A stretch of 64,000 nt of DNA from Candidatus Zhuqueibacterota bacterium. Its GTDB lineage: Bacteria; Zhuqueibacterota; Zhuqueibacteria; Residuimicrobiales; Krinioviventaceae. Under the pieces are notes generated by a model. That model saw nothing but the letters and a program-made list of their open reading frames with translations. It was not told the origin of the DNA and did not search any database. A program made the position numbers and the translations under genes. Positions within the stretch are counted from its first letter, which is position 1. The number at the start of each line of letters is the position of its first letter. Where the stretch lies: NCBI GenBank assembly GCA_016934825.1, contig JAFGSB010000140.1:1-64000 (forward strand), given 5' to 3'. This document shows, one piece after another, positions 1-64,000 of this stretch.

Positions 1-96
1 AATGGACATATTAATATTAAAACTTGTTTTTTAAATTAAATTGGTTTAATTTGTAAATTGTTTAAATAAACCAGGTCAAGCACAAAAAGGTCGCAC

Positions 97-819
97 ATGA
101 AAAAGAAAAATATTTTCCGTGAATATATTGAAGCTTTCGCTTTTGCTATCATAGCTGCATTAATACTTCGCGCGTTTGTCATTCAGGCATTTCGTATTCC
201 TACCGGCTCGATGAAAGATACATTGCTGATCGGTGATTTCCTGCTGGTGAATAAATTTGTATATGGTGCGAAAACACCGGACCGTATTTCCTTTACGGAT
301 ATAAAACTGCCTTCTTTCCGTTTCCCGGCATTCAAACAACCCAAAAGGGGTGATATCATTGTATTCAAATATCCCAAAGACGAAAAGCTTGATTATATCA
401 AAAGATGCATGGCGCTTTCGGGAGATACAATCGAAGTCAGGCAGGGTACTGTTTATTTAAATCATAAATCCTTTGAAAAAATTGAATTTTTAAAAAAAGA
501 ATTCGATACGGAAGATAATATATATACCAATTATTATAAAGTTACCAACGCCGAGGGCACACAATATATCATAAGGCGATACGACGGGATCAATCCAAGC
601 AGCAGGTATTTCGGCCCCGTTGTTGTGCCGGAAGGTTACCTGTTTATGATGGGGGATAACCGGGACAACAGCGCGGACAGCCGGAGCTGGGGCTTTATGC
701 CGAAAGAAAATATTGTCGGTGAAGCGCTTGTTATTTACTGGTCCTGGGATAAAAACAAGCCCATATGGAAATTGTTTTCCAAAATACGATGGGAACGTAT
801 TTTCAATATTATCCGGTGA
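97..819 (+). CDS. lepB: Signal peptidase I
   Basis: Membrane serine-lysine peptidase that removes signal peptides from proteins exported by Sec. Seen: an N-terminal membrane segment (about residues 11-31), then PTGSM with the catalytic Ser38, then YIKR with the general-base Lys102, and the family box GDNRDNSADSR near residue 190. At 240 residues it is within the usual range, and all signature boxes are intact. The ATG follows AAAAGG with suitable spacing. The next gene, hemW, starts 4 bases after the stop, so the two are probably co-transcribed. The region upstream (1-96) is AT-rich and is likely to hold the promoter. Identification is firm. Confidence 0.96.
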   Translation: MKKKNIFREYIEAFAFAIIAALILRAFVIQAFRIPTGSMKDTLLIGDFLLVNKFVYGAKTPDRISFTDIKLPSFRFPAFKQPKRGDIIVFKYPKDEKLDYIKRCMALSGDTIEVRQGTVYLNHKSFEKIEFLKKEFDTEDNIYTNYYKVTNAEGTQYIIRRYDGINPSSRYFGPVVVPEGYLFMMGDNRDNSADSRSWGFMPKENIVGEALVIYWSWDKNKPIWKLFSKIRWERIFNIIR

Positions 820-822
820 TGA

Positions 823-2007
823 ATGGGCACCTGTGCTCTTTACATTCATTTCCCGTATTGCAGACATAAATGTATTTATTGTGATTTTTATTCGATCACT
901 TTACTCAAATCAAAAAAACTGTTTATACAGTCCCTCCTGAAAGAAATACAATTATATAAATCGACTCCCCCTTTTCATATGAATCCCTTTTCAACGCTGT
1001 ATTTTGGCGGGGGTACGCCCTCCCTGCTCTCCCCGGAAGAGTTCACCTTAATATTCAATACGATCAAAACGACCTTTCAACTTGACAGTGAGCCGGAAAT
1101 TTCCATCGAAGCCAATCCGGGAACGGTGCTGGAAAAAAATTTGTTTGCCTACAAAAAAGCTGGGATAAACAGGCTGACCCTCGGCGTTCAATCCTTTTAT
1201 GACGGCGAGTTGAAAACACTGACAAGAATTCATTCGTCAAAAGAGGCCGTCAAAGCCGTTCATTCCGCCCGGCAAGCCGGGTTTGACAATTTAGGTTTTG
1301 ATCTGATATTCGGCATTCCCGGCCAGTCACTTCTTTCCTGGCGGGAGACGTTAAATAAAGCGGTTGATTTTAACCCGCAACATATATCCATGTACGGATT
1401 AACCTACGAAGCGGACACGCCTCTCACAAGGGCTGCCGAAAAAGGGGAAATGATCAAATGCGATGAAGAACTGGAACGGGACATGTATTTGACCGGTATT
1501 GAATTCCTCGAAAAAGCAGGATATGAACATTATGAAATATCCAATTTTGCTCTGCCGGGCGCCAGGTCGCAGCACAATCAAAAATATTGGGACGGCAGTG
1601 CGTATCTTGGAGTTGGCCCGTCCGCTCATTCCTATGACGGCGGACACAGATGGTGGAACGCAGCCGATGTGGAAAATTATATCAATACTCTGACAAGGGA
1701 TCAACTGCCCGTAGAAAAAAAAGAAAAACTTTCAGAAAATCAAAAACTTGAGGAAGTGATCCTGCTTGGTTTGCGGCGCGTGGAAGGATTAAACCTTGCC
1801 GAATGGAAGCAAAAATCAAAACATGACCTGTTACAACAGGCCGAAAAAATTCTGAATTTACTTGGCGGAGTCGAAACAACTGTTCCCCCCTTTATATCAT
1901 CAAAAACAGGCAAACTGTTGACAATAGTCAATCAATCGCTTTGTTTGACCCGGGAAGGACTTTTATTGTACGACACGATCTGTGAAAAACTTTTGGAAAT
2001 TATTTAA
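823..2007 (+). CDS. hemW: HemW-like radical SAM heme chaperone (coproporphyrinogen oxidase-like)
   Basis: Radical SAM protein of the HemN/HemW family; HemW members are cytoplasmic heme-binding chaperones rather than the oxygen-independent oxidase. Seen: the CX3CX2C cluster motif Cys13-Cys17-Cys20 right at the N-terminus (YIHFPYCRHKCIYCDF), the FGGGTPS motif, the EANPGT strand, GVQSF, and the C-terminal HemN domain. The short N-terminus and length of 394 residues fit HemW; HemN is longer. The start at 823 lies 4 bases after the lepB stop. A second ATG at 819 is out of frame. The 3' end overlaps the convergent lipoprotein gene by 8 bases. Confidence 0.9.
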   Translation: MGTCALYIHFPYCRHKCIYCDFYSITLLKSKKLFIQSLLKEIQLYKSTPPFHMNPFSTLYFGGGTPSLLSPEEFTLIFNTIKTTFQLDSEPEISIEANPGTVLEKNLFAYKKAGINRLTLGVQSFYDGELKTLTRIHSSKEAVKAVHSARQAGFDNLGFDLIFGIPGQSLLSWRETLNKAVDFNPQHISMYGLTYEADTPLTRAAEKGEMIKCDEELERDMYLTGIEFLEKAGYEHYEISNFALPGARSQHNQKYWDGSAYLGVGPSAHSYDGGHRWWNAADVENYINTLTRDQLPVEKKEKLSENQKLEEVILLGLRRVEGLNLAEWKQKSKHDLLQQAEKILNLLGGVETTVPPFISSKTGKLLTIVNQSLCLTREGLLLYDTICEKLLEII

Positions 2008-2827
2008 ATATCCTGACCGTCTGGGTCGTGTTAATAGGCAGCGTCAATGCCCCGTATGCCGTGTTCAGGTCCGCGGCTCCGTCGACCGCACATTCCACAT
2101 TTTGACCGGTCAGAAGACTCCGCAGTGATGACGTCAATCCCAAAAAATCGAGCGATAGAGGAATAACAATTTCTCCTTTGTCCTTTGCCGGTATCGAGGC
2201 CAATTTTTCGGTAATTCCCGAAGCGACCTTATTTCCTGCCAAACTTATATTGTAATTTAGCTTGCCGATATCGAAACCAAAAATATTATCATTTTGCAAA
2301 TCAATCCCGAGTTTTAAATCGACGCCACTTAGGCCCATTTTATCAATTTTCAGACTTTTTAAAGATACTTTCGGAATCCGTATATTCGGCAATGTACCGC
2401 TTTTACTGAACGGTATGGACATGCCAGCCAAAAGACCGCCGGGCTTAAACTGCCCGGAAAGACGGTAAGACAAGGTATCCAGGTTTTTTGTCTTTGTGAC
2501 CAGGTCATACAACGATTTGAAATTAATTGTAATCGGTATATTCAATGTACTGCTGTTCTGGCTCAATATCCGAATCTGTTCATTTTCCGTGCCTTTCAGG
2601 AAATCATTGCCCTCAATGACAAAATTATAATCATAACCGTCCAGTTGAATGCCAAAAACATTGGGGTTGTGAATTAATAATCCAAAGTCCAGGAAAATTT
2701 CATTAAAATTTACATCTGTAATATCCACACCCTTTACATTTACCGACGGCCGCTGGACTATCTGCTCAAGAGATGAACAGCCCAGTATCAAAAAAAACAG
2801 GCCAAAAAATAATTTATTTTTTCTCAT
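2000..2827 (-). CDS. LEA type 2 family lipoprotein
   Basis: Predicted secreted lipoprotein of 275 residues with two copies of the LEA-type-2/WHy fold. Seen: a lipobox (FLILGC, Cys at about residue 17), then an immunoglobulin-like repeat containing DVNFNEIFLDFGLLIHNPN and a second repeat containing MGLSGVDLKLGIDLQNDN. The 'hydrophobic-x-NPN' pattern after a strand is characteristic of these domains. The start at 2827 was chosen over an upstream ATG because AAGAAAGG lies just before it and the signal peptide then starts correctly. Bacterial members are of unknown function; binding of hydrophobic or desiccation-related ligands is speculative. It is convergent with hemW. Confidence 0.8.
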   Translation of the reverse strand: MRKNKLFFGLFFLILGCSSLEQIVQRPSVNVKGVDITDVNFNEIFLDFGLLIHNPNVFGIQLDGYDYNFVIEGNDFLKGTENEQIRILSQNSSTLNIPITINFKSLYDLVTKTKNLDTLSYRLSGQFKPGGLLAGMSIPFSKSGTLPNIRIPKVSLKSLKIDKMGLSGVDLKLGIDLQNDNIFGFDIGKLNYNISLAGNKVASGITEKLASIPAKDKGEIVIPLSLDFLGLTSSLRSLLTGQNVECAVDGAADLNTAYGALTLPINTTQTVRIFK

Positions 2828-3445
2828 CTTTAACCTTTCTTTTATGAATGAATTCAGCATGGAACAACAATAATTCATTCTGTTTTGTTTTTATAATGGT
2901 TTTTTTATCTGGAATACCCGATATAAAAATTTTGAAATTGCTTTTAATGCTTTCTTTTCGTATATAACTTTGTTGTCCGGGTAATCCCGTACATGACACC
3001 TTTATTTTTTTATCCGGATTTCGGATATAAAATTATTATCGGATTTGTCCGGCAAGAGGAAATATTCATAATCTCAAAACTTTGATATTTAATTTAAATG
3101 ACGTGTCAGGTGTAGAATTAATCATTAACCGGAAACCGGTTTTTATAAAAATAAATGTGATAATATTAATTTTATCACATTCAAAAACTGTAAAAAATAA
3201 CAAAACATACGGTATGAAAATTTCACATCTGTAAAAAGATAATAAACTTTTACCGGAAATAAAAAGTTTTCTGTTTCGGTTATATTGAGATTTCTTTTCA
3301 ATTTATTTATAAAATTACAGCGCGAAATACTTTTGATACATTTCCGAAATAAATTGATAAAATTAAAATCAAATTTTTTTTCGTTTCAATACATTTATCT
3401 CTATGTTTGTTACTGTTAAAATTTAAGTTGAAACAGGAGAACCAC
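2828..3445. other. AT-rich intergenic region with a 24-bp inverted repeat
   Basis: This is the divergent promoter region between the LEA lipoprotein and the RDD gene. It contains a perfect 8-bp inverted repeat, TGTGATAA-N8-TTATCACA, at 3156-3179, which could be an operator. A short CCGG-rich palindrome (ACCGGAAACCGGT) lies at about 3127-3140. No coding sequence is visible. Confidence 0.5.
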
Positions 3446-3925
3446 ATGAGTGAAAATAAAAAAATAGCGGCTAAAGATCAGCCATCTTTACAGCTTAAGG
3501 CGGATGTGGGCAAGCGGTTCATCGCGGCAATTATCGACACGGTAATCGCGTTTGCCATCTGTATTATCCCGTTAATTGGCGGTATTATCGGAACAGCCTA
3601 TATGCTCTTAAAAGACGGGCTGAATTATGAGTTTATGGACAGACGCTCCATCGGTAAAAAAATGATGAAATTGCGGCCGGTCACACTGGACGGCAAAGAG
3701 GTTGATATCCATGTGTCCCTTAAACGCAACTGGATGCTGGCATTGGGTGTGCTGATTATGTTTTTACTTGTCATCCCTATTTTCGGATGGGTACTGATCC
3801 CCATCGTTGCGCTGGTGTCTCTCGTTTTGGGTATAATTGAAATAATCTTTATCATATCAAAAGAAGACGGACGAAGATTGGGCGATAAAATTGCCAATAC
3901 CCAGGTGATAGAAGTGGAAGAATAA
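3446..3925 (+). CDS. RDD family membrane protein
   Basis: Small integral membrane protein of 159 residues. Seen: the RDD signature as VGKRFIAAIIDTVIAFAI (Arg then Asp in the first membrane helix), further hydrophobic segments around residues 40-55 and 95-140, and the cytoplasmic IGKKMMKL element that is typically followed by the second half of the domain. The family's function is mostly unknown; some members are linked to ion exchange or stress. The start at 3446 is supported by ACAGGAGAACCAC just upstream; the longer reading from 3407 has no such site. It appears monocistronic. Confidence 0.85.
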   Translation: MSENKKIAAKDQPSLQLKADVGKRFIAAIIDTVIAFAICIIPLIGGIIGTAYMLLKDGLNYEFMDRRSIGKKMMKLRPVTLDGKEVDIHVSLKRNWMLALGVLIMFLLVIPIFGWVLIPIVALVSLVLGIIEIIFIISKEDGRRLGDKIANTQVIEVEE

Positions 3926-4276
3926 TTCGATTTCCGAAAACCGGCATACGAATAAACCGGTCTGCCGCTCAAACAGGAGACTTTTCAGCTATTATATGCT
4001 AATAATATTATCAGTCTTTCCGGTGACCTTCCGGATTGAATTATGTTTAAATCCCGTATAAAACTGATTTATGTTGATAAATAACAACACCCCATAACGG
4101 AAAAAACGAATACGGCATATTTATTTAGTATGTTAATCCATATTCTCTTATTTTAAGGCAGTAATTTGTTTTTTTATAAAACATTATTATATTCACATGT
4201 GCCCGGCAAAACAACAACCGGAATTACATATTGCTTATAAACAGAAAAATTGAAAATCTCGGAACAGGAGTTCTAA
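3926..4276. other. Intergenic region, no gene seen
   Basis: About 350 bases of AT-rich sequence between the RDD and parvulin genes. A weak CCGG-based inverted repeat (AACCGG...CCGGTC near 3940-3961) follows the RDD stop but lacks a T-run, so I do not call it a terminator. No reading frame of interest is visible. Confidence 0.5.
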
Positions 4277-5122
4277 ATGATTATATCGGTGAACGGAGAA
4301 AAAATATCAAAAGAAATATGTGAACAGGAAATACAAAATGTACGAAGGAATAACAAAAATTTAAAAGAAGATAAAATCCAGGAACTGGCCGCGCAAAACA
4401 TTATAGACTGGACCATCATCCGGCAGGAGGCGAATAAAAAAATTGTGCAGGTTCCGGAATTTGAGATCGAAAAGGCTTTTCAGGAATTGAAAAACTCTCA
4501 TGGCGGCGATAAAGAATTTTACCAAAAATTCCATCTGACAGTTAAAGACGCTCCGATGATCAAAAAGGACCTGGAACAAAATATTAAAGTGCGTCATTTT
4601 CTGAATGATTTGACAGCCGGCGTTGAAGAACCGGATGAAAAAGCCGTAAAGAAATACTATACTGAAAACCATCATGAATTTATAAATCCGGAACAGGTTC
4701 ACGCCGCGCATATCGTAAAAGAAATCGATCCCCGGAATCCTCATTCGGCTTACCTGGAAATGAAAAAAATCAGAAATGAACTGATAAATGGGGCCGACTT
4801 TGCGGAAACGGCAAATAATTGTTCGTCGTGCAACGATTCGGGAGGCGACCTGGGTTTCTTTTCTCCGGGGAAAATGGTAGAAGAGTTCGAAACGATCGTT
4901 TTTTCCATGAAAGAAAAGGAAATCTCTCCCGTATTCAGAACACAATTCGGTTATCACATTGCCACCGTATATGAAAAAGTTACGGAAACACAAAAAGAAC
5001 TCAAAGAATGCCGTGATGACATTAAAGAAAGATTATTAATGGAATTAAAGGACAGCTTTATCGCCGAATGGGTTGATCAAATCAAAGAGAAAGCGGAAAT
5101 TAAAATAACATATTCAAAATAA
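4277..5122 (+). CDS. Parvulin-type peptidyl-prolyl cis-trans isomerase
   Basis: Folding helper that isomerises prolyl peptide bonds. Seen: an N-terminal helical SurA/trigger-like region (about residues 1-110) and a PpiC rotamase domain (about 130-245) with the conserved HAAHIVKE strand, the GGDLGFFSPGKM box and the QFGYHIATV box. No signal peptide or lipobox is present: the protein starts directly with IISVNGEKISKE, so it may act in the cytoplasm, unlike PrsA or SurA. The insert NNCSSCNDSGG carries a CxxC pair. A good GGAG site precedes the ATG. The transporter-like gene follows after 22 bases and may be co-transcribed. Confidence 0.9.
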   Translation: MIISVNGEKISKEICEQEIQNVRRNNKNLKEDKIQELAAQNIIDWTIIRQEANKKIVQVPEFEIEKAFQELKNSHGGDKEFYQKFHLTVKDAPMIKKDLEQNIKVRHFLNDLTAGVEEPDEKAVKKYYTENHHEFINPEQVHAAHIVKEIDPRNPHSAYLEMKKIRNELINGADFAETANNCSSCNDSGGDLGFFSPGKMVEEFETIVFSMKEKEISPVFRTQFGYHIATVYEKVTETQKELKECRDDIKERLLMELKDSFIAEWVDQIKEKAEIKITYSK

Positions 5123-5144
5123 TATAAAATCCGGACATACGAAA

Positions 5145-6407
5145 ATGGAACATTACAGCATATTTTATCGTTTTGGTGTGGCATTAATTATCGGATTTCT
5201 CGTCGGATTACAACGTGAGTACGCCTTTAAGCATCAGGGAAAAGAACTGGCCGCGGGAGTACGCACTTTTTCTCTGATCAGCCTGATCGGCTGTACCGCG
5301 GCCATGATGACGTCTTTAACCGAATCTCCCCTGCCTTTTATTGCGATTATAAGTATATTAGGATTACTCGTTACCGTAAATTATTTCATCCAGGCCTGGA
5401 GGGGTGAATCGGGTCTGACTACGGAAGTTGCGGCTCTTATGACCGCTCTCGCCGGGGCGCTGGTGTACTGGAATAATATGGCGCTGGGCGTTGCCCTTGC
5501 GGTGACAACTACTATATTATTGTCCTTTAAACTGGAATTACATTCATTTGCCAGACATCTAACCAAACCGGACATATTTTCCACTCTTAAATTCGCCGTC
5601 ATTTCCGTGATCATATTACCGGTACTGCCAAACAAGGTCTACGGCCCCGAGCCATTTAATATTTTTAATCCATACAAAATCTGGCTCCTGATTGTATTTA
5701 TATCCGGTATCAGTTTTATCGGGTACATTCTCATAAAAATTATTGGTCCAAGAAAAGGGATCAGTTTAACCGGTTTATTGGGCGGACTTGCCTCGAGTAC
5801 CGCCGTTACATTAAGTTTCACCCAAAGAAGCCGGGACAATACAACTCTGGCAAAACCGTTCGCGCTGGCTATACTCATTGCCTGGACGGTCATGTTTGCC
5901 CGTGTTTTGATACTGGTCGCGGCGATTAACAGTTCCATGATGAAACTGTTATGGATCCCGTTAACGGCTTCAATGTTTGCCGGTTTAATCTATTGTTTTT
6001 ATCTTTATCGCGCACAGCACTATGACGCCGAAAAAGAACATGTCTCGTTTTCAAATCCTTTCGAACTGGGACCGGCCATTAAATTCGGTATTCTCTTCAC
6101 TCTCATTTTATTCGTTTCCAAAGCGGCCCAAATTTATATGGGAAGCATCGGGCTATATTTCGCGAGTATTGTAGCCGGTTTAGCCGATGTCGATGCCATT
6201 ACACTTTCCGTGGCGAAATTAAGCCAGGGATCGCAGGGCATTAGCCATATAATAGCGGTAAGAGCCGTTGTTTTTGCCTGTGTAGCCAATACATTCGTTA
6301 AGGGTGTAATTGTCCTCATCGGCAGCGACGCCGGACTCAAACGCGCCATACTTCCGGGTTTCCTCTTGATGATGGCAACATCACTTGTGGTGGCATTTTT
6401 AATATAA
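5145..6407 (+). CDS. MgtC/SapB-DUF4010 family membrane protein
   Basis: Polytopic membrane protein of 420 residues. Seen: an N-terminal MgtC-like part (FGVALIIGFLVGLQREY, then GVRTFSLISLIG) and a C-terminal DUF4010 part with ISGISFIGYILIK, GLLGGLASSTAVTLSF and the GLADVDAITLS motif. This two-part architecture is widespread; its transport activity is unproven, and Mg2+-related or amino-acid-related roles have been suggested for relatives. It sits between a parvulin (22 bases upstream) and a DUF523 gene (17 bases downstream), suggesting a short operon. The ribosome binding site is weak. Confidence 0.88.
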   Translation: MEHYSIFYRFGVALIIGFLVGLQREYAFKHQGKELAAGVRTFSLISLIGCTAAMMTSLTESPLPFIAIISILGLLVTVNYFIQAWRGESGLTTEVAALMTALAGALVYWNNMALGVALAVTTTILLSFKLELHSFARHLTKPDIFSTLKFAVISVIILPVLPNKVYGPEPFNIFNPYKIWLLIVFISGISFIGYILIKIIGPRKGISLTGLLGGLASSTAVTLSFTQRSRDNTTLAKPFALAILIAWTVMFARVLILVAAINSSMMKLLWIPLTASMFAGLIYCFYLYRAQHYDAEKEHVSFSNPFELGPAIKFGILFTLILFVSKAAQIYMGSIGLYFASIVAGLADVDAITLSVAKLSQGSQGISHIIAVRAVVFACVANTFVKGVIVLIGSDAGLKRAILPGFLLMMATSLVVAFLI

Positions 6408-6424
6408 AACTCCTGGAGTGTATA

Positions 6425-7375
6425 ATGCAAAATCGTATTAAGCTGGGTATCAGCACCTGCCTGTTAGGAGAAAATGTCCGTTATGACGGCGGACACAAAC
6501 TCGACAGGTATTTGCGGGATATATTGGGACAGTTTGTCGAATGGGTGCCTGTTTGCCCCGAAGTGGAGTGCGGTCTGTCGACACCCCGCGAAGCCATGCA
6601 TCTCATCGGGGATCCAGGTTCACCCAGGCTTGTTACAATCAAAACAGGCATTGACTATACGGAGCAAATGCTGTCCTGGGCCGGAAAACGCCTTGAACTT
6701 TTACAAAAAGAACAATTATGCGGTTTCATTTTCAAAACAAAGTCCCCCAGTTCGGGCATGCGGGATATCAAAATTTATAATAAAAAGGGAATGGCCGTTA
6801 ACAAAGGTTCGGGCTTATGGGCAAAATCTTTCATTGAATTTTTCCCATCTCTGCCGGTGGAAGATGAAGGCCGCCTGAACGACGCCGGTTTGCGTGAGAA
6901 CTTTATCGAAAGAATATTTGTTGTACACCGCTGGAATTCCTTTATCAACAACGACGGCTCGATAAAAGGGCTGGTGAATTTTCATACCGATCATAAATTG
7001 CTGATCATGGCCCATAGTCCCGCGAAACTGCGTGAATTGGGAACTCTGGTATCAAATCCGAACAACCTTGGTAAAAACGAAATCTTTAATTTATATTATG
7101 ATTTACTTATGAAAACGCTTTTATTAAAAGCAACGGTAAATAAAAACGTAAATGTATTACAGCATATCATGGGTTATTTTAAAAAACATCTGTCCCCTGA
7201 TGAAAAGCAGGAATTACTGGACATAATAAATAATTACCATCATGGTGTGGTGCCGTTAATCGTTCCTGTTGTATTGCTGCAACACTACACCCGTAAATAC
7301 AAAGATTCCTATTTAGCAAGACAATATTATCTCAATCCCCACCCCAAAGAACTCATGCTGAGAAATCATGTTTGA
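6425..7375 (+). CDS. DUF523 and DUF1722 (YbgA-like) protein
   Basis: Fusion of DUF523 (about residues 1-150; motifs GISTCLLGENVRYDGGHK, CPEVECGLSTPREAM, SPSSGMRDI) and DUF1722 (about 170-310; FHTDHKLLIMAHS, LIVPVVLLQHYTRKY). The same fusion is found in many bacteria, often near photolyase or nucleotide-repair genes. The conserved cysteines at the N-terminus suggest metal or thiol chemistry, but no reaction is established. It is preceded by CTGGAG. Its last 8 bases overlap a small downstream reading frame. Confidence 0.92.
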   Translation: MQNRIKLGISTCLLGENVRYDGGHKLDRYLRDILGQFVEWVPVCPEVECGLSTPREAMHLIGDPGSPRLVTIKTGIDYTEQMLSWAGKRLELLQKEQLCGFIFKTKSPSSGMRDIKIYNKKGMAVNKGSGLWAKSFIEFFPSLPVEDEGRLNDAGLRENFIERIFVVHRWNSFINNDGSIKGLVNFHTDHKLLIMAHSPAKLRELGTLVSNPNNLGKNEIFNLYYDLLMKTLLLKATVNKNVNVLQHIMGYFKKHLSPDEKQELLDIINNYHHGVVPLIVPVVLLQHYTRKYKDSYLARQYYLNPHPKELMLRNHV

Positions 7376-7601
7376 TTTTGACTTCCAACGGCCCTTTGGT
7401 CTTTATCTCTTTAATCGCCCGGCATGTGAAGTTACTCCCGGTTCACAGATTCTGCAAACAACCCGCCTAAAATTGATCCCGGACACATCAGGTATTTATT
7501 ATTTAAGAGAAAATTCTCCCTGCAAATATGAAGCGGCCGCGGATATACCTCTTGATGTATGGTTTTATATAAAAGTAGCGGATTCAGAGGTAAAAAAATA
7601 A
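7368..7601 (+). CDS. Small hypothetical protein overlapping the DUF1722 gene
   Basis: Reading frame of 77 residues starting inside the last codons of the DUF523-DUF1722 gene, in the manner of a translationally coupled gene. There is only a weak GAG before the ATG. The composition is ordinary for a soluble protein (starts FDFDFQRPFGLYLF, two cysteines, Pro-rich middle). I do not recognise a family. It may be real or chance; the overlap and the absence of a competing frame are the only support. Confidence 0.4.
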   Translation: MFDFDFQRPFGLYLFNRPACEVTPGSQILQTTRLKLIPDTSGIYYLRENSPCKYEAAADIPLDVWFYIKVADSEVKK

Positions 7602-8757
7602 AATTACCATACAAATTCACTCTTGGGGAAATTTTTAACACATATCAATTTGTTAAATCTAAAAGTGTTATTCAATAAATCCTTCACTGTGAAAAGAGAA
7701 TTTTTGTACCTGATCCGATTTTATTTATCGAGCTTGAAATATTTCAAAAAAAAGTGATATTAGACATATAAGCACTTTTCGGATTCAACTTAATATGCAG
7801 TTCAACTATATGAATTAACATAACAATATATATAAGCTAAAGCTTTTAAGTGCTTATAATTAAAAAAGTTGAACATAATTCATTTTTTGTAAGGATTTAC
7901 AAATATTTTATTCAAAAAGAAAAAATTACTTGATTTTGAGAAAAACTTTGAGTAATAATAACGTGAAAGGCCAGTAAATATTAAATTGAACGGTACAGAA
8001 TTTTTTTGTGCTCTTTTATATATCAATTTCCCGGATCATAGTAAATTATTTAACCTCATATAATACTCGGAAATACAACGGGTTTTAAAATCAATCAAGT
8101 TTTTTATATAATTACGCGGATTATCATATTTTAAACAGAAGAGAAAATACATAGGCATTATTACAGTATAAATTTTTTATGAATTTAATTCATGTCTGTT
8201 TTTTTCAGATTTACTGGCTACTGAATATACGATTACCAATGCCCGGTTAAACCCGATACGACACTCTTAATATACCATTTTCAAGCTTTCAGATAAAATT
8301 AATTTTTGATTTTTAATAATTACATTAATTGATTTTATTGAAATTGTTGACCGGTTCAGGTTGCGGTGTCCGTTAACCGGAAACCAGTGATTTATAATGA
8401 AGATTGTTTAATAATTCTCATTTTTTTTGTAAATCGAGAAAATTTTTTTGCAAATAGTTGCATTTTTTAATAAAATATTATTATATTGTTACAAAATAGT
8501 ATGTTTTACAATAAAATAAAACCTATAATTATAACTAACCATAACGACCCTTTATCAGGATGTATCAGATATTGTGAATAGTTAGGTACATATCAGTCAT
8601 TTTATATAATTCTGTGAATCCGTTTTATGGAGGAATTTAAAAAATACTTTAATTATAAATATCAACAAAATAAATAAAATTTAAATGTGGATTATGCTAA
8701 AATCCTTCAAAGGGGGTTAGCTGATCTTTGAAATTCACAAAATTTAAAGGAGGATAC
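7602..8757. other. 1.15-kb AT-rich intergenic region upstream of HU
   Basis: No gene is visible on either strand. The sequence is strongly AT-rich with many T- and A-runs. A 7-bp inverted repeat (TTCAAAG at 8706-8712, CTTTGAA at 8726-8732) would form a stem-loop in the HU leader 25-50 bases before the start codon. A motif TTAACCGGAAACC near 8376 also occurs near 3127. The length and composition are consistent with a large regulatory leader or simply relaxed intergenic sequence. Confidence 0.5.
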
Positions 8758-9030
8758 ATGAACAAGGCAGAATTGATCGACAAGGTGGCTGAAGTAACCA
8801 AAACCAAAAAAGAAGCAAAAGAAGTTGTAGAATCGGTTTTATCAGCTATCACCGATGCCCTGAAAAAGGGTGATACCGTTTCATTAATTGGGTTCGGGAC
8901 CTTTAAAGTCAACCATAAACCGGCGCGTATGGGAAGGAATCCACAGACCGGCCAAACGATTCAAATTGCTGCTAAAAAAGTCCCTAAATTTGTTCCTGGA
9001 AAAGCCTTAAAAGACGTTGTAAATAAATAA
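8758..9030 (+). CDS. HU/IHF family DNA-binding protein
   Basis: Histone-like nucleoid protein, 90 residues, acting as a dimer that bends DNA. Seen: the N-terminal helices ([20 protein letters not shown]), the [11 protein letters not shown] segment and the arm signature [13 protein letters not shown] with the intercalating Pro, then [12 protein letters not shown]. It is full length. The start at 8758 is set by the strong AAAGGAGGATAC site; an upstream in-frame ATG at 8728 would add an implausible tail. It is isolated, with its own long leader. Confidence 0.96.
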
Positions 9031-9040
9031 ACCGATTTTT

Positions 9041-9067
9041 CCACCCCGGGAATAAAACCCGGGGTGG
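9041..9067. terminator. GC-rich stem-loop after HU
   Basis: Perfect 10-bp inverted repeat CCACCCCGGG / CCCGGGGTGG with a 7-base AATAAAA loop, 10 bases after the HU stop. It is very stable, though it is not followed by a clear T-run. It probably ends HU transcription and may also face the convergent HesB-like gene. Confidence 0.6.
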
Positions 9068-9092
9068 ATATAATTATTGCTCGCCCTCATAA

Positions 9093-9120
9093 TTGAGCTG
9101 CTAATAAAAGCTCAGCTCAA
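9093..9120. terminator. Second stem-loop between HU and the HesB-like gene
   Basis: Inverted repeat TTGAGCTG (9093-9100) and CAGCTCAA (9113-9120) with a 12-base loop, between two convergent genes. It may serve as a bidirectional terminator; the T-rich stretch after it is modest. Confidence 0.4.
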
Positions 9121-9230
9121 AATTTTGCTTTCCTCTGTTTTTTTACATATTATGAGTTTTTATTGAAAAATCATTTCCCATAACTCTTATATAATTCAAA
9201 AAAACGGACCGTTCCGTGAGTATTAAAAAA

Positions 9231-9539
9231 TTAACAGGGAGATACCCTTTCAAATCTCGCGACCAGATGGCCCCGCGACAGGAATTTCATGTAATCAATC
9301 ACAATTTGTCCATAATATCGTGTCATTTCTTCAACTCTGCTGTCCCAGATCAATTTTACCCCGGAAACATCTTTATGTCTGCCGACTTCAATATCTTTTT
9401 CGGACGCCTGAACCAGGCCTATACTGGGCCCGCCTCAGCCAAACCCCATAACTAAAATCCGGTAAATCAGGCTTGAAGACTTGTTCTCCTCAACAATTTT
9501 CTGGAATACTTTTTCCGCTTCCTTTGTAACCCTCAGCAT
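9231..9539 (-). CDS. HesB/IscA-like protein with an in-frame TGA (probable selenocysteine)
   Basis: A-type iron-sulfur/HesB-like fold, 102 residues if the TGA at 9437-9435 (codon 35) is read as selenocysteine. The reading frame runs open on both sides: MLRVTKEAEKVFQKI before it, then MGFG-U-GGPSIG around it, and IEVGRHKDVSGVKLIWD after it, to a TAA at 9233-9231. In A-type proteins a conserved Cys sits at this place, and a HesB-like family with Sec in a GFGUGGP motif is known (established knowledge). A GGAG site lies 5 bases before the ATG at 9539. A hairpin that fits bacterial SECIS rules lies just downstream of the TGA. It is convergent with HU. The usual C-terminal CxC pair of IscA is absent; the protein ends in Pro-Cys. 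The alternative is a nonsense-mutated gene, but the codon position argues against that. Confidence 0.82.
9406..9418 (-). promoter_or_regulatory. Candidate bacterial SECIS hairpin
   Basis: Reading the minus strand after the TGA: a 5-bp stem GCCTG / CAGGC with loop GTT. The apical loop begins with G, 22 bases downstream of the stop codon. A lower stem (GGGC 4-7 bases after the TGA with GTCC 30-33 bases after it) can extend it across an asymmetric internal loop. This fits the published bacterial SECIS requirements: loop 16-37 nt from UGA, and a G among the first two loop bases. Confidence 0.65.
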
Positions 9540-9728
9540 AAAATCTCCATCTTTATTTATTCACTGTGATTATCTGTAATAATATTTAGATGTATGAGGA
9601 GGGAATATTATTCAAAATTCTTGAAGGAAACTGTAAATATAAAAAATTTTTAGCCACTGATTTTCACAGATAGAACACGAATTTTCCTGGATAACCTTTA
9701 TATCTCTGTTTCTCTACCCGAGTCTGAA

Positions 9729-9760
9729 TCCTCACTCAGCAGGCCAGAAATTTGGTGTGA
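9729..9760. repeat. Degenerate REP-like hairpin
   Basis: CTCACTCAGCAGG-CCAGAAA-TTTGGTGTGAG resembles the better preserved hairpin at 10868-10895 (CTCACGCACCAGG-CCGGAGA-CCTGGTGCGAG), including the loop pattern CC-G-A. It lies just past the 3' end of the small hypothetical gene, so it may mark the outer edge of the RAYT unit. Confidence 0.45.
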
Positions 9761-9767
9761 GTAGATT

Positions 9768-10109
9768 TTACTTATCAAGATATTTGTCTATATAAGTTTG
9801 AACTTTCTTATTCCATTTTGCTATATAAAGGTCTGGTTTTGGTGGTTTACCGTGACTATTTGGACTTGATTCCGGTGGCATATTTATTAACTTTTTTAAT
9901 TCATTAAGAAAAGAATCTTTAGATTTAATATATTCTGAGTTATAAAAATAACCATAAAAATAAAAATCAATTAAATTATTAAGTTTAATATCCTGTACTG
10001 TATCTACATCTTTATGGTCAAATAATAATCTATCAAGATATTTTCTAGCATCTTCACGCTTATATTTAAAGTGATTATTTATTTCGTCATAATCCCATTC
10101 TTTACACAT
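9768..10109 (-). CDS. Hypothetical protein beside the RAYT transposase
   Basis: 113 residues, lysine- and aromatic-rich, with no signal peptide or membrane segment (starts MCKEWDYDEINNHFKYKRED; a Tyr/Phe-rich middle YFYGYFYN). I do not recognise the family. A very good GAGGAGG site stands 6 bases before the ATG, so it is probably expressed. Codon use is much more AT-rich than in the neighbouring methyltransferase and aldolase genes. It lies between REP-like hairpins together with the transposase, 185 bases away on the same strand, and may have travelled with it. Confidence 0.65.
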   Translation of the reverse strand: MCKEWDYDEINNHFKYKREDARKYLDRLLFDHKDVDTVQDIKLNNLIDFYFYGYFYNSEYIKSKDSFLNELKKLINMPPESSPNSHGKPPKPDLYIAKWNKKVQTYIDKYLDK

Positions 10110-10234
10110 AATATTCCTCCTCTGTTAAGTGTGTTATTTTAAAAATACTGGATTACTTATTAACACTAAGATTGCCGATAAACTTGATTAAAAACTATTT
10201 TGTAATAGTTCATGTTTTTCAAACCATATTTCTA

Positions 10235-10265
10235 CCTTGTGCCGGGTCTCCGGCCCGGCACAAGG
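10235..10265. repeat. REP-like palindrome, left of RAYT
   Basis: Perfect 12-bp inverted repeat CCTTGTGCCGGG / CCCGGCACAAGG around the loop TCTCCGG. A second small hairpin CCCGGC-TCTG-CCGGG follows directly (10269-10282). The loop is the exact reverse complement of the loop in the copy on the other side of the transposase gene. Confidence 0.8.
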
Positions 10266-10293
10266 CAGCCCGGCTCTGCCGGGAAACTGACAA

Positions 10294-10827
10294 CTAACTG
10301 ATAATCTCAATAGGTAATAATCCTTTCCCGTCCATATAATCCTTGTAACTCGAATATCGCCAGTACGCGGGATCTTCTATATACCCTCTCTTCACCGGAT
10401 TATAATGTATATATTCCAACTTTTGATATAATACTTTTTCATTAAACATTGCCTGTGGATGATCATCCTCCTGCCAAACCTGATGTTCCTGATCTGTTTT
10501 GTATCTCTTTTTGTAATATTTAAATTGCGATAAAAGCCAGTTGTTTGAAGTTTCGCTACAATAATCAACAATTGTTCTCGCCGTATATGATTTGAATAAA
10601 CCAAATTCTTTTATCAAATGTTCACCGGAAGCGATGCCGTGAAAATGGTTCTCCATAAGAACGTAACCATGCAAAATAATACGTTTGTTGTTAATGAGAA
10701 ATAACAATGAATCCAAAATGATCTGCGCTATTTGCGGATTGCTGAAAATGGGCAGCCAGTTAACAACTGTACATGTAACAAAATAAGGATAATTATTATC
10801 ATATATTTTGTATCTGCTTCTTCCCAT
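10294..10827 (-). CDS. REP-associated tyrosine transposase (RAYT, Y1/HUH type)
   Basis: Single-strand DNA transposase of the IS200/RAYT family, 177 residues. Seen: the start MGRSRYKI, the strand YFVTCTVVNWLPIF, the HUH metal motif ENHFHGIA (His-x-His) near residue 70, the helix with LFKSYTAR, and the C-terminal IHYNPVKRGYIEDPAYWRYSSYKDY box that is typical of RAYTs. The start at 10827 is supported by an AGAGGAG site 8 bases upstream. It is flanked on both sides by palindromes with complementary loops, which are the expected substrates of this enzyme. The gene looks intact. Confidence 0.92.
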   Translation of the reverse strand: MGRSRYKIYDNNYPYFVTCTVVNWLPIFSNPQIAQIILDSLLFLINNKRIILHGYVLMENHFHGIASGEHLIKEFGLFKSYTARTIVDYCSETSNNWLLSQFKYYKKRYKTDQEHQVWQEDDHPQAMFNEKVLYQKLEYIHYNPVKRGYIEDPAYWRYSSYKDYMDGKGLLPIEIIS

Positions 10828-10867
10828 TTTATTCTCTCCTCTGATTCTCAACCCGAGGTTGAGATCT

Positions 10868-10897
10868 CACGCACCAGGCCGGAGACCTGGTGCGAGT
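10868..10897. repeat. REP-like palindrome, right of RAYT
   Basis: CGCACCAGG / CCTGGTGCG stem with the loop CCGGAGA, preceded by a small hairpin CTCAACC-CGA-GGTTGAG (10847-10863). The loop is the reverse complement of that at 10247-10253, so the two hairpins are oriented as mirror images around the transposase. Confidence 0.75.
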
Positions 10898-11256
10898 GTG
10901 AAAAAATGTTATCATATTTGAAAACATATTCAAACACAAAATGAACGTCAGTTTGATGTTTACTACCTAAAACTTTAAAAAATTATAATCCTAAACCTCT
11001 CCGCTCAGCGATTTACTTGCTTGAAAAAAATCCCTAAAACACAAAAAAGCCAGATTCTCCTCCCGATACACAATTGCTTATTCCACTATCTGTTTCGTAA
11101 GATTCCTGTTTGCAAGCCCCATGTTCAGATTGTTAACAAATAATAGGGAAATTATTATTTATTGGCAAGAAAAATTTTATTTTACGGAAAATTGTAATCC
11201 CCTGTTGACAAATTTCCATTTGTTTCGAGAAACAACCATAATCCGGCTTAACATTT
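10898..11256. other. Intergenic region, nothing further seen
   Basis: About 360 bases of AT-rich sequence between the RAYT unit and the methyltransferase gene. I see no reading frame with coding features and no clear repeat. Confidence 0.45.
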
Positions 11257-12117
11257 TTACTTTATTGCAACAATTATCCAGGAATGGGTATTATGCAGGA
11301 GTTTAGTATTGATATTATTATGACCAAATTGATAGTAACCCGGTTCAAGCCCGGATTTCAATTCTGCGCCGGTATCCTCAGGTAATACCGTCTCGGAGAG
11401 ATCAATTCTCTGGCTGATGATAACGCCTGTTTGCCCCGTTTTTAGCCTTTCTTTCCAGGTCAACCGGTTCTCACCAAAAGGAAGAAGCGCGTTTTCGAAG
11501 AGACAAAACGATTTAAAATTTGCCGCGAAAAGTTTTTTGATTTCATCAAAAGAAAAACCATGCTCGCCCAGCATTTCACTATTCGGCGTTCCAATCACGA
11601 TAATCCCTCCTTTGCGAGTGATCCTTTTGAGCTCCTTAATCGCCCTGTCTTCCTGTTGATACTCTTTGATATGTTCAAGCACCTCGCTTGAAATCGTCAC
11701 GTCAAAAGATGAATCTGCAAATGCCTTCAAATCGGTAATCCCCAGCTTTTTAAACTGGGCTATCCCTCCGTATCTGTGCCGGGCAAAACGTAAAGCATAC
11801 CCGGATATGTCACACCCGACTACCTTTTCTGCCCCGGCCTGCGAGAGTATTTCACATCCATAGCCGCTGCCGCAGCCAACGTCCACGACCGATTTGCCCC
11901 GGACAAATTGCGTAGCGAAATGGTAAAACTTGCGATGATTAAGATAATTGTTCAAATCGTTTTTCTGCGCCTGCCGCTTCCTTCCAAAGCGGGTATATAC
12001 CCATTGTCCGGGATAAACACGAACATAGTCCTCAAAATAGAAACGCCGAGAGACTCTGCCGATAAAATGAGTAACCCGTATGAACATGTCTTTTATAAAA
12101 GGTCTTAAGGAAAGCAT
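11257..12117 (-). CDS. Class I SAM-dependent methyltransferase
   Basis: 286 residues with a Rossmann-type methyltransferase core. Seen: motif I VVDVGCGSGYG (residues about 77-87) for SAM binding, the acidic end of strand 2 (VVGCDIS), the post-I SSFDVTISSEVLEHI strand with the common LEHI box, and GGIIVIGTPN. It resembles Methyltransf_11 proteins acting on sugars, quinones or small molecules. The basic N-terminal extension (RRFYFEDYVRVYPGQW) is seen in envelope-polysaccharide methyltransferases, but the substrate is not determinable. No clear ribosome binding site precedes the ATG, so the start is uncertain. It stands alone between the RAYT unit and deoC. Confidence 0.85.
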   Translation of the reverse strand: MLSLRPFIKDMFIRVTHFIGRVSRRFYFEDYVRVYPGQWVYTRFGRKRQAQKNDLNNYLNHRKFYHFATQFVRGKSVVDVGCGSGYGCEILSQAGAEKVVGCDISGYALRFARHRYGGIAQFKKLGITDLKAFADSSFDVTISSEVLEHIKEYQQEDRAIKELKRITRKGGIIVIGTPNSEMLGEHGFSFDEIKKLFAANFKSFCLFENALLPFGENRLTWKERLKTGQTGVIISQRIDLSETVLPEDTGAELKSGLEPGYYQFGHNNINTKLLHNTHSWIIVAIK

Positions 12118-12259
12118 TGAAGTTAGCTTAATTTAATATAAACACCCCGGATTTCAAATCGGAGCGGTAAATAATTCAGAACTATTCCATAGAGAAATTA
12201 GTAAAACAATAAATAAAAAAACAATGTGTTTTTTAATTGCGTTCATCGCGTTAATAACC

Positions 12260-13006
12260 CTACACCCCCCTCACTATCGCCACGCTGTTACTGGTGCCGA
12301 TACGGTTCGCTCCGGCCCTGATCATGGCCTCCACGGTTTGCCGGTCGCGGATGCCGCCGGCCGCTTTAACGCCCATACTGTCGCCGACGACCTTGCGCAT
12401 CAGCGCCACATCTTCGATCTTTGCCCCGGCCTTGCTGAACCCGGTTGAGGTTTTTACAAAATGCGCGCCCGCCTGTTTGGCGATCACACATGCGGCGACT
12501 TTTTCCTCGTCGGTCAGCAGGCAGGTCTCGATGATTACCTTGACGTGCGCGGGATTTGCCGCGTCGACCACCCGTTTGATATCATTATGCACAAACTCCA
12601 GATCCCCGGACTTGAATTTCCCGACGTTCAGCACCATATCGATCTCCCGGGCGCCGTCCGATATCGCGCGTCTCGTCTCTTCCTCTTTCAGACAGGAAGT
12701 ATTCGCCCCCAGCGGAAAGCCGACCACCGAACATACCATTACATCCCCGCCGTACAACTGTTCCGACGCCGTCCTTACCCAGCAGGGATTTACACACACG
12801 GCGACAAATCCGTACTGTCTGGCCTCGTTGCATAATTGAATAATATTATCCCGTGTGGCGTCGGATTTTAAAATAGTATGATCGATTTTTCCGGCCAGAT
12901 CATCGCCGTTTTGGATTGAAAGCGGATTTTGTCCGCCGCTCGGTGATTTTCCGGTCACTTCGGTAATCACTTTATCTATAATTCTGTCAATTTCATTTTC
13001 CTGCAT
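12260..13006 (-). CDS. deoC: Deoxyribose-phosphate aldolase with N-terminal amphipathic extension
   Basis: Class I aldolase: 2-deoxyribose 5-phosphate to glyceraldehyde 3-phosphate plus acetaldehyde. Seen: catalytic Asp123 (EIDMVLNVG), Schiff-base Lys185 (HFVKTSTGF), Lys214 (KAAGGIRD) and the phosphate loop IGTSN. The core begins near residue 36. Residues 1-20 (MQENEIDRIIDKVITEVTGK) form a heptad-like amphipathic helix with Ile/Val at 6, 9, 10, 13, 14 and 17, followed by a Ser/Gly/Pro linker. That is the layout of microcompartment encapsulation peptides seen on some DeoC proteins. The start is supported by AGGA upstream. It lies 16 bases after the phosphohexomutase gene on the same strand, so they are likely one transcript. 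Confidence 0.94.
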   Translation of the reverse strand: MQENEIDRIIDKVITEVTGKSPSGGQNPLSIQNGDDLAGKIDHTILKSDATRDNIIQLCNEARQYGFVAVCVNPCWVRTASEQLYGGDVMVCSVVGFPLGANTSCLKEEETRRAISDGAREIDMVLNVGKFKSGDLEFVHNDIKRVVDAANPAHVKVIIETCLLTDEEKVAACVIAKQAGAHFVKTSTGFSKAGAKIEDVALMRKVVGDSMGVKAAGGIRDRQTVEAMIRAGANRIGTSNSVAIVRGV

Positions 13007-13022
13007 TTTAAACTTTCCTGTT

Positions 13023-14387
13023 TTATTGCAAGTCCATTACTTCGGATTTAAACTTTTTCACAAGCGCCGCAGTTTCTTCCCTGCTCGGCGCTTCCGCGAT
13101 AATCCGTATGATGGGTTCTGTGTTCGACGCCCGAATATGAATCCAGGAATTATCATATAAAACTTTAACACCGTCTATCAAATCCAGGTTGTCTGCCGCG
13201 TGAGAGTCTTTAAGTTGCTCCACAACCGCTTTCGCGTCCACATCAAAGGGTAAAGTGATTTTATCCTTTATCATGGAATACTGCGGGAACTGACGGGCCA
13301 GTTCGGAAATCTTCAAGTTACTTTCGGCCAGATATTGCAGCACCAGCGCGATCCCGACCGGAGCGTCCCGCCCGACATGTATTTCGGGATACATAACACC
13401 GCCGTTGCCTTCACCCGCTATTACCGCGTTTATTTCCAGCGCTTTAACTGCCACGTTGATTTCCCCGACTTTTGTCCGGTGGCATTTGACGCCCGCGGTC
13501 TGTGCAAGATCGTCAATCACTCTGGTTGTGGACGCATTAACCACAACATCTCCCGGCGTCTTTGACAGGACAAACCGTGTTACACAGGCCAGTGTGAACT
13601 CCTCGCCCAGCGGCTGGCCTTCATCGGAAACCAGTGCCAGACGGTCCACATCCGGATCAACCGCGATACCCAGGTCGGCATTGTGCTCTTTCACGGCCAG
13701 GCACAACTCGCCCAGGTTCTCCGGAATCGGCTCGGGACTGCGCGGGAACAAACCGTTGGGCTCCGGATTCAGGAATACCACCTCGCAGCCCAGCGCCTCG
13801 AACAGTTGCGGAAGAATAGTCCCGCCCGCTCCATTGCAACAATCGGCGACCACCTTAAATTTTTTGTTCCTTATCTTTTCCGCATCTATTACTTTCAGGG
13901 CCAGTATTTTTTTGATATGTTCCTCGATTGCCGTGTTGTACGGGTATACTTTTCCGATCTTGTCCCAATGGGCAAAATGAAAATCACTTTCGTTCACACG
14001 TTTTATAATTTTTTCACCGGCTTCGGCGGTCAAAAACAGCCCGTTTCGGGCCAGCAATTTCAGCGCGTTCCACTCTCTGGGATTATGGCTGGCAGTAATA
14101 ATTATCCCGCCGATATTATCCGGGTGTTCCGTGACCAGTTCGGTCGTTGGTGTTGGACAAATGCCCACGTCCAAGACATCACAGCCAGCCGACATAAGAC
14201 CAGCCCACACCGCGTTTTTAACCATTTCGCCGGTCACTCGGGAATCACGACCGACAACGATCCTGCCCGGGCCGACTTCGCTGCCGTAAGCCTGCGCAAA
14301 CGCCAGAACTACATCCGGTGTCAACCCATCTCCGACAATGCCCCTGACTCCGGAAACCGATATCATTAAATTTTTTAATTCTGTCAA
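13023..14387 (-). CDS. Phosphohexomutase (phosphoglucosamine/phosphomannose mutase family)
   Basis: Alpha-D-phosphohexomutase, 454 residues, four domains. Seen: the phosphoserine loop TASHNP with Ser100, the metal loop DPDVDR near residue 244, the sugar loop GEGNGG near 327, and the phosphate-binding RASNTEP near 424. The sugar loop GEGNGG differs from GEMSGH (bacterial PMM/PGM) and from the usual GlmM form, so whether it makes glucosamine-1-P, mannose-1-P or glucose-1-P cannot be decided here. The start is TTG at 14387 with GAGGT upstream. It is followed by deoC, which suggests a sugar-phosphate role. Confidence 0.9.
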   Translation of the reverse strand: MTELKNLMISVSGVRGIVGDGLTPDVVLAFAQAYGSEVGPGRIVVGRDSRVTGEMVKNAVWAGLMSAGCDVLDVGICPTPTTELVTEHPDNIGGIIITASHNPREWNALKLLARNGLFLTAEAGEKIIKRVNESDFHFAHWDKIGKVYPYNTAIEEHIKKILALKVIDAEKIRNKKFKVVADCCNGAGGTILPQLFEALGCEVVFLNPEPNGLFPRSPEPIPENLGELCLAVKEHNADLGIAVDPDVDRLALVSDEGQPLGEEFTLACVTRFVLSKTPGDVVVNASTTRVIDDLAQTAGVKCHRTKVGEINVAVKALEINAVIAGEGNGGVMYPEIHVGRDAPVGIALVLQYLAESNLKISELARQFPQYSMIKDKITLPFDVDAKAVVEQLKDSHAADNLDLIDGVKVLYDNSWIHIRASNTEPIIRIIAEAPSREETAALVKKFKSEVMDLQ

Positions 14388-14470
14388 TTCTTACCTCTGC
14401 AATTTGTCCGTTTCGTGCTGCTAACAAAAGTATATATTAAACCCTAAAAAGGCAAGGGGAATATCTGTAT

Positions 14471-15778
14471 TTATCTGTCATTAACCGGAACGAGACGCAA
14501 CCGTACGGCAACCGGGTACGCTGTTTCTTTTATTACCAGTCTGAGTTTTTTTACCTCTTCTTCTGCTTTTTCCCGCGCCATTGGGCTTGTTGTTGTGGGC
14601 TTTAAATGTCCGATATCCTTTAGCAGCGAGGAATCATATATCCTTCTTTTTTGCCGAACCGTATTCAATAATTCAACACCCCTCTTATTTACAGATAACC
14701 CGAGATATGCTGACAGATCGATTCCGTCCTCCAACTGTTTACCGGTTAAAGACGCTATCTCTCTTTCCCGTTCAAACAGTTTGTAATCCGATTCTTTCAA
14801 CTTTTTAACCAAAAGTTTTTGACCGATCAGTGTATTGTTCAATCCCAAAAGTTCACTCGTATCATTTGCAAACAGCAAAACGGAAACAGGGGTCTTCCAG
14901 GAGAAGCTGATCTCTCCATTTTCATTTTTTATATCTTGAACATCACCCTGCGGAGAGTTTAATTTTTTAGCGTTAATTTCACATATTTCCATCACCGGCG
15001 TTTCGCCCCATTGTTCCAGTATGGCCTGCGCCATCAGCCAGTGCCCGACCGGACCGGGATGAACACCGTCACGTGCCAGATAAAATTCAGGATCTGTTTT
15101 CCGGTTTTCAGTAATAAAACCGGACATTCTTTTGTGGATGTTTATAATGATCACGTCCGGTATTTGCAGACCCATGATCCACTCGCCATAAGTTTTTAAC
15201 ACCTGATCATAATTTTTAAAGGGTGTGGCGTAACCAAATACCGGGGCATTTTCGTCAACAACTTTTTCACTAACCGGTACCGGATCGTAGGGCGGCGGTG
15301 TTAACAGATATAATTGAGCGCCGGTTTCCTTAACTTTATTAATTAATTTCAAAATGCCGTCCTGAAAAGCCTTGAATCTGTCCTCAGACAAAGGTGAATA
15401 AATACCGTCATTCATGCCGTAACAGGCAACCACGATATCCGGATCGGTTCGCTCCAGAACACGCTGCAGGCGTTCATGTACATTGGGCCGGGGATACGGA
15501 TGTCCCGGTTCGGTCAAACCGCATACCGTTTCACTGCTCAAACCCAGATCCAGAATGTTAAAATTTTTATCCGGATATTTGGCCGACAAAAAAGTTTCGA
15601 TATAATCGATATATGTTCCGTCCTGAGTAATACTATCGCCGATAAAAAGTATCTGCTGACCATCTTTTAACACAGAAACCGGGACGGGTTTCGGCGATAC
15701 GCAATTCATTAAAATTGCCAAAACCGGAATCAACACATAACTTTTAAATTGATATTTAAGAAAGTATTTTCTGTTCAT
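14471..15778 (-). CDS. SGNH/GDSL hydrolase lipoprotein
   Basis: Secreted esterase-like protein, 435 residues. Seen: an N-terminal membrane segment with a possible lipobox at Cys26 (ILMNC), block I FIGDSIT with nucleophile Ser49, block II around the Gly of LGLSSETV, block III GMNDG with Asn123, and block V DGVHPG with Asp237 and His240. All four SGNH blocks are intact. After the catalytic domain (to about residue 260) is a further 170-residue region with a coiled-coil-prone end. Such enzymes often deacetylate polysaccharides; the substrate here is unknown. It is transcribed alone. Confidence 0.88.
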   Translation of the reverse strand: MNRKYFLKYQFKSYVLIPVLAILMNCVSPKPVPVSVLKDGQQILFIGDSITQDGTYIDYIETFLSAKYPDKNFNILDLGLSSETVCGLTEPGHPYPRPNVHERLQRVLERTDPDIVVACYGMNDGIYSPLSEDRFKAFQDGILKLINKVKETGAQLYLLTPPPYDPVPVSEKVVDENAPVFGYATPFKNYDQVLKTYGEWIMGLQIPDVIIINIHKRMSGFITENRKTDPEFYLARDGVHPGPVGHWLMAQAILEQWGETPVMEICEINAKKLNSPQGDVQDIKNENGEISFSWKTPVSVLLFANDTSELLGLNNTLIGQKLLVKKLKESDYKLFEREREIASLTGKQLEDGIDLSAYLGLSVNKRGVELLNTVRQKRRIYDSSLLKDIGHLKPTTTSPMAREKAEEEVKKLRLVIKETAYPVAVRLRLVPVNDR

Positions 15779-16014
15779 ATCTAAATAATCCTATTGTTAT
15801 ATAAAAAAATGGGGTTTCCCATTGAAAGCGTCCACCAGATAATTTTATACTTGGCAGAGTATGGTATTTATTAACCGGCCACGAATGTATTAATATATAT
15901 ATTTTATTTTTAAAACAAAGTTTAAAATATTTCTTGATTTACTTTATTCCAAATGGTATATTGATATGATTTTTAATCCATGTGAGATTATATAAGCTTC
16001 GGGAACAGCCTTAC

Positions 16015-16743
16015 GTGAGATATGCAATAATATCAGATATTCATAGCAATTTTATAGCATTGGAACAGGTTCTGGAGCGAATTCACTCCGAAAAATGTGA
16101 TCAGATCATCTGTTTAGGGGACATTGTCGGTTACGGACCATTTCCAAATGAATGTATTGAACTTGTAAAAATGAAATCTGATATCGTCATTGCCGGGAAT
16201 CATGATCATGCGGCGGCAGGTCTTCTGGAAACGGATCATTTTAACATTTACGCTAAAAAAGCGATAGAATGGACCATAACCGCTTTAACGGAGGAAAATA
16301 AAAAATATCTGCAAACCCTGCCATTATATGAATACACAAATGACGCTTTTTTTGTTCATTCGACGCCGATGATTCCCGAAAGATGGGGTTATATTTTAAC
16401 ACCCCATCAGGCAAAATTGAATTTTGATTATTTTGACCAGCAAATCTGTTTTATTGGTCATTCACATCTTCCGGTCATATTTTCTTACAACAGCAAAAGA
16501 GAACCCGAAATGATCTACGATCCCGAATTAAAATTTGATAACAACATGAAATATATTATCAATGTCGGTAGTGTGGGACAACCGCGTGATCATAGTTCTC
16601 AAGCCGCTTTTGGGATTTATGATACGGAAAAAAAATCATATAAAATATTACGTGTTAGTTACGACGTTTATACAATCCAAAAAGCAATGATGTCATTAGA
16701 TTTTCCGGAATTTCTGATAGAACGGTTAAAATACGGTCGCTGA
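16015..16743 (+). CDS. Metallophosphoesterase (YfcE-like)
   Basis: Calcineurin-like phosphodiesterase of 242 residues. Seen: the metal motifs SDIHSN (Asp8, His10), GDIVGYGP, GNHDHA and GHSH, plus the INVGSVGQPRD strand common to YfcE/protein-phosphatase-like members. I place the start at GTG 16015 (MRYAIISDIHSN), since family members start right before the DxH strand. An in-frame GTG at 15982 would add 11 residues. It heads an operon with Roadblock and MglA-type genes at intervals of 32, 6 and 44 bases, which suggests a regulatory rather than a catabolic role. Confidence 0.87.
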   Translation: MRYAIISDIHSNFIALEQVLERIHSEKCDQIICLGDIVGYGPFPNECIELVKMKSDIVIAGNHDHAAAGLLETDHFNIYAKKAIEWTITALTEENKKYLQTLPLYEYTNDAFFVHSTPMIPERWGYILTPHQAKLNFDYFDQQICFIGHSHLPVIFSYNSKREPEMIYDPELKFDNNMKYIINVGSVGQPRDHSSQAAFGIYDTEKKSYKILRVSYDVYTIQKAMMSLDFPEFLIERLKYGR

Positions 16744-16775
16744 TTTGACAAATAATTAAAAAACGGGTAAATATC

Positions 16776-17294
16776 ATGTTAAGAAATAGTAATGATACCT
16801 TGAATGGCAAAAGAATAGTTTTTTCGGAAGCAACATATTATAAAATTATCAAAATCCTGGCGGAACTCAAAAACCGTCTGCAGGCCCAGGCTACTATTTT
16901 TGCCGATATGAACGGCTACCCGATTGCCTATGACTTAAAAGTTGAAGATGTAGATATAATCGAACTCACCGCCCTTGCGGCCGGCACTTTTTCCGCCACC
17001 TCAGAAATGGCAAAATTGATAAAAGAAAAAAACCGGTTCCGGTTTATCTATCATGAAGGGGAATCGAGAAATATTTATATGTGTCACGTTAGCAAAGAAT
17101 ATCTGATCATTGTTTTGTTTGACAAAAGCGTAGCGATGGGCATGGTACGCATATTGACACATAACACGGTTGAAAAATTACAAAAAATACTCGATGAGCT
17201 GTCATTAGAATACGAAAAAACCTCGCAATTCCTGGATGTGGAATTTAAATCCTTGTTGGGCAAAGAACTTGATAAATATTTTGGATTAAAATAA
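16776..17294 (+). CDS. Roadblock/LC7 domain protein (MglB-like), first copy
   Basis: 172 residues with a single Roadblock/LC7 fold: helix ILAELKNRLQAQ, strand ATIFADMNGYPIAYDL, helix EMAKLIKE, and strands FRFIYHEGESRNIYMCHV and YLIIVLFD. Such proteins dimerise and act as GTPase-activating partners of MglA-type GTPases. The immediately following gene (6 bases) is an MglA-like GTPase, supporting that partnership. The C-terminal tail (about residues 130-172) is longer than in MglB of Myxococcus and could be regulatory. Confidence 0.75.
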   Translation: MLRNSNDTLNGKRIVFSEATYYKIIKILAELKNRLQAQATIFADMNGYPIAYDLKVEDVDIIELTALAAGTFSATSEMAKLIKEKNRFRFIYHEGESRNIYMCHVSKEYLIIVLFDKSVAMGMVRILTHNTVEKLQKILDELSLEYEKTSQFLDVEFKSLLGKELDKYFGLK

Positions 17295-17300
17295 AATTAT

Positions 17301-17873
17301 ATGCATATCGACTACTTTAGAAAGGAAATTCAATTTAAAATTGTATATTATGGTCCGGGGCTTGGCGGCAAAACGACCAATTTGGAATATCTTCATGCAA
17401 ATTTAAACCCGGACATAAGGGGTGAGTTAGTCAGTTTAAAAACAAAGGATGAACGGACTCTTTATTTTGACTTTTTACAATTAAAACTAGGAAAAATAAA
17501 AAATAAAATTCCCCGGTTTCATCTTTATACAATTCCCGGTCAAATCCATTATAGTTACAGTCGTCAGATTATTCTACGCGGCGCCGATGCTGTGGTATTT
17601 GTCGCCGATTCACAGCCGGTAAGAATGGATGAAAATCTTGAAACCCTGGCCGATCTGGAAAAAAAATTAATATTACATAAGTACTCCCTGGACAATTTCC
17701 CATGGGTACTCCAGTACAATAAAAGAGATTTGGCCGATTCAATGAGTATCGAAACGATGCAAAGCAAACTGAATTTTCTTAATGTTCCATATCATCAGGC
17801 GGTCGCTGTGAACGGTAAAGGCGTATTTGAAACTCTACGCACGGCAATTGAATTACTGATAAATAAAATTTAA
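17301..17873 (+). CDS. mglA: MglA-like small GTPase
   Basis: Ras-like prokaryotic GTPase, 190 residues. Seen: the P-loop GPGLGGKTT (residues 18-26), the switch region with the TKDERTLYFDF segment, switch II IPGQIHYSYSRQ, and the base-recognition NKRD near residue 140. The switch II region has the MglA form (PGQ), and the IRGxDAVVFVADSQ strand is typical. MglA controls cell polarity or motility in other bacteria; here the target is unknown. It is sandwiched between two Roadblock genes, 6 bases after the first and 44 before the second. Confidence 0.92.
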   Translation: MHIDYFRKEIQFKIVYYGPGLGGKTTNLEYLHANLNPDIRGELVSLKTKDERTLYFDFLQLKLGKIKNKIPRFHLYTIPGQIHYSYSRQIILRGADAVVFVADSQPVRMDENLETLADLEKKLILHKYSLDNFPWVLQYNKRDLADSMSIETMQSKLNFLNVPYHQAVAVNGKGVFETLRTAIELLINKI

Positions 17874-17917
17874 TCCCGATGACATTCATACGATTTCAAT
17901 ATTAAGGATATCATGAT

Positions 17918-18352
17918 ATGCTGAGCAGTTATCCCAATAACGGTAAAAACACCAGTAAAAACATATACGAAAGTTCCATTCAAAAAAAAATTGAAAAAAT
18001 ATTATACAGTTTGGTTAAAACCGGGTTATATGAGTCCATTTATTTATACAATGCAGATGGGTTACCGCTTGTCGATAACCAGCCTTCCTCATCAATCGAT
18101 AATGTAGATCCTGTTGAAATTTCTGTTATGATGTCGCAAATACGACATGCCATCAGCAGATTAGATGATCTCGGCCGTGTTAGTGAAATTGTCATTGAGG
18201 GATCAAACGGTAAAAAAATTGTGTTCCGTTATATATCCTTGTTTAATCAAATAACCACTTTGATAGCGATCATCCCCGCCGGGAAATATTACCGCAACAT
18301 AACAAACAGACTGCAAAAAACCTTGGTTCAACTTTGTGAAACGGGAAATTAA
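17918..18352 (+). CDS. Roadblock/LC7 domain protein, second copy
   Basis: 144 residues. Seen: helix IQKKIEKILYSLVKTG, strand ESIYLYNADGLPLVDNQ, helix SVMMSQIRHAISRL, and paired strands SEIVIEGSNGKKIVFRYIS and TTLIAIIPAG. It differs markedly from the first Roadblock protein in sequence and length, so the two might form a heterodimer or act as alternative partners of the GTPase. AAGGATATC stands before the ATG. Its 3' end overlaps or abuts the transporter gene. Confidence 0.72.
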   Translation: MLSSYPNNGKNTSKNIYESSIQKKIEKILYSLVKTGLYESIYLYNADGLPLVDNQPSSSIDNVDPVEISVMMSQIRHAISRLDDLGRVSEIVIEGSNGKKIVFRYISLFNQITTLIAIIPAGKYYRNITNRLQKTLVQLCETGN

Positions 18353-18356
18353 CTAT

Positions 18357-19682
18357 ATGTCCCTTTCTCCTGATTTTTCCAAAAAACCTTCTCAGTTATC
18401 AACCATTTCATGGATATTATACGATCTCGCCAACACAGCGTATTCCATGAATATCGTCTCGCTCTATTTCGGCACCTGGATAATTATTGATTTGGCCCGC
18501 AGTGACGCCTGGGTCTCGCTTGTCAATGCTCTATCAATGCTGCTGGTCGCATTTACGATGCCTGTTTTGGGGGATTGGTCCGACATTAAAAATAAAAAAA
18601 TACCGGCGCTTTTACTTTTTACGGCCGTTTGTATTTCCGGCACTACGATAATGGGACTCCTGGGAAATACGGTTAGTAATATAGATCTTTTACTGCCGTT
18701 AATCCTTATTCTATATGTATTAACCAACTATAGTTACCAGGGCGGTCTGGTTTTTTATAATGCGTTAATGCCATCTGTCAGCACGCCTAAAACAATAGGA
18801 CGGGTTTCCGGATACGGCGTAGGTATTGGTTATATGGGAACAATTATCGGTCTGGTTGTTGCCAGATTGTTTGTTGAAGGGAACGCTTTCGGACTCACTA
18901 TTCCCGGGATCTCGGGAGGCGGCACCTCAGCCGCATTTGTCCCGACCGCGGTGTTGTTCTTCATTTTTGCTCTTCCGATATTCATTTTTGTACATGAAAA
19001 ACCGCCGTCCTATACACAAGATCAGCCGTGGAAATTGTCACATTCTTATCGCAAGGTATTTCATAACATCAGGGACACAAAAAAGTATCCGGGATTATTG
19101 CGCTTCCTTATCGCAAAACTTTTATATGAAGACAGTGTACAGACGATCGTCATATATATGGGGGTCTATACACAAATCGTCATGGGGTTCTCACGGGAAC
19201 AGGCCAACCTGTTTTTAATCGTGCTGACCCCTTTTGCCATTCTCGGATCGGCTTTTTGCGGGATTTTGACGGACCACTATGGACCCAAGAAAACATTAAC
19301 AACTGTTATTTTTTTGTGGATCGTCAGCTTGTTTATGATTGTGTTGATATCCAACCATATCGCCTTTTGGATATTGGGCGGGATAATCGGCGTATTATTA
19401 GGTTCCACCTGGACATCCGCGCGGCCTCTTCTTATTACTCTTGCGCCCAATGATATGCTCGGAGAATTTTTCGGATTATACGCGTTGTCCGGTAAACTGG
19501 CCGCGATAATCGGCCCTTTAATCTGGAGCACGGTTACTCTTTCCCTCAGCGCTTTTGGGAATGTGTTTAAATTTAAAGCTGCGATTCTCGCACTCGCGGT
19601 GATAATGATAATAGGGCTGCTGGTATTGAAGCCGGTGCCGGATTTTCACCCCAAACTGAAAAAAGGCGAAATCGCAAATTAA
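18357..19682 (+). CDS. MFS transporter, UMF1/Atg22 type
   Basis: About 441 residues and 12 predicted membrane helices. Seen: the family's N-terminal box WILYDLANTAYSMNIVSLYF, then the MFS loop GDWSDIKNKK between helices 2 and 3, and the mirrored LTDHYGPKK in the second half. UMF1/Atg22-type proteins include vacuolar amino-acid exporters in yeast; bacterial substrates are unknown. The start may be 18357 (four bases after the Roadblock stop) or 18336 (overlapping). Co-transcription with the GTPase genes is likely. Confidence 0.85.
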   Translation: MSLSPDFSKKPSQLSTISWILYDLANTAYSMNIVSLYFGTWIIIDLARSDAWVSLVNALSMLLVAFTMPVLGDWSDIKNKKIPALLLFTAVCISGTTIMGLLGNTVSNIDLLLPLILILYVLTNYSYQGGLVFYNALMPSVSTPKTIGRVSGYGVGIGYMGTIIGLVVARLFVEGNAFGLTIPGISGGGTSAAFVPTAVLFFIFALPIFIFVHEKPPSYTQDQPWKLSHSYRKVFHNIRDTKKYPGLLRFLIAKLLYEDSVQTIVIYMGVYTQIVMGFSREQANLFLIVLTPFAILGSAFCGILTDHYGPKKTLTTVIFLWIVSLFMIVLISNHIAFWILGGIIGVLLGSTWTSARPLLITLAPNDMLGEFFGLYALSGKLAAIIGPLIWSTVTLSLSAFGNVFKFKAAILALAVIMIIGLLVLKPVPDFHPKLKKGEIAN

Positions 19683-19729
19683 AAAGCTTGACTCTGATTT
19701 AAAGATTAATTATATTTGTGGCCGTTATT

Positions 19730-19984
19730 ATGAATAAAAAACAAGACAAAATCAAAGCTAAAGTTAAAAAACAAAAGCTACTATTTCTCGATCTGGCAGC
19801 CATGAATTATATGATATTTGGAGTGGCTGTACTTACGATAATATTAGGTTATGTGTCTTTATCCAAAGGACCTGCCGATAGTTTCTGGTCATTAACATTA
19901 GCCCCAATTTTACTGGTAATTGGTTATTGCATTCTTGTGCCATTAGCAATTTTTTGGCGTTCCAAAAAACCGAAAAATCCATAA
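19730..19984 (+). CDS. Small membrane protein, DUF3098-like
   Basis: 84 residues: a basic N-terminus, then two membrane segments (YMIFGVAVLTIILGYVSL and LAPILLVIGYCILVPLAIFW) separated by a short GPADSFW loop, and a basic C-terminus. This layout matches the DUF3098 proteins of Bacteroidetes and relatives. An in-frame GTG at 19718 is an alternative start. It lies 47 bases after the transporter and 11 bases before tRNA-Val. Confidence 0.7.
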   Translation: MNKKQDKIKAKVKKQKLLFLDLAAMNYMIFGVAVLTIILGYVSLSKGPADSFWSLTLAPILLVIGYCILVPLAIFWRSKKPKNP

Positions 19985-19995
19985 TAACAGATAAA

Positions 19996-20070
19996 GGGCG
20001 ATTAGCTCAGTTGGTCTAGAGCACCTGCCTTACAAGCAGGGGGTCGCTGGTTCGACTCCAGCATCGCCCA
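19996..20070 (+). tRNA. tRNA-Val (TAC)
   Basis: 75-base cloverleaf: acceptor GGGCGAT / ATCGCCC, D-arm AGCTCAGTTGGTCTAGAGC, anticodon loop CTTACAA with anticodon TAC, and T-arm GCTGGTTCGACTCCAGC. The 3' CCA is not encoded. Confidence 0.96.
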
Positions 20071-20154
20071 CGTTGAGCGAAAGTAATAGTATTTCAAAAG
20101 TTTGATTTTTGCTATTGCTTTTTTTAAAAGTGTTTTGTATGTTACAAAAGTGTT

Positions 20155-20231
20155 GGGGTCGTGGTGCAGATGGTTAGCACATCGGCCTGTCAAGCCGAAG
20201 GTCGCGGGTTCAAGTCCCGTCGGCCCCGCCA
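20155..20231 (+). tRNA. tRNA-Asp (GTC)
   Basis: 77 bases including an encoded CCA. The acceptor is GGGGTCG / CGGCCCC with one G-T pair. The anticodon loop CTGTCAA carries GTC, and the T-arm is CGGGTTCAAGTCCCG. A T-rich terminator hairpin follows at once. The 3' end is copied 109 bases downstream. Confidence 0.96.
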
Positions 20232-20397
20232 AAAGCCTCTGATAAAATTCAGGGGCTTTTTTGTTTTAAAGCGGGTTTCAAGCGGAGTCCGCCCACAGGT
20301 GGACGACGTGCGACTACGGCGCATCCCGTCGGCCCCGCCAAAAGCCTCTGATGAAAATCAGGGGCTTTTTTGTTTCAAAACGGGATTCAGGCGGAGG
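20215..20397 (+). repeat. Direct repeat of tRNA-Asp 3' end plus terminator
   Basis: About 73 bases (20215-20287) recur at 20324-20397 with a handful of mismatches. Each copy begins TCCCGTCGGCCCCGCCA, followed by the terminator stem and the GCGGAG end. The 36 bases between copies contain a 7-bp hairpin (GTCCGCC-CACA-GGTGGAC, 20287-20304). The second copy lacks the rest of a tRNA. Confidence 0.88.
20233..20263 (+). terminator. Rho-independent terminator after tRNA-Asp
   Basis: Stem AAGCCTCTGA / TCAGGGGCTT with a short AT loop, followed by a T-run. A near-identical copy lies at 20342-20372. Confidence 0.85.
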
Positions 20398-20761
20398 GAT
20401 TGTTTCAAAAGCCCAAAATGGTGATTTTTTGTTAACAGCCTACTGACTTGATTTTTGTTTTTATTAAAAATATTTTGCCAATCTCACAAAATCAAGAAAA
20501 ATTGACCCTTTTTATACAGCCCCCAGGGTTATAAAATCTAATAGGTGTAAAAACACTATTCTATAATAAATGTAACTTTTTGTAAAAAAAAATTGTGAAT
20601 TATGAAAAAAACGTTTGTCTTTTTATTAAATTTTTTTAATATTAGCACTATTGAATTAGGGTTGTACTTAAGGTATTAGAAGTAAATTTAAATTGTTAGG
20701 ATTGTTTCTTTCCATCATTAAATTTTAATTTGTAATCAAGTTATACGGATTGATATACACG
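20398..20761. other. AT-rich region upstream of the secretion cluster
   Basis: About 360 bases with several A- and T-runs and no gene visible. It should contain the promoter of the GWxTD gene and possibly of the whole 20.8-29.6 kb cluster. No specific operator could be identified. Confidence 0.45.
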
Positions 20762-22150
20762 ATGACAAATAAAATTAATTTTAAATTTATTAATATTCCT
20801 GCTACTCTAAAGTTAAATTTACTAATCGTTTTCTTATTAATTATACCCGCCCAATCTAAAACGGAAAATGACTTTATCCTTCCTATAAAAAGTGACGGGA
20901 ACCTAACCTTTTATGTTGATGTTTACCAATTTGTAAACACTCAAGGGGAAAATAATACGGAAATGAGTTATTCATTAAATCTTGCTCAATTTTCGTTATT
21001 AGAGGATTCAGTAATAAATCCGATCAGGTTTACAATCACCCTTAATCTTCTCGATATGAGGGGTGATACTTTGGAACAAATATGCGAACAAAAATCCATT
21101 AAACCCGACAGTGCGGTGAATCCTCAGAACTCGGGGGTTTTTATTGATTTAAAACGTTTTACAATCAAAGCCGATACAATTACGCTTCATCTAAACATTG
21201 CCAATTCTGCCCGTAACTTATCGGGTAATGTCAAAAAAAAGTTTGCAGTAAAAAAATATACAAAAGCACTATCCATCAGTGATCTTTTTTTTGCATCCCA
21301 TGTACAAAAAAGTTCTGACAAAAGTAGTTTTGAAAAACATGGGTTAATTGCAATTCCCAATCCATTAAGAGTCTTTACTTTTGGAGAACAAACACAAAAT
21401 ATATATATTTATTTTGAAATCAACAACCTGGAATACAACAGCAACACACCCTCCTCCTATTCAGTTAATTATACGATATCCGATTTGACCGGCCGGGAAA
21501 TAACTTCTCATAATCGCCCTGCTATCGTCAAAACGAATACAAACTGCGCCCGCTTTGAAATAATTCCATTAAAAGATCTCAAACACGGTTTATACCTGCT
21601 AAAAATGAATGTTACAGATTTATTAACAGGGAATAACTGTTCTACATCCCGATATTTTGAAGTTTATGAAGAAACGGAAAGTAATAAAATGTTTTTATCC
21701 ATGACGGATGAAGATATAAAAAAATATTATGATCAAATCAAATATATTGCCACAAACGAAGAAAAGGAAATTTTCAGGACACTCGATGCAAGAGGGAAAC
21801 AGGCGTTTTTACTTAATTTTTGGAGCAGCAGAGATACTGATCCTGAAACTGATGAAAATGAATTTATGACGGAACACTTTAGACGGCTACAGTATTCTGA
21901 AAACAAATTCAACGGTGGAATAAACTCGGATATGGGAAGGGTTTTAATACAGTATGGTCCACCGATCGATATTCAGCGGCAATTTTCTACCTCTCATATC
22001 AACAGGCCAGTGGAGATATGGTACTATGCGTTAGAAGGGAAAACTGAATTTATTTTTGTCGATCGCTCCGGAGATGGACATTATGTTCTTGTTCATTCCA
22101 ATCATCCCGACGAATATCAAAATCCCAATTGGATGGAAGTAATGAAGTAA
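20762..22150 (+). CDS. GWxTD domain-containing secreted protein
   Basis: 462 residues. Seen: a signal peptide ending near IIPAQS, a beta-rich N-terminal half, a middle domain resembling a sorting-type module (AIPNPLRVFTFGEQ ... GLYLLKMNV), and a C-terminal GWxTD domain: YIATNEEKEIF, FLLNFWSSRDTDPETDENEF, HFRRLQYSENKF, then SDMGRVLIQYGPP. The GWxTD tetrad itself has become GGINSD. The function is unknown; the family is common in FCB-group bacteria and often sits beside TonB receptors and PorV-like proteins, as here. ATG 20762 is preferred over TTG 20750. The TonB receptor follows after 88 bases. Confidence 0.85.
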   Translation: MTNKINFKFINIPATLKLNLLIVFLLIIPAQSKTENDFILPIKSDGNLTFYVDVYQFVNTQGENNTEMSYSLNLAQFSLLEDSVINPIRFTITLNLLDMRGDTLEQICEQKSIKPDSAVNPQNSGVFIDLKRFTIKADTITLHLNIANSARNLSGNVKKKFAVKKYTKALSISDLFFASHVQKSSDKSSFEKHGLIAIPNPLRVFTFGEQTQNIYIYFEINNLEYNSNTPSSYSVNYTISDLTGREITSHNRPAIVKTNTNCARFEIIPLKDLKHGLYLLKMNVTDLLTGNNCSTSRYFEVYEETESNKMFLSMTDEDIKKYYDQIKYIATNEEKEIFRTLDARGKQAFLLNFWSSRDTDPETDENEFMTEHFRRLQYSENKFNGGINSDMGRVLIQYGPPIDIQRQFSTSHINRPVEIWYYALEGKTEFIFVDRSGDGHYVLVHSNHPDEYQNPNWMEVMK

Positions 22151-22238
22151 CTCTTTACTGTTGTAAAAATAATACTATCATTTGATCGTATTTTTTACCA
22201 AATAACTAAAGTTACTTAACTAAATAAGGAGATTAGGC

Positions 22239-25223
22239 ATGGTGCAGAATAAAATAAGATGTCCTCTATTTATTCTGTTACTCTTCCTCGTCGTTGTCTA
22301 CAGCGATTCATCCTTTGCTGCGATAACAGGTAAAATTTCAGGGAGAGTATTCGAAGAAAAGACAAATGAAGTGTTGCCCGGAGCCAATATTATATTGGAA
22401 GGCACATCATTAGGAGCCGCTACCGATGTTAACGGTAATTTTTTCATCATTAACATTGCTCCCGGAGTTTATAATGTCAGGGCCTCTATGATCGGCTACA
22501 CAACAATTGTCCAGGAAAATGTCAGGGTGAGCGTTAACCAGACAACAACTCTCGATTTCGCAATGAAAGAAGAAGTCATAGAGGGAGAAACCGTAACGAT
22601 TGAGGCTGAGAGGCCGGTTGTGCAGATGGATGTCTCGTCAAGTCAAACTATCGTTACGGAAGAGACAATAAGTGCGCGTCCCCTTGACAACATTGAAGAA
22701 ATACTTGCTTCCGAAGCGGGTATTTCACTTTCTGCTTCAGATAACGGAACCGGGCTTGTTGTCAGAGGTGGTGAATTAAACGAAACAGATATAATGATAG
22801 ATGGTTTGTCAACCAGAAATGAAAGAAACCAGCAACCTCTGACCAATCTAAGTATTACGGCCATTAAAGAAGTTGAAATTTTAACTGGCGGCTTTAATGC
22901 AGAATACGGCGATATTCGTTCCGGTATGATTAACGTAGTAACCCGGGAAGGCAGTCTGGATCGTTATTCTTTAAATTTAGACGCAAGAATGAGTCCAGCG
23001 GCCCGCAAACATTTTGGTCCAAGTCCATTCAGTGTTGACGGGCCTTTCTGGAAAGTTTATGCGGGTAAGGATGCATTCACCGGTGTGACGAATGATATGG
23101 TTGCGAGTGGAAAGTATCCTTTTTCTTTTGTGGGCTGGAATGAAGTTGCACGACAATTTTTAGCAGATCCGGATCCGAACAATGATATGACCCCCCAGCA
23201 GTTACTGGAAGTCTGGAAATGGCAGCATCGTCTTCGCACATATGCCGATAAACCGGATTATGTTATCGATGGTTCGTTCAGCGGCCGAGTGCCTTTCTTG
23301 CCGGTTGCTTTTCTTGTCTCGGAAAGATATGAAAATTTGCAATTGGCCTATCCATTTAGTCGAAACAATTCAGTTGCCAGTACCACTCAGCTCAAGCTGA
23401 CAGGAAATCTTACACCGAACATGAAATTTTCATTTAACAATAGTTTAATGCTTGTGCAGGGTGTGAGCGGTTCAATTTATGATGATACCAATGGTATGAT
23501 TACCGGAAGTCGTCAGGGTACTGAATATGCCCGTAACGCGTTGTATTGGCGATATATGTGGCACGATGCAAACTATAACCCAATTGAAACATTGCAATAT
23601 CGTGGCGGGTTTACTTTGAACCATATAATAAGTCCTAAAACTTTTTATGATCTGCGTCTGGAATACACGAACTATAAAACAACACAGGAACCTATAGCGC
23701 TTCGTGATACGACCAAAATCAAAAAAATCGGCAATATGTGGTACGATGAAGCCCCGTTCGGATACGTTGGAAGTGAAATTGGTTCTATTATAGAAAGTTA
23801 TGATATCCTGGGCGATTTCCTCATGTCCGGAGGCGGCAGAGGCCAGGATCACTCACGATACTGGGGAATCACTTTAGCCGGTGATTATGTGTCGCAAATT
23901 AATAATCATAATGAAGTTAAAGCCGGATTCACATTCGATTATACATCTTTTAAAGAACGTCGTGAAATAAACCATTCACAAACGACTCAACCTTATGAAG
24001 AAGCACCCTGGACCTGGTGGTACTATGATAATTCACCAATTAAAGTCGGTGCTTATATCCAGGACAAAATTGAATACAGCGGTATGATCGCAAACATTGG
24101 TCTTCGTGTTGATTACCTGAGACCTGGAACAGAACCCTTCAATCTCGATCCACAATTTATTTTTAATGAACTGCCATACACTTTATCAAACTGGCAGGAG
24201 AATAATAACAGCTTTTCTAATTTAACGACATCGGATGCAGGTTACAAACTTTATACAAGCCCCCGTATAGGTATATCCCATCCGGTGACCGCTACCAGTA
24301 AAATTTTCTTTAATTATGGTCATTTCTTCCAGTCACCGATAATCGATTATTTGTATACCGTTAGACCATATTCGCAAGGAGCGACTATTCCAAATATCAG
24401 GGCGGAATGGCCAAGAACAATATCCTATGAAATCGGTATTGAACAAAGTATTGCCAATGATTATCTGATTCATTTTATGGGTTATTATAAAGACGTTTCG
24501 AATCAGCTTAGCCAACAGGAAATCGTTTCCTTAAACGGCGAAAACGAAGTCCAAACCTGGGCAAATAATAGTTATGCCGATATTCGTGGGCTCGAGTTTA
24601 GACTTGAAAAACGAGTCGGACGTTGGTGGTACGGCTGGGCATCTGCTGAGTATATGGTAAGAAGCACCGGCTACACAGGCCTGCGCTATATTTATGAGGA
24701 CCGGCAGAAAGCCAAACAGCAAAGAGAGAATACAAATCAGAACAAAGGGAATCCTGTGCCATCCGTTGCCGCCAATATTACTTTAAAGACACCTGTGAAT
24801 TTTGGCCCCAAATTTATGGGTCTTGATTTATTAGGTGATTGGCGACTGAACATTTTTCAGGAATGGTCCGATGGCGGACGGGAATTATTGAATCCTGACG
24901 CCCTCCTGAGTGAACAACATTACGCCCAGGTAATTGACTATTATAACACCGATATACTATTAGAGAAACGAGTTCAGGTCAGCGAAATGCGGGTGGGTTT
25001 CTTTGTCCAGGTGAAAAATTTGTTTAACTATAAGGGTTTCCCCAGCCCGCTATATTGGAACAAATATGTTGATTCACTCCACTTCCCGTGGGAAAAAGGA
25101 GAACAAAAAGGAAATGATAAATTGGGCGATTGGGATAAAGACTATATAGATCTTGGCTGGAACGAATGGGCACATTTTATAAATCCAAGAGATATATACT
25201 TTGGTATTAGGGTTCAATTTTAA
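22239..25223 (+). CDS. TonB-dependent receptor with carboxypeptidase-like N-terminal domain
   Basis: 994 residues; outer-membrane transporter energised by TonB. Seen: a signal peptide (to about residue 28), a CarboxypepD_reg-like domain (33-115; GKISGRVFEEKTNEVLPGANI, ATDVNGNFFIINIAPGVYNVRASMIGY), a plug domain (about 125-235; IEEILASEAGISL, VRGGELNETDIMIDG, ILTGGFNAEYGDIRSGMINVVTREG) and a long barrel region ending in Phe (IYFGIRVQF), as expected for insertion by BAM. The substrate is unknown, and no SusD partner is present. A strong AGGAG site precedes the ATG. The three following genes are spaced 47, 50 and 32 bases apart, so this is an operon. Confidence 0.93.
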   Translation: MVQNKIRCPLFILLLFLVVVYSDSSFAAITGKISGRVFEEKTNEVLPGANIILEGTSLGAATDVNGNFFIINIAPGVYNVRASMIGYTTIVQENVRVSVNQTTTLDFAMKEEVIEGETVTIEAERPVVQMDVSSSQTIVTEETISARPLDNIEEILASEAGISLSASDNGTGLVVRGGELNETDIMIDGLSTRNERNQQPLTNLSITAIKEVEILTGGFNAEYGDIRSGMINVVTREGSLDRYSLNLDARMSPAARKHFGPSPFSVDGPFWKVYAGKDAFTGVTNDMVASGKYPFSFVGWNEVARQFLADPDPNNDMTPQQLLEVWKWQHRLRTYADKPDYVIDGSFSGRVPFLPVAFLVSERYENLQLAYPFSRNNSVASTTQLKLTGNLTPNMKFSFNNSLMLVQGVSGSIYDDTNGMITGSRQGTEYARNALYWRYMWHDANYNPIETLQYRGGFTLNHIISPKTFYDLRLEYTNYKTTQEPIALRDTTKIKKIGNMWYDEAPFGYVGSEIGSIIESYDILGDFLMSGGGRGQDHSRYWGITLAGDYVSQINNHNEVKAGFTFDYTSFKERREINHSQTTQPYEEAPWTWWYYDNSPIKVGAYIQDKIEYSGMIANIGLRVDYLRPGTEPFNLDPQFIFNELPYTLSNWQENNNSFSNLTTSDAGYKLYTSPRIGISHPVTATSKIFFNYGHFFQSPIIDYLYTVRPYSQGATIPNIRAEWPRTISYEIGIEQSIANDYLIHFMGYYKDVSNQLSQQEIVSLNGENEVQTWANNSYADIRGLEFRLEKRVGRWWYGWASAEYMVRSTGYTGLRYIYEDRQKAKQQRENTNQNKGNPVPSVAANITLKTPVNFGPKFMGLDLLGDWRLNIFQEWSDGGRELLNPDALLSEQHYAQVIDYYNTDILLEKRVQVSEMRVGFFVQVKNLFNYKGFPSPLYWNKYVDSLHFPWEKGEQKGNDKLGDWDKDYIDLGWNEWAHFINPRDIYFGIRVQF

Positions 25224-25270
25224 AAAAATTAATGAAAAATTTAATAAATTATTTAAGGAGGTATTAGCTT

Positions 25271-27379
25271 ATGAAGCTTCTGAGACCTCAATTTTATTAC
25301 AGTTTCATCATTATGTGTGTATTTACTATCCTGCTGGGTTTAATTGCTACAACAAGTTATTCCCAAACCAGAACACATAAACTGGGAGATTACAAATTAC
25401 GGATAGAAGCCGATGATGAACTGAATACAAATGAAGTTGATCCGACCGGTGAATGGCCCCAGGATCAGTTTCGCTATGGTACAATCGTATTTTATAGTAC
25501 AGGACACACAATAGGTAAATGGGTTGACTCTACCGGGGCTGAGCATACGAAAGAAACCTTTTTATCGCCCAATTCTTATGATAAAACAGAACCTTATGGG
25601 ATTAAAGAATATCGTCGCTCTGAACCCCCGGAAGTATGGGTTTATGCTAATGGAGCGATGCAGAGATCGTCTCAACAGTATACCGGCATTGTTGATCCAA
25701 CTATTCCGTCCGATCAGATGATCGAATTGCATTATAAATCATATCCCGGATTTGATGTGTTAAAAAGATCATATTCTTATGCAAATCCGAATCATGATGA
25801 TTATGTTATCCATGTTAACCGATACAAATGTACCTTTGATTGGGATCAGGACCCCACTCCCGACACAAACACTTCCCAAACAATAGAAGATATCTATTTT
25901 CTTGTCGGGTACAGTTTTCAAACGGCTGAAGGAACATATATTACTTATTCAAGATGGTATGAAGAGGCAAAAGATGATTGGGCCACTTATGAAACCTATC
26001 CATCTGAATTGGTAAGTTCAGCCAGGGATTTACAGATTTCTTATGGCTGGGACGGTGATCACCCGGAATTATCCGCTTTTGAAGAAGGCGGCCAGGAGTT
26101 CGACGATACCGGAGACCCCCGTTTTGCAACCGGTTCAGGTGGTTCCACTCCCATGCCTTCCGGAGAATTCGTTTCCAATGCTTATGCCGGTTTTGCCGCA
26201 CTGCATGTTGATAATTCTCCAACCGACCATTCCGATAATGTTTCACAACCGGTATCAATAATGGCCAACATGAGTATTTATAATGTATGGGACACTGATT
26301 TCCCCGGATTTGCCACTGCGTGGGATTGGGCGGCTTCCAATACAAAACAAACTGTTGAGGAACAGGCCGGCTGGCCCGATGATGCCATGTCCCAGGAAGA
26401 TGAATTCCCGTTTCAGGCTTTTGGCCCATATAACATGACCCTCGGAGATTCCGTTGTAATTGTATACGCTGTAGGCGCAAACGGCATTTCACGGCAATTA
26501 TCCATCGAAAAAGGATTGGCCTGGCGGGATTGGTACCGGGGCGTTGCCGGCGCCGATTTTGATAATGACGCCAAAAATGATTTATTGGCCACCGGTAAAG
26601 ATTCTCTTTTCCAGACAATGGACCGAGCGCTGTGGACCTGGAACAATGGATTGGATATACCGGATCCGTTACCTGCTCCCGATCTGACTGTCAGATCCGG
26701 CCCGAAGGTAATATATGTGGAGTGGGAAGATCTTTCGAGTGTTGGCGATTTCGATACCGGTGTTAGCGATTTGGATCATTACGTGATTTACAGGAAACAA
26801 GGTAATTTTTTAGTCGATGAATATACAGAAATAAATGCAAAAGGCACTCATTACTTATGGGAACCCATAGCGGTTGTGCCGAAAACACAAAATTCGTATG
26901 TCGACTCTAATGTTGTGCGGGGCGAAGCCTATCATTATGCCGTTACCGCCGTTGACGACGGATCGCAAAATACCAATGGTTTAATACCCGGACAAAAGCT
27001 GGAAAGTTCCAAGTATGCAAATCGTACGGAACTTGCCGCTTACGCCTTTGAACCCGGGAAAGCGGATGCAAAATCTGTGCGAATCGTACCCAACCCGTAC
27101 ATTGTTAAAGCAGGAGAATTTAACTTTACAGGCGAAGATAATAAATTATTATTTGTAAATCTTCCCGCATATTGTACTCTGCGTATATATACCGTAACCG
27201 GCGATTTGATCGCTACGATCGATCATCAAAGCGGCAGCGCCGATGAAAGCTGGGATCAGGTAACCGATTCTAACCAGTTAGTTGCAAGCGGTGTATATAT
27301 TTTGCAAGTCGATGACGCCCGAGATCTGAATCAAAATCCTGTTGAAACCAGTATAGAAAAATTTGTGATTATCAGATAA
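25271..27379 (+). CDS. Large secreted protein with C-terminal sorting domain
   Basis: 702 residues. Seen: a signal peptide ending near TTSYSQ, a long region rich in Asp, Trp and Tyr without a family I recognise, a fibronectin-III-like segment (about residues 475-590; ends VRGEAYHYAVTAVDDGS), and a C-terminal domain of the type IX kind (VRIVPNPYIVKAG ... ASGVYILQVDD ... EKFVIIR). This suggests secretion through the outer membrane and surface anchoring. It is the likely partner or cargo of the adjacent receptor and PorV-like protein. A good AAGGAGG site is present. Confidence 0.85.
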   Translation: MKLLRPQFYYSFIIMCVFTILLGLIATTSYSQTRTHKLGDYKLRIEADDELNTNEVDPTGEWPQDQFRYGTIVFYSTGHTIGKWVDSTGAEHTKETFLSPNSYDKTEPYGIKEYRRSEPPEVWVYANGAMQRSSQQYTGIVDPTIPSDQMIELHYKSYPGFDVLKRSYSYANPNHDDYVIHVNRYKCTFDWDQDPTPDTNTSQTIEDIYFLVGYSFQTAEGTYITYSRWYEEAKDDWATYETYPSELVSSARDLQISYGWDGDHPELSAFEEGGQEFDDTGDPRFATGSGGSTPMPSGEFVSNAYAGFAALHVDNSPTDHSDNVSQPVSIMANMSIYNVWDTDFPGFATAWDWAASNTKQTVEEQAGWPDDAMSQEDEFPFQAFGPYNMTLGDSVVIVYAVGANGISRQLSIEKGLAWRDWYRGVAGADFDNDAKNDLLATGKDSLFQTMDRALWTWNNGLDIPDPLPAPDLTVRSGPKVIYVEWEDLSSVGDFDTGVSDLDHYVIYRKQGNFLVDEYTEINAKGTHYLWEPIAVVPKTQNSYVDSNVVRGEAYHYAVTAVDDGSQNTNGLIPGQKLESSKYANRTELAAYAFEPGKADAKSVRIVPNPYIVKAGEFNFTGEDNKLLFVNLPAYCTLRIYTVTGDLIATIDHQSGSADESWDQVTDSNQLVASGVYILQVDDARDLNQNPVETSIEKFVIIR

Positions 27380-27429
27380 ACTTTTAAATATTGAAAATCG
27401 AGGACAGAAAATCTGTCAGGAGGTTTTAG

Positions 27430-28428
27430 ATGAAAAAAATAGGGAAATTTATAATCCCGTTAATAATAATTTTACTTTTTATGTCTCTGCCTGTCCAGGC
27501 CGGCGGGATAAAGAAAATCGGTCAAACGGGTATGAAATGGTTATCCATTCCGGTTGGTGCCCGTGCGTCGTCCATTGGGGGCGCATGTACGGCTGTTGTT
27601 AACGATGCGAGCTCGGTTTTTTGGAATCCGGCAGGAATGGCGTTAACGGAAGGCAATCACGTTTTTCTTAATCAAAGTCAATGGATTGCCGATATAACAT
27701 TAAATTCCGGCGCGATAGTGTTCAATGCCGGAAACCTGGGAGTCTTTGGCGCCAGTATGTCTACGGTTGACTGGGGTGTTTTTCACGGTACGCGCCGGTC
27801 TACCGGCAGCAGCGGATACGAGGAAACCGGCAATTTTTCTCCTACCGATTGGGCTGTAGGTCTCAGTTATGCCCGCCGGGTTTCCAGTCAGTTTGCTTTT
27901 GGCGGTCATTTAAAATATGTTCATGAAGATTTGGGTTCGACTTTAGAGGGGACAATGGATGCGCCGAAAGAATTTCATGCCGAAATGAGCCTGATTGCGT
28001 TTGATTTTGGAACAATTTTTTATACCGGTTATAAAGATTTACGATTTGGTATGAGTCTAAAAAATTTCTCCCAGGAAAAGGAATATCGTGCAGAGTCGTT
28101 TCCATTGCCTTTGACCTTTACATTTGGTTTAGCCATGGATGTGACAAAATTTTGGGTCGAACAACAGAATCACAACGTAACGCTATCAATTGACGCAAGT
28201 CACCCGAGGGATTATTCGGAGCGTATTCAGATAGGATGTGAATACAGCTTTAAAAACCTTGTGTTTTTACGGGGCGGGTACAAGGTAAATTACGATGAAG
28301 AAGATATTTCCCTCGGCGGCGGTTTCCTGTTTGAAATTAATAACCTGCAAGCCGGTATTGATTATAGCTACCTGCAATTTAAAAATTTTGATGCTGTGAA
28401 TATGTTCTCATTCGACTTTAAATTTTAA
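27430..28428 (+). CDS. PorV/PorQ family outer-membrane protein
   Basis: 332 residues. Seen: a signal peptide, then GMKWLSIPVGARASSIGGACTAVVNDASSVFWNPAGMA, which is the hallmark N-terminal stretch of this beta-barrel family, and aromatic-ended strands down to the last residues SFDFKF. PorV acts with the type IX sortase to shuttle cargo proteins; the genome's cargo candidates are the adjacent sorted proteins. The gene has a strong AGGAGG site and lies in the same operon as its neighbours. Confidence 0.92.
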   Translation: MKKIGKFIIPLIIILLFMSLPVQAGGIKKIGQTGMKWLSIPVGARASSIGGACTAVVNDASSVFWNPAGMALTEGNHVFLNQSQWIADITLNSGAIVFNAGNLGVFGASMSTVDWGVFHGTRRSTGSSGYEETGNFSPTDWAVGLSYARRVSSQFAFGGHLKYVHEDLGSTLEGTMDAPKEFHAEMSLIAFDFGTIFYTGYKDLRFGMSLKNFSQEKEYRAESFPLPLTFTFGLAMDVTKFWVEQQNHNVTLSIDASHPRDYSERIQIGCEYSFKNLVFLRGGYKVNYDEEDISLGGGFLFEINNLQAGIDYSYLQFKNFDAVNMFSFDFKF

Positions 28429-28460
28429 GTCATTAATAGATTAAATCGGAGGATGAAATA

Positions 28461-29606
28461 ATGAAATATAAGAGCTTATCGGTAATTATCGGAGTCCTTT
28501 TGCTTATCCTGATTCCGTTCATCGGATGCGAAGGCCCGAGTCAACCGACATACGGGCCCGATAGGCCTGATCCGAATATGACAGGATTGGCACCCGCAAC
28601 ACTAAATAGTTTAACGCCGAATGAGGGCTTTCTGAAAGATATTATAACTATAAACGGAAGCGGATTTAACACAGATCCGGCATATACCTTGGTTGCATTC
28701 GGAAAGCAAGTCGGGCAGGTTATTTCTGCTACGGAAAACGAGTTGCAGGTACAAACGCCAAATATTTCCGATCAAACAGTTAACGTGAAGGTCGCAGTAA
28801 AAGGATCGGAATACTGGAGTAATGAACTTGAATTTACATTCAAGAACACCATAGACATTATTGACGAAGAAATCGTTTGGCCGAACGGCGTTGATGTTGA
28901 CGATGCTGGAAATGTTTACATCGGTTCCGCTGCGGACGGAATTATCTTTAAAATTACACCTGACGGAGAAAAATCGGAATTTGCTCAGATCCCTGTAAAC
29001 GGCTCTATCCGCTTTGGTCCAAACGGGTATCTGTACGTGTGCCAAAACGGGGAAGGGAAAATTTCGCGAATTTCCCCTGACGGACAGACCATTGAAGATG
29101 TTGTGGACACCGACGCCCCCGTTTGTTTGGATTGGGACCAAAACGGCAATATGTACATCGCCAATAACGGCTCGGGTATTTCCCGGCTCACCCCTGACAA
29201 TGAACTGACCCAGGTTGCCGAATTTTCCGAACCGAAGAATTGCCGGGTTTTTGGCGACCAGTTATTTGTCACGAACATCTGGGATGGTGAAATCTGGCGT
29301 TTGGATATTACGGATGACGGCCTGGATAATGCTGAAGTCATTTTTGAAGGTGATTCCCCGGTCGGGCTGGAATTCGATAAAAACGGTACAATGTACTATA
29401 CTTTAGCCTGGGAAACAAGCTTGTACACGATCGATCAGGACGGTGGGGAAGAAGTGTTGTACGATGGAGAGCTTATGACTCCGATGCGGTATATCACTTT
29501 TAATAAAAAATTCATGTACCTTGTTTATCCGGGTTGGGGTGATGTCGGCCAGATTATGCGTGTGTATATTGGAGTGGAACAAGCTCCAAATTATGGGCGA
29601 CAATAA
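28461..29606 (+). CDS. IPT/TIG and beta-propeller lipoprotein
   Basis: 381 residues. Seen: a lipobox with Cys23 (LIPFIGC), an IPT/TIG immunoglobulin-like domain (about 48-130; LNSLTPNEGFLKDIITINGSGF) and an NHL/SMP-30-like propeller (about 135-380) with repeated blade ends such as GVDVDDAGNVYIGSA, RFGPNGYLYVCQ, DWDQNGNMYIAN and EFDKNGTMYYT. It is probably surface- or periplasm-facing and may bind carbohydrate or protein. It is the last gene of the receptor operon before a terminator. Confidence 0.86.
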   Translation: MKYKSLSVIIGVLLLILIPFIGCEGPSQPTYGPDRPDPNMTGLAPATLNSLTPNEGFLKDIITINGSGFNTDPAYTLVAFGKQVGQVISATENELQVQTPNISDQTVNVKVAVKGSEYWSNELEFTFKNTIDIIDEEIVWPNGVDVDDAGNVYIGSAADGIIFKITPDGEKSEFAQIPVNGSIRFGPNGYLYVCQNGEGKISRISPDGQTIEDVVDTDAPVCLDWDQNGNMYIANNGSGISRLTPDNELTQVAEFSEPKNCRVFGDQLFVTNIWDGEIWRLDITDDGLDNAEVIFEGDSPVGLEFDKNGTMYYTLAWETSLYTIDQDGGEEVLYDGELMTPMRYITFNKKFMYLVYPGWGDVGQIMRVYIGVEQAPNYGRQ

Positions 29607-29620
29607 TTTTTTAAAGGTTA

Positions 29621-29662
29621 AAAATAGCCATGTTGCAGGTTTAATTGTCACATGGCTATTTT
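29621..29662 (+). terminator. Terminator after the propeller lipoprotein
   Basis: 13-bp inverted repeat AAAATAGCCATGT / ACATGGCTATTTT, followed by more T residues, 15 bases past the stop codon. It ends the receptor operon. Confidence 0.85.
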
Positions 29663-29699
29663 TTCAGCAGTTAACTTGAATGAAAAAGGCAAATACACT

Positions 29700-30758
29700 A
29701 TGTTAAAATTAAATATAAAACCTGTTATACTTTTAATCATTACAGTCGTTCTTTTATACAATACAATGTTATTGTCCCAAAGTAAAGGGGGGGAATGGCG
29801 ATTCGAAAATAACGCTTTGGATACGGCGGATTGGGACTCTGTTGAAAATAACGGCGTTTTGCAAAATTTGGCAGGTTTTGATACTACCCCTCCGCTGCAG
29901 GAAGGCGATTACTATTTATGGCTTGATAGTGCCAACAAGTATGATTTTGTGAAAATTGACGATAGTAACGACCTTGATTTCGATAATGAAAACATAGGTA
30001 TTTCTGCCTGGATTTACCCGCTTGCTGTCGGGGATGATGTACATTGGATACTAAATAAAGGCGACCAGTTTACAGATCCCAAGACCACAAATTATTCTCT
30101 GCGAATCTCTAAAAGCAGTAATTTGGAATTTCTGATTCGAGATTCACAAAACAAGGCAGTTCCCATTGCCTCGAGTTTTAAAATTCCACAGGATCAATGG
30201 ACATTTGTTGCAATATTTTATGATTATAGTTCCAAAAAAATTCATATGTGGAATACGCCGTCCACTGATCCCGTGGATGTACTTGATTATGATCAGAATT
30301 ATTTCTCCAATAATGACCCTCTGGCAATTGGTTCATGGTTTTCCAGTGAACCATCCGCGCCATCCATAAAGGATTTTGAGGGGAGGATCGATGATGTTAA
30401 AATCAGCGGACGACTTGATGATATTCTGCCTGAGCCAACATCAGTTCAAAAATTTCATAACAATCCTCATCCTCCGGCGCAAATGAGTATTTACCCCAAT
30501 CCGGCAAGTTTGACTCATGGAGATGGAATGGTCTCGTTGCTGGTTGATATGAATGCCCCCAAAAATTCAACCATCCAAATTTTTAATGTCCTGGGACAAA
30601 GGATTTTTCAGGCCGAGATCAGCAATACGGGCAATCCAATGCTGTTTAACTGGAACCTGAATGATTCTTATAACCAGCCGGTAAATACAGGAATTTATTT
30701 TGTCAGAGTTCAGAGCATGGATCAATATATTACACAAAAACTGGTCATTATCAAATAA
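29700..30758 (+). CDS. LamG-like protein with C-terminal sorting domain
   Basis: 353 residues. Seen: a signal peptide ending near NTMLLSQ, a concanavalin-like/LamG domain (about 30-250; GEWRFENNALDT, ISAWIYPLAVGDDVHWILNKG, GRIDDVKI), and a sorting domain (IYPNPAS ... IFNVLGQRIF ... GIYFVRVQSMDQYITQKLVIIK). It is probably a secreted or anchored glycan-binding protein. The start at 29700 was chosen because the signal peptide begins there; a longer frame from 29652 lies in the terminator. Confidence 0.85.
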   Translation: MLKLNIKPVILLIITVVLLYNTMLLSQSKGGEWRFENNALDTADWDSVENNGVLQNLAGFDTTPPLQEGDYYLWLDSANKYDFVKIDDSNDLDFDNENIGISAWIYPLAVGDDVHWILNKGDQFTDPKTTNYSLRISKSSNLEFLIRDSQNKAVPIASSFKIPQDQWTFVAIFYDYSSKKIHMWNTPSTDPVDVLDYDQNYFSNNDPLAIGSWFSSEPSAPSIKDFEGRIDDVKISGRLDDILPEPTSVQKFHNNPHPPAQMSIYPNPASLTHGDGMVSLLVDMNAPKNSTIQIFNVLGQRIFQAEISNTGNPMLFNWNLNDSYNQPVNTGIYFVRVQSMDQYITQKLVIIK

Positions 30759-30970
30759 GGTCCGTTTATAAAAGAAAAATCCGGCCCGTACTTTTATCAC
30801 CTTTACCGGAAACGTAATAATGTGAAAAGCGCCCTCTTTTTGGTAAGGGGCCAAAAAGAGGGACGTGTTATATGTATGTCAAATATAAAATTAATTCATA
30901 ATGGTTTAAAATTTAATTGGTTGCTCCGTTCTTTCATGCTGAAAGATATGTATCCCGAGTTTATTATTTT

Positions 30971-33900
30971 ATGTTTCAAATTATAATATTAATTCTTTTT
31001 TTTATATCCGGTATTACCGGATTGGTTTACGAAATTATCTGGACAAGAGTTTTTGGATTAATTTTTGGGAATACTACACTCGCTTTCAGCACAGTTCTTT
31101 CCGCGTTTATGTTGGGGCTTGCTTCAGGCAGCCTGTTCATTGGGAAAAGAACGGAAACAATGAAGCGGCATTTAACGATTTACGCCATTTTAGAAATGGG
31201 TATTGGCGTTTGCGCTCTTGTTTTACCTGTATTCAGACAATATATTGAACTTGTCTTTTCTTTCCTCTGGTTGCATACAGGCAGTATGCCGTTCCTTTTT
31301 TATATATTACAATTTATAATTGCATTTCTGATCATGTTTCCAGCCACTTTTCTCATGGGTGGAACCCTGCCCGTCCTGGGCCATGTATTCATAAACAGAC
31401 AAAATAAAATAGGACTTGATGCGGGGAAATTATACGGAATAAATACACTCGGAGCCATGCTGGGCGCTTTCCTGACCGGATTTATACTGATCCGTGCAAT
31501 TGGTGTCAGCTCTTCAGTATACTGTGCCGTAATCACAAACTTTATACTTGCTTCCGCTGCATATCTTCTTTCCAGATTTTCTAAACAATACGAACCGGCT
31601 GTAAAAACCCATATATCAAAAACTAAAATCTCTTTTGATGGAAACACCAAACTGATTATTACTGCAATAGCGATATCAGGATTTGCCGCCCTTTCTTATG
31701 AAGTTCTTTGGAACCATGTTCTGGTATTTATTTTAACGAATTCAGTGTATGCTGTATCCGTTATGTTGACAACCGTATTATGCGGAATCGGATTTGGTTC
31801 TTATGTGGGCGGGAGATTGGCTGATCGTTATAAAAACCTGATGGCTCTGTTCGGATTGATTGAAATCGCAATAGGGGCAGGCGCACTGATCGCGGCAGTT
31901 ATGTTGATAAAACTCTCATGGATCCATGATAAAATTTTTATGATAAATCCCTCTACTTCATGGTGGTACTGGAACGGGATTCGTTTTATTGAAGCATTTT
32001 TCGTTATGTTTTTTCCCTCTGTTTTTATGGGGGCAAGTTTTCCCGTTGCCAGCCGTATCGTGACGCCTCATTTGCAGAAAATCGGTTCGCGTTTGGGATT
32101 GGTCTATTTTTTTAATACTCTCGGCGGAGTTATAGGTTCTTTTTTAACCGCGTTTGTATTCATTACATTATTTGGTGTTTCGGCAACAATGTCTGCTATC
32201 ATATTATTGAATTTTCTATTGGGAATCTATTTGTTGTTTTTCAGGCAATCATTGAAAATAATCCGTTTCTCCGCCGGTTATGTTCTGGTTACAATACTGT
32301 TATTGGCTGTCTGTATCAAAATAACTCCGACCGGTTTGTTCTCTGTTGCTTACACACATGTGGAAAAAGATAATACGCTTATCGATTACCGGGAGGGTAT
32401 TGAAGGCACTGTAACGGTTCATGAAATAAAACGGCCCTTTGAACAAAATTTACGCATTGATGTGGACGGTTTGAATGTTGCCGGCACCAGCTTTATGTTG
32501 AAAACATTGCAGACATTGCAGGGTTATCTTCCCATGTGTATTCATAAAAATCCGGAAAGTGTACTGCAAATTGGATTCGGCACCGGTCAGACGTCGAAAT
32601 CAGTACTTCGGCACCCGGTGGATGAATTTTATCTTGTTGAAATTTCTAAAGATGTCCTGGAATTATCCGATCTTTATTTTCGGGAATTGAACGAAGGCAT
32701 TGTCTGTCACCCCGGTTTTAATTATATAATTGCCGACGGTAAAAATTTTGTAAAAAATACCCGCCAAAAATTCGATGTCATTATGAACGATGCGAATTAT
32801 GCCGTGGCAACGGCGAGTGCGTCGCTATTTACACGTGAACATTTTGAAAATTGTAAAAGAAAATTAAAGCCGGGCGGGCTTCTTTCAACATGGATGACGA
32901 TCGATCTGGACCCGGCGGATTTTCAGATCGTTCTTAAAACATTTCAATCGGTATTTCCCTATTGTTCGCTCTGGATGGCGCCGAATTGCGTGAACAAACA
33001 AATCGTTCTTATAGGCTCGGAGCAGCCCTGGAAAATGGATTTTAAAAAATTGACCGAACTGTTTGCCGATTCCACTATCCGGAAAGATTTTGCGGAGATT
33101 AACATTCATTCTGCCTATGATCTTCTGGATTGTTTCTTACTTGATCATAATGGGATAAAGGAAATTAGCAGAGATGCGTCAGTTAATACAGACAATAATC
33201 CTGTACTGGAATTTTCCACACGGGCCATACGCTCCCGGGATTTATGTTCCTATCTGAATCTGGGTAAAATTATATTCAGAAGGCCGGATCCTCTGAATTT
33301 TCTTGTCAATATAGCAGATAATGCCCAGAATAAGGAAAAAACACAACAAACTTTAAAGCGGCATAATATGGCAGTCAATCTTTTATTGAAAGGCATATTG
33401 GAAAATTACCAGGGAAATTTGTATACATCGACACATACTTTGATCGAAGGTTCAAGATTGATCCCGGAAAGTGATCTGGCGAAACAATTCTTTGAAAAAA
33501 TGGATCTCATCAACAGACAACTGATCGTGGAAGCAGGGCAGAGTCCGGAAAATGTGCAGACCCGTCTTAATCTGGCCAGATATTTGATTGGCACCTCGAA
33601 TTTCAAAGATGCATTGACGTTGCTTGAAAGCCTTGACAGGAGCTATCCCGATAATGTTCAGATTCAATTCGAACTTGCGCGGGCATACCAGGGAACAGCC
33701 CGGTCCGATACAGCACGTATGTATATTCAAAAAGTATTAAAATTAAATCCTCAATACGCAGGGGCCCTTTATTTTGCCGGAGAAATGGAATATCGGCAGG
33801 GCGAATTCACACAGGCGCTGACTTATTTACAAAGAGCGCTTCAATCTGACGAACGGATGTATGAAGCGCACAATATCATCGGCAGGATATATAAAAATCA

Positions 33901-34423
33901 GCGCAATTATAGTCAGGCGGCTCAATCGTTCGAAAAATCTCTTGCCATTATGGAATTTCAGCCGTTTACCATGTTCAATATTGCTGATTGTTATTTACAA
34001 TTAAATGATGTTAAAAAAGCAATCTCCAGCTATCAAAAAGCGCTGGTCATGGGTGTGAATGACGCGGAATTGTATTTCAATCTCGGTAATGCCTATTATA
34101 TGACAAAAGAGTATGGTTTGGCAGAAAAGTGCTATACCAATGCAATAACCAGCGACTCGTTGAACGCAGAAATTTATTACAATCTTGGCAATTCCCTCAT
34201 CATGCAGCAAAAAAGTGATCAGGCTGTAATTGCATATAAAAAAGCCGTAAATTTAAATCCGAACAACTCTGATTATTTTAATAATCTTGCCATGTCTTAC
34301 CGGCAAGCAGGCAGGATGTACGAGTCGCTGAAAGTTTTTAATGAAGCCTTGAAACGTTTTCCCGATTCAAAACTTTTAAAGGAAAATTATAACGCAACAA
34401 AAAAATTAGCGGAAAGGTATTAA
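30971..34423 (+). CDS. Membrane transporter-like / spermidine-synthase-like / TPR fusion
   Basis: About 1150 residues in three parts. Residues 1-455: about 12 membrane helices, in two repeated halves, each with YEIIWTRVFGLIFGNT or YEVLWNHVLVFILTN and a GxxLADRYKN-type loop. Residues about 460-740: a spermidine-synthase fold with VLQIGFGTGQTSKSV (SAM loop), YLVEIS, MNDANYAVA and RKLKPGGLLSTWM. The canonical GGGDG is GFGTG, and the catalytic acidic motif is altered, so polyamine synthesis is unlikely. Residues about 854-1150: nine or so tetratricopeptide repeats. Proteins with the first two parts are widespread in FCB bacteria and of unknown function. The start is 30971 rather than 30917, as the first helix follows it. 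Confidence 0.85.
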   Translation: MFQIIILILFFISGITGLVYEIIWTRVFGLIFGNTTLAFSTVLSAFMLGLASGSLFIGKRTETMKRHLTIYAILEMGIGVCALVLPVFRQYIELVFSFLWLHTGSMPFLFYILQFIIAFLIMFPATFLMGGTLPVLGHVFINRQNKIGLDAGKLYGINTLGAMLGAFLTGFILIRAIGVSSSVYCAVITNFILASAAYLLSRFSKQYEPAVKTHISKTKISFDGNTKLIITAIAISGFAALSYEVLWNHVLVFILTNSVYAVSVMLTTVLCGIGFGSYVGGRLADRYKNLMALFGLIEIAIGAGALIAAVMLIKLSWIHDKIFMINPSTSWWYWNGIRFIEAFFVMFFPSVFMGASFPVASRIVTPHLQKIGSRLGLVYFFNTLGGVIGSFLTAFVFITLFGVSATMSAIILLNFLLGIYLLFFRQSLKIIRFSAGYVLVTILLLAVCIKITPTGLFSVAYTHVEKDNTLIDYREGIEGTVTVHEIKRPFEQNLRIDVDGLNVAGTSFMLKTLQTLQGYLPMCIHKNPESVLQIGFGTGQTSKSVLRHPVDEFYLVEISKDVLELSDLYFRELNEGIVCHPGFNYIIADGKNFVKNTRQKFDVIMNDANYAVATASASLFTREHFENCKRKLKPGGLLSTWMTIDLDPADFQIVLKTFQSVFPYCSLWMAPNCVNKQIVLIGSEQPWKMDFKKLTELFADSTIRKDFAEINIHSAYDLLDCFLLDHNGIKEISRDASVNTDNNPVLEFSTRAIRSRDLCSYLNLGKIIFRRPDPLNFLVNIADNAQNKEKTQQTLKRHNMAVNLLLKGILENYQGNLYTSTHTLIEGSRLIPESDLAKQFFEKMDLINRQLIVEAGQSPENVQTRLNLARYLIGTSNFKDALTLLESLDRSYPDNVQIQFELARAYQGTARSDTARMYIQKVLKLNPQYAGALYFAGEMEYRQGEFTQALTYLQRALQSDERMYEAHNIIGRIYKNQRNYSQAAQSFEKSLAIMEFQPFTMFNIADCYLQLNDVKKAISSYQKALVMGVNDAELYFNLGNAYYMTKEYGLAEKCYTNAITSDSLNAEIYYNLGNSLIMQQKSDQAVIAYKKAVNLNPNNSDYFNNLAMSYRQAGRMYESLKVFNEALKRFPDSKLLKENYNATKKLAERY

Positions 34424-34629
34424 GCCGGATTACCTGCATGAGTGTATGGGTCAAATAAAACTAAAATGACTACATATAAAGTAAATTTTTTTAACATGCA
34501 AAATTAAATGTGCTTATATTTTAAAATGATTTCCATCTGAAGGAAAAATTCAAGTTATTTAATAGATACTGGAATGATTTGTTGTAAATGTCATGCCAGG
34601 CTGATTATAACAAGACTTTGAGGTTGAAA

Positions 34630-35247
34630 ATGAAAAAATTACTATATTTGATTATTATTGTGTTCCTGACATCTTTATTGGAATGTGTTTCGACAAACAA
34701 TACCGTTGTCCTGCAGAAACCGGAACCGGGGAAATCTCTGGTTGTCGGCGCTGTTTTGGTCGAAAACGACGGCATCGACGATTTGTATCAATCGAAAACC
34801 TCCAATATTGTGGTGGTTGTCGTGGGAAAGTCGATCCTGAACGGAAACGAAGAAATAAAGGGTTATCGTACAAAAACGGATAAAAACGGATATTTCCTGC
34901 TGCAAAATATTCCTCCGGGCTCCTATGTTTTGAAAGGGATCGAAGTGGATGTTGGTTATACTAATCATTATTTGATATCTTCCCTATGGGAGGGAAACCA
35001 GCAGCGATATATTTATGAAGATAAGATGATTGATTATAACGTCCGGTCCTGGCCGGAGGAGGAAAATTCCACGGTAATAAATTTGGGAATAAACTATTTC
35101 AAACTGGACAATGCCGGCCGAATATATGACAACCGGTTCAAATCACTGAATAATACTGTATTAGGTATTAAAGAAAAGTATCATACTATGGCTGCTCCGG
35201 ATGTTTATTTTAAAGAACAATATCCGGAAATAGAGTGGTTTGATTAG
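34630..35247 (+). CDS. Lipoprotein with carboxypeptidase-regulatory-like region
   Basis: 205 residues. Seen: a lipobox-like LTSLLEC (Cys near residue 18), and one beta-sandwich segment with RTKTDKNGYFLLQNIPPGSYVLKGIEV, the characteristic strand-turn of Cna-B/CarboxypepD_reg domains. No other family is recognised. TTGAGG lies before the ATG; a longer frame from 34588 is less likely. It stands alone, 206 bases after the fusion gene. Confidence 0.7.
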   Translation: MKKLLYLIIIVFLTSLLECVSTNNTVVLQKPEPGKSLVVGAVLVENDGIDDLYQSKTSNIVVVVVGKSILNGNEEIKGYRTKTDKNGYFLLQNIPPGSYVLKGIEVDVGYTNHYLISSLWEGNQQRYIYEDKMIDYNVRSWPEEENSTVINLGINYFKLDNAGRIYDNRFKSLNNTVLGIKEKYHTMAAPDVYFKEQYPEIEWFD

Positions 35248-35502
35248 TATAAACTGAAAAGGTAAAAAGATTATGGCTTTTAAAATAATTCCGGTTAAAT
35301 TTTTAATTTACGAATATAATTATCGGTGTTGTCCGATCATCATTATCATGATTGATAATCTTATTCAAAGCAAAACAAATAAGTTACTCACATAAAATCA
35401 TAGGAGACTCTTACGGTATCAATAAAGCCCAATATTAGGATGATGAGTATTCAATAATTAAAAAAATCGTTTATGCTAAAAAATTTAATACAGGTGGATA
35501 CT

Positions 35503-37500
35503 ATGAAAAAAATGATCATTATTGCCGGGTTACTGTTCTTTGCGTTCCTTGTTTTACAATGTGGAAACCAACCCTCGTCCACGCAAAACTGGACACACTT
35601 TGTCCGCATTGGGGGGCATGGCTTAAGATTGGACCGCATCGACAATATCATAGAAAGCGCGACCAGTACCCATGTATTCGGCATAGAGGTTGACAATGAC
35701 ATTCCCGGGCGCTATGAAAGTTTTTTGAATCCGGATGAAAAGTTACAGGCGCTCAGGGCGGTTGCGGATAAGGCTCATTCTGTGGGAAATTATGCCTTTG
35801 TTTATATCGCCGGCCTGGAATGTATTACCGCACGGGCTGATCAAACCGAACATACATTTTTTAAAGATCACCCAGATTGGGTGCAGCGCGATATTAACGG
35901 ACGACCGGCTGTTTTTGGCGGAGGAGATGCTTTTTGGATTACTGAAGGCGATGAGGATGTGTGGATCAGCCCCTATCCAAAGGAATGGCGGGATATATAT
36001 ATGGAACGGGTCCGGCAGATTGCGGGCACGGGGATTGACGGTGTTTACGTGGATATCCCTTACTGGATGACCCATTTTCGCGGGTGGAATGATACCTGGG
36101 CCAGTTTTGACGATTATACCGTTGCCGTATTCAAGGAGAAAACCGGTCTCAATGCCAAAACCGATATTAAACTGGGCGATTTCGACGATCCGAATTTTAG
36201 AAAATGGGTAGATTTTCGTATCGAAGCATTGACGAATTTCATGCAGGATATTGATAAAAACGTCAAATCCGTAAACCCAAATTGTATGACCATTGCGGAA
36301 ATATATCCCGGGATCGAAGAAGCCGCGGTCAGAGTTGGCGCCGATGTATATGATATGTACCGGGTTGTGGATGTCATCGCCCATGAATACAGCGCCGGCG
36401 GCTACACGGCTGCCTCCCGTAATCCTCTGGCCTGGTTTAATTATATGGTCGGAATGTATTCATTCAGGGCTTTTGCGGAAACAAAGGCCTCATGGATGTT
36501 AAGTTATTCGTGGGATAATGTGGAAAATATCGCGCCGAAAGATGCGATGCAAAACCTGGCGTTATCACAAGTCATGGCAGGGACCAATACATGGGATGCA
36601 CGGGGTCATGTAATGTCCGGTTCTAACGATTTTGAAGCCCGTAAAGAAATATTCAAGTGGATCGGCGAACATGAAAAAACATTTTATTTGCCGAGAAATC
36701 CTTTAAATCCCATTGGCGTTTATTTTTCGGATAAAACCCGGAATTATTTTTGCGATGAATTTATGGATTCTTATAAAGGCATCATGAACATGCTGCTGCA
36801 ATCTCACCTTGAATTCCAGATTGTTACCCCGCGGACCCTGGCGGATTTTCAGGGCGCCGGAATCATCCTGCCGGATGTAAAATGTATAGGAGCACAGGAG
36901 ATCGATTTGTTGGGTAAATTATACGACGCCGGAAAATTTATATATGCAACCGGCGAAACCGGTAAATATGATATGGAACGGGACCCTGTTCAGGATAATC
37001 CTGTTTTAAAACTCGCCGAAATTCAGGATGATAAAGTTTCACAGCACGGAGACAGATTTGTATCTCTGCCGGAATGTCCCGGCAAGCAATATTTTCAAGT
37101 CGCCGGAAAGGATTTTGATCAAAACGCTCAAACAGGTCAGACGGAAGTTGCCGAATTTATGACATTGTTAAACGCCTTTCAAAAGGATATGGAAGAAAAT
37201 TTTGCTTTCAAACCGGCCGTTGAGATTAAGGCTTCGCCGTACGTGTCCACACAAATTGCCCTTGTCGATAACAAGACTCATGTTTTTATTGCCAATTTTA
37301 AAGGCCTGAAAGGTAATGAAAATGCCTCTCAATTACCCGAGACGGATGTAAAAATCTCCTTCCCGGCAAAACAGAACGCACGTGTATTTAGTTTACCTTA
37401 TTTAGGGCAGGTTGAAGAATTAAAAGGCGAATGGAGCGATGGGCAATTAACCTGTGTTATTCCTGAAATTCAAAAAGGTATGGTTGTCTGGTGTGAATAA
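35503..37500 (+). CDS. TIM-barrel glycosidase-like lipoprotein (GHL type)
   Basis: 665 residues. Seen: a lipobox (LVLQCGNQ); a barrel region (about 30-395) with TGIDGVYVDIPYWMTHFRGW and MTIAEIYPG, whose Asp and Glu could be catalytic; a Rossmann/glutaminase-like domain (about 400-500) as in the trimerisation domain of GH42; and a beta C-terminus (VSTQIALVDNKTHVFIANF). It resembles the uncharacterised GHL6-type hydrolases. It heads a set of hydrolase genes, the next starting 68 bases on. The substrate is unknown. The start at 35503 is supported by the lipobox and the GGTGG site. Confidence 0.75.
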   Translation: MKKMIIIAGLLFFAFLVLQCGNQPSSTQNWTHFVRIGGHGLRLDRIDNIIESATSTHVFGIEVDNDIPGRYESFLNPDEKLQALRAVADKAHSVGNYAFVYIAGLECITARADQTEHTFFKDHPDWVQRDINGRPAVFGGGDAFWITEGDEDVWISPYPKEWRDIYMERVRQIAGTGIDGVYVDIPYWMTHFRGWNDTWASFDDYTVAVFKEKTGLNAKTDIKLGDFDDPNFRKWVDFRIEALTNFMQDIDKNVKSVNPNCMTIAEIYPGIEEAAVRVGADVYDMYRVVDVIAHEYSAGGYTAASRNPLAWFNYMVGMYSFRAFAETKASWMLSYSWDNVENIAPKDAMQNLALSQVMAGTNTWDARGHVMSGSNDFEARKEIFKWIGEHEKTFYLPRNPLNPIGVYFSDKTRNYFCDEFMDSYKGIMNMLLQSHLEFQIVTPRTLADFQGAGIILPDVKCIGAQEIDLLGKLYDAGKFIYATGETGKYDMERDPVQDNPVLKLAEIQDDKVSQHGDRFVSLPECPGKQYFQVAGKDFDQNAQTGQTEVAEFMTLLNAFQKDMEENFAFKPAVEIKASPYVSTQIALVDNKTHVFIANFKGLKGNENASQLPETDVKISFPAKQNARVFSLPYLGQVEELKGEWSDGQLTCVIPEIQKGMVVWCE

Positions 37501-37568
37501 CATAATAGCGGATGTCAGATATTACCTGCATATCCGCATTTTATTATCGAACTCGGAAGGAAAAATTT

Positions 37569-39914
37569 ATGAAAATTCTGCATCGATTCATTTTATCCGG
37601 GGTATTATTGTTATGCCTGATTCAGTTCGCGTTTTCATCAGGTTATGAAAATCCCCGTATAGCCCTTGTAATTAGCGAAAGCAGCTTCCAGCAGCGGTGG
37701 GGAGTGACCCAGATGTCCGCTCATGGATGGGCGGCTGTTGCAAATCTTGCCGGGATTCCTTATGATTGTTTGTTTTTAAAAAATTTAGCTGGTGAAAATG
37801 ACCTGTCTAAATACAAATCAATCGTCATATGTCAATGTACGTATGTGGAAGACGGTCTGTATTCCAAAGTCTTAAATTCTCTGAAAAATTATATTAATCA
37901 GGGCGGGAATCTTATTATTGAAGGTCCATTTGCGATCAACAATGAAAAGGCGGAAGAACGAAACCACGCCGATCTGGATGAATTAATCGGAATCGAATAT
38001 TCCGGTTTTTTCGGCAATTCGGATTATCGTATCAAAGTTTCAAATAACAGGCATTATATTACCCGCATGTTTGAAAAGAACCAGTATGTTACACAGCCGC
38101 TTGTGAATGGTTTGAATATACTCACTTTTAAAAATCAGGGTGATACTCTGCTCACTTCTACAAACGAGAATCAGGCATTTCCTTTTTTAATAGCCCGGGA
38201 TAATGGGAAAAATCGTGTGATCCTGGTAAATGATTTCAGTACGTGGGCGGGTGCGGCATCATTTTTCAGGAATAATCAGCCGCAGGTATTTTATGCGAAT
38301 CAGTTGTTTAATGTGCTTATTCGTACCGTGTTTTGGTCCTTATATGGGGATATGCGGGAGCCTTTTCCGGCGCCCAGTGTGTCCAATGCCAATATGACGG
38401 CGATTATACGTCTGGATGGGGACGCCAGCGGAAATTTGGATGCACAAATCAAAACCATCAGTTATCTGGTGAACATCGCCAGGGAGAGCGGTGTCGTTCC
38501 CCTTTATACCTGGGTATCCTCTCAGGCGACGAGAGCGGGCTGGCAGGATTTGGCGCCCCTGGGTAAAAAAATTGAGGATGCTGGCGGGCAAATAGGCACA
38601 CACAGTAAATTCCATCGTATTGGCAGGGACATGACGGAGGAACGATGGCAGGCGGAACTGGACGACTCTATAGAGGAAATCGAATTCAATACCAGCGATT
38701 TTGGGTATCCCATCGGTAAAGTGGAGTTTTTTATCAATCCGGGCAACACTATCCATATGAATGATTACGAACAGATAGCAAAGCGGTTTTCCTTTTATAT
38801 GACGCATGGCTTTGAACAGGATATGCCATTGGGTTATGGCAATCTGACCTGGTACACCGGCGCCTATAAAAACCTGGTCGTATTGGAGAATGTGCCCTCA
38901 CCCGATTACCAATGGTTTTATGATCCTTCATGGAGTTATACAACTGCCCAGATCACCGCATATGAAGAAGCCGTATTTGATCATATGTACGATAATATCG
39001 GACGGGGCGTCATTTTTAATGAAATGTGGCATGATTATTCCATCATCTCACAACCGCAAAAGGGTAAAGAACGAATTATGAACAAAAATAATCTGCCTTT
39101 TTATGATGCCATGAAAAACAAATTTGCGACACATGATATTTATTGTCCCGATCCGGTGGATCTGGGTAATAAACTGCGGGCAATCGCGCAGTGGAATTAT
39201 TCATGGTCGGTCAAAGGGAATCGGATCGAACTTTTATTGGATCTCTCAGACGTACTGCTTGATACGGTTGCCCATTTTACAGGCGGTATGGGTGTCGGTA
39301 TTGAAAATACAAACCGGTTCATCCAATCCGTGACAATAAATGGCAAACCGCATTATGCTTATAATGACCGGCTTATTATTTTGCCGAACCTGGTTAAAGG
39401 CAAAAATACTATCATTGCGGAACTGGGCGATGACCCATCCACTGAAAACCATCTCACTTTTATTTCAAAACGCATGCCCGGAATTGTAAAAAAAGGGAAT
39501 GATCTGGAAACAACGATACTAACCAAAAGCAGGGCGAAATTCGTTTTTGCCGTTCAGGAACCCTGTGTGCTGCTCAATGCCGATGAGCAGGAGTGGAATC
39601 GTAAGGGAGACGGTAATCTCAGAGCGAGCGTCACATCCGATCGCCGTGTGGTCCTGCGAAAACTGGGAAAACGCGATTTTAAAATCACCGCCTGCGATCT
39701 CGTTGTTTCAGAATGTAATGAAAGTTCTAACAATATAAAGCTGACCCTGAATAATGCGGATGGGGAAAAATCCACTTTTTGTTTTTACGATTCCAAAAAG
39801 CCTCAATCTGTGTTGTTGGGAAATGAGAGTCTTGAGATTCAGTCAAAGGGGGAAGAGTATCAGGTGTCGCTTCCGGAATTTAACGGGAGGGCGGAATTAT
39901 CGATCAAATTTTAA
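37569..39914 (+). CDS. Deacetylase-like protein with N-terminal glutaminase-like domain
   Basis: 781 residues. Seen: a signal peptide, then a class-I-glutaminase-like domain (about 25-260; PRIALVISES, NQGGNLIIEGP), then a polysaccharide-deacetylase/NodB-like barrel (about 275-520) with IIRLDGDASGNLD (metal Asp) and GTHSKFHRIG (two His), followed by beta-rich tails. This combination is uncommon and is shared in outline with the ThuA-like protein at 61.5 kb and the barrels on both sides. Whether it deacetylates is unproven. The AAGGA site and ATG at 37569 define the start. It lies between two barrel hydrolase genes. Confidence 0.72.
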   Translation: MKILHRFILSGVLLLCLIQFAFSSGYENPRIALVISESSFQQRWGVTQMSAHGWAAVANLAGIPYDCLFLKNLAGENDLSKYKSIVICQCTYVEDGLYSKVLNSLKNYINQGGNLIIEGPFAINNEKAEERNHADLDELIGIEYSGFFGNSDYRIKVSNNRHYITRMFEKNQYVTQPLVNGLNILTFKNQGDTLLTSTNENQAFPFLIARDNGKNRVILVNDFSTWAGAASFFRNNQPQVFYANQLFNVLIRTVFWSLYGDMREPFPAPSVSNANMTAIIRLDGDASGNLDAQIKTISYLVNIARESGVVPLYTWVSSQATRAGWQDLAPLGKKIEDAGGQIGTHSKFHRIGRDMTEERWQAELDDSIEEIEFNTSDFGYPIGKVEFFINPGNTIHMNDYEQIAKRFSFYMTHGFEQDMPLGYGNLTWYTGAYKNLVVLENVPSPDYQWFYDPSWSYTTAQITAYEEAVFDHMYDNIGRGVIFNEMWHDYSIISQPQKGKERIMNKNNLPFYDAMKNKFATHDIYCPDPVDLGNKLRAIAQWNYSWSVKGNRIELLLDLSDVLLDTVAHFTGGMGVGIENTNRFIQSVTINGKPHYAYNDRLIILPNLVKGKNTIIAELGDDPSTENHLTFISKRMPGIVKKGNDLETTILTKSRAKFVFAVQEPCVLLNADEQEWNRKGDGNLRASVTSDRRVVLRKLGKRDFKITACDLVVSECNESSNNIKLTLNNADGEKSTFCFYDSKKPQSVLLGNESLEIQSKGEEYQVSLPEFNGRAELSIKF

Positions 39915-40022
39915 GAATAAAAAAGGATTTTAATTAGCTCTTTAATTTGCAGAGCAGTTTTTGTCTTTTTGTACGAAAATAAACTTTATAATATATTTCA
40001 TTTTATAAAAAGGGAGTGAAAA

Positions 40023-42194
40023 ATGTTTCGATTAAAAAAGATTGTTGCCGCCGGATTATTGATTATTTCGGTAATTATACTGTCATTGTGCGTAAAATCG
40101 ACTCAGGGATGGAAACCTAGTACTGACTGGGGTCATTGGCGTTTGGGTCACCGGTCAAATTTGGAATTTTTGGAGGAAAATCGTTTCACCGTTACATTCG
40201 GCAGCGGGGCCCCCGGATTTGAGGACGTCAGCCGTGAAGAATTTGATAAAAGAATGGACGAAGCCAAGGCGTTTAATAAAAGTTATCATGATAAAGGGTA
40301 TATAGTACTCCGCTATTTATCCACTTCATTGGGTGGAAGATCGGAATCGAATCAAGATATTCCGAAAAAAGAACAAATTCGTCTATTAAAATTTTACCAG
40401 GAAAACTGGAATGATTTCCAGGATTATATAGGTCCCAAACCCGAAGATGATCCGACCACATGGATTACAATCCGGCCCGATGGGTCGTTTCCCTTTTATC
40501 GCTATGCCCCTTATGGCAGAGAAACCGGTCCGGGATTTGAGACCTGGGGATGTCCGAATAATCCATATTATGTCCGTATGATGGAAGGGCGTATTCGGGC
40601 ACAGGCAGAAACCGGAATAGACGGTTCCTATGTCGACTGGACCCAGATATCCGGAGGAACCTGTTATTGTCCTTACTGTCAGAAAGCATTTGTCGAGTAT
40701 TTAAAAAATAATCTCCCCGTCGAAGCGGCGAAAGCAAAATATAATGTTTCCGATTATCAGGCCGTTAAACCTCCGGAAAAACGCGGTGAACCGTTCTGGA
40801 TGGAATGGGTTCAATTTCGTGGTCATACGGTTGCAGAATTTCATAAACGGCTGCGGACAGTGGCGAGGCAATATAATCCACATTTCATGATCGCCGGAAA
40901 TGTTTTCGGCGGTTTCGGATACGGACCTATTGCTTATGATGCTGCCGGAAATATGGAATATTTGGGAGAAGATGGATATGATGATTTTATCTACTCCGAA
41001 ATTCAGGAATTTTTGGACAGCGCCCCGCGAAAAGATGAAAATGGCGTTAAAATTACCAACAGTCCCGCTTTGAAATTTCTGAGCGCGGCATCCCATGGCA
41101 AACCGGTCATTATATACGCCACGGAAATCACTCCGCCTATTTATCCCGATCCGACGGAAAAATGCCTCAGTGCAATGTCCCAGATTAATATTGCCGAAGC
41201 AATAGCCAATCATACCATTTTTAGGGAAAAACGGGAAACACCTCCGGGCGCCACCGCCGTTTATCAATTTTTAGCTGAAAATGAAGCACATCTGCTCGGT
41301 GAACATCTTTATGGAAATATTGCCATTCTTGCCTCACTCAATCAATATCTTGCCGATGAATTGAGCTTTGCATTCAGTACTTCCCGTGTGTTGGCCGATA
41401 AAGGTATCGCGCATGTTATGATAGTGGAAGATGATTTGTTAACTGACGGGATAAATCAATTTGATTTGATCGTTTTACCTTATTTACCTCTTTTAAGTTT
41501 AAAGAAACAGGCGGCATTACAGAAATATGTTGAAAATGGCGGCCAATTATTGATACTGGGTGAATGCAGCCAGAAAGATGAGTTTAATGTCCCACAAACG
41601 GAAAATATTTTGGCCAAAATGCTTGGCGCGGATGACTATCCTGAAACCGCTGTAGATAAAGACTTGAAAAAAGGAAAGGTTTGCTTTCTGCCTTTGCAAA
41701 TACCGGAATCCAGGTTTTTGATCCCCATGAAATTAAAGGGAGAATATACAACTTTTGGCCCGACCATGGCAGATGTTTTTGCGGATATTCCTGAAGGATA
41801 CACCCGGAACCGGATTGATCCGGTTCTCAGGCAAAAACTTGAAGCCCTGAGCGATAAAATTTTAAATTTGTTTGACGGTAAGGTCACAAGTATTTCTGAT
41901 CAACATCCGTATGTTGAATTGACCACCATGTTTAATAAAGAAACGGACAAATTGCTCGTTCATTTTGTGAACTATGATGTCACGATCGACGGTACTATCA
42001 CCCCGGCCGCCAATGTGCCTGTGCAGTTGTTGACGCCGAAAGGAAAACGCGTTAAACAAATTCAATACAGCGGTGAATTATCAACAATGAAGGAATTACA
42101 ATTCGATGTGGTATCGGATCAAAATCGGCAACTCATTTCTTTCTCGCTTGATAAACTCAATGTTTACGGCCTGGCTGTTGTCACTTTGGAGTGA
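40023..42194 (+). CDS. TIM-barrel glycosidase-like protein, second paralogue
   Basis: 723 residues. Seen: an N-terminal membrane anchor or signal (LLIISVIILSLCV), then a barrel domain (about 30-400) with TGIDGSYVDWTQISGGTCYCPYCQKAF (a typical Asp then CxxC site), EYLGEDGYDD and HGKPVIIYATE, then a glutaminase-like domain (about 400-560; LQKYVENGGQLLILGEC) and a beta C-terminus. It has the same domain order as the gene at 35503 but little sequence identity by eye. GGGAGTG precedes the ATG. It is probably cargo or a cell-surface enzyme for a plant or algal glycan. Confidence 0.75.
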   Translation: MFRLKKIVAAGLLIISVIILSLCVKSTQGWKPSTDWGHWRLGHRSNLEFLEENRFTVTFGSGAPGFEDVSREEFDKRMDEAKAFNKSYHDKGYIVLRYLSTSLGGRSESNQDIPKKEQIRLLKFYQENWNDFQDYIGPKPEDDPTTWITIRPDGSFPFYRYAPYGRETGPGFETWGCPNNPYYVRMMEGRIRAQAETGIDGSYVDWTQISGGTCYCPYCQKAFVEYLKNNLPVEAAKAKYNVSDYQAVKPPEKRGEPFWMEWVQFRGHTVAEFHKRLRTVARQYNPHFMIAGNVFGGFGYGPIAYDAAGNMEYLGEDGYDDFIYSEIQEFLDSAPRKDENGVKITNSPALKFLSAASHGKPVIIYATEITPPIYPDPTEKCLSAMSQINIAEAIANHTIFREKRETPPGATAVYQFLAENEAHLLGEHLYGNIAILASLNQYLADELSFAFSTSRVLADKGIAHVMIVEDDLLTDGINQFDLIVLPYLPLLSLKKQAALQKYVENGGQLLILGECSQKDEFNVPQTENILAKMLGADDYPETAVDKDLKKGKVCFLPLQIPESRFLIPMKLKGEYTTFGPTMADVFADIPEGYTRNRIDPVLRQKLEALSDKILNLFDGKVTSISDQHPYVELTTMFNKETDKLLVHFVNYDVTIDGTITPAANVPVQLLTPKGKRVKQIQYSGELSTMKELQFDVVSDQNRQLISFSLDKLNVYGLAVVTLE

Positions 42195-42230
42195 AAGAAC
42201 GAAAAAATATTTGATGATTGAGATACAAAA

Positions 42231-42268
42231 ATACCGCGGGCAATTTTTGCCTGCGGTATTTTTTTTAT
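42231..42268 (+). terminator. Terminator after the barrel gene
   Basis: Inverted repeat ATACCGCGGGCA / TGCCTGCGGTAT with an ATTTT loop (one mismatch), followed by eight T residues. It ends the three-gene hydrolase run. Confidence 0.85.
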
Positions 42269-42444
42269 AAATCGGATGTCAAATTGGTTGGCGCGACAGG
42301 TGTGGACAATAAAAAATTGTTATATAATCAGTTGTCGCAGAAAAAGCATTTTACTGTTTAATAATATTAGCTTAACATTTTGGCAGCTCATATTGATTGA
42401 ACCAAATGTAATAAGAACTTGGGGTAACGTATGTAGAGGACTAA

Positions 42445-42594
42445 GTTCGACCCGGCAATCTCATTCGATTGATGGTCGGATTACACCACCTCAATTACGC
42501 ATCTAACGATAGTGATAAATCTGTTATAAACCGCTTTCGCAAGCAAGTTGGTTCCGCCGGTTTTGAGACGCTTTTAAGGCAATTGTGGAAACGA
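42445..42594 (+). pseudogene. Decayed IS5/IS1182-type transposase fragment
   Basis: A 49-codon open stretch encodes RPGNLIRLMVGLHHLNYASN, then a Ser/Asp-rich part, then NRFRKQVGSAGFETLLRQL. These match, in order, the N-terminal box (PIRLMVGLHxLKxxxNLSDE) and the later FRKRLGEEGxExLL box of IS5/IS1182-family transposases. The tryptophan-rich segment normally lying between them is deleted. It is bounded by stops on both sides, so it is a remnant and not a gene. Confidence 0.6.
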
Positions 42595-42683
42595 TAAACG
42601 GAAACTGCCGGTTGGCGGACGATGTGCGTCACCTCAGCCCCGCTAATAGCTCACAAATTACAAAACCCCCACGACCTGTTATA

Positions 42684-44261
42684 TTATCTCACCCGCGTAT
42701 ACCAGGGTAACCTTTCAATCGGCGCCTGTATTTCAATCGAACATGGGCCCTGCACAATACTGCCGTCGTCACCTTTCCATTCACCCTCGGGAAACATTAC
42801 CGTGCGGGAATAGGCGTTCTTGTCCAAAACAGGCGCGACAAGAATATCGTCTCCCAGCATGAACTGGTCCTGAACTTGTGCATATCCTTTATGCGGAAAA
42901 ACATATTCCATAGACCGGACTATCGGTTCGCCGGTTTGCGCGGCTCCCTTTGCCAGGGCCAGAATTTTACGTCCCATCTTTTGATGCAATAATGCCATAT
43001 CCCTGCAAATTTTTGTATATTCCGTTGACAACACGCGCCATGGCGACACGGAGAACTGCATCATGGGCATCAGCGCGTGGCACTGCGCGGAACGGACAAT
43101 CAGTTGCTGGTCTATCTTTTCCAGGTTCAGAAAGGAGGAAAATTCTCCCCCGCCGATCATATCCGGACAGGTATAAGCGTACCCCACCAATCCCTGGACA
43201 ATAATCCCGGGGATGAGTTGATGTAAAGCTTCCCAACTATGGTCCTTGTCGCGCAACCGCTGGGCCAGCGGCTGGCCTCCCATTTTCCAGCACGCCCGGT
43301 ATTCATTGAGCGGATAGTCCAGACCGATTGCGGCGAATAATTCAGAGTGTGTATTGGCATCGACATCTTTAAAAGCCCTGATATCGCCGGTATAATAATT
43401 CGCGTCACCGGCGTCTAACTTGAATCCATCCACATTATAAAAATCAACGAGCCGCGTTAACTGCCCCTTAAACCATTTCACGGTTTCCGGATTTGTCAAA
43501 TCCAGCAGCGCGCTTGCACCGTTCCACCAGCGAATGATGGCAGGTCTGTTAGACCCCTGCTCCATTAACAACAACCGTTTTTTTGCCAGTTCCCGGTATA
43601 CCGGAGAATCCGCGCTTATAAACGGACAAATCCACAACATGACCTTAAAACCCGCCTGATGCAGTGTGTCGATCATGGCTTTCGGATTTTGAAATGTTTC
43701 CGCCTTGAATTCAAACGTGCCGTAATCCTCCTGCCAGTTGTCGTCAATCATAATCACGCCCGGCGGAAAACCGTTGTTAATAATGCTCTTTGCGTAATTC
43801 AAAATGTCTTTCTGATTTTGGTCGTACATCAATTCGATCCAGGTATTATATTGCGGATGAGTGAGAAGCAACGGGCCCGGTATTTTCCCCGCCGCCGGGA
43901 AATACGTTTTACTGGCAGATAAATATCCTTCCCGCAAAGTTGTGCCCGCGGAATCAAAAACAATAACACTTTTTTCACCGGTCAATTCGATGATATCATT
44001 ATTAAATTTAAAGGCAAAAGGATCGTCACACCATATAAAACGGCCCTGATCGGACAGCAAAAAGGGCTGCGCCTGGTTGCCTTTGGTATTTCCACGCATG
44101 TCGATGGAATAGCCGTTTTCGAACGGCATTTTATAACCGTCAACGATTGCTCCTCCCCACCATTTTTCATCCTTTTGTATCTGAACATCAAGATGTTGTC
44201 CCCATAAAACTGTTTGCGAAAACATCCAGAAAACAATAACGATAAAAAATTTGTTGTTCAT
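42684..44261 (-). CDS. GH31 family glycosidase, MYORG-like
   Basis: 525 residues. Seen: a signal peptide (ends near VLWGQ), an N-terminal beta domain, and a (beta/alpha)8 barrel with VIMIDDNWQEDYG, KVMLWICPF and GFKLDAGD (nucleophile Asp283). Next comes the RLRDKDHSW region (candidate acid/base Asp near 338-340), then YTCPDMIGGG, and a C-terminal beta region. The last motifs match the MYORG/'tobi' branch of GH31, some of which are alpha-galactosidases, rather than classical alpha-glucosidases. AGGAGG lies before the ATG. It is transcribed towards the hydrolase cluster, converging on the terminator. Confidence 0.85.
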   Translation of the reverse strand: MNNKFFIVIVFWMFSQTVLWGQHLDVQIQKDEKWWGGAIVDGYKMPFENGYSIDMRGNTKGNQAQPFLLSDQGRFIWCDDPFAFKFNNDIIELTGEKSVIVFDSAGTTLREGYLSASKTYFPAAGKIPGPLLLTHPQYNTWIELMYDQNQKDILNYAKSIINNGFPPGVIMIDDNWQEDYGTFEFKAETFQNPKAMIDTLHQAGFKVMLWICPFISADSPVYRELAKKRLLLMEQGSNRPAIIRWWNGASALLDLTNPETVKWFKGQLTRLVDFYNVDGFKLDAGDANYYTGDIRAFKDVDANTHSELFAAIGLDYPLNEYRACWKMGGQPLAQRLRDKDHSWEALHQLIPGIIVQGLVGYAYTCPDMIGGGEFSSFLNLEKIDQQLIVRSAQCHALMPMMQFSVSPWRVLSTEYTKICRDMALLHQKMGRKILALAKGAAQTGEPIVRSMEYVFPHKGYAQVQDQFMLGDDILVAPVLDKNAYSRTVMFPEGEWKGDDGSIVQGPCSIEIQAPIERLPWYTRVR

Positions 44262-44774
44262 AAAGCCCTCCTGTCCAAATTAAATATTTCCACGGTAATA
44301 TGTTTTGAATATATACTGAAAAAATTTATTATTCTCTGGATAAAAAACCGGTAAGTTATAACTATCCAATACAATTTCAATTTTTTATCACGCACACATC
44401 AAATTGTTCATTAATTTACATTCCGTAAAATTTTCACTGGAAAAATTATTCCCCTTAAATTAAGCATAATTGTTATAATGAGCCATAAAAAAATTCTGTG
44501 CGGTTATAATAAATCATTTACGAATCTTTTTAATTGAATGGTCCCGATTCCTTATCGATTGGTTTACACCCTTGTTCAGAATTCCATTCCCGGCACAGTA
44601 TACAAAAAATGACGTTCCGTCAAATAAATTCTTCCACACAGTGGAATAACACCTGCAGGTCCAAAAAATTAATTAGACAGGATTTGGTTGCTCCTGACAT
44701 CAACATTTATTATATTTATTGATAAAACTGATATTACCGGTAATCATTAAATTTTATTTAAACAGGAATATTAT
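44262..44774. other. Intergenic region between divergent glycosidase genes
   Basis: About 510 AT-rich bases carrying the promoters of the GH31 and amylase genes. No reading frame looks coding. Runs of A and T are frequent; no clear operator or riboswitch was found. Confidence 0.45.
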
Positions 44775-46442
44775 TTGAAATACCGGACAATATTATTTGC
44801 TCTGGGTTTGCTGTTTTTGACGGCTAATACCTCTTTTACTCAGGACCACCAGACCTGGAGTTATAACAAAGCCATATACGAGGTAAACGTCCGGCAATAT
44901 ACAAAAGCCGGCACTTTTGCCGCATTTGAGGACCACCTGGAGCGTCTGCAAAAAATGGGGGTCGGCATTCTCTGGTTTATGCCGATCCACCCCATCGGCG
45001 AGTTAAACCGTCTGGGCAGCCTGGGGAGTTATTATTCCGTAAAGGATTATCTGGCCGTCAATACCGAGTTTGGAACGATGGACGAGTTCAAGGCGCTTGT
45101 TCAAAAAATACATGATATGGGTATGTACGTTATCATCGACTGGGTGGCAAACCATACCGCCTGGGACAATCCGTTGACCATAACCCATCCGGACTGGTAC
45201 AGCACAGACGAATACGGCGAATTTATCCCGCCGCCCGGTACAGACTGGACGGATGTGATCGAGCTGGACTACAGTCAGCAGGGATTGCGGGATTATATGA
45301 TCGAGGCCATGAAATTCTGGGTCCGGGAAACCGATATCGACGGCTTCCGGTGCGATGCCGTCAGTATGGTGCCGCTGGACTTTTGGGAAACGGCTTTTAC
45401 CGAATTAAAAAACCTGAAACCCGGACTTTTTATGCTTGCGGAAGACGACGGCCGGCAATATCAATATGCCGGTTTTGATATGACTTGTGCATGGGGATAT
45501 TTCGGTTTTGGCGACGGTCTTTTAAAACGGATTGCCTGCGGTTCGGACAATGCCAACGATTTGTATAACTATATCACCAATGATCAAAACAGGTATCCGG
45601 GCGCGCATTACCGTATGTATTTTACTTCAAATCATGACGAAAACTCCTGGTATGGAACGGATTTTGAACAGTTTGGAGATGCGGCGCAAGTCTTTACGGC
45701 GTTAACTTGCCTGTTAAAGGGCATGCCGCTGGTGTACAGCGGCCAGGAAGCGGGAATAGACAAGCGGCTTTTGTTTTTCGATAAAGACGAAATCGAGTGG
45801 CGGCAGCATCCTTTCGCGGAAATTTATACCACGCTGTTCAATTTGAAAAAAGAAAACAAAGCATTATGGAACGGTTTGAACGGCGGAAAAGTGCGGCGGG
45901 TTAAAACATCGCTTAATGAAGACATATTTGCGTTTATCAGGGAAAAAGATTCGGATAAAATTTTTGCCGCGCTCAACCTTTCGCCTGAATACACAGACGT
46001 CTCCCTGCTTGAGACCTTGTATTACGGATTTTACACCGATGTTTTTACCGGCGATACCGTCACCTTCGGTTCGGGAGCGCATATACCGCTCCCGGCATGG
46101 GGCTACAAAGTATACAGGAAAACGGAAAAAACGACGGGAATAACTATTAACAACAGTTCTCCGGAAGAATTTAACCTTTACCAGAATTATCCGAATCCGT
46201 TTAACCTGAATACAAAAATCCGGTTCTATTTGCCGGAGGGCAAAAAAGTTAACCTGACTATATATAATTCAATCGGCGAGAAAGTCAAAACGCTTTTGTC
46301 GGAGTATGTCCCGTCCGGCTTTTATACCATTTCCTGGGACAGCACGGATGAAGGCGGCGACCCTGTATCAAGCGGATTGTATTTTTATAAAATTATTACA
46401 GAGAATGGTGTTTTCATTAGAAAGATGATATTACTGCGGTAG
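44775..46442 (+). CDS. Alpha-amylase family (GH13) protein with C-terminal sorting domain
   Basis: 555 residues. Seen: a signal peptide (LLFLTANTSFTQ), a GH13 barrel with IIDWVANHTAW, FRCDAVSMV (nucleophile Asp194), LAEDDG (acid/base Glu223) and SNHDEN (Asp288), a beta C domain, and a type IX sorting domain starting near residue 465 (YQNYPNPFNLNTKI ... SGLYFYKI ... IRKMILLR). The start is TTG, with ACAGGAA 8 bases upstream. It is secreted and probably attached to the cell surface, acting on starch-like glucans. The glucan preference is inferred only. Confidence 0.93.
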   Translation: MKYRTILFALGLLFLTANTSFTQDHQTWSYNKAIYEVNVRQYTKAGTFAAFEDHLERLQKMGVGILWFMPIHPIGELNRLGSLGSYYSVKDYLAVNTEFGTMDEFKALVQKIHDMGMYVIIDWVANHTAWDNPLTITHPDWYSTDEYGEFIPPPGTDWTDVIELDYSQQGLRDYMIEAMKFWVRETDIDGFRCDAVSMVPLDFWETAFTELKNLKPGLFMLAEDDGRQYQYAGFDMTCAWGYFGFGDGLLKRIACGSDNANDLYNYITNDQNRYPGAHYRMYFTSNHDENSWYGTDFEQFGDAAQVFTALTCLLKGMPLVYSGQEAGIDKRLLFFDKDEIEWRQHPFAEIYTTLFNLKKENKALWNGLNGGKVRRVKTSLNEDIFAFIREKDSDKIFAALNLSPEYTDVSLLETLYYGFYTDVFTGDTVTFGSGAHIPLPAWGYKVYRKTEKTTGITINNSSPEEFNLYQNYPNPFNLNTKIRFYLPEGKKVNLTIYNSIGEKVKTLLSEYVPSGFYTISWDSTDEGGDPVSSGLYFYKIITENGVFIRKMILLR

Positions 46443-46772
46443 GATCGATTGACCCCGGGGAAAAAGTTATCTTACAATTCCACAAATTTTTAATTTTGTC
46501 TTGCATTTTTCACGAAAATATATTTATTAATATCATTATCCAGAAATGACCCAATAATACCGAGGTGGAGTGAACTTTTATATTCGAATATAAAATTATA
46601 TAATTATAATTGTGATCGTAATGAGGATATCTTATGGAATTAATTCTGCTGATCTTATTAACCACGGAAATAAATATGTAATTTATTTTTCTATTTATAA
46701 ATCAAGGGCAAAGCCTTCGCGGATTGTTACTCCGGGATTCTTGCCCGACACAAACAAAAAAGTGGAGGGAAA
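46443..46772. other. Leader region of the ICMT-type gene pair
   Basis: 330 bases. It contains a perfect 20-bp palindrome centred at 46585 (TTTTATATTC / GAATATAAAA). A 15-codon reading frame rich in Leu and Ile starts at ATG 46634 behind GAGGATATCTT. A GGGCAA / TTGCCC inverted repeat spans 46706-46746. These could form a regulatory leader; the evidence is weak. Confidence 0.35.
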
Positions 46773-47267
46773 ATGAATAGGTTTAATAATAAAAATTTGA
46801 CATTTTGGGGCGCCTCGCCAATTATATTTATTATTACAATTTTATATACCATTCCGATAATTATCATTAATCATTACTTAAAACCTGTCTTTGAGATGAA
46901 TTTTATTCCTCATAAAATCTTACTTTCTGTAACAATTATTTTACTTTGTATTGGAGTTCCTTTATATATTACAACATTAAGGGTTCTTAAAACGGCTTAT
47001 ACGAAACAAGAATTAATATCTACCGGGATTTTTTCCATATGTAGAAATCCTCTCTTTGCAGTAGTAATATTTCTAATTCTTCCCGGGATCATACTATTCT
47101 TTAATTCCTGGTTATTGTTAACTATTCCATGTTTTATGTTTTTTGTGTTCAAAATATTTATAAATAAAGAAGAGTATTTAATGGAGAAAAAATTTGGACA
47201 GGAGTATGTCATATATAAGAACAATACATCAATAATATTTCCAAAAATATGGAAATACAAAAAATGA
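46773..47267 (+). CDS. ICMT/PEMT-like membrane methyltransferase, first
   Basis: 164 residues with about five membrane segments. Seen: the family's SAM-binding region ELISTGIFSICRNPLFAVV and the C-terminal NKEEYLMEKKFGQEYVIYK box (Glu-Glu plus FGxEYxxY). Isoprenylcysteine carboxyl methyltransferase-type proteins in bacteria act on lipids or small hydrophobic molecules; the substrate is unknown. GTGGAGGG precedes the ATG. Its stop overlaps the start of a second member by 4 bases. Confidence 0.85.
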   Translation: MNRFNNKNLTFWGASPIIFIITILYTIPIIIINHYLKPVFEMNFIPHKILLSVTIILLCIGVPLYITTLRVLKTAYTKQELISTGIFSICRNPLFAVVIFLILPGIILFFNSWLLLTIPCFMFFVFKIFINKEEYLMEKKFGQEYVIYKNNTSIIFPKIWKYKK

Positions 47268-47857
47268 CAAACTTAATTAATTTCAAGGGTAACAAGGAAA
47301 AGATAGCTACAGGAAAAGACAAAAATCCATCACTATTAAAGAGATTTAAAAATCTCTTAGGTGTTGGACCTCTCTTGCTCCTATTGGGTCTTTTAATTGA
47401 AGGATTAACTATTGTTATACGTCAATGGTTTTCTTTTTACGTTCCAATAACCTTTGAATTACAAATCATATTAACTGTGTTTTGTGTTTCCGTGTGGCTA
47501 TTGGGAATGATTTGGTTCAATCGTTCATTAGATTTGATCAAGGTCAACCTGTTAGATGAAAAGAGAAAGCTCGTTACGCATGGTCCTTTCAACTATGTGA
47601 GACATCCGATGTACTCCACACTTTTATGGACAATTCCGCCGATTGTGATGATCTGGTTTTCGGATTTGCTTTTCCTTATTCCCTGGATTTTATTATTTAT
47701 TCTATCTCATTACATAGTTACTCTGGAAGAGCAAAAATTGATTGAAATATTTGGTGTAGAGTATGAAAAATATCGGAAATTCGTTCCATTGTTACTACCT
47801 TATAAAGGCGCCGGCGGCAGGCGCTATTGTCAGCAATGTGATGAAGTTAAACTGTAA
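47264..47857 (+). CDS. ICMT/PEMT-like membrane methyltransferase, second
   Basis: 197 residues. Seen: four or five membrane segments, then LVTHGPFNYVRHPMYSTLLW and LEEQKLIEIFGVEYEKYRK, the same boxes as in the preceding gene but in a closer match to the canonical 'YxxxRHPxY' form. The ATG overlaps the previous stop (ATGA), which implies translational coupling. The two proteins differ strongly, so they may act on the same substrate in sequence or as a pair. A short basic tail with a CQQC motif ends the protein. Confidence 0.86.
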   Translation: MTNLINFKGNKEKIATGKDKNPSLLKRFKNLLGVGPLLLLLGLLIEGLTIVIRQWFSFYVPITFELQIILTVFCVSVWLLGMIWFNRSLDLIKVNLLDEKRKLVTHGPFNYVRHPMYSTLLWTIPPIVMIWFSDLLFLIPWILLFILSHYIVTLEEQKLIEIFGVEYEKYRKFVPLLLPYKGAGGRRYCQQCDEVKL

Positions 47858-48173
47858 TATTTATAAACAGTATTACATTACATGCAATTGCTACAAACCA
47901 CCCCATATTTTTAAAATTATTATTGCTGGTCGACTGAAAAACTGCAGCGTTAAATTTTCCTCGCGTCAGTCGACTGGATATATGTTGCGTTAATTTTTTT
48001 AAGTTTGTAAGTCGGGCCTGTGGCCCGGCATATAAACTGAAACGATTGTTTTTAATTTGATTTCCCCATAATTTGAGTATATTAATTAACAAAGCTCAAT
48101 TTGATACAGCCCTGACCGGGGAAATTTTTCCATGGCGGGTTGAAACAACATTATAAATATACAAGAGAATAAT
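47858..48173. other. Intergenic region with REP-like hairpins
   Basis: Contains a perfect palindrome CAGTCGACTG at about 47966 with a partial copy GGTCGACTG near 47930. An 8-bp GTCGGGCC-TGT-GGCCCGGC hairpin lies at about 48011-48031, and its stem recalls the GCCGGG stem of the RAYT-flanking hairpin near 10.24 kb. No gene is visible. Confidence 0.45.
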
Positions 48174-49106
48174 ATGAACATCGGTTCCAGCATTTTACAG
48201 GCCATAGGCAATACATCGTTAGTGCGGCTGACTCATGTCGTTCCTGACGGCTGTGCAAAGGTGTTTGTCAAACTCGAATGGGAAAACCCCACCGGCAGTA
48301 TGAAAGACCGTTCGGCATTAGCTATGATCTCGAGTGCCGAAGAGGACGGCCGCCTGAAACCCGGCGATACGATCGTCGAGTACACCGGCGGCAGCACCGG
48401 CATCTCGCTGGCGTTGATCTGTGTGGCAAAGGGATACCGCCTTCAGATCATTACCTCCGATGCGTTCAGTCAGGACAAGTTGAATCAAATGTCGGCGTTT
48501 GGCGCGGAGCTGTTTATGGTGCCGAGTGAAGGCGGACTCACAACCAGAAAACTGATCCTGGATATGATCACGGCCGCAAGAAAATTCAGCCAAAAACCGA
48601 ACACTTACTGGACGGACCAGTTAAACAATCTTGACAGTATTGCCGGTTATTATCCGCTGGCCGAGGAGATATGGTCACAGACCGGCGGAAAAATCGACGC
48701 TTTTGTTCATTCCGTCGGCACCGGGGCCTCACTGCGGGGCGTGGCAACGGCGCTAAAGTCTTACAATCCGGGGGTAAAAATTATCGCCGTCGAACCGGCC
48801 GAGTCCGCCGTGTTGTCGGGCGGAGAACCCGGACCGCATAAAATCGAGGGCATCGGCATCGGATATACGCCGCCGCTCTGGGAACCGTCTCTTGTGGATG
48901 AAATTATTGCGGTCAGCACGGATGACGCCAAAGCCATGGCCAGACGTCTGGCCCGTGATGAAGGGCTGTTTGCCGGGACCTCCTCCGGAGCGAATGTCGT
49001 TGCCGCCATTAAAGCGGCGGAACAGTTGAGGCCGGATGCCAGTATTGTGACCCTGATGGTCGATTCCGGGCTGAAATATCTCAGCACCGATGTTTACAAA
49101 AGATAG
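48174..49106 (+). CDS. PLP-dependent cysteine synthase family protein
   Basis: 310 residues, fold type II. Seen: the PLP-lysine motif ENPTGSMKDRSA (the Lys forms the aldimine), the asparagine-loop region YTGGSTGISLALIC, the phosphate-binding loop VGTGASLRGVATALK, and the C-terminal SSGANVVAAI box. The family includes O-acetylserine sulfhydrylase, cystathionine beta-synthase and related enzymes; the exact thiol donor cannot be read from the sequence. AAGAGA lies before the ATG. The gene is richer in GC than its neighbours. Confidence 0.9.
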   Translation: MNIGSSILQAIGNTSLVRLTHVVPDGCAKVFVKLEWENPTGSMKDRSALAMISSAEEDGRLKPGDTIVEYTGGSTGISLALICVAKGYRLQIITSDAFSQDKLNQMSAFGAELFMVPSEGGLTTRKLILDMITAARKFSQKPNTYWTDQLNNLDSIAGYYPLAEEIWSQTGGKIDAFVHSVGTGASLRGVATALKSYNPGVKIIAVEPAESAVLSGGEPGPHKIEGIGIGYTPPLWEPSLVDEIIAVSTDDAKAMARRLARDEGLFAGTSSGANVVAAIKAAEQLRPDASIVTLMVDSGLKYLSTDVYKR

Positions 49107-49376
49107 AATTTCCGAGTTTCCTGGGTTTACCTGCTTCAACCCTGAATTTTTCCGCATATATTTTTTTATGTAAAAATTTATGATAATTTACTTGTTTTAA
49201 ATTATGAAATTGTATTAATTCAATTACCTTTTCTTTTGTACGATGGATCAAAAATCCATTATTACCGAAACCTGAACTTTTCCAGTTTTTAGTATTGTAA
49301 ACACAGCAAAATTATGTGACTCGTATCGATAATTTAAAAAATATTTTGAACGGACTAACAAACAAGGCGGGCAAAA

Positions 49377-49850
49377 ATGAAATCCAAAAAAACTATTGTT
49401 GTTCTTTTACTGATGTTGCTGACAGCGCTTTTTTTTATCGGCTGTGCGGCAAATAACGAAATGTATGTTTCCAAACCGGCGGGATTTTGGGCCGGATTAT
49501 GGCACGGGCTGATCATTATCGTGACATTCATCATAGGCCTTTTTACCGATAGCGTCGGGATATATGAGGTCAATAATTCGGGCGGCTGGTATAATTTCGG
49601 GTTTGTGTTCGGCGCCATTATCGCATTGGGACATGGCAAAATATGGAAACCGGTTAAGAAAAAATGTACTCCAAAGAGTGACAAAGAAAAAGAGTGGGAA
49701 GAAATCGGCGCCAAAGTGGAAGAAAAAGTGCGGACCGGTATACAAAAATGGCTGGATGAAAGCGACAAAGGGGAAATGGATTGGGAAGAGATCGGCAAAA
49801 AAGTTGAAGAAAAAATAAAGCGTGAATTAAGGAACTGGGCTGATAAATAA
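49377..49850 (+). CDS. Small lipoprotein with membrane segments
   Basis: 157 residues. Seen: a lipobox (LTALFFIGCAAN), then a conserved stretch FWAGLWHGLIIIVTFIIGLFTDSVGIYE and GGWYNFGFVFGAIIALGHG (two membrane segments), and a charged coiled-coil-prone tail rich in Lys/Glu. Short proteins with this conserved GLWHG ... GIYEVNN stretch recur in many bacteria and have no known function. The tail carries a repeated WEEIGxKVEEK motif. The start has AAGGCGGGC upstream. Confidence 0.75.
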   Translation: MKSKKTIVVLLLMLLTALFFIGCAANNEMYVSKPAGFWAGLWHGLIIIVTFIIGLFTDSVGIYEVNNSGGWYNFGFVFGAIIALGHGKIWKPVKKKCTPKSDKEKEWEEIGAKVEEKVRTGIQKWLDESDKGEMDWEEIGKKVEEKIKRELRNWADK

Positions 49851-49977
49851 AGATATTGGGATATATCAATTCCAGTTTTACATGAGTTTTGCCTGTTATT
49901 TTCAATCGATTCGTAATTTAGAAACTTACAGGATAGTTGAATTTGTTTTCGTTGCCCAAATGAAGAGGGATCAGCCC

Positions 49978-50598
49978 ATGGAAAAACTCATCAGGATAGG
50001 TGGAACAACACATATAATTTGCGCTGTACTGTTATTTTTTAGCTGGTTTTCGATAGGCGCTTTCATGTGGACCGAAATCAGCGCGCAAAACTTTTCGGCC
50101 ATGGTACAAAACCCCGCCTGGATACCCGTCAACATCATATTACTTGTTACGACAGTATTATTGATTCCCGGCATTATCGGATTATTTCTCCGGCTCCCGG
50201 AAAAAGCGGGAGTTCTGGGAATTACAGCTTTTTATGTTACATTGTTAGCCATCATTTGGTACGCCGGCATTCAATTTTATGAAACCTTTTTCTGGCCCGT
50301 TATTGCCGCGGAATCACCGGCCCTGTTTCAAGCCGTGGGATTCTCGCCGACGAACAAACTTTTATTTTTCCAATTCATCCTGAGCGGAGCGGTCTGGGTG
50401 ACCGGCTTTATTCTTTTGGGTGTCCTCACTTTCCGTTCAAATTATATATCAAAATGGGCCATTTTCTTTTATACGATTGGCGCCGTTCTTTTTGGGGTCG
50501 GCATGGCATTTCCCGTCAGAACAGTTGGTCTTTTTTTGTTTTGTATCGGGATGAATAAGTATGGTCTCACGCTCTTAAAAGACAATTCGGTTTATTAA
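49978..50598 (+). CDS. DUF4386 family membrane protein
   Basis: 206 residues with about six membrane segments. Seen: the N-terminal RIGGTTHIICAVL and later AIIWYAGIQFYETFFWPVIAAE, resembling DUF4386 proteins of unknown role. The start at 49978 follows GAGGGATC; an in-frame ATG at 49960 is an alternative. It is in no obvious operon. Confidence 0.7.
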   Translation: MEKLIRIGGTTHIICAVLLFFSWFSIGAFMWTEISAQNFSAMVQNPAWIPVNIILLVTTVLLIPGIIGLFLRLPEKAGVLGITAFYVTLLAIIWYAGIQFYETFFWPVIAAESPALFQAVGFSPTNKLLFFQFILSGAVWVTGFILLGVLTFRSNYISKWAIFFYTIGAVLFGVGMAFPVRTVGLFLFCIGMNKYGLTLLKDNSVY

Positions 50599-50750
50599 AC
50601 CGATTATCATTCACATCTAACTATTTTCTCCGGTTACTATCCCGCAGTTCAGGAACCGTAGGGGCCCACAGGATATTCTGTTTTCTTTTCCGCTCTGAAA
50701 AAATTTCCAGGTCGAACCGGGTAATTACCCGGAACACGCCCTTATACAAT

Positions 50751-52094
50751 TTATTCTGCGGGGGGAACGGTCAATTCCGTCGCCGTCTGAATTCCCGTCG
50801 CCACTTCTGTTATGATACCCAGCCTGACATATATCGGGTGGGCCGTCTTTCTTAACTCGGCAAGTTTCGTCGCGAATAAAAGAGCGCCCAAAACGCACAA
50901 AATGCCGCCTATCATTAAAGTGTATGGCGCATTCCAAATACTTGCCAAACTCCCCGCCAGCAAACTGCCGAAAGGCGCAGTTCCCATAAATGCCATCGTA
51001 TAAAAACTCATAACCCGCCCCCGTTTGTCATCATCTACTATGGTCTGTAGAATTGTGTTGCTTGAGGCCATTTGCAGCATCATACCAAGTCCGGTTATAA
51101 TCATCAAAATCAGAGAAAGGATAAAAACACGGGACAAAGAAAATATAACAAGCCCAATCCCAAAGACGCCCGCAGACAGAGGAATAACTTTGCCGAGACC
51201 CAGAACACTTTTCCTCGACGCCAGGTAAAATGCGCCGATCAACGCGCCGATTCCGGAAGCGCCCATCAGCATACCGAATGTATGAGGACCGCCATGAAGG
51301 ATCTCCCTGGCAAAAACGGGCATAAGCACCGCATAAGGCATTCCCATTAAACTGATCAATCCGAGCAAAAGGATAATTGCTTTTATCGGCGCAAAACCAA
51401 AAGTATAATTAAATCCTTCCTTTAGCTCTTTAAAAACCTCGATTTTTTTTGTTTCCCACTCTGGGGATTTTACCTTCATGAGAAGCAGAGACAGGATCAC
51501 AAAAAGATAACTGACGCCGTTAAGAAGAAAACAAAATCCTTCTCCGACAGAAGCGATTAATACGCCGGCAATTGAAGGTCCCAAAAGTCTCGCGCCGTTA
51601 ACCATTGACGAATTCAAGGCAATTGCGTTCCCCAAATCCTCCTTTTTTTCCACCATTTCAACAACAAATGACTGCCGCGCCGGTATATCGAAAGCGTTAA
51701 TGCAGCCGAGCATTACGCTTAAAAATATAATGTGCCAGACATCAATCGTCTTGCTAAAAAAAAGAGCTGCCAGGATTAAAGCCTGTATCATTGCCAGGAC
51801 TTGAGTAGCAATCAAAATATGATACCGGTTCCACCTGTCAGTCAATACACCGGCGAAAGGCGCCAACAGGAAGGTGGGGATTTGACCCGCAAAACCCACC
51901 ACACCCAATAAAAACGCGGAATCTGTAAGGCTGTACACAAGCCAGGGCATTGCGATTCGCTGGAGCCACGTTCCTATCAGCGAGAGGCTTTGACCCGCAA
52001 AAAAGAGCCGATAATTTCGATAGCGAAGAGAACGAAAAATTATGTTGAGCCCTGACGGCTTATTCGTACCATATTTGCCGGACACCTTTTTCAT
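50751..52094 (-). CDS. MFS exporter (MFS_3/enterobactin-exporter-like)
   Basis: 447 residues, 12 predicted helices. Seen: the family start NYRLFFAGQSLSLIGTWLQR, the loop GVLTDRWNRYHIL between helices 2 and 3, and FDIPARQSFVVEMV. It is similar to EntS-type multidrug and siderophore exporters. The substrate is unknown. No siderophore genes are near, so drug efflux is the more cautious guess. The ribosome binding site is weak. Confidence 0.86.
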   Translation of the reverse strand: MKKVSGKYGTNKPSGLNIIFRSLRYRNYRLFFAGQSLSLIGTWLQRIAMPWLVYSLTDSAFLLGVVGFAGQIPTFLLAPFAGVLTDRWNRYHILIATQVLAMIQALILAALFFSKTIDVWHIIFLSVMLGCINAFDIPARQSFVVEMVEKKEDLGNAIALNSSMVNGARLLGPSIAGVLIASVGEGFCFLLNGVSYLFVILSLLLMKVKSPEWETKKIEVFKELKEGFNYTFGFAPIKAIILLLGLISLMGMPYAVLMPVFAREILHGGPHTFGMLMGASGIGALIGAFYLASRKSVLGLGKVIPLSAGVFGIGLVIFSLSRVFILSLILMIITGLGMMLQMASSNTILQTIVDDDKRGRVMSFYTMAFMGTAPFGSLLAGSLASIWNAPYTLMIGGILCVLGALLFATKLAELRKTAHPIYVRLGIITEVATGIQTATELTVPPAE

Positions 52095-52436
52095 CGGGAA
52101 ATATTTCTTTTCTAAAAAAACAATTTCATTTCACTGTTTGATATATATAATTTTTCCCCGCCAACATGGAAAATACCGGAGGGCGCCGTTTAACGGGATC
52201 GCGTACGCATTGAAGTTCCTTTCGGACGACATGTAAAACTTAACCCGCCCTGAAAAAATTTCCGGCGCACATTTAAGTTAATACAAACTAAAATAGTTAT
52301 CAAGATTTATCTGTAGATCAAAAAGATTATCTGCGGTTTTCCAGGGTGAACAAAAAATTTTGTCCTTTAGTCCACATATTATTGCACTCCACAGGAAGAA
52401 CCCCGGCGCAGGCTCATCCCCCACCCCCTTCAAACC
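52095..52436. other. Intergenic region, no gene supported
   Basis: About 340 bases between the MFS gene and the lipocalin-like lipoprotein, both on the minus strand. A 33-codon minus-strand frame near 52140-52240 has no supporting features. A C-rich stretch follows at 52400-52440. Confidence 0.4.
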
Positions 52437-52892
52437 CTACCCCTCTATCCGTACATACTCCGCGGTAGTTTTGTTTGCGCCTCCGGCATACGTCCAACTC
52501 AGACTCAAAATATTATTCACAACTGAAAAATCATAATTTATTGTCGCTTTGCCGCCGGTTGGACCCGTCCAGGCGATATACAGTTTATTCCCGGATGAAG
52601 TCCATGTTCCCGGCAAGGTCAAGAGGGGTCCGTCAATATTGGTGATCTGTTCCGCTGCGCCGTCTGTTTTGAGCTTTAATTTCCACACAAGTCCCAGCGA
52701 ATCGAGCTGGCTTTTGTTATAGGTCCCGGTTTCGGCGGGCGTGGTCCAACTCACACTGTAAATGTCCCAGTTGCCGATAAAATCCGGCTCTTTTTTCGGT
52801 TCGACCGGATTGTCCTTGGAACACGCGCTGAGAAGCAATAAAACAATTATCACGCCGGATAATGCCGGTTTAAAAAATTTAACATTTTTCAT
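52437..52892 (-). CDS. Lipocalin-like lipoprotein
   Basis: 151 residues. Seen: a lipobox (LLLLSAC, Cys near residue 24), then a beta-barrel-like region with IGNWDIYSVSW (the GxW first strand of lipocalin-like domains) and short beta strands to the end. Function unknown. The start at 52892 is preferred because GGAGG lies 5 bases upstream; three earlier in-frame starts fall on the ribosome binding site itself. Confidence 0.75.
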   Translation of the reverse strand: MKNVKFFKPALSGVIIVLLLLSACSKDNPVEPKKEPDFIGNWDIYSVSWTTPAETGTYNKSQLDSLGLVWKLKLKTDGAAEQITNIDGPLLTLPGTWTSSGNKLYIAWTGPTGGKATINYDFSVVNNILSLSWTYAGGANKTTAEYVRIEG

Positions 52893-52964
52893 CATATCCT
52901 CCACTAAATAAGGCGTTAACGGTTATGGATATTTTATATTATTTTGCCCGGCTCAATCTTTTTT

Positions 52965-54368
52965 CTACCTTGCCTGTTCGGTGAACCTGTATTTCCGGAA
53001 CTGGTCCCGCGCGGCCAGAAGCTTTTCCGCTCTTTTCTCCTTTCGTTTTACATTCGCCGGATTATATCCCCTGACCTTGAACTGAAACTGCCGTCCCCAG
53101 TAAGCGATGTTTAGAAATAACGGGAAATACATATTTTTATAGCCGGCGGGAGTGAACAGCCAGCGGCAAATCCTTTGCAGTATCCGCCGGGGAGAATAAA
53201 ACCGTTTATTGATCCATTGCAGTCCGCCCATGAGATCTTCCCGGCTTATCAAAGCGGGATTATAGACGGCATATTTATAATCATAATGTTCCCAGTTAAA
53301 ATCGACGATCCGGTCCTTCATCTCTTTAAATAACGTGGTGCCCGGCAGCGGCGTTAAAATGGAAGCCTGGATGGTGTCGATTCCGATCCGATCCAAAATT
53401 TTCAGTGTTTTTTCAAATATTTCCGGGGAATCGGAATCAAAACCGAATATCATTCCCGCTTCGACAAATATACCGTATTGATGGAATTTACGGACAGCCT
53501 GCTCGTAATACCGGGGCTGTTTGATGGTTTTGTTCTGGGAGCATAACGCATCTTCGGAAAAGCTCTCCAGGCCGACAAATACTCCCGCGCATCCGGATTG
53601 CTGCAACAGCGCCAGTAATTCATCGTCGTCAGTGATTTCTATTGAGGCCTGTGTGACCCATTTTTTCTTTAACGGGGCTATCGCTTTTAAAAGCTCCACA
53701 ATATATTCCCTGTCCTGGGTCAAATTGTCGTCGATGAACATAAAAAACTTTTCCTTAAAAGAGCCCAGCTCCGCGACGACGTCCTCTATCGGTCTCTGGT
53801 ATCTTTTTCCGCCGTAAAACGATGTAATGGAACAAAATGAGCACTTGTTCCGGCAGCCGAGGGTCGCGTAGGTGGTATGCGGGGAAAGATAACCGGACTT
53901 TTTCAATAAATGTTTCGGCAGTTTTATCGGTTTTTTTTCATCAACCGTGCCGTGATATATTTTTTTTAATTGTTTGTTTTCCGCGTCCGCCAGTAATTCC
54001 GGCCAGGCCCCGTCGGCCGGTCCGATGACGATTGCATACGCGTATTCACGTGCTTCTTCAACATTAAATGTCGGATGAAATCCGCCCAGCACTACCGGGA
54101 TATTTTTTTTGCGGAACAGGTCGCACAGCTCGTAACTCCTCGGGGCGGTCGCCGTCATAACGGTTATACCGACCAGATCAAAATCCTCATTCAGCGACAC
54201 GTCCTCAATCTGTTCATCGATCAGTTTCAGTTCGTGCTTATCGGGAGTCAGGGCGGCCACCGATAAAAGCGACAACTGGGAAAACCTGAACGTTTTGCCG
54301 TTAAAAAATTTTTTCTTTCCCAGTCCGCGCCACCTTCCGGACGCGGGAGAAATAAGACATATTTTCAT
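52965..54368 (-). CDS. B12-binding radical SAM protein
   Basis: 467 residues. Seen: an N-terminal cobalamin-binding-like Rossmann region (LSVAALTPDKHELKLIDEQ, VGITVMTATAPRSYELC, PVVLGGFHPTF), then the 4Fe-4S motif CRNKCSFCSI (CX3CX2C) near residue 173, and radical-SAM strands FIDDNLTQD and GLESFSEDAL. The arrangement is that of B12-dependent methyltransferases such as HpnP or bacteriochlorophyll enzymes. The substrate is unknown. The reading frame ends in a basic tail. GAGGTG lies upstream. Confidence 0.9.
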   Translation of the reverse strand: MKICLISPASGRWRGLGKKKFFNGKTFRFSQLSLLSVAALTPDKHELKLIDEQIEDVSLNEDFDLVGITVMTATAPRSYELCDLFRKKNIPVVLGGFHPTFNVEEAREYAYAIVIGPADGAWPELLADAENKQLKKIYHGTVDEKKPIKLPKHLLKKSGYLSPHTTYATLGCRNKCSFCSITSFYGGKRYQRPIEDVVAELGSFKEKFFMFIDDNLTQDREYIVELLKAIAPLKKKWVTQASIEITDDDELLALLQQSGCAGVFVGLESFSEDALCSQNKTIKQPRYYEQAVRKFHQYGIFVEAGMIFGFDSDSPEIFEKTLKILDRIGIDTIQASILTPLPGTTLFKEMKDRIVDFNWEHYDYKYAVYNPALISREDLMGGLQWINKRFYSPRRILQRICRWLFTPAGYKNMYFPLFLNIAYWGRQFQFKVRGYNPANVKRKEKRAEKLLAARDQFRKYRFTEQAR

Positions 54369-54413
54369 GATATTTCACCTCTATTCTACAAATGTTATAA
54401 TTTCCAAGAATAA

Positions 54414-55574
54414 TCACTCTCCCAGATATCCTTCAAGCCGCTGTGCGACAAACAGATCACAATCCGCCAGTGACTGAGGATTTAGTTGTTGAAAATCTTC
54501 ATGATCGCTGTTTGCCAGGTCGGTTATTACCCAGTCACCGTTCCGGTCGCAGATGACAAAATGCACAAAAAAGGCCCTGGGCTCATGTTGCGGATTGAAT
54601 CCATAGTGCGCATACAGGACGTAATCCGCATCCGGTTTGCTTTCCCGGACAAATCCCTGAAACGAACGCGCGACACTCCATAATAACACATTCAGGCCCC
54701 GGATATTTTTGTCATATTTGATCACGGGCCCTTCATCGGAGGCTTTTGCCAAACATAATCCGGACTTTATGAAAAGACCGGCCAGATTCTGCGCGCATGA
54801 CTCATTGACCTCATTTTCCAGAACCAGGACCGGATAGACCAATAATTTTGCCTGACTGTGTACCTGTTTGAACTGTTCACAGCGGTTCTGTATCGCTTCT
54901 ATTTCTTCTTTTGACGGAAGACCATCTTTTTCAGCCATCATTTTTTCAATTTTACTTTCGGGCGCGTCTTCACGCATCGGATCTTTAAGGCCTAATTGGG
55001 TGCGAAGCCGTTCCGCCAGAAACATACATCCCGTCATGGGGTCCTTTGGCTGGTATTTTGCCTTTGTAAAAGCATCATCCTGATTTGTTTGACGGTCGGT
55101 CCAGACAAGCTTTCCATTTTTATCCACAATAATTCCCCGCACTTCGGTGATCGACCTTTGTTCGACCAGAAACTGCGTGTACAAGACGTAATCGGTTTTG
55201 ACGGGATTATTACGAACAAATTCCGCGAATCCCGTTTGTACACTATCATAATCGTTAATATCCGGCGGAGAGAATTTCAAATTCTCTAATTCGATGTTTT
55301 GCATTCCCGCCCGTTCCAGAAGAATACCGACAACCATACCGATCCGTTCGTCGGTCATGAGCCCGAATGTTACCGGCAGTACGGTGAGAGAAGCCCTATC
55401 ACCCAGCGATTTGAATTTCTCGAACCGCCCTTGCTGGTCCTGAGATACTTTAATAATGTCCGATACTTTTGAATAAGTATATGAAAATCCGGCACAATAT
55501 ATGAGTATAAGCGTTGATAAGATGATGATACGGTTCATTCGGGATTTAAAAAGTGAAAAAATTGCAGTTTTCAT
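54414..55574 (-). CDS. Secreted protein with two internal repeats
   Basis: 386 residues with an N-terminal signal or anchor (IIILSTLILIYCAG). Seen: two halves that align with each other. Half one contains TDYVLYTQFLVEQRS, VDKNGKLVWTDRQTNQDDAF and FLAERLRTQLGL. Half two contains ADYVLYAHYGFNPQHE, CDRNGDWVITDLANSDHEDF and VAQRLEGYLGE. It is not from a family I know. It lies downstream of the NtrC-type regulator gene on the same strand and is preceded by a sequence close to a sigma-54 promoter. The AGGGAGAG site fits the ATG at 55574. Confidence 0.75.
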   Translation of the reverse strand: MKTAIFSLFKSRMNRIIILSTLILIYCAGFSYTYSKVSDIIKVSQDQQGRFEKFKSLGDRASLTVLPVTFGLMTDERIGMVVGILLERAGMQNIELENLKFSPPDINDYDSVQTGFAEFVRNNPVKTDYVLYTQFLVEQRSITEVRGIIVDKNGKLVWTDRQTNQDDAFTKAKYQPKDPMTGCMFLAERLRTQLGLKDPMREDAPESKIEKMMAEKDGLPSKEEIEAIQNRCEQFKQVHSQAKLLVYPVLVLENEVNESCAQNLAGLFIKSGLCLAKASDEGPVIKYDKNIRGLNVLLWSVARSFQGFVRESKPDADYVLYAHYGFNPQHEPRAFFVHFVICDRNGDWVITDLANSDHEDFQQLNPQSLADCDLFVAQRLEGYLGE

Positions 55575-55622
55575 TTTAGCTCTCCCTTGTTTTGTTAAAA
55601 TCTAAATTTCATCAGTGTCTTA

Positions 55623-55638
55623 TACAAACCCTGTACCA
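55623..55638 (-). promoter_or_regulatory. Possible sigma-54 promoter
   Basis: TGGTACAGGGTTTGTA on the minus strand, reading from 55638 to 55623, fits the -24 (TGGYACR) element and, with one substitution (T for C), the -12 (TTGCW) element with the right 4-base gap. It stands about 50 bases before the two-repeat protein gene, whose upstream neighbour encodes a sigma-54 activator. Confidence 0.45.
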
Positions 55639-55831
55639 CTAAAAATGGCTTTAAACTGTTGCGCTGGTAACACATTGATTTGTTTTGCTTTGCATCGTTT
55701 TAAACGGAATTTTTACATATCCATTACCCGATTTTTCCCCTAATAGGTTATACGAAAACATACAGGGCTGTATGAAAATTCAGACACCCTAACAACTAAG
55801 CGATAATTGACAAATTAGCGGGACAGCACAA

Positions 55832-57181
55832 TCAAATATTCAATTCTTTGATCAGCCTGTTGAGGTAGGTCCTTTGAATATCAAGTAACTTTGCGGCTTC
55901 CGTCTGGTTGTTGTTTGTTGAGCTTAATGTTCTTGAGATGAATTGTTTTTTAAAGCTTATGATGGCGTCCTCAAGCGAGGCGCCGATTTCGACGTTGGAA
56001 GAATTTTCTTCAGTCAACGCCGGCAAAACAGAAAGATTTATTACCGGGTCAGTTTCCAGTACCACTGCCCTTTCAATGACATTTTCCAGTTCCCGGATAT
56101 TCCCGGGCCACGAATATTGCTGCAACCTCTTTAGAGTTTCCGGCGTGACGCCGGACATATGTTTCCCCATATTTTGACTGTGTTTTTGTATAAATTGCTC
56201 CACAAAAACGGGAATATCTTCTACCCGCGACCGTAACGGGGGCAGTTTGATCCTGACCACATTTAAACGGTAAAAAAGGTCTTCCCTGAATTTTTGCCTG
56301 CTCACTTCCGCCTGCAGATCTTTATTCGTCGCGGCGATGATGCGCACATTTACACGAATTGTTTCCAGACCGCCCACGCGCTGAAATTCTCCATACTCCA
56401 AAACATGCAGTAATTTTGCCTGCAGTGATGGCGACAGGTCGCCGATCTCATCCAAAAAAATGGTCCCCCCGTTCGCCAGTTCAAACCGACCCTTTTTCTG
56501 TTTCAGTGCGCCCGTAAAAGCCCCTTTCTCGTGACCGAACAGGTCCGACTCCATAAGGTGCTCCGAAAGCGTTGTGCAGTTGACCTGTACAAACGGCTTG
56601 TCTTTCCTGCCGCTTTGTTCATGTATAAAATGCGCCATCAGTTGCTTGCCGGTGCCGCTCTCCCCTTCCACAAGAATTGTCGCGTTGCTTTTTGCCGCGT
56701 TTTGGGCTACATCCACAACCTTTTTCATCCCGGGATTATTTCCGATAATCATCCGGTATCGACTGTTAATCTCCTGCTTTAGAAATCGATTCTCCTCTTT
56801 TAAAAACTGCCGTTCCAGCGCCTTTCGCACAACCAGTTGAATGTGGTCCGGACGGCAGGGTTTGGGTAAAAAGTCATACGCGCCAAGTTTCATGGCTTCG
56901 ACAGCCCGTTCAATTGTCGCAAATGCAGTTAACACAACAACCGGGGTATCCATTTTTTCTTTATCAAACTGTTTCAAAAATCCAATCCCGTCCAAAACCG
57001 GCATCTGTAAATCCAGTAAAATCAGATCAGGACGTTCTTTTTTATATAGTTCAAAACCTTCTTTGCCGTTTTCCGCTTCAAGAATAAAATAATTTTGAGC
57101 CTTTAACCTGTCCTTCAAGAGCATTCGGAGTTGTTTATCATCATCTATAATTAGAATTTTTCGGGCATAATATTTTTCCAT
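55832..57181 (-). CDS. NtrC-family sigma-54-dependent response regulator
   Basis: 449 residues. Seen: a receiver domain (1-125) with the acidic DDD cluster (13-15), phosphoacceptor Asp57 (LLDLQMP), Thr85 and Lys107; an AAA+ core (about 140-380) with Walker A GESGTGKQ (173-180), GAFTGA (220-225) and Walker B IFLDEIGD; and a Fis-type helix-turn-helix at the end (NQTEAAKLLDIQRTYLNRLIKEL). All features needed for sigma-54 activation are intact. It lies 26 bases after the kinase gene on the same strand, a two-component pair. Confidence 0.95.
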   Translation of the reverse strand: MEKYYARKILIIDDDKQLRMLLKDRLKAQNYFILEAENGKEGFELYKKERPDLILLDLQMPVLDGIGFLKQFDKEKMDTPVVVLTAFATIERAVEAMKLGAYDFLPKPCRPDHIQLVVRKALERQFLKEENRFLKQEINSRYRMIIGNNPGMKKVVDVAQNAAKSNATILVEGESGTGKQLMAHFIHEQSGRKDKPFVQVNCTTLSEHLMESDLFGHEKGAFTGALKQKKGRFELANGGTIFLDEIGDLSPSLQAKLLHVLEYGEFQRVGGLETIRVNVRIIAATNKDLQAEVSRQKFREDLFYRLNVVRIKLPPLRSRVEDIPVFVEQFIQKHSQNMGKHMSGVTPETLKRLQQYSWPGNIRELENVIERAVVLETDPVINLSVLPALTEENSSNVEIGASLEDAIISFKKQFISRTLSSTNNNQTEAAKLLDIQRTYLNRLIKELNI

Positions 57182-57207
57182 TTTTCACTGTCCTTATTTT
57201 CGAGAAA

Positions 57208-59808
57208 TCATAACGAAACACTGCCGGAGAGTGTTACAAAAAATGTGCTCCCCGTTCCCGGTTCGCTTTCCACATGAATCGAGCCGCCCATTAACTCCAC
57301 TAACTTTTTAACAATATGTAATCCCAAACCTAATCCCTTTTCGTTTACTGTTTCCTGCTTTATTCTGACAAAACGGTCAAAAATGGTTGACAGGTTTTCT
57401 TTGCTTATACCAATACCCTGGTCAATGACTGATATTTTAACAAAATCCGACTTTTCAACCGGTTTGGCTTCTACTCGTACCCTTTTCCCCGTATTGGAAT
57501 ATTTTATCGCGTTGTCCAACAGGTTTGTTAAAATTTCATTTAAAAAAACTTTATCCGCTTTAATCCGAATGTTGTTTTCAACTTTATTCTCAAAATGAAT
57601 ACTTTTGTTTTCCGCAACGGATTTTACCGTCTCAACGGCCTGGTTTACTGATTCAACCAAAGCCAGAATTTCGGGATAGAATTCAATTTTACCGGCTTCG
57701 ATCTTTGTCATGTCTAATAGATTTTCGATCATACTTGTTAAATGCCGGCTGTTGTTATAAATACCCGTCAGATATTCCACTGTCCCGGGACCGGGTTTTT
57801 CCGGAATCCCGTCCAGTAAATTTTCAACAGACCAGCAGATGGATGTCAGCGGAGAACGCAGTTCATGTGAAATGAGTGATATAAAGTCGGTTTTTAACTG
57901 ATTCAACTCTTCTAACTTTTTCTTTTCGGTTTGTTCAAGTATCATCGCCTCCTGCAGCCTGATCCTCTCCAGTGTCTTGAATACTTCCGTTGCCATCTGG
58001 TTAATGAGCTCAATATCATCAACGGAATATTCTTTTTTTGTCGTTTTTTCCCCCACCAATGTCATTCCCTCCAGTTCATTGTGAAAATAACTCGGAACAA
58101 AAACCCGGAAATCATATTTTTGGGAAACAATATTATTGGAAAAATCAGGAAATTTTTCTACCGGCGGCATGAACAAAAACAACCAGAGTTTTTTAATAAT
58201 ATAAACAGGCAGGTATAATAATTTGCCGAAAGATCGTTTGTAAATTTCCGGGACACCGCGTTTCGTTTCCAAACCGGCTAATTTTGTTATTTCTAAATCC
58301 GGTTCATAATATTGCTGTTTTACAAAACTATTAATGCCTGTGGTAATTTCTTTTTCAAGTTTTTTTAATTCACTCTGCTTTAAGCCCGTGCTCCCGACAA
58401 TTTCGAATGTGTTCGCTGGACCACTTTTAAAAATTAGAACAATTTTTTCAATTGGAATAATAGATTTCACTTCTTTGAAAAAATATGTGACGACATTATT
58501 TTGGCTGTGAAACGAACTCAAGTCGGAACCGAATTTTTTCATGATAAATGGGAAATTATAAATTCCACTAAAATATTTTCTGATCCGGTTTAAAATTTTT
58601 TGTGAGACTATTGGGGTGAACAGAACAGCCGATAAAATTATGCTGATATTCAGCTTTAACCGGTGGTTTATTATGATCTCCCGGTAGTTAAATTTTGTAA
58701 AGCTGATGAAAAGTATAAATAACAGCAGAAAAAACAAGGCGGTAAAAATATAGATTATACTTTTCTCAAAGATGAATTCAATATTCAGCGCCTGGTATTT
58801 GATGATGGAAACAGCTATTGACAACGGAATGACCGCCATAAAGACATACATAACGATCTCGGGAATTAACGGGGGAAATCCCAGTTGCTGCGGCAGGGTC
58901 CACAGGAACAGGAAAGGGAAAAACCCGATTAACAAACCCCACAAGATCCATTGAATCTTTTTACGATGATCCTTTGTAACGGATACGATATATGAATGAA
59001 CGAGGTTTGTGACAGCCAGTGCGACATAAAGGATAAATAAAGTCCTGAACCCATAATTGTAAACATAATAAAAATAATGAAATGACCCAAGTTCTTTTGT
59101 AAAAACAGCGTAAAGAAAAGTCCCTTCAATTAAAAGAATAAAAACAAAACAGGGACTGAAAATTAAAACAGGTAATTTTTGATGCCTTGACAGTATTCTT
59201 TTTTTGTCGGGATAGAGAATAGTAAAATATAAGATAAACGCGGGTACAAGCGGATAAAAAAGCCAGTATAAAAAGATCAGCAAATATCCTGACAGATCAC
59301 TGTTTTGAGGAACACCGGGCCAAATGATCATTATTGGAACAACAACTGACATACACGTGGAATAAAACACACGGGCCGCCCAGTCATTCGGTTTTGATCT
59401 GAACACATATCCGCCAATCACCCAGAATGTCATACCCAACAGCAACAAAAACGGCAGAATGTATTTATTTTTTTCGCCGTAAGCTTTGACCAGTAATGTG
59501 GTAGCGGTTCTCGTTTCATTCCCCTCTTTATACGTCACTTTAACGCTGTCGCCGATACTTTTCCGGTCAATGAGAAAGTCGAATTCCCATCTTTCCTTAA
59601 AAGCAATACCATCAATTTTGATAATGCTGTTTATCACCTTTTCATCAGGAGATACGATATAATCCAGGGGATCGGGAACAGTAATAATATCATTATCGGT
59701 TATAAAAGCATCAAAATCAAGCGCCGGCCTCAGATGTGAGTGAAAATTGCCTGCGATACCAATAGCCAGTATAAATATACTGATAAAAATAAAAACCGGT
59801 TTGTTCAA
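57208..59808 (-). CDS. Sensor histidine kinase (PDZ-like, multi-TM, GAF-like)
   Basis: 866 residues. Seen: one membrane segment, then an extracytoplasmic stretch (about 45-110) resembling a PDZ domain (IIKIDGIAFKERWEFDF, SIGDSVKVTYKEG), about nine or ten membrane helices (115-405), a GAF-like domain (about 425-620) and a coiled stretch. Then come HisKA with His648 (FISLISHELRSPL) and HATPase with N-box NLLDNAIKYS, DQGIGIS and GLGLGLHIVKKL. It is expected to sense an envelope or lipid signal. The start is TTG with AGGAT upstream. It pairs with the NtrC-type regulator. Confidence 0.92.
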   Translation of the reverse strand: MNKPVFIFISIFILAIGIAGNFHSHLRPALDFDAFITDNDIITVPDPLDYIVSPDEKVINSIIKIDGIAFKERWEFDFLIDRKSIGDSVKVTYKEGNETRTATTLLVKAYGEKNKYILPFLLLLGMTFWVIGGYVFRSKPNDWAARVFYSTCMSVVVPIMIIWPGVPQNSDLSGYLLIFLYWLFYPLVPAFILYFTILYPDKKRILSRHQKLPVLIFSPCFVFILLIEGTFLYAVFTKELGSFHYFYYVYNYGFRTLFILYVALAVTNLVHSYIVSVTKDHRKKIQWILWGLLIGFFPFLFLWTLPQQLGFPPLIPEIVMYVFMAVIPLSIAVSIIKYQALNIEFIFEKSIIYIFTALFFLLLFILFISFTKFNYREIIINHRLKLNISIILSAVLFTPIVSQKILNRIRKYFSGIYNFPFIMKKFGSDLSSFHSQNNVVTYFFKEVKSIIPIEKIVLIFKSGPANTFEIVGSTGLKQSELKKLEKEITTGINSFVKQQYYEPDLEITKLAGLETKRGVPEIYKRSFGKLLYLPVYIIKKLWLFLFMPPVEKFPDFSNNIVSQKYDFRVFVPSYFHNELEGMTLVGEKTTKKEYSVDDIELINQMATEVFKTLERIRLQEAMILEQTEKKKLEELNQLKTDFISLISHELRSPLTSICWSVENLLDGIPEKPGPGTVEYLTGIYNNSRHLTSMIENLLDMTKIEAGKIEFYPEILALVESVNQAVETVKSVAENKSIHFENKVENNIRIKADKVFLNEILTNLLDNAIKYSNTGKRVRVEAKPVEKSDFVKISVIDQGIGISKENLSTIFDRFVRIKQETVNEKGLGLGLHIVKKLVELMGGSIHVESEPGTGSTFFVTLSGSVSL

Positions 59809-60432
59809 AATAGTAAATCCTGAATACTGTAACTATTGATAAATAATAAGCTTTACTAACATAAAAAACAACGAATAATTTGTTTATTTATTATTAAAAC
59901 AATCATTGATCTTATACCCTGTACGGCCTGTCAACCAGGGGCTTTGCCCGGCTGTCGTTCGGATAATCAAAAATGTGACGAATATTTTTTTCAGGACTTG
60001 AACCACCCGGGAAAATAAAACCGGAATGAAACAATTCAGGCTGATGATGAGCCCGGCAGTCGTAAACCGCGGCTATCAGTATATTGGGATAAAAAACTCT
60101 TCAGATCCTCATGTGCCTTTTATTATTCCGAACTTTTAGCCGTTATGAAATATTTTTTCGAAAATATAATCACTCCGGCAGTAACAAAAACCGGTATTCC
60201 AAATATCGCACATAAATGAGAACCCTTTAATGGGATATTAACTAAAGCATTCGTTTCGGTTGCTGGAAATTTTAACAAATGTATAATTTCTGAAAACTTT
60301 AGTAAATGTATGAAATAAATAATATACATTCCCTAATTCTGCTTAAAAATCGGCCAACTCAATTGGTGGGATTAACCAAATGTTTCATCTACAGATCAGA
60401 TCTTAAAAATATTATTATATTGAAATTATATC
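59809..60432. other. Intergenic region upstream of the kinase gene
   Basis: About 620 bases. A 68-codon minus-strand frame at 60123-60329 has a GGGA only one base from its ATG and a poor coding look, so I do not call it. No repeat or operator is clear. Confidence 0.45.
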
Positions 60433-61206
60433 TTAATTTTTTATGTCTTTTTTGACAATATTCAGAAACCTGGTTACCGATATATAACGGTCCGCCAGCA
60501 ATTTACCGTCATAAATCAGGTTGAAAACGCCGTAAAGTGACGGCGCTTTTTGCGCCTGAGCAGGCGTTGTCAGCTCGATGATAGCCGGTTCCAAATTTTC
60601 CTGCACAAGGATGGGTTTGATTTCTTCGATGAAACGCGCAACCCAGGGACATTGTCTTGAATAGACAATTGTCAGTCCCCTGTATTCTTTTAATTCTTTT
60701 TCCGGGTTGTTGATCGAAGGCCGGGGACCGTCTCTGAATTGTTTTACCATTAATTGTTCTGTGCCGGATTCGGCTATCTGACTGTAACCATTTTTAAGAA
60801 ATATTTCATTACGGGACATAAAAGAATTCCCGCTGGTTATTACGGCAACTCCCAACATATCTTTTGCGTCTTTTTCAACTTCATGAATCAAAAGGCCGCC
60901 CAATCCCTGGTGATGGTATTTTTTCCCGTTCGTCCAAAGACAATGGATAAACATGTATCCCTTTGCATTAACTGACCGCCAGCAGTGTTCACCGGGGACG
61001 TATTCGATAAATCCCGCCGGCCTTTTTTCACCTTTAATGTATAGCAGTTTAATTTTTAGTCCGTTTTTAAACTGTTCTTTAAGCCAATCGACCTTTTTAG
61101 GGTAAAATTCGTGTTTTGGATTTATAAAACATATTGCCTGCGGATGTTCCGATATGTTTTCGGTTGTTACTTCAAAAATAGTTGTTTCCAATTTCTGTAA
61201 TCCCAT
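60433..61206 (-). CDS. GNAT acetyltransferase fused to a YoaP-like domain
   Basis: 257 residues. Seen: a GNAT fold (about 1-160; HHQGLGGLLIHEVEKDA is the acetyl-CoA-binding loop), then a second domain (about 175-257) with TIVYSRQCPWVARFIEEI and ISVTRFLNIV, similar to the YoaP thioredoxin-like extension. The usual CPY motif is CPW here, leaving a single Cys. Function unknown. The ribosome binding site is weak. Confidence 0.82.
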   Translation of the reverse strand: MGLQKLETTIFEVTTENISEHPQAICFINPKHEFYPKKVDWLKEQFKNGLKIKLLYIKGEKRPAGFIEYVPGEHCWRSVNAKGYMFIHCLWTNGKKYHHQGLGGLLIHEVEKDAKDMLGVAVITSGNSFMSRNEIFLKNGYSQIAESGTEQLMVKQFRDGPRPSINNPEKELKEYRGLTIVYSRQCPWVARFIEEIKPILVQENLEPAIIELTTPAQAQKAPSLYGVFNLIYDGKLLADRYISVTRFLNIVKKDIKN

Positions 61207-61514
61207 ACTTTTCTAAAATTTGGTTAATTTCTTGTTTGTTTTTACATAACAGCCAAATCACCCGTTGAACAGCATCAGACCTGGTAAATTGATCCTTACG
61301 GAATTTATTTCCTATTTTATAAACCGCTGAAATACCTGGTATTCAATCTGATGTGTTTAAGATTATATATAAATTTTTGTTTAAATAATCAAGGAGATTA
61401 TATAAAAGTTAGCTTTTAACAATCCGCATTCACTTTACTTTCCCGCTTGCTTCGAAAAGAGAAAATTCTTATACTTTTAAAATCAACTTAAACATTATCA
61501 AAAAAGGCTATAAT

Positions 61515-62303
61515 ATGAACAAGTTACCGGTTATTCTGTTGCTGATTTTTCTGACGTTATTATCCTGTTGCAATACCGAACAAGTCCTGATCATCCAGGA
61601 CGAAAAACCGCAAATGGAAGTACTGTCCCGCTTTTTACAGGAGAAAGGCGGGTTGGACGTACAAATCGCAGACCAGGAAAATCTGCCGCAGGACCTGACG
61701 CCCTGCAAAGCGGTTATCGTTTTTATTCACGGCGAACTGTTCCCGGAAACGGAACGGGCCGTCATCGATTACACGAAAAACGGCGGCCGGTGCATCGTTC
61801 TGCATCATTCCATCAGCAGCGGAAAAGCGAAAAACGAGTTCTATTTCGATTTTTTGGGCATCCGGCTGGATTCCCCGGAAAAATCAAGATTTCCGGTTGA
61901 ACCGGGAGCGGGTTACGGCTGGGTCGATCCGGTCACCCTGACAATCGTCAACCTGAATTCGAACCATTATGTTACATCACACAACATCACATGGGAAGAC
62001 CAGGTTCTCTACACACCTTCCGACAACCCGGGTGTTGAGGCTTTATACCCGTGCCTGTCTCTGGACAGCTCGGAAGTGTACATGAACCACAAATTCATCG
62101 ACGGCCGCGAAAAAACCGTGCTATGCGGTATAAAATTCCTGGATGAACGAAACGGACAGCTATTTATGCAGGACCGGGGAGCCTGGATTAAAGACCAGGG
62201 CAAAGGCAAAATTTTTTATTTTCAACCGGGACACCGGCCGGAAGATTATAAAAACAATATTGTTTCACAAATGATATTGAATGCCATCGAATGGGTAAGA
62301 TAA
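61515..62303 (+). CDS. ThuA-like lipoprotein
   Basis: 262 residues. Seen: a lipobox (LTLLSCCN), then a glutaminase-like ThuA domain (VLIIQDEKPQM, KAVIVFIHGELF, YTKNGGRCIVLHHSISSG, GKIFYFQPGHRPEDY). Relatives occur near carbohydrate-degradation genes. The same fold appears inside the hydrolases at 35.5-42 kb. The AAAAGG site precedes the ATG. It may belong with the surface carbohydrate system, but it is separated from it. Confidence 0.82.
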   Translation: MNKLPVILLLIFLTLLSCCNTEQVLIIQDEKPQMEVLSRFLQEKGGLDVQIADQENLPQDLTPCKAVIVFIHGELFPETERAVIDYTKNGGRCIVLHHSISSGKAKNEFYFDFLGIRLDSPEKSRFPVEPGAGYGWVDPVTLTIVNLNSNHYVTSHNITWEDQVLYTPSDNPGVEALYPCLSLDSSEVYMNHKFIDGREKTVLCGIKFLDERNGQLFMQDRGAWIKDQGKGKIFYFQPGHRPEDYKNNIVSQMILNAIEWVR

Positions 62304-62595
62304 ATTATAAAGTATAACTCTTAAATTCCCGTGTTCACGATATCGAAAAACAGATCGTTTTCTAAAAAGACTGCTCTCTTTTTGTCTATTTTAAAACAAC
62401 ATTGTTGATTTTTTCCCCATATCATCATATCACCCGCATTTACTGCCGGTTCGGCAAGATTATTGTAACAAATGTGTTGTTCGCGATCAGGGGGAAAAAT
62501 GTTATTAAAAATTGAATTCTATGTGTAATTTTTTTATCTTTATAATAATCAGTTTATTATTAAAAGGATTTTATTCACGGATTTTTATCAAAATC

Positions 62596-64000
62596 ATGAA
62601 AAAAAGTAGATTTAAAATACTCTTGGCATCGGTAATCTTTATATCATTCCACATTTCTGTAAACGCTAATGGGAATCCCGATAAACTTGATTTCCGGTTA
62701 TCGCGTCTGTTATGGGAACATGAAAATCCAACAGTCGGCAAACTTTTTAAGGTTGTTGACGATCATAACCTGCTGAGGGTCTCCATTCGCTTCCAAACCC
62801 TGCCGGCTGACGAGACTATTCATGAAATGGAATTACAGGGAATCCGGTTTGATTACCTGAATAACAAAATACTGCATATCGGCAGAATTTATGAAGCGTA
62901 TGTCCCCATCGACAGACTCGGGTTGTTGACATCATCCCAAAATATCCTGAATATTGAATCCGCCGATTATACAAATCATTTACACACCATAAATGTCAGC
63001 AACGGGGAAATTCAGGCAAGACAAACCTGGGATTATCCGGACGACAAGGGTCATTTTTTAACCGGCCGGGGTATTACGATTGCCATAAACGACGATCCCG
63101 CGGATATCTTTCACCCGGCTTTCTGGCGGGCCGACGGGGATACTTTCAAATGGATAGATACAAATGCCAATAATAAATTCGATAACGGTGTTGACGGCGT
63201 CGATCTCAATTTAAACAACGCCGTAGAATCAAATGAAATTCTTGCTTTTTTTAAGGCTCCTGTAAACGATATCTGGGATATCTTTCCCGGTGATTATTCG
63301 GAATATCGCCCGGACATGGATTGGCTGTACAATGACGTCAATAAAAACAATATCCGTGATTTTGGACCGAAGAATGGTTTTACGGAATCCGATCCGACAT
63401 ACGGTGAACAAATATTTGTTTGTATCGATCAGAATCAAAACAACGCGCTTGATACGGACGAGCCGCTCATCGCTTTAAAAACCTGTAAAATCAAAGCAAT
63501 CTATGCAAATTTCGGATGGGATTATGAAAATTATCAATGGATTTACAGGACACTGCTTCGCGGACAGGATTTAATCGAACTCCCGAAATATACGACCCAT
63601 GCAACCGCGGTTGCCGGGATTCTGGCCGCCGGGTGTCGGGGTGTGCATAAATTTACGGGGATCGCTCCGGACGCCGATATCATCATTGGTCCACCGGCCT
63701 GGGCAAGGGAAATGAAAGCCGATATTATTTTGTACGAAAGCGGTGTGTTTATTAACAAATTTTTAGACGGTTCATCTAATGAAGAAGAAGCCGTCGATTC
63801 ATTGGCCGCAGCCGGGATCATTCAGGTTCTTCCGGCTGGAAATTTAAAAAATGTCCGCCGCCATTTTCATAGTGAAATCGCGCCGAGGGATTCCATCAGT
63901 GTGCGGATACTCAGCCCGGCCCCACAGTTTAATCCGGGCAATCCGTATCTGGTCTCATTACTCTGGCGCAATCCAGAAAACAGCCCGGAAATCTCTATCG
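62596..64000 (+). CDS. Subtilase (S8) family peptidase, 3' end outside the window
   Basis: Open from ATG 62596 to the window end (at least 468 residues). Seen: a signal peptide (ends near SVNA), a propeptide-like region to about residue 140, then GRGITIAINDDPADIFHP with a probable catalytic Asp, TTHATAVAGILAAG with the His of the canonical GHGTHVAG, and VLPAGN with the oxyanion Asn. Each motif is diverged from the textbook form. The Ser motif would lie beyond the end. Length and family fit secreted subtilases, which often end in sorting domains in this group. Confidence 0.82.
   Translation, partial: MKKSRFKILLASVIFISFHISVNANGNPDKLDFRLSRLLWEHENPTVGKLFKVVDDHNLLRVSIRFQTLPADETIHEMELQGIRFDYLNNKILHIGRIYEAYVPIDRLGLLTSSQNILNIESADYTNHLHTINVSNGEIQARQTWDYPDDKGHFLTGRGITIAINDDPADIFHPAFWRADGDTFKWIDTNANNKFDNGVDGVDLNLNNAVESNEILAFFKAPVNDIWDIFPGDYSEYRPDMDWLYNDVNKNNIRDFGPKNGFTESDPTYGEQIFVCIDQNQNNALDTDEPLIALKTCKIKAIYANFGWDYENYQWIYRTLLRGQDLIELPKYTTHATAVAGILAAGCRGVHKFTGIAPDADIIIGPPAWAREMKADIILYESGVFINKFLDGSSNEEEAVDSLAAAGIIQVLPAGNLKNVRRHFHSEIAPRDSISVRILSPAPQFNPGNPYLVSLLWRNPENSPEISI

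Follow-up and report, generated by a model that had tools for sequence, protein, structure and literature searches.

Does a short minus-strand frame that is interrupted by a TGA encode a selenoprotein and, if so, of what kind? The frame lies in a stretch of 64,000 nucleotides, which was analysed at its full length and is called the window here. A sequence-only reading had proposed a HesB-like gene at 9539-9231, giving 102 residues when the TGA at codon 35 is read through, and had held that ORF callers would split it at that codon. The coordinates and numbers were confirmed, and under translation table 11 the frame is indeed broken at the TGA. In our judgement the gene very probably encodes a 102-residue selenoprotein with the IscA/SufA fold, in which UGA codon 35 would be read as selenocysteine (Sec) via SelB. 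The conservation of the frame and of its TGA, the complete Sec machinery and the kinship to A-type carriers in fold and sequence were each computed, and are taken up below together with the explanations that compete with this reading.

The reading frame and its in-frame TGA

The features of the locus and of related loci are collected in Table 1. Besides these, an antisense ORF of 79 aa (window 9216-9455, plus strand) overlaps most of the selenoprotein gene and appears to be a mere side effect of the coding strand.

Table 1. Features at the selenoprotein locus, at two homologous loci and at selD. Positions refer to the window unless a locus is named.
Feature	Position	Strand	Remarks
HesB/IscA-like selenoprotein CDS	9231..9539	-	102 aa, ATG start, TAA stop, TGA read through
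In-frame TGA, codon 35	9435..9437	-	predicted selenocysteine, context G-U-G-G-P
Shine-Dalgarno-like GGAG	9545..9548	-	five bases 5' of the ATG; read from the sequence
Putative bacterial SECIS hairpin GCCUG-GUU-CAGGC	9406..9418	-	loop starts with G
HU-type DNA-binding protein gene (PF00216)	8758..9030	+	convergent neighbour
DeoC-family aldolase gene	12260..13006	-	upstream, same strand as the selenoprotein gene
Three larger ORFs between DeoC and the selenoprotein gene	9768-12117	-	not at that place in G003
Divergent ORF near homologue	L020 1-1239 (locus coordinates)	-	starts with CPFCGCGC motif
Divergent ORF near homologue	L021 3022-3288 (locus coordinates)	+	starts with CPFCGCGC motif
selD	L026 1399-2448	-	codon 19 is an in-frame TGA, within CAGUASK; second selenoprotein gene; stable hairpin downstream

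A protein search of the phylum detected the gene in 10 of 82 genomes, own genome included, spread over four families. Its distribution is patchy, with the gene present in two of the ten genomes of its own family. Each of the ten genes has one single TGA inside the matched part, and this TGA falls in the same alignment column in all of them. Since the query and its nine homologues share this column while the nine are 29-49% identical to the query, the frame is conserved beyond chance. Two extra hits of the alignment search that have no internal stop (G072 and G073) coincide with places matched by PF01521 and were left out; likewise, L038 is a canonical carrier by its translation (CGCG) and was left out of the count.

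Purifying selection downstream of the TGA was observed in two congeneric homologue pairs, with dN 0.02 and dS 0.45 over 66 codons between L017 and L018, and dN 0.06 and dS 1.0 over 68 codons between L021 and L022. The query and its congener L016 gave dN 0.45 and dS 1.03 over the part after the TGA, which indicates mild constraint and is a weaker result than in the other two pairs. These data bear on the possibility that the locus is a pseudogene or contains a sequencing error, the TGA being a real or a false nonsense codon in an ordinary A-type carrier gene. Such a lesion would account for a frame that is broken under table 11 and for scores that lie below every family cut-off, and TGA is also the stop of seven of the 39 window ORFs of at least 200 aa; however, it is hard to reconcile with an identical TGA in all ten sequences, from ten assemblies and four families, and with the selection that acts downstream of it in two pairs. 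On the conserved TGA and the selection after it we rejected the pseudogene, and we consider a lesion of either sort extremely improbable.

The sequence-only reading had also named a residue other than Cys or Sec at this column in homologues as a reason to abandon the proposal. What the column holds is TGA in all ten sequences and an aligned Cys in seven canonical A-type carriers. Pattern scans of the genome contigs and the alignment search of the phylum yielded no orthologue of the branch in a Cys form, so that the Sec/Cys exchange is visible only in comparison with distant carriers. The two scans of the contigs returned 131 and 27 pattern matches, among which tblastn revealed no relative; the second pattern has a Cys codon where the TGA stands and is therefore blind to Sec forms.

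The genes differ in how they end. The stop codon is TAA in the query and L016 and TAG in L019, and in the seven others (L017, L018, L020-L024) a second TGA directly follows the terminal Cys or Cys-Cys. The frames that follow this second TGA do not resemble one another, and we therefore read it as the stop; as an alternative to a stop, it may encode a second, C-terminal Sec in those seven genes.

The surroundings of the gene were compared with those in a congener. In that genome (G003) the order is DeoC, selenoprotein gene and HU, with HU convergent and a gap of 197 bases from DeoC to the gene; its DeoC and HU were named by the likeness of their translations to those of the window's genes, which have Pfam matches. 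The window keeps the same order, but about 2.7 kb with the three larger minus-strand ORFs separates DeoC from the gene. One of these ORFs has a methyltransferase domain, one encodes 185 aa without a Pfam match and one encodes 113 aa, also without a match; the motifs of the 185-aa ORF are presumably those of REP-associated transposases. Near two homologues lies a divergent ORF that starts with CPFCGCGC, a motif resembling the one in molybdopterin oxidoreductases, formate dehydrogenase among them, and in L021 another ORF stands between it and the selenoprotein gene. At window 5145-7375, an MgtC-DUF4010 protein is followed by a 2-thiouracil desulfurase-DUF1722 protein.

Selenocysteine machinery and the candidate SECIS hairpin

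A Sec codon calls on selA, selB, selD and tRNA-Sec, and the absence of these genes had been set out in advance as an argument against a selenoprotein. All four were found in the genome, each over its cut-off: tRNA-Sec at 64.8 bits against a cut-off of 47, and identified by ARAGORN as tRNA-SeC(tca); selA at 575.8 bits; selB at 347.4 bits; and selD at 371.1 bits. A second tRNA-Sec match over the cut-off, at 48.5 bits, is a tRNA-Leu by ARAGORN. The searches for tRNA-Sec, selB and selD give matches at E <= 0.001 in all 14 control genomes, and we therefore relied on the curated cut-offs, which were passed in 5, 2 and 2 of the 14 controls, respectively, and on ARAGORN. Concerning selA, all ten genomes that carry the gene have it over cut-off (P 0.06); as this is the case in 63 of the 82 genomes of the phylum overall, the association with selA alone is not significant. 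The codon 19 TGA of selD (Table 1) lies at what we take to be the catalytic Cys/Sec site of that protein. Two genes of this genome, selD being the second, thus point to UGA being read as Sec.

The stem of the candidate SECIS hairpin pairs 9418-9414 with 9410-9406 around the loop at 9413-9411, and begins 16 nt, with its loop 21 nt, after the TGA. The bacterial SECIS model described in PMC13188914 asks for a G at loop position one or two, a distance of 16-37 nt between UGA and loop and an energy of at most -7.5 kcal/mol. Of the earlier proposal that the hairpin follows these rules, the stem 16 nt after the TGA, the loop with G in first place and the spacing stood, but the local fold energy, -7.1 kcal/mol, just misses the limit. 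When the 22-nt stretch was shuffled, 7 of 200 shuffles folded at least as well. Across the window, an equal or better rule-conforming contiguous stem follows 86 of 2323 TGAs (both strands, the query's own included), a comparison based on the bare stem energy of the query hairpin, -5.5. Taken alone, the hairpin thus exceeds chance only modestly.

The other sequences of the branch give a mixed picture. Three of the ten sequences (L016, L020 and, at another place, L019) have a contiguous stem that obeys the rules with an energy of -7.5 or lower, and for L017 and L018 the values are no better than -2.2 and -2.4. In the most stable fold of the first 43 nt the UGA is itself paired, and RNAalifold returned no consensus structure for the ten 48-nt stretches. 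In a seven-pair stem laid over the ten sequences, 81.4% of the cells hold standard pairs, and in three of the pairs both sides have changed. Its covariation score was reached by 6 of 500 shuffles, its number of cells changed on both sides by 7, its number of pairs changed by 64 and its pair types by 378, figures to be read with the tool's caveat that related sequences may beat shuffles without any structure. Sliding the partner strand lowers every covariation measure except pair types, where a tie occurs at -1. Broken pairs affect the fourth and the closing pair in three sequences each, and the two outer pairs in five and two. The Leu codon within the stem is CTG in all ten sequences, compared with 447 of the 1612 Leu codons in the window's long ORFs. 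In Rfam, three matches to 9200-9560 came up at E <= 10, all far below gathering and none of them to a SECIS family. Altogether, we regard the hairpin at 9418-9406 as a probable SECIS element, plausible but not strong.

A hairpin that is weak by the published rules would suit another decoding of the UGA, through Trp or Cys suppression or through leaky readthrough, in which case the protein would not be a selenoprotein. Yet all parts of the Sec machinery are encoded in the genome, selD is a further gene interrupted by an in-frame TGA, and the column is Cys in the seven aligned canonical carriers, which suits Sec. Nor do the window's long ORFs give any sign of a general reassignment of TGA, as those that end at TGA extend in frame by just 0-18 codons beyond it; general reassignment was rejected on this ground. 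Other decoding of codon 35 is, in our view, very unlikely.

Fold, cysteine pattern and proposed function

Standard family models respond to the protein only faintly. For the query, Pfam gave no match at E <= 1, so none over the PF01521 gathering score, and NCBIfam gave four matches, all below cut-off and all in the IscA/HesB group, the best being NF038090 with 27.2 bits against a cut-off of 85; the score with TIGR01911 was 19.7 bits against 66.35. The nine relatives attain at most 39 bits with NF038090 and 25.6 bits with TIGR01911. Two of them (L020 and L021) have no NCBIfam match at E <= 0.01, L017 and L018 score best in NCBIfam with TIGR00049, a general model rather than a selenoprotein one, and for L023 there is a tie. 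PF01521 matches three of the ten sequences at E <= 0.1, with a best value of 0.015. Over the ten sequences Pfam also returned DUF7923 for two (best E 0.0012) and HNH_2 for one. The divergence of the sequence is too great for the present family models to give it a name. Since a caller that stops at TGA also splits the gene, annotation will probably overlook it in the 10 genomes.

An AlphaFold model, built from the ten sequences with Cys at position 35, has a mean pLDDT of 89.3 and a pTM of 0.80, and matches E. coli SufA with Z 10.4 over 90 residues at 2.4 A. IscA comes at Z 9.6-9.8 and DsrR at Z 9.8; below the nine best rows the score falls to 2.8. Foldseek gave nine matches at E <= 0.001, with HI1723, IscA and SufA in the top ranks and AQ_1857 and one integrative model besides. 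The modelled fold is that of an A-type Fe-S carrier (IscA/SufA). Two weak phmmer matches (E 0.025 and 0.36) put the Sec residue opposite the first conserved cysteine of A-type carriers, and a profile comparison with seven canonical carriers of the phylum (E 1.4e-7, probability 94%) likewise places the Sec column on their Cys.

The cysteine pattern departs from that of the carriers at the C terminus. A-type carriers are defined by three cysteines, with a C-terminal Cys-Gly-Cys, and this Cys-Gly-Cys is present in all seven canonical carriers aligned. The query has Sec35 and a single C-terminal Cys102 in place of these three cysteines; Cys102 is invariant in the ten sequences, and four homologues (L020, L021, L022 and L024) have a C-terminal Cys-Cys.

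For the selenoprotein we infer actual Sec insertion, a functional SECIS element and a cluster-carrying or redox role. In the proposed mechanism, SelB would deliver Sec-tRNA(Sec) to UGA codon 35, probably with help from the hairpin that starts 16 nt further on, and the ribosome would continue past the UGA to the TAA at 9231. Sec35 would replace the first conserved cysteine of A-type carriers, with Cys102 as its likely second ligand or redox partner. Together, the two residues may form a site for iron or an Fe-S cluster, or a selenol-thiol redox pair, that serves target proteins.

Whether the protein replaces canonical carriers was approached through their occurrence in the phylum. A PF01521 carrier is absent at E <= 0.001 from eight of the ten genomes that have the gene, own genome included, and from 45 of the 72 others. 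This absence says little about carrier replacement, as so many of the others also go without and as the model matches in only 9 of the 14 control genomes. For the phylum as a whole, 53 of 82 genomes lack a PF01521 A-type carrier at E <= 0.001, some of these genomes being incomplete, and loss or divergence of the canonical carrier seems to be common. SufBD is present in the own genome. Where a PF01521 carrier was not found, the selenoprotein might be the sole A-type carrier, working with the SUF system and holding iron or an Fe-S cluster by its selenolate, although we think this unlikely.

The protein could also be a selenoprotein that is no Fe-S carrier at all, namely one that puts an IscA-like scaffold to use for selenol-based redox chemistry. 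The reduction of the carriers' C-terminal Cys-Gly-Cys to one Cys or Cys-Cys fits such a role, and the PF01521 counts show no obvious replacement of carriers. For the methanogen HesB-like selenoprotein, PMC11097638 calls the function not clear and states, as an unpublished observation, that the mutant still fixes nitrogen. In contrast, the closest solved structures are Fe-S carriers, and the Sec column corresponds to the carriers' first conserved cysteine. We regard the redox role as a serious, if less favoured, possibility.

Comparison with known HesB-like selenoproteins

HesB-like selenoproteins are a known group: they go back to the early surveys, with 11 listed in PMC1794560 and 90 in 86 organisms in PMC5029168. 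UxGP appears as the motif of the HesB-like protein in a list within PMC13188914. In the query, Sec residue 35 sits in MGFG-U-GGP, so that U35-G-G-P38 forms a UxGP motif whose Sec occupies the position of the HesB cysteine. The placement of Sec within MGFG-x-GGP as in HesB-like selenoproteins, which the sequence-only reading had asserted, holds. Of its wider assignment to that family, the motif, the Sec site and the kinship to A-type carriers were borne out, but all ten sequences miss the cut-offs of both TIGR01911 and NF038090. A search of the open-access literature brought up no paper that we recognised as treating this branch.

Three systems can be set beside it. With TIGR01911 (HesB_rel_seleno, UxGP) the query shares a similar size, Sec at the first HesB/IscA cysteine column, U-x-G-P and a weak profile match over residues 5 to 57, whereas none of the 82 genomes of the phylum is over that model's cut-off and the whole-genome search at E <= 0.001 detects one of the ten genes (that of G013). 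NF038090 (IscA_HesB_Se) is the query's best sequence match, over residues 1-85, and matches eight of the ten sequences at E <= 0.01, but these eight score 16-39 bits against the cut-off of 85. The canonical carriers IscA, SufA and ErpA (PF01521, TIGR00049) share the fold, and their first conserved Cys corresponds to the Sec column; TIGR00049 matches seven of the ten sequences, below cut-off. They differ from the query branch in that the branch has Sec for this Cys and a C-terminal Cys-Gly-Cys shrunk to Cys or Cys-Cys.

The ten sequences could form the basis of a new family model. As the function of the methanogen HesB-like selenoprotein is called not clear (PMC11097638), and as most genomes with the branch yielded no canonical carrier, it offers a useful test case. 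Since it shares the motif and the Sec site of HesB-like selenoproteins and fails both of their models, we regard it as a divergent branch within a known type of protein, outside TIGR01911 and NF038090 as they are modelled now; the HesB-like selenoproteins thereby extend to sequences that score far below the present model cut-offs.
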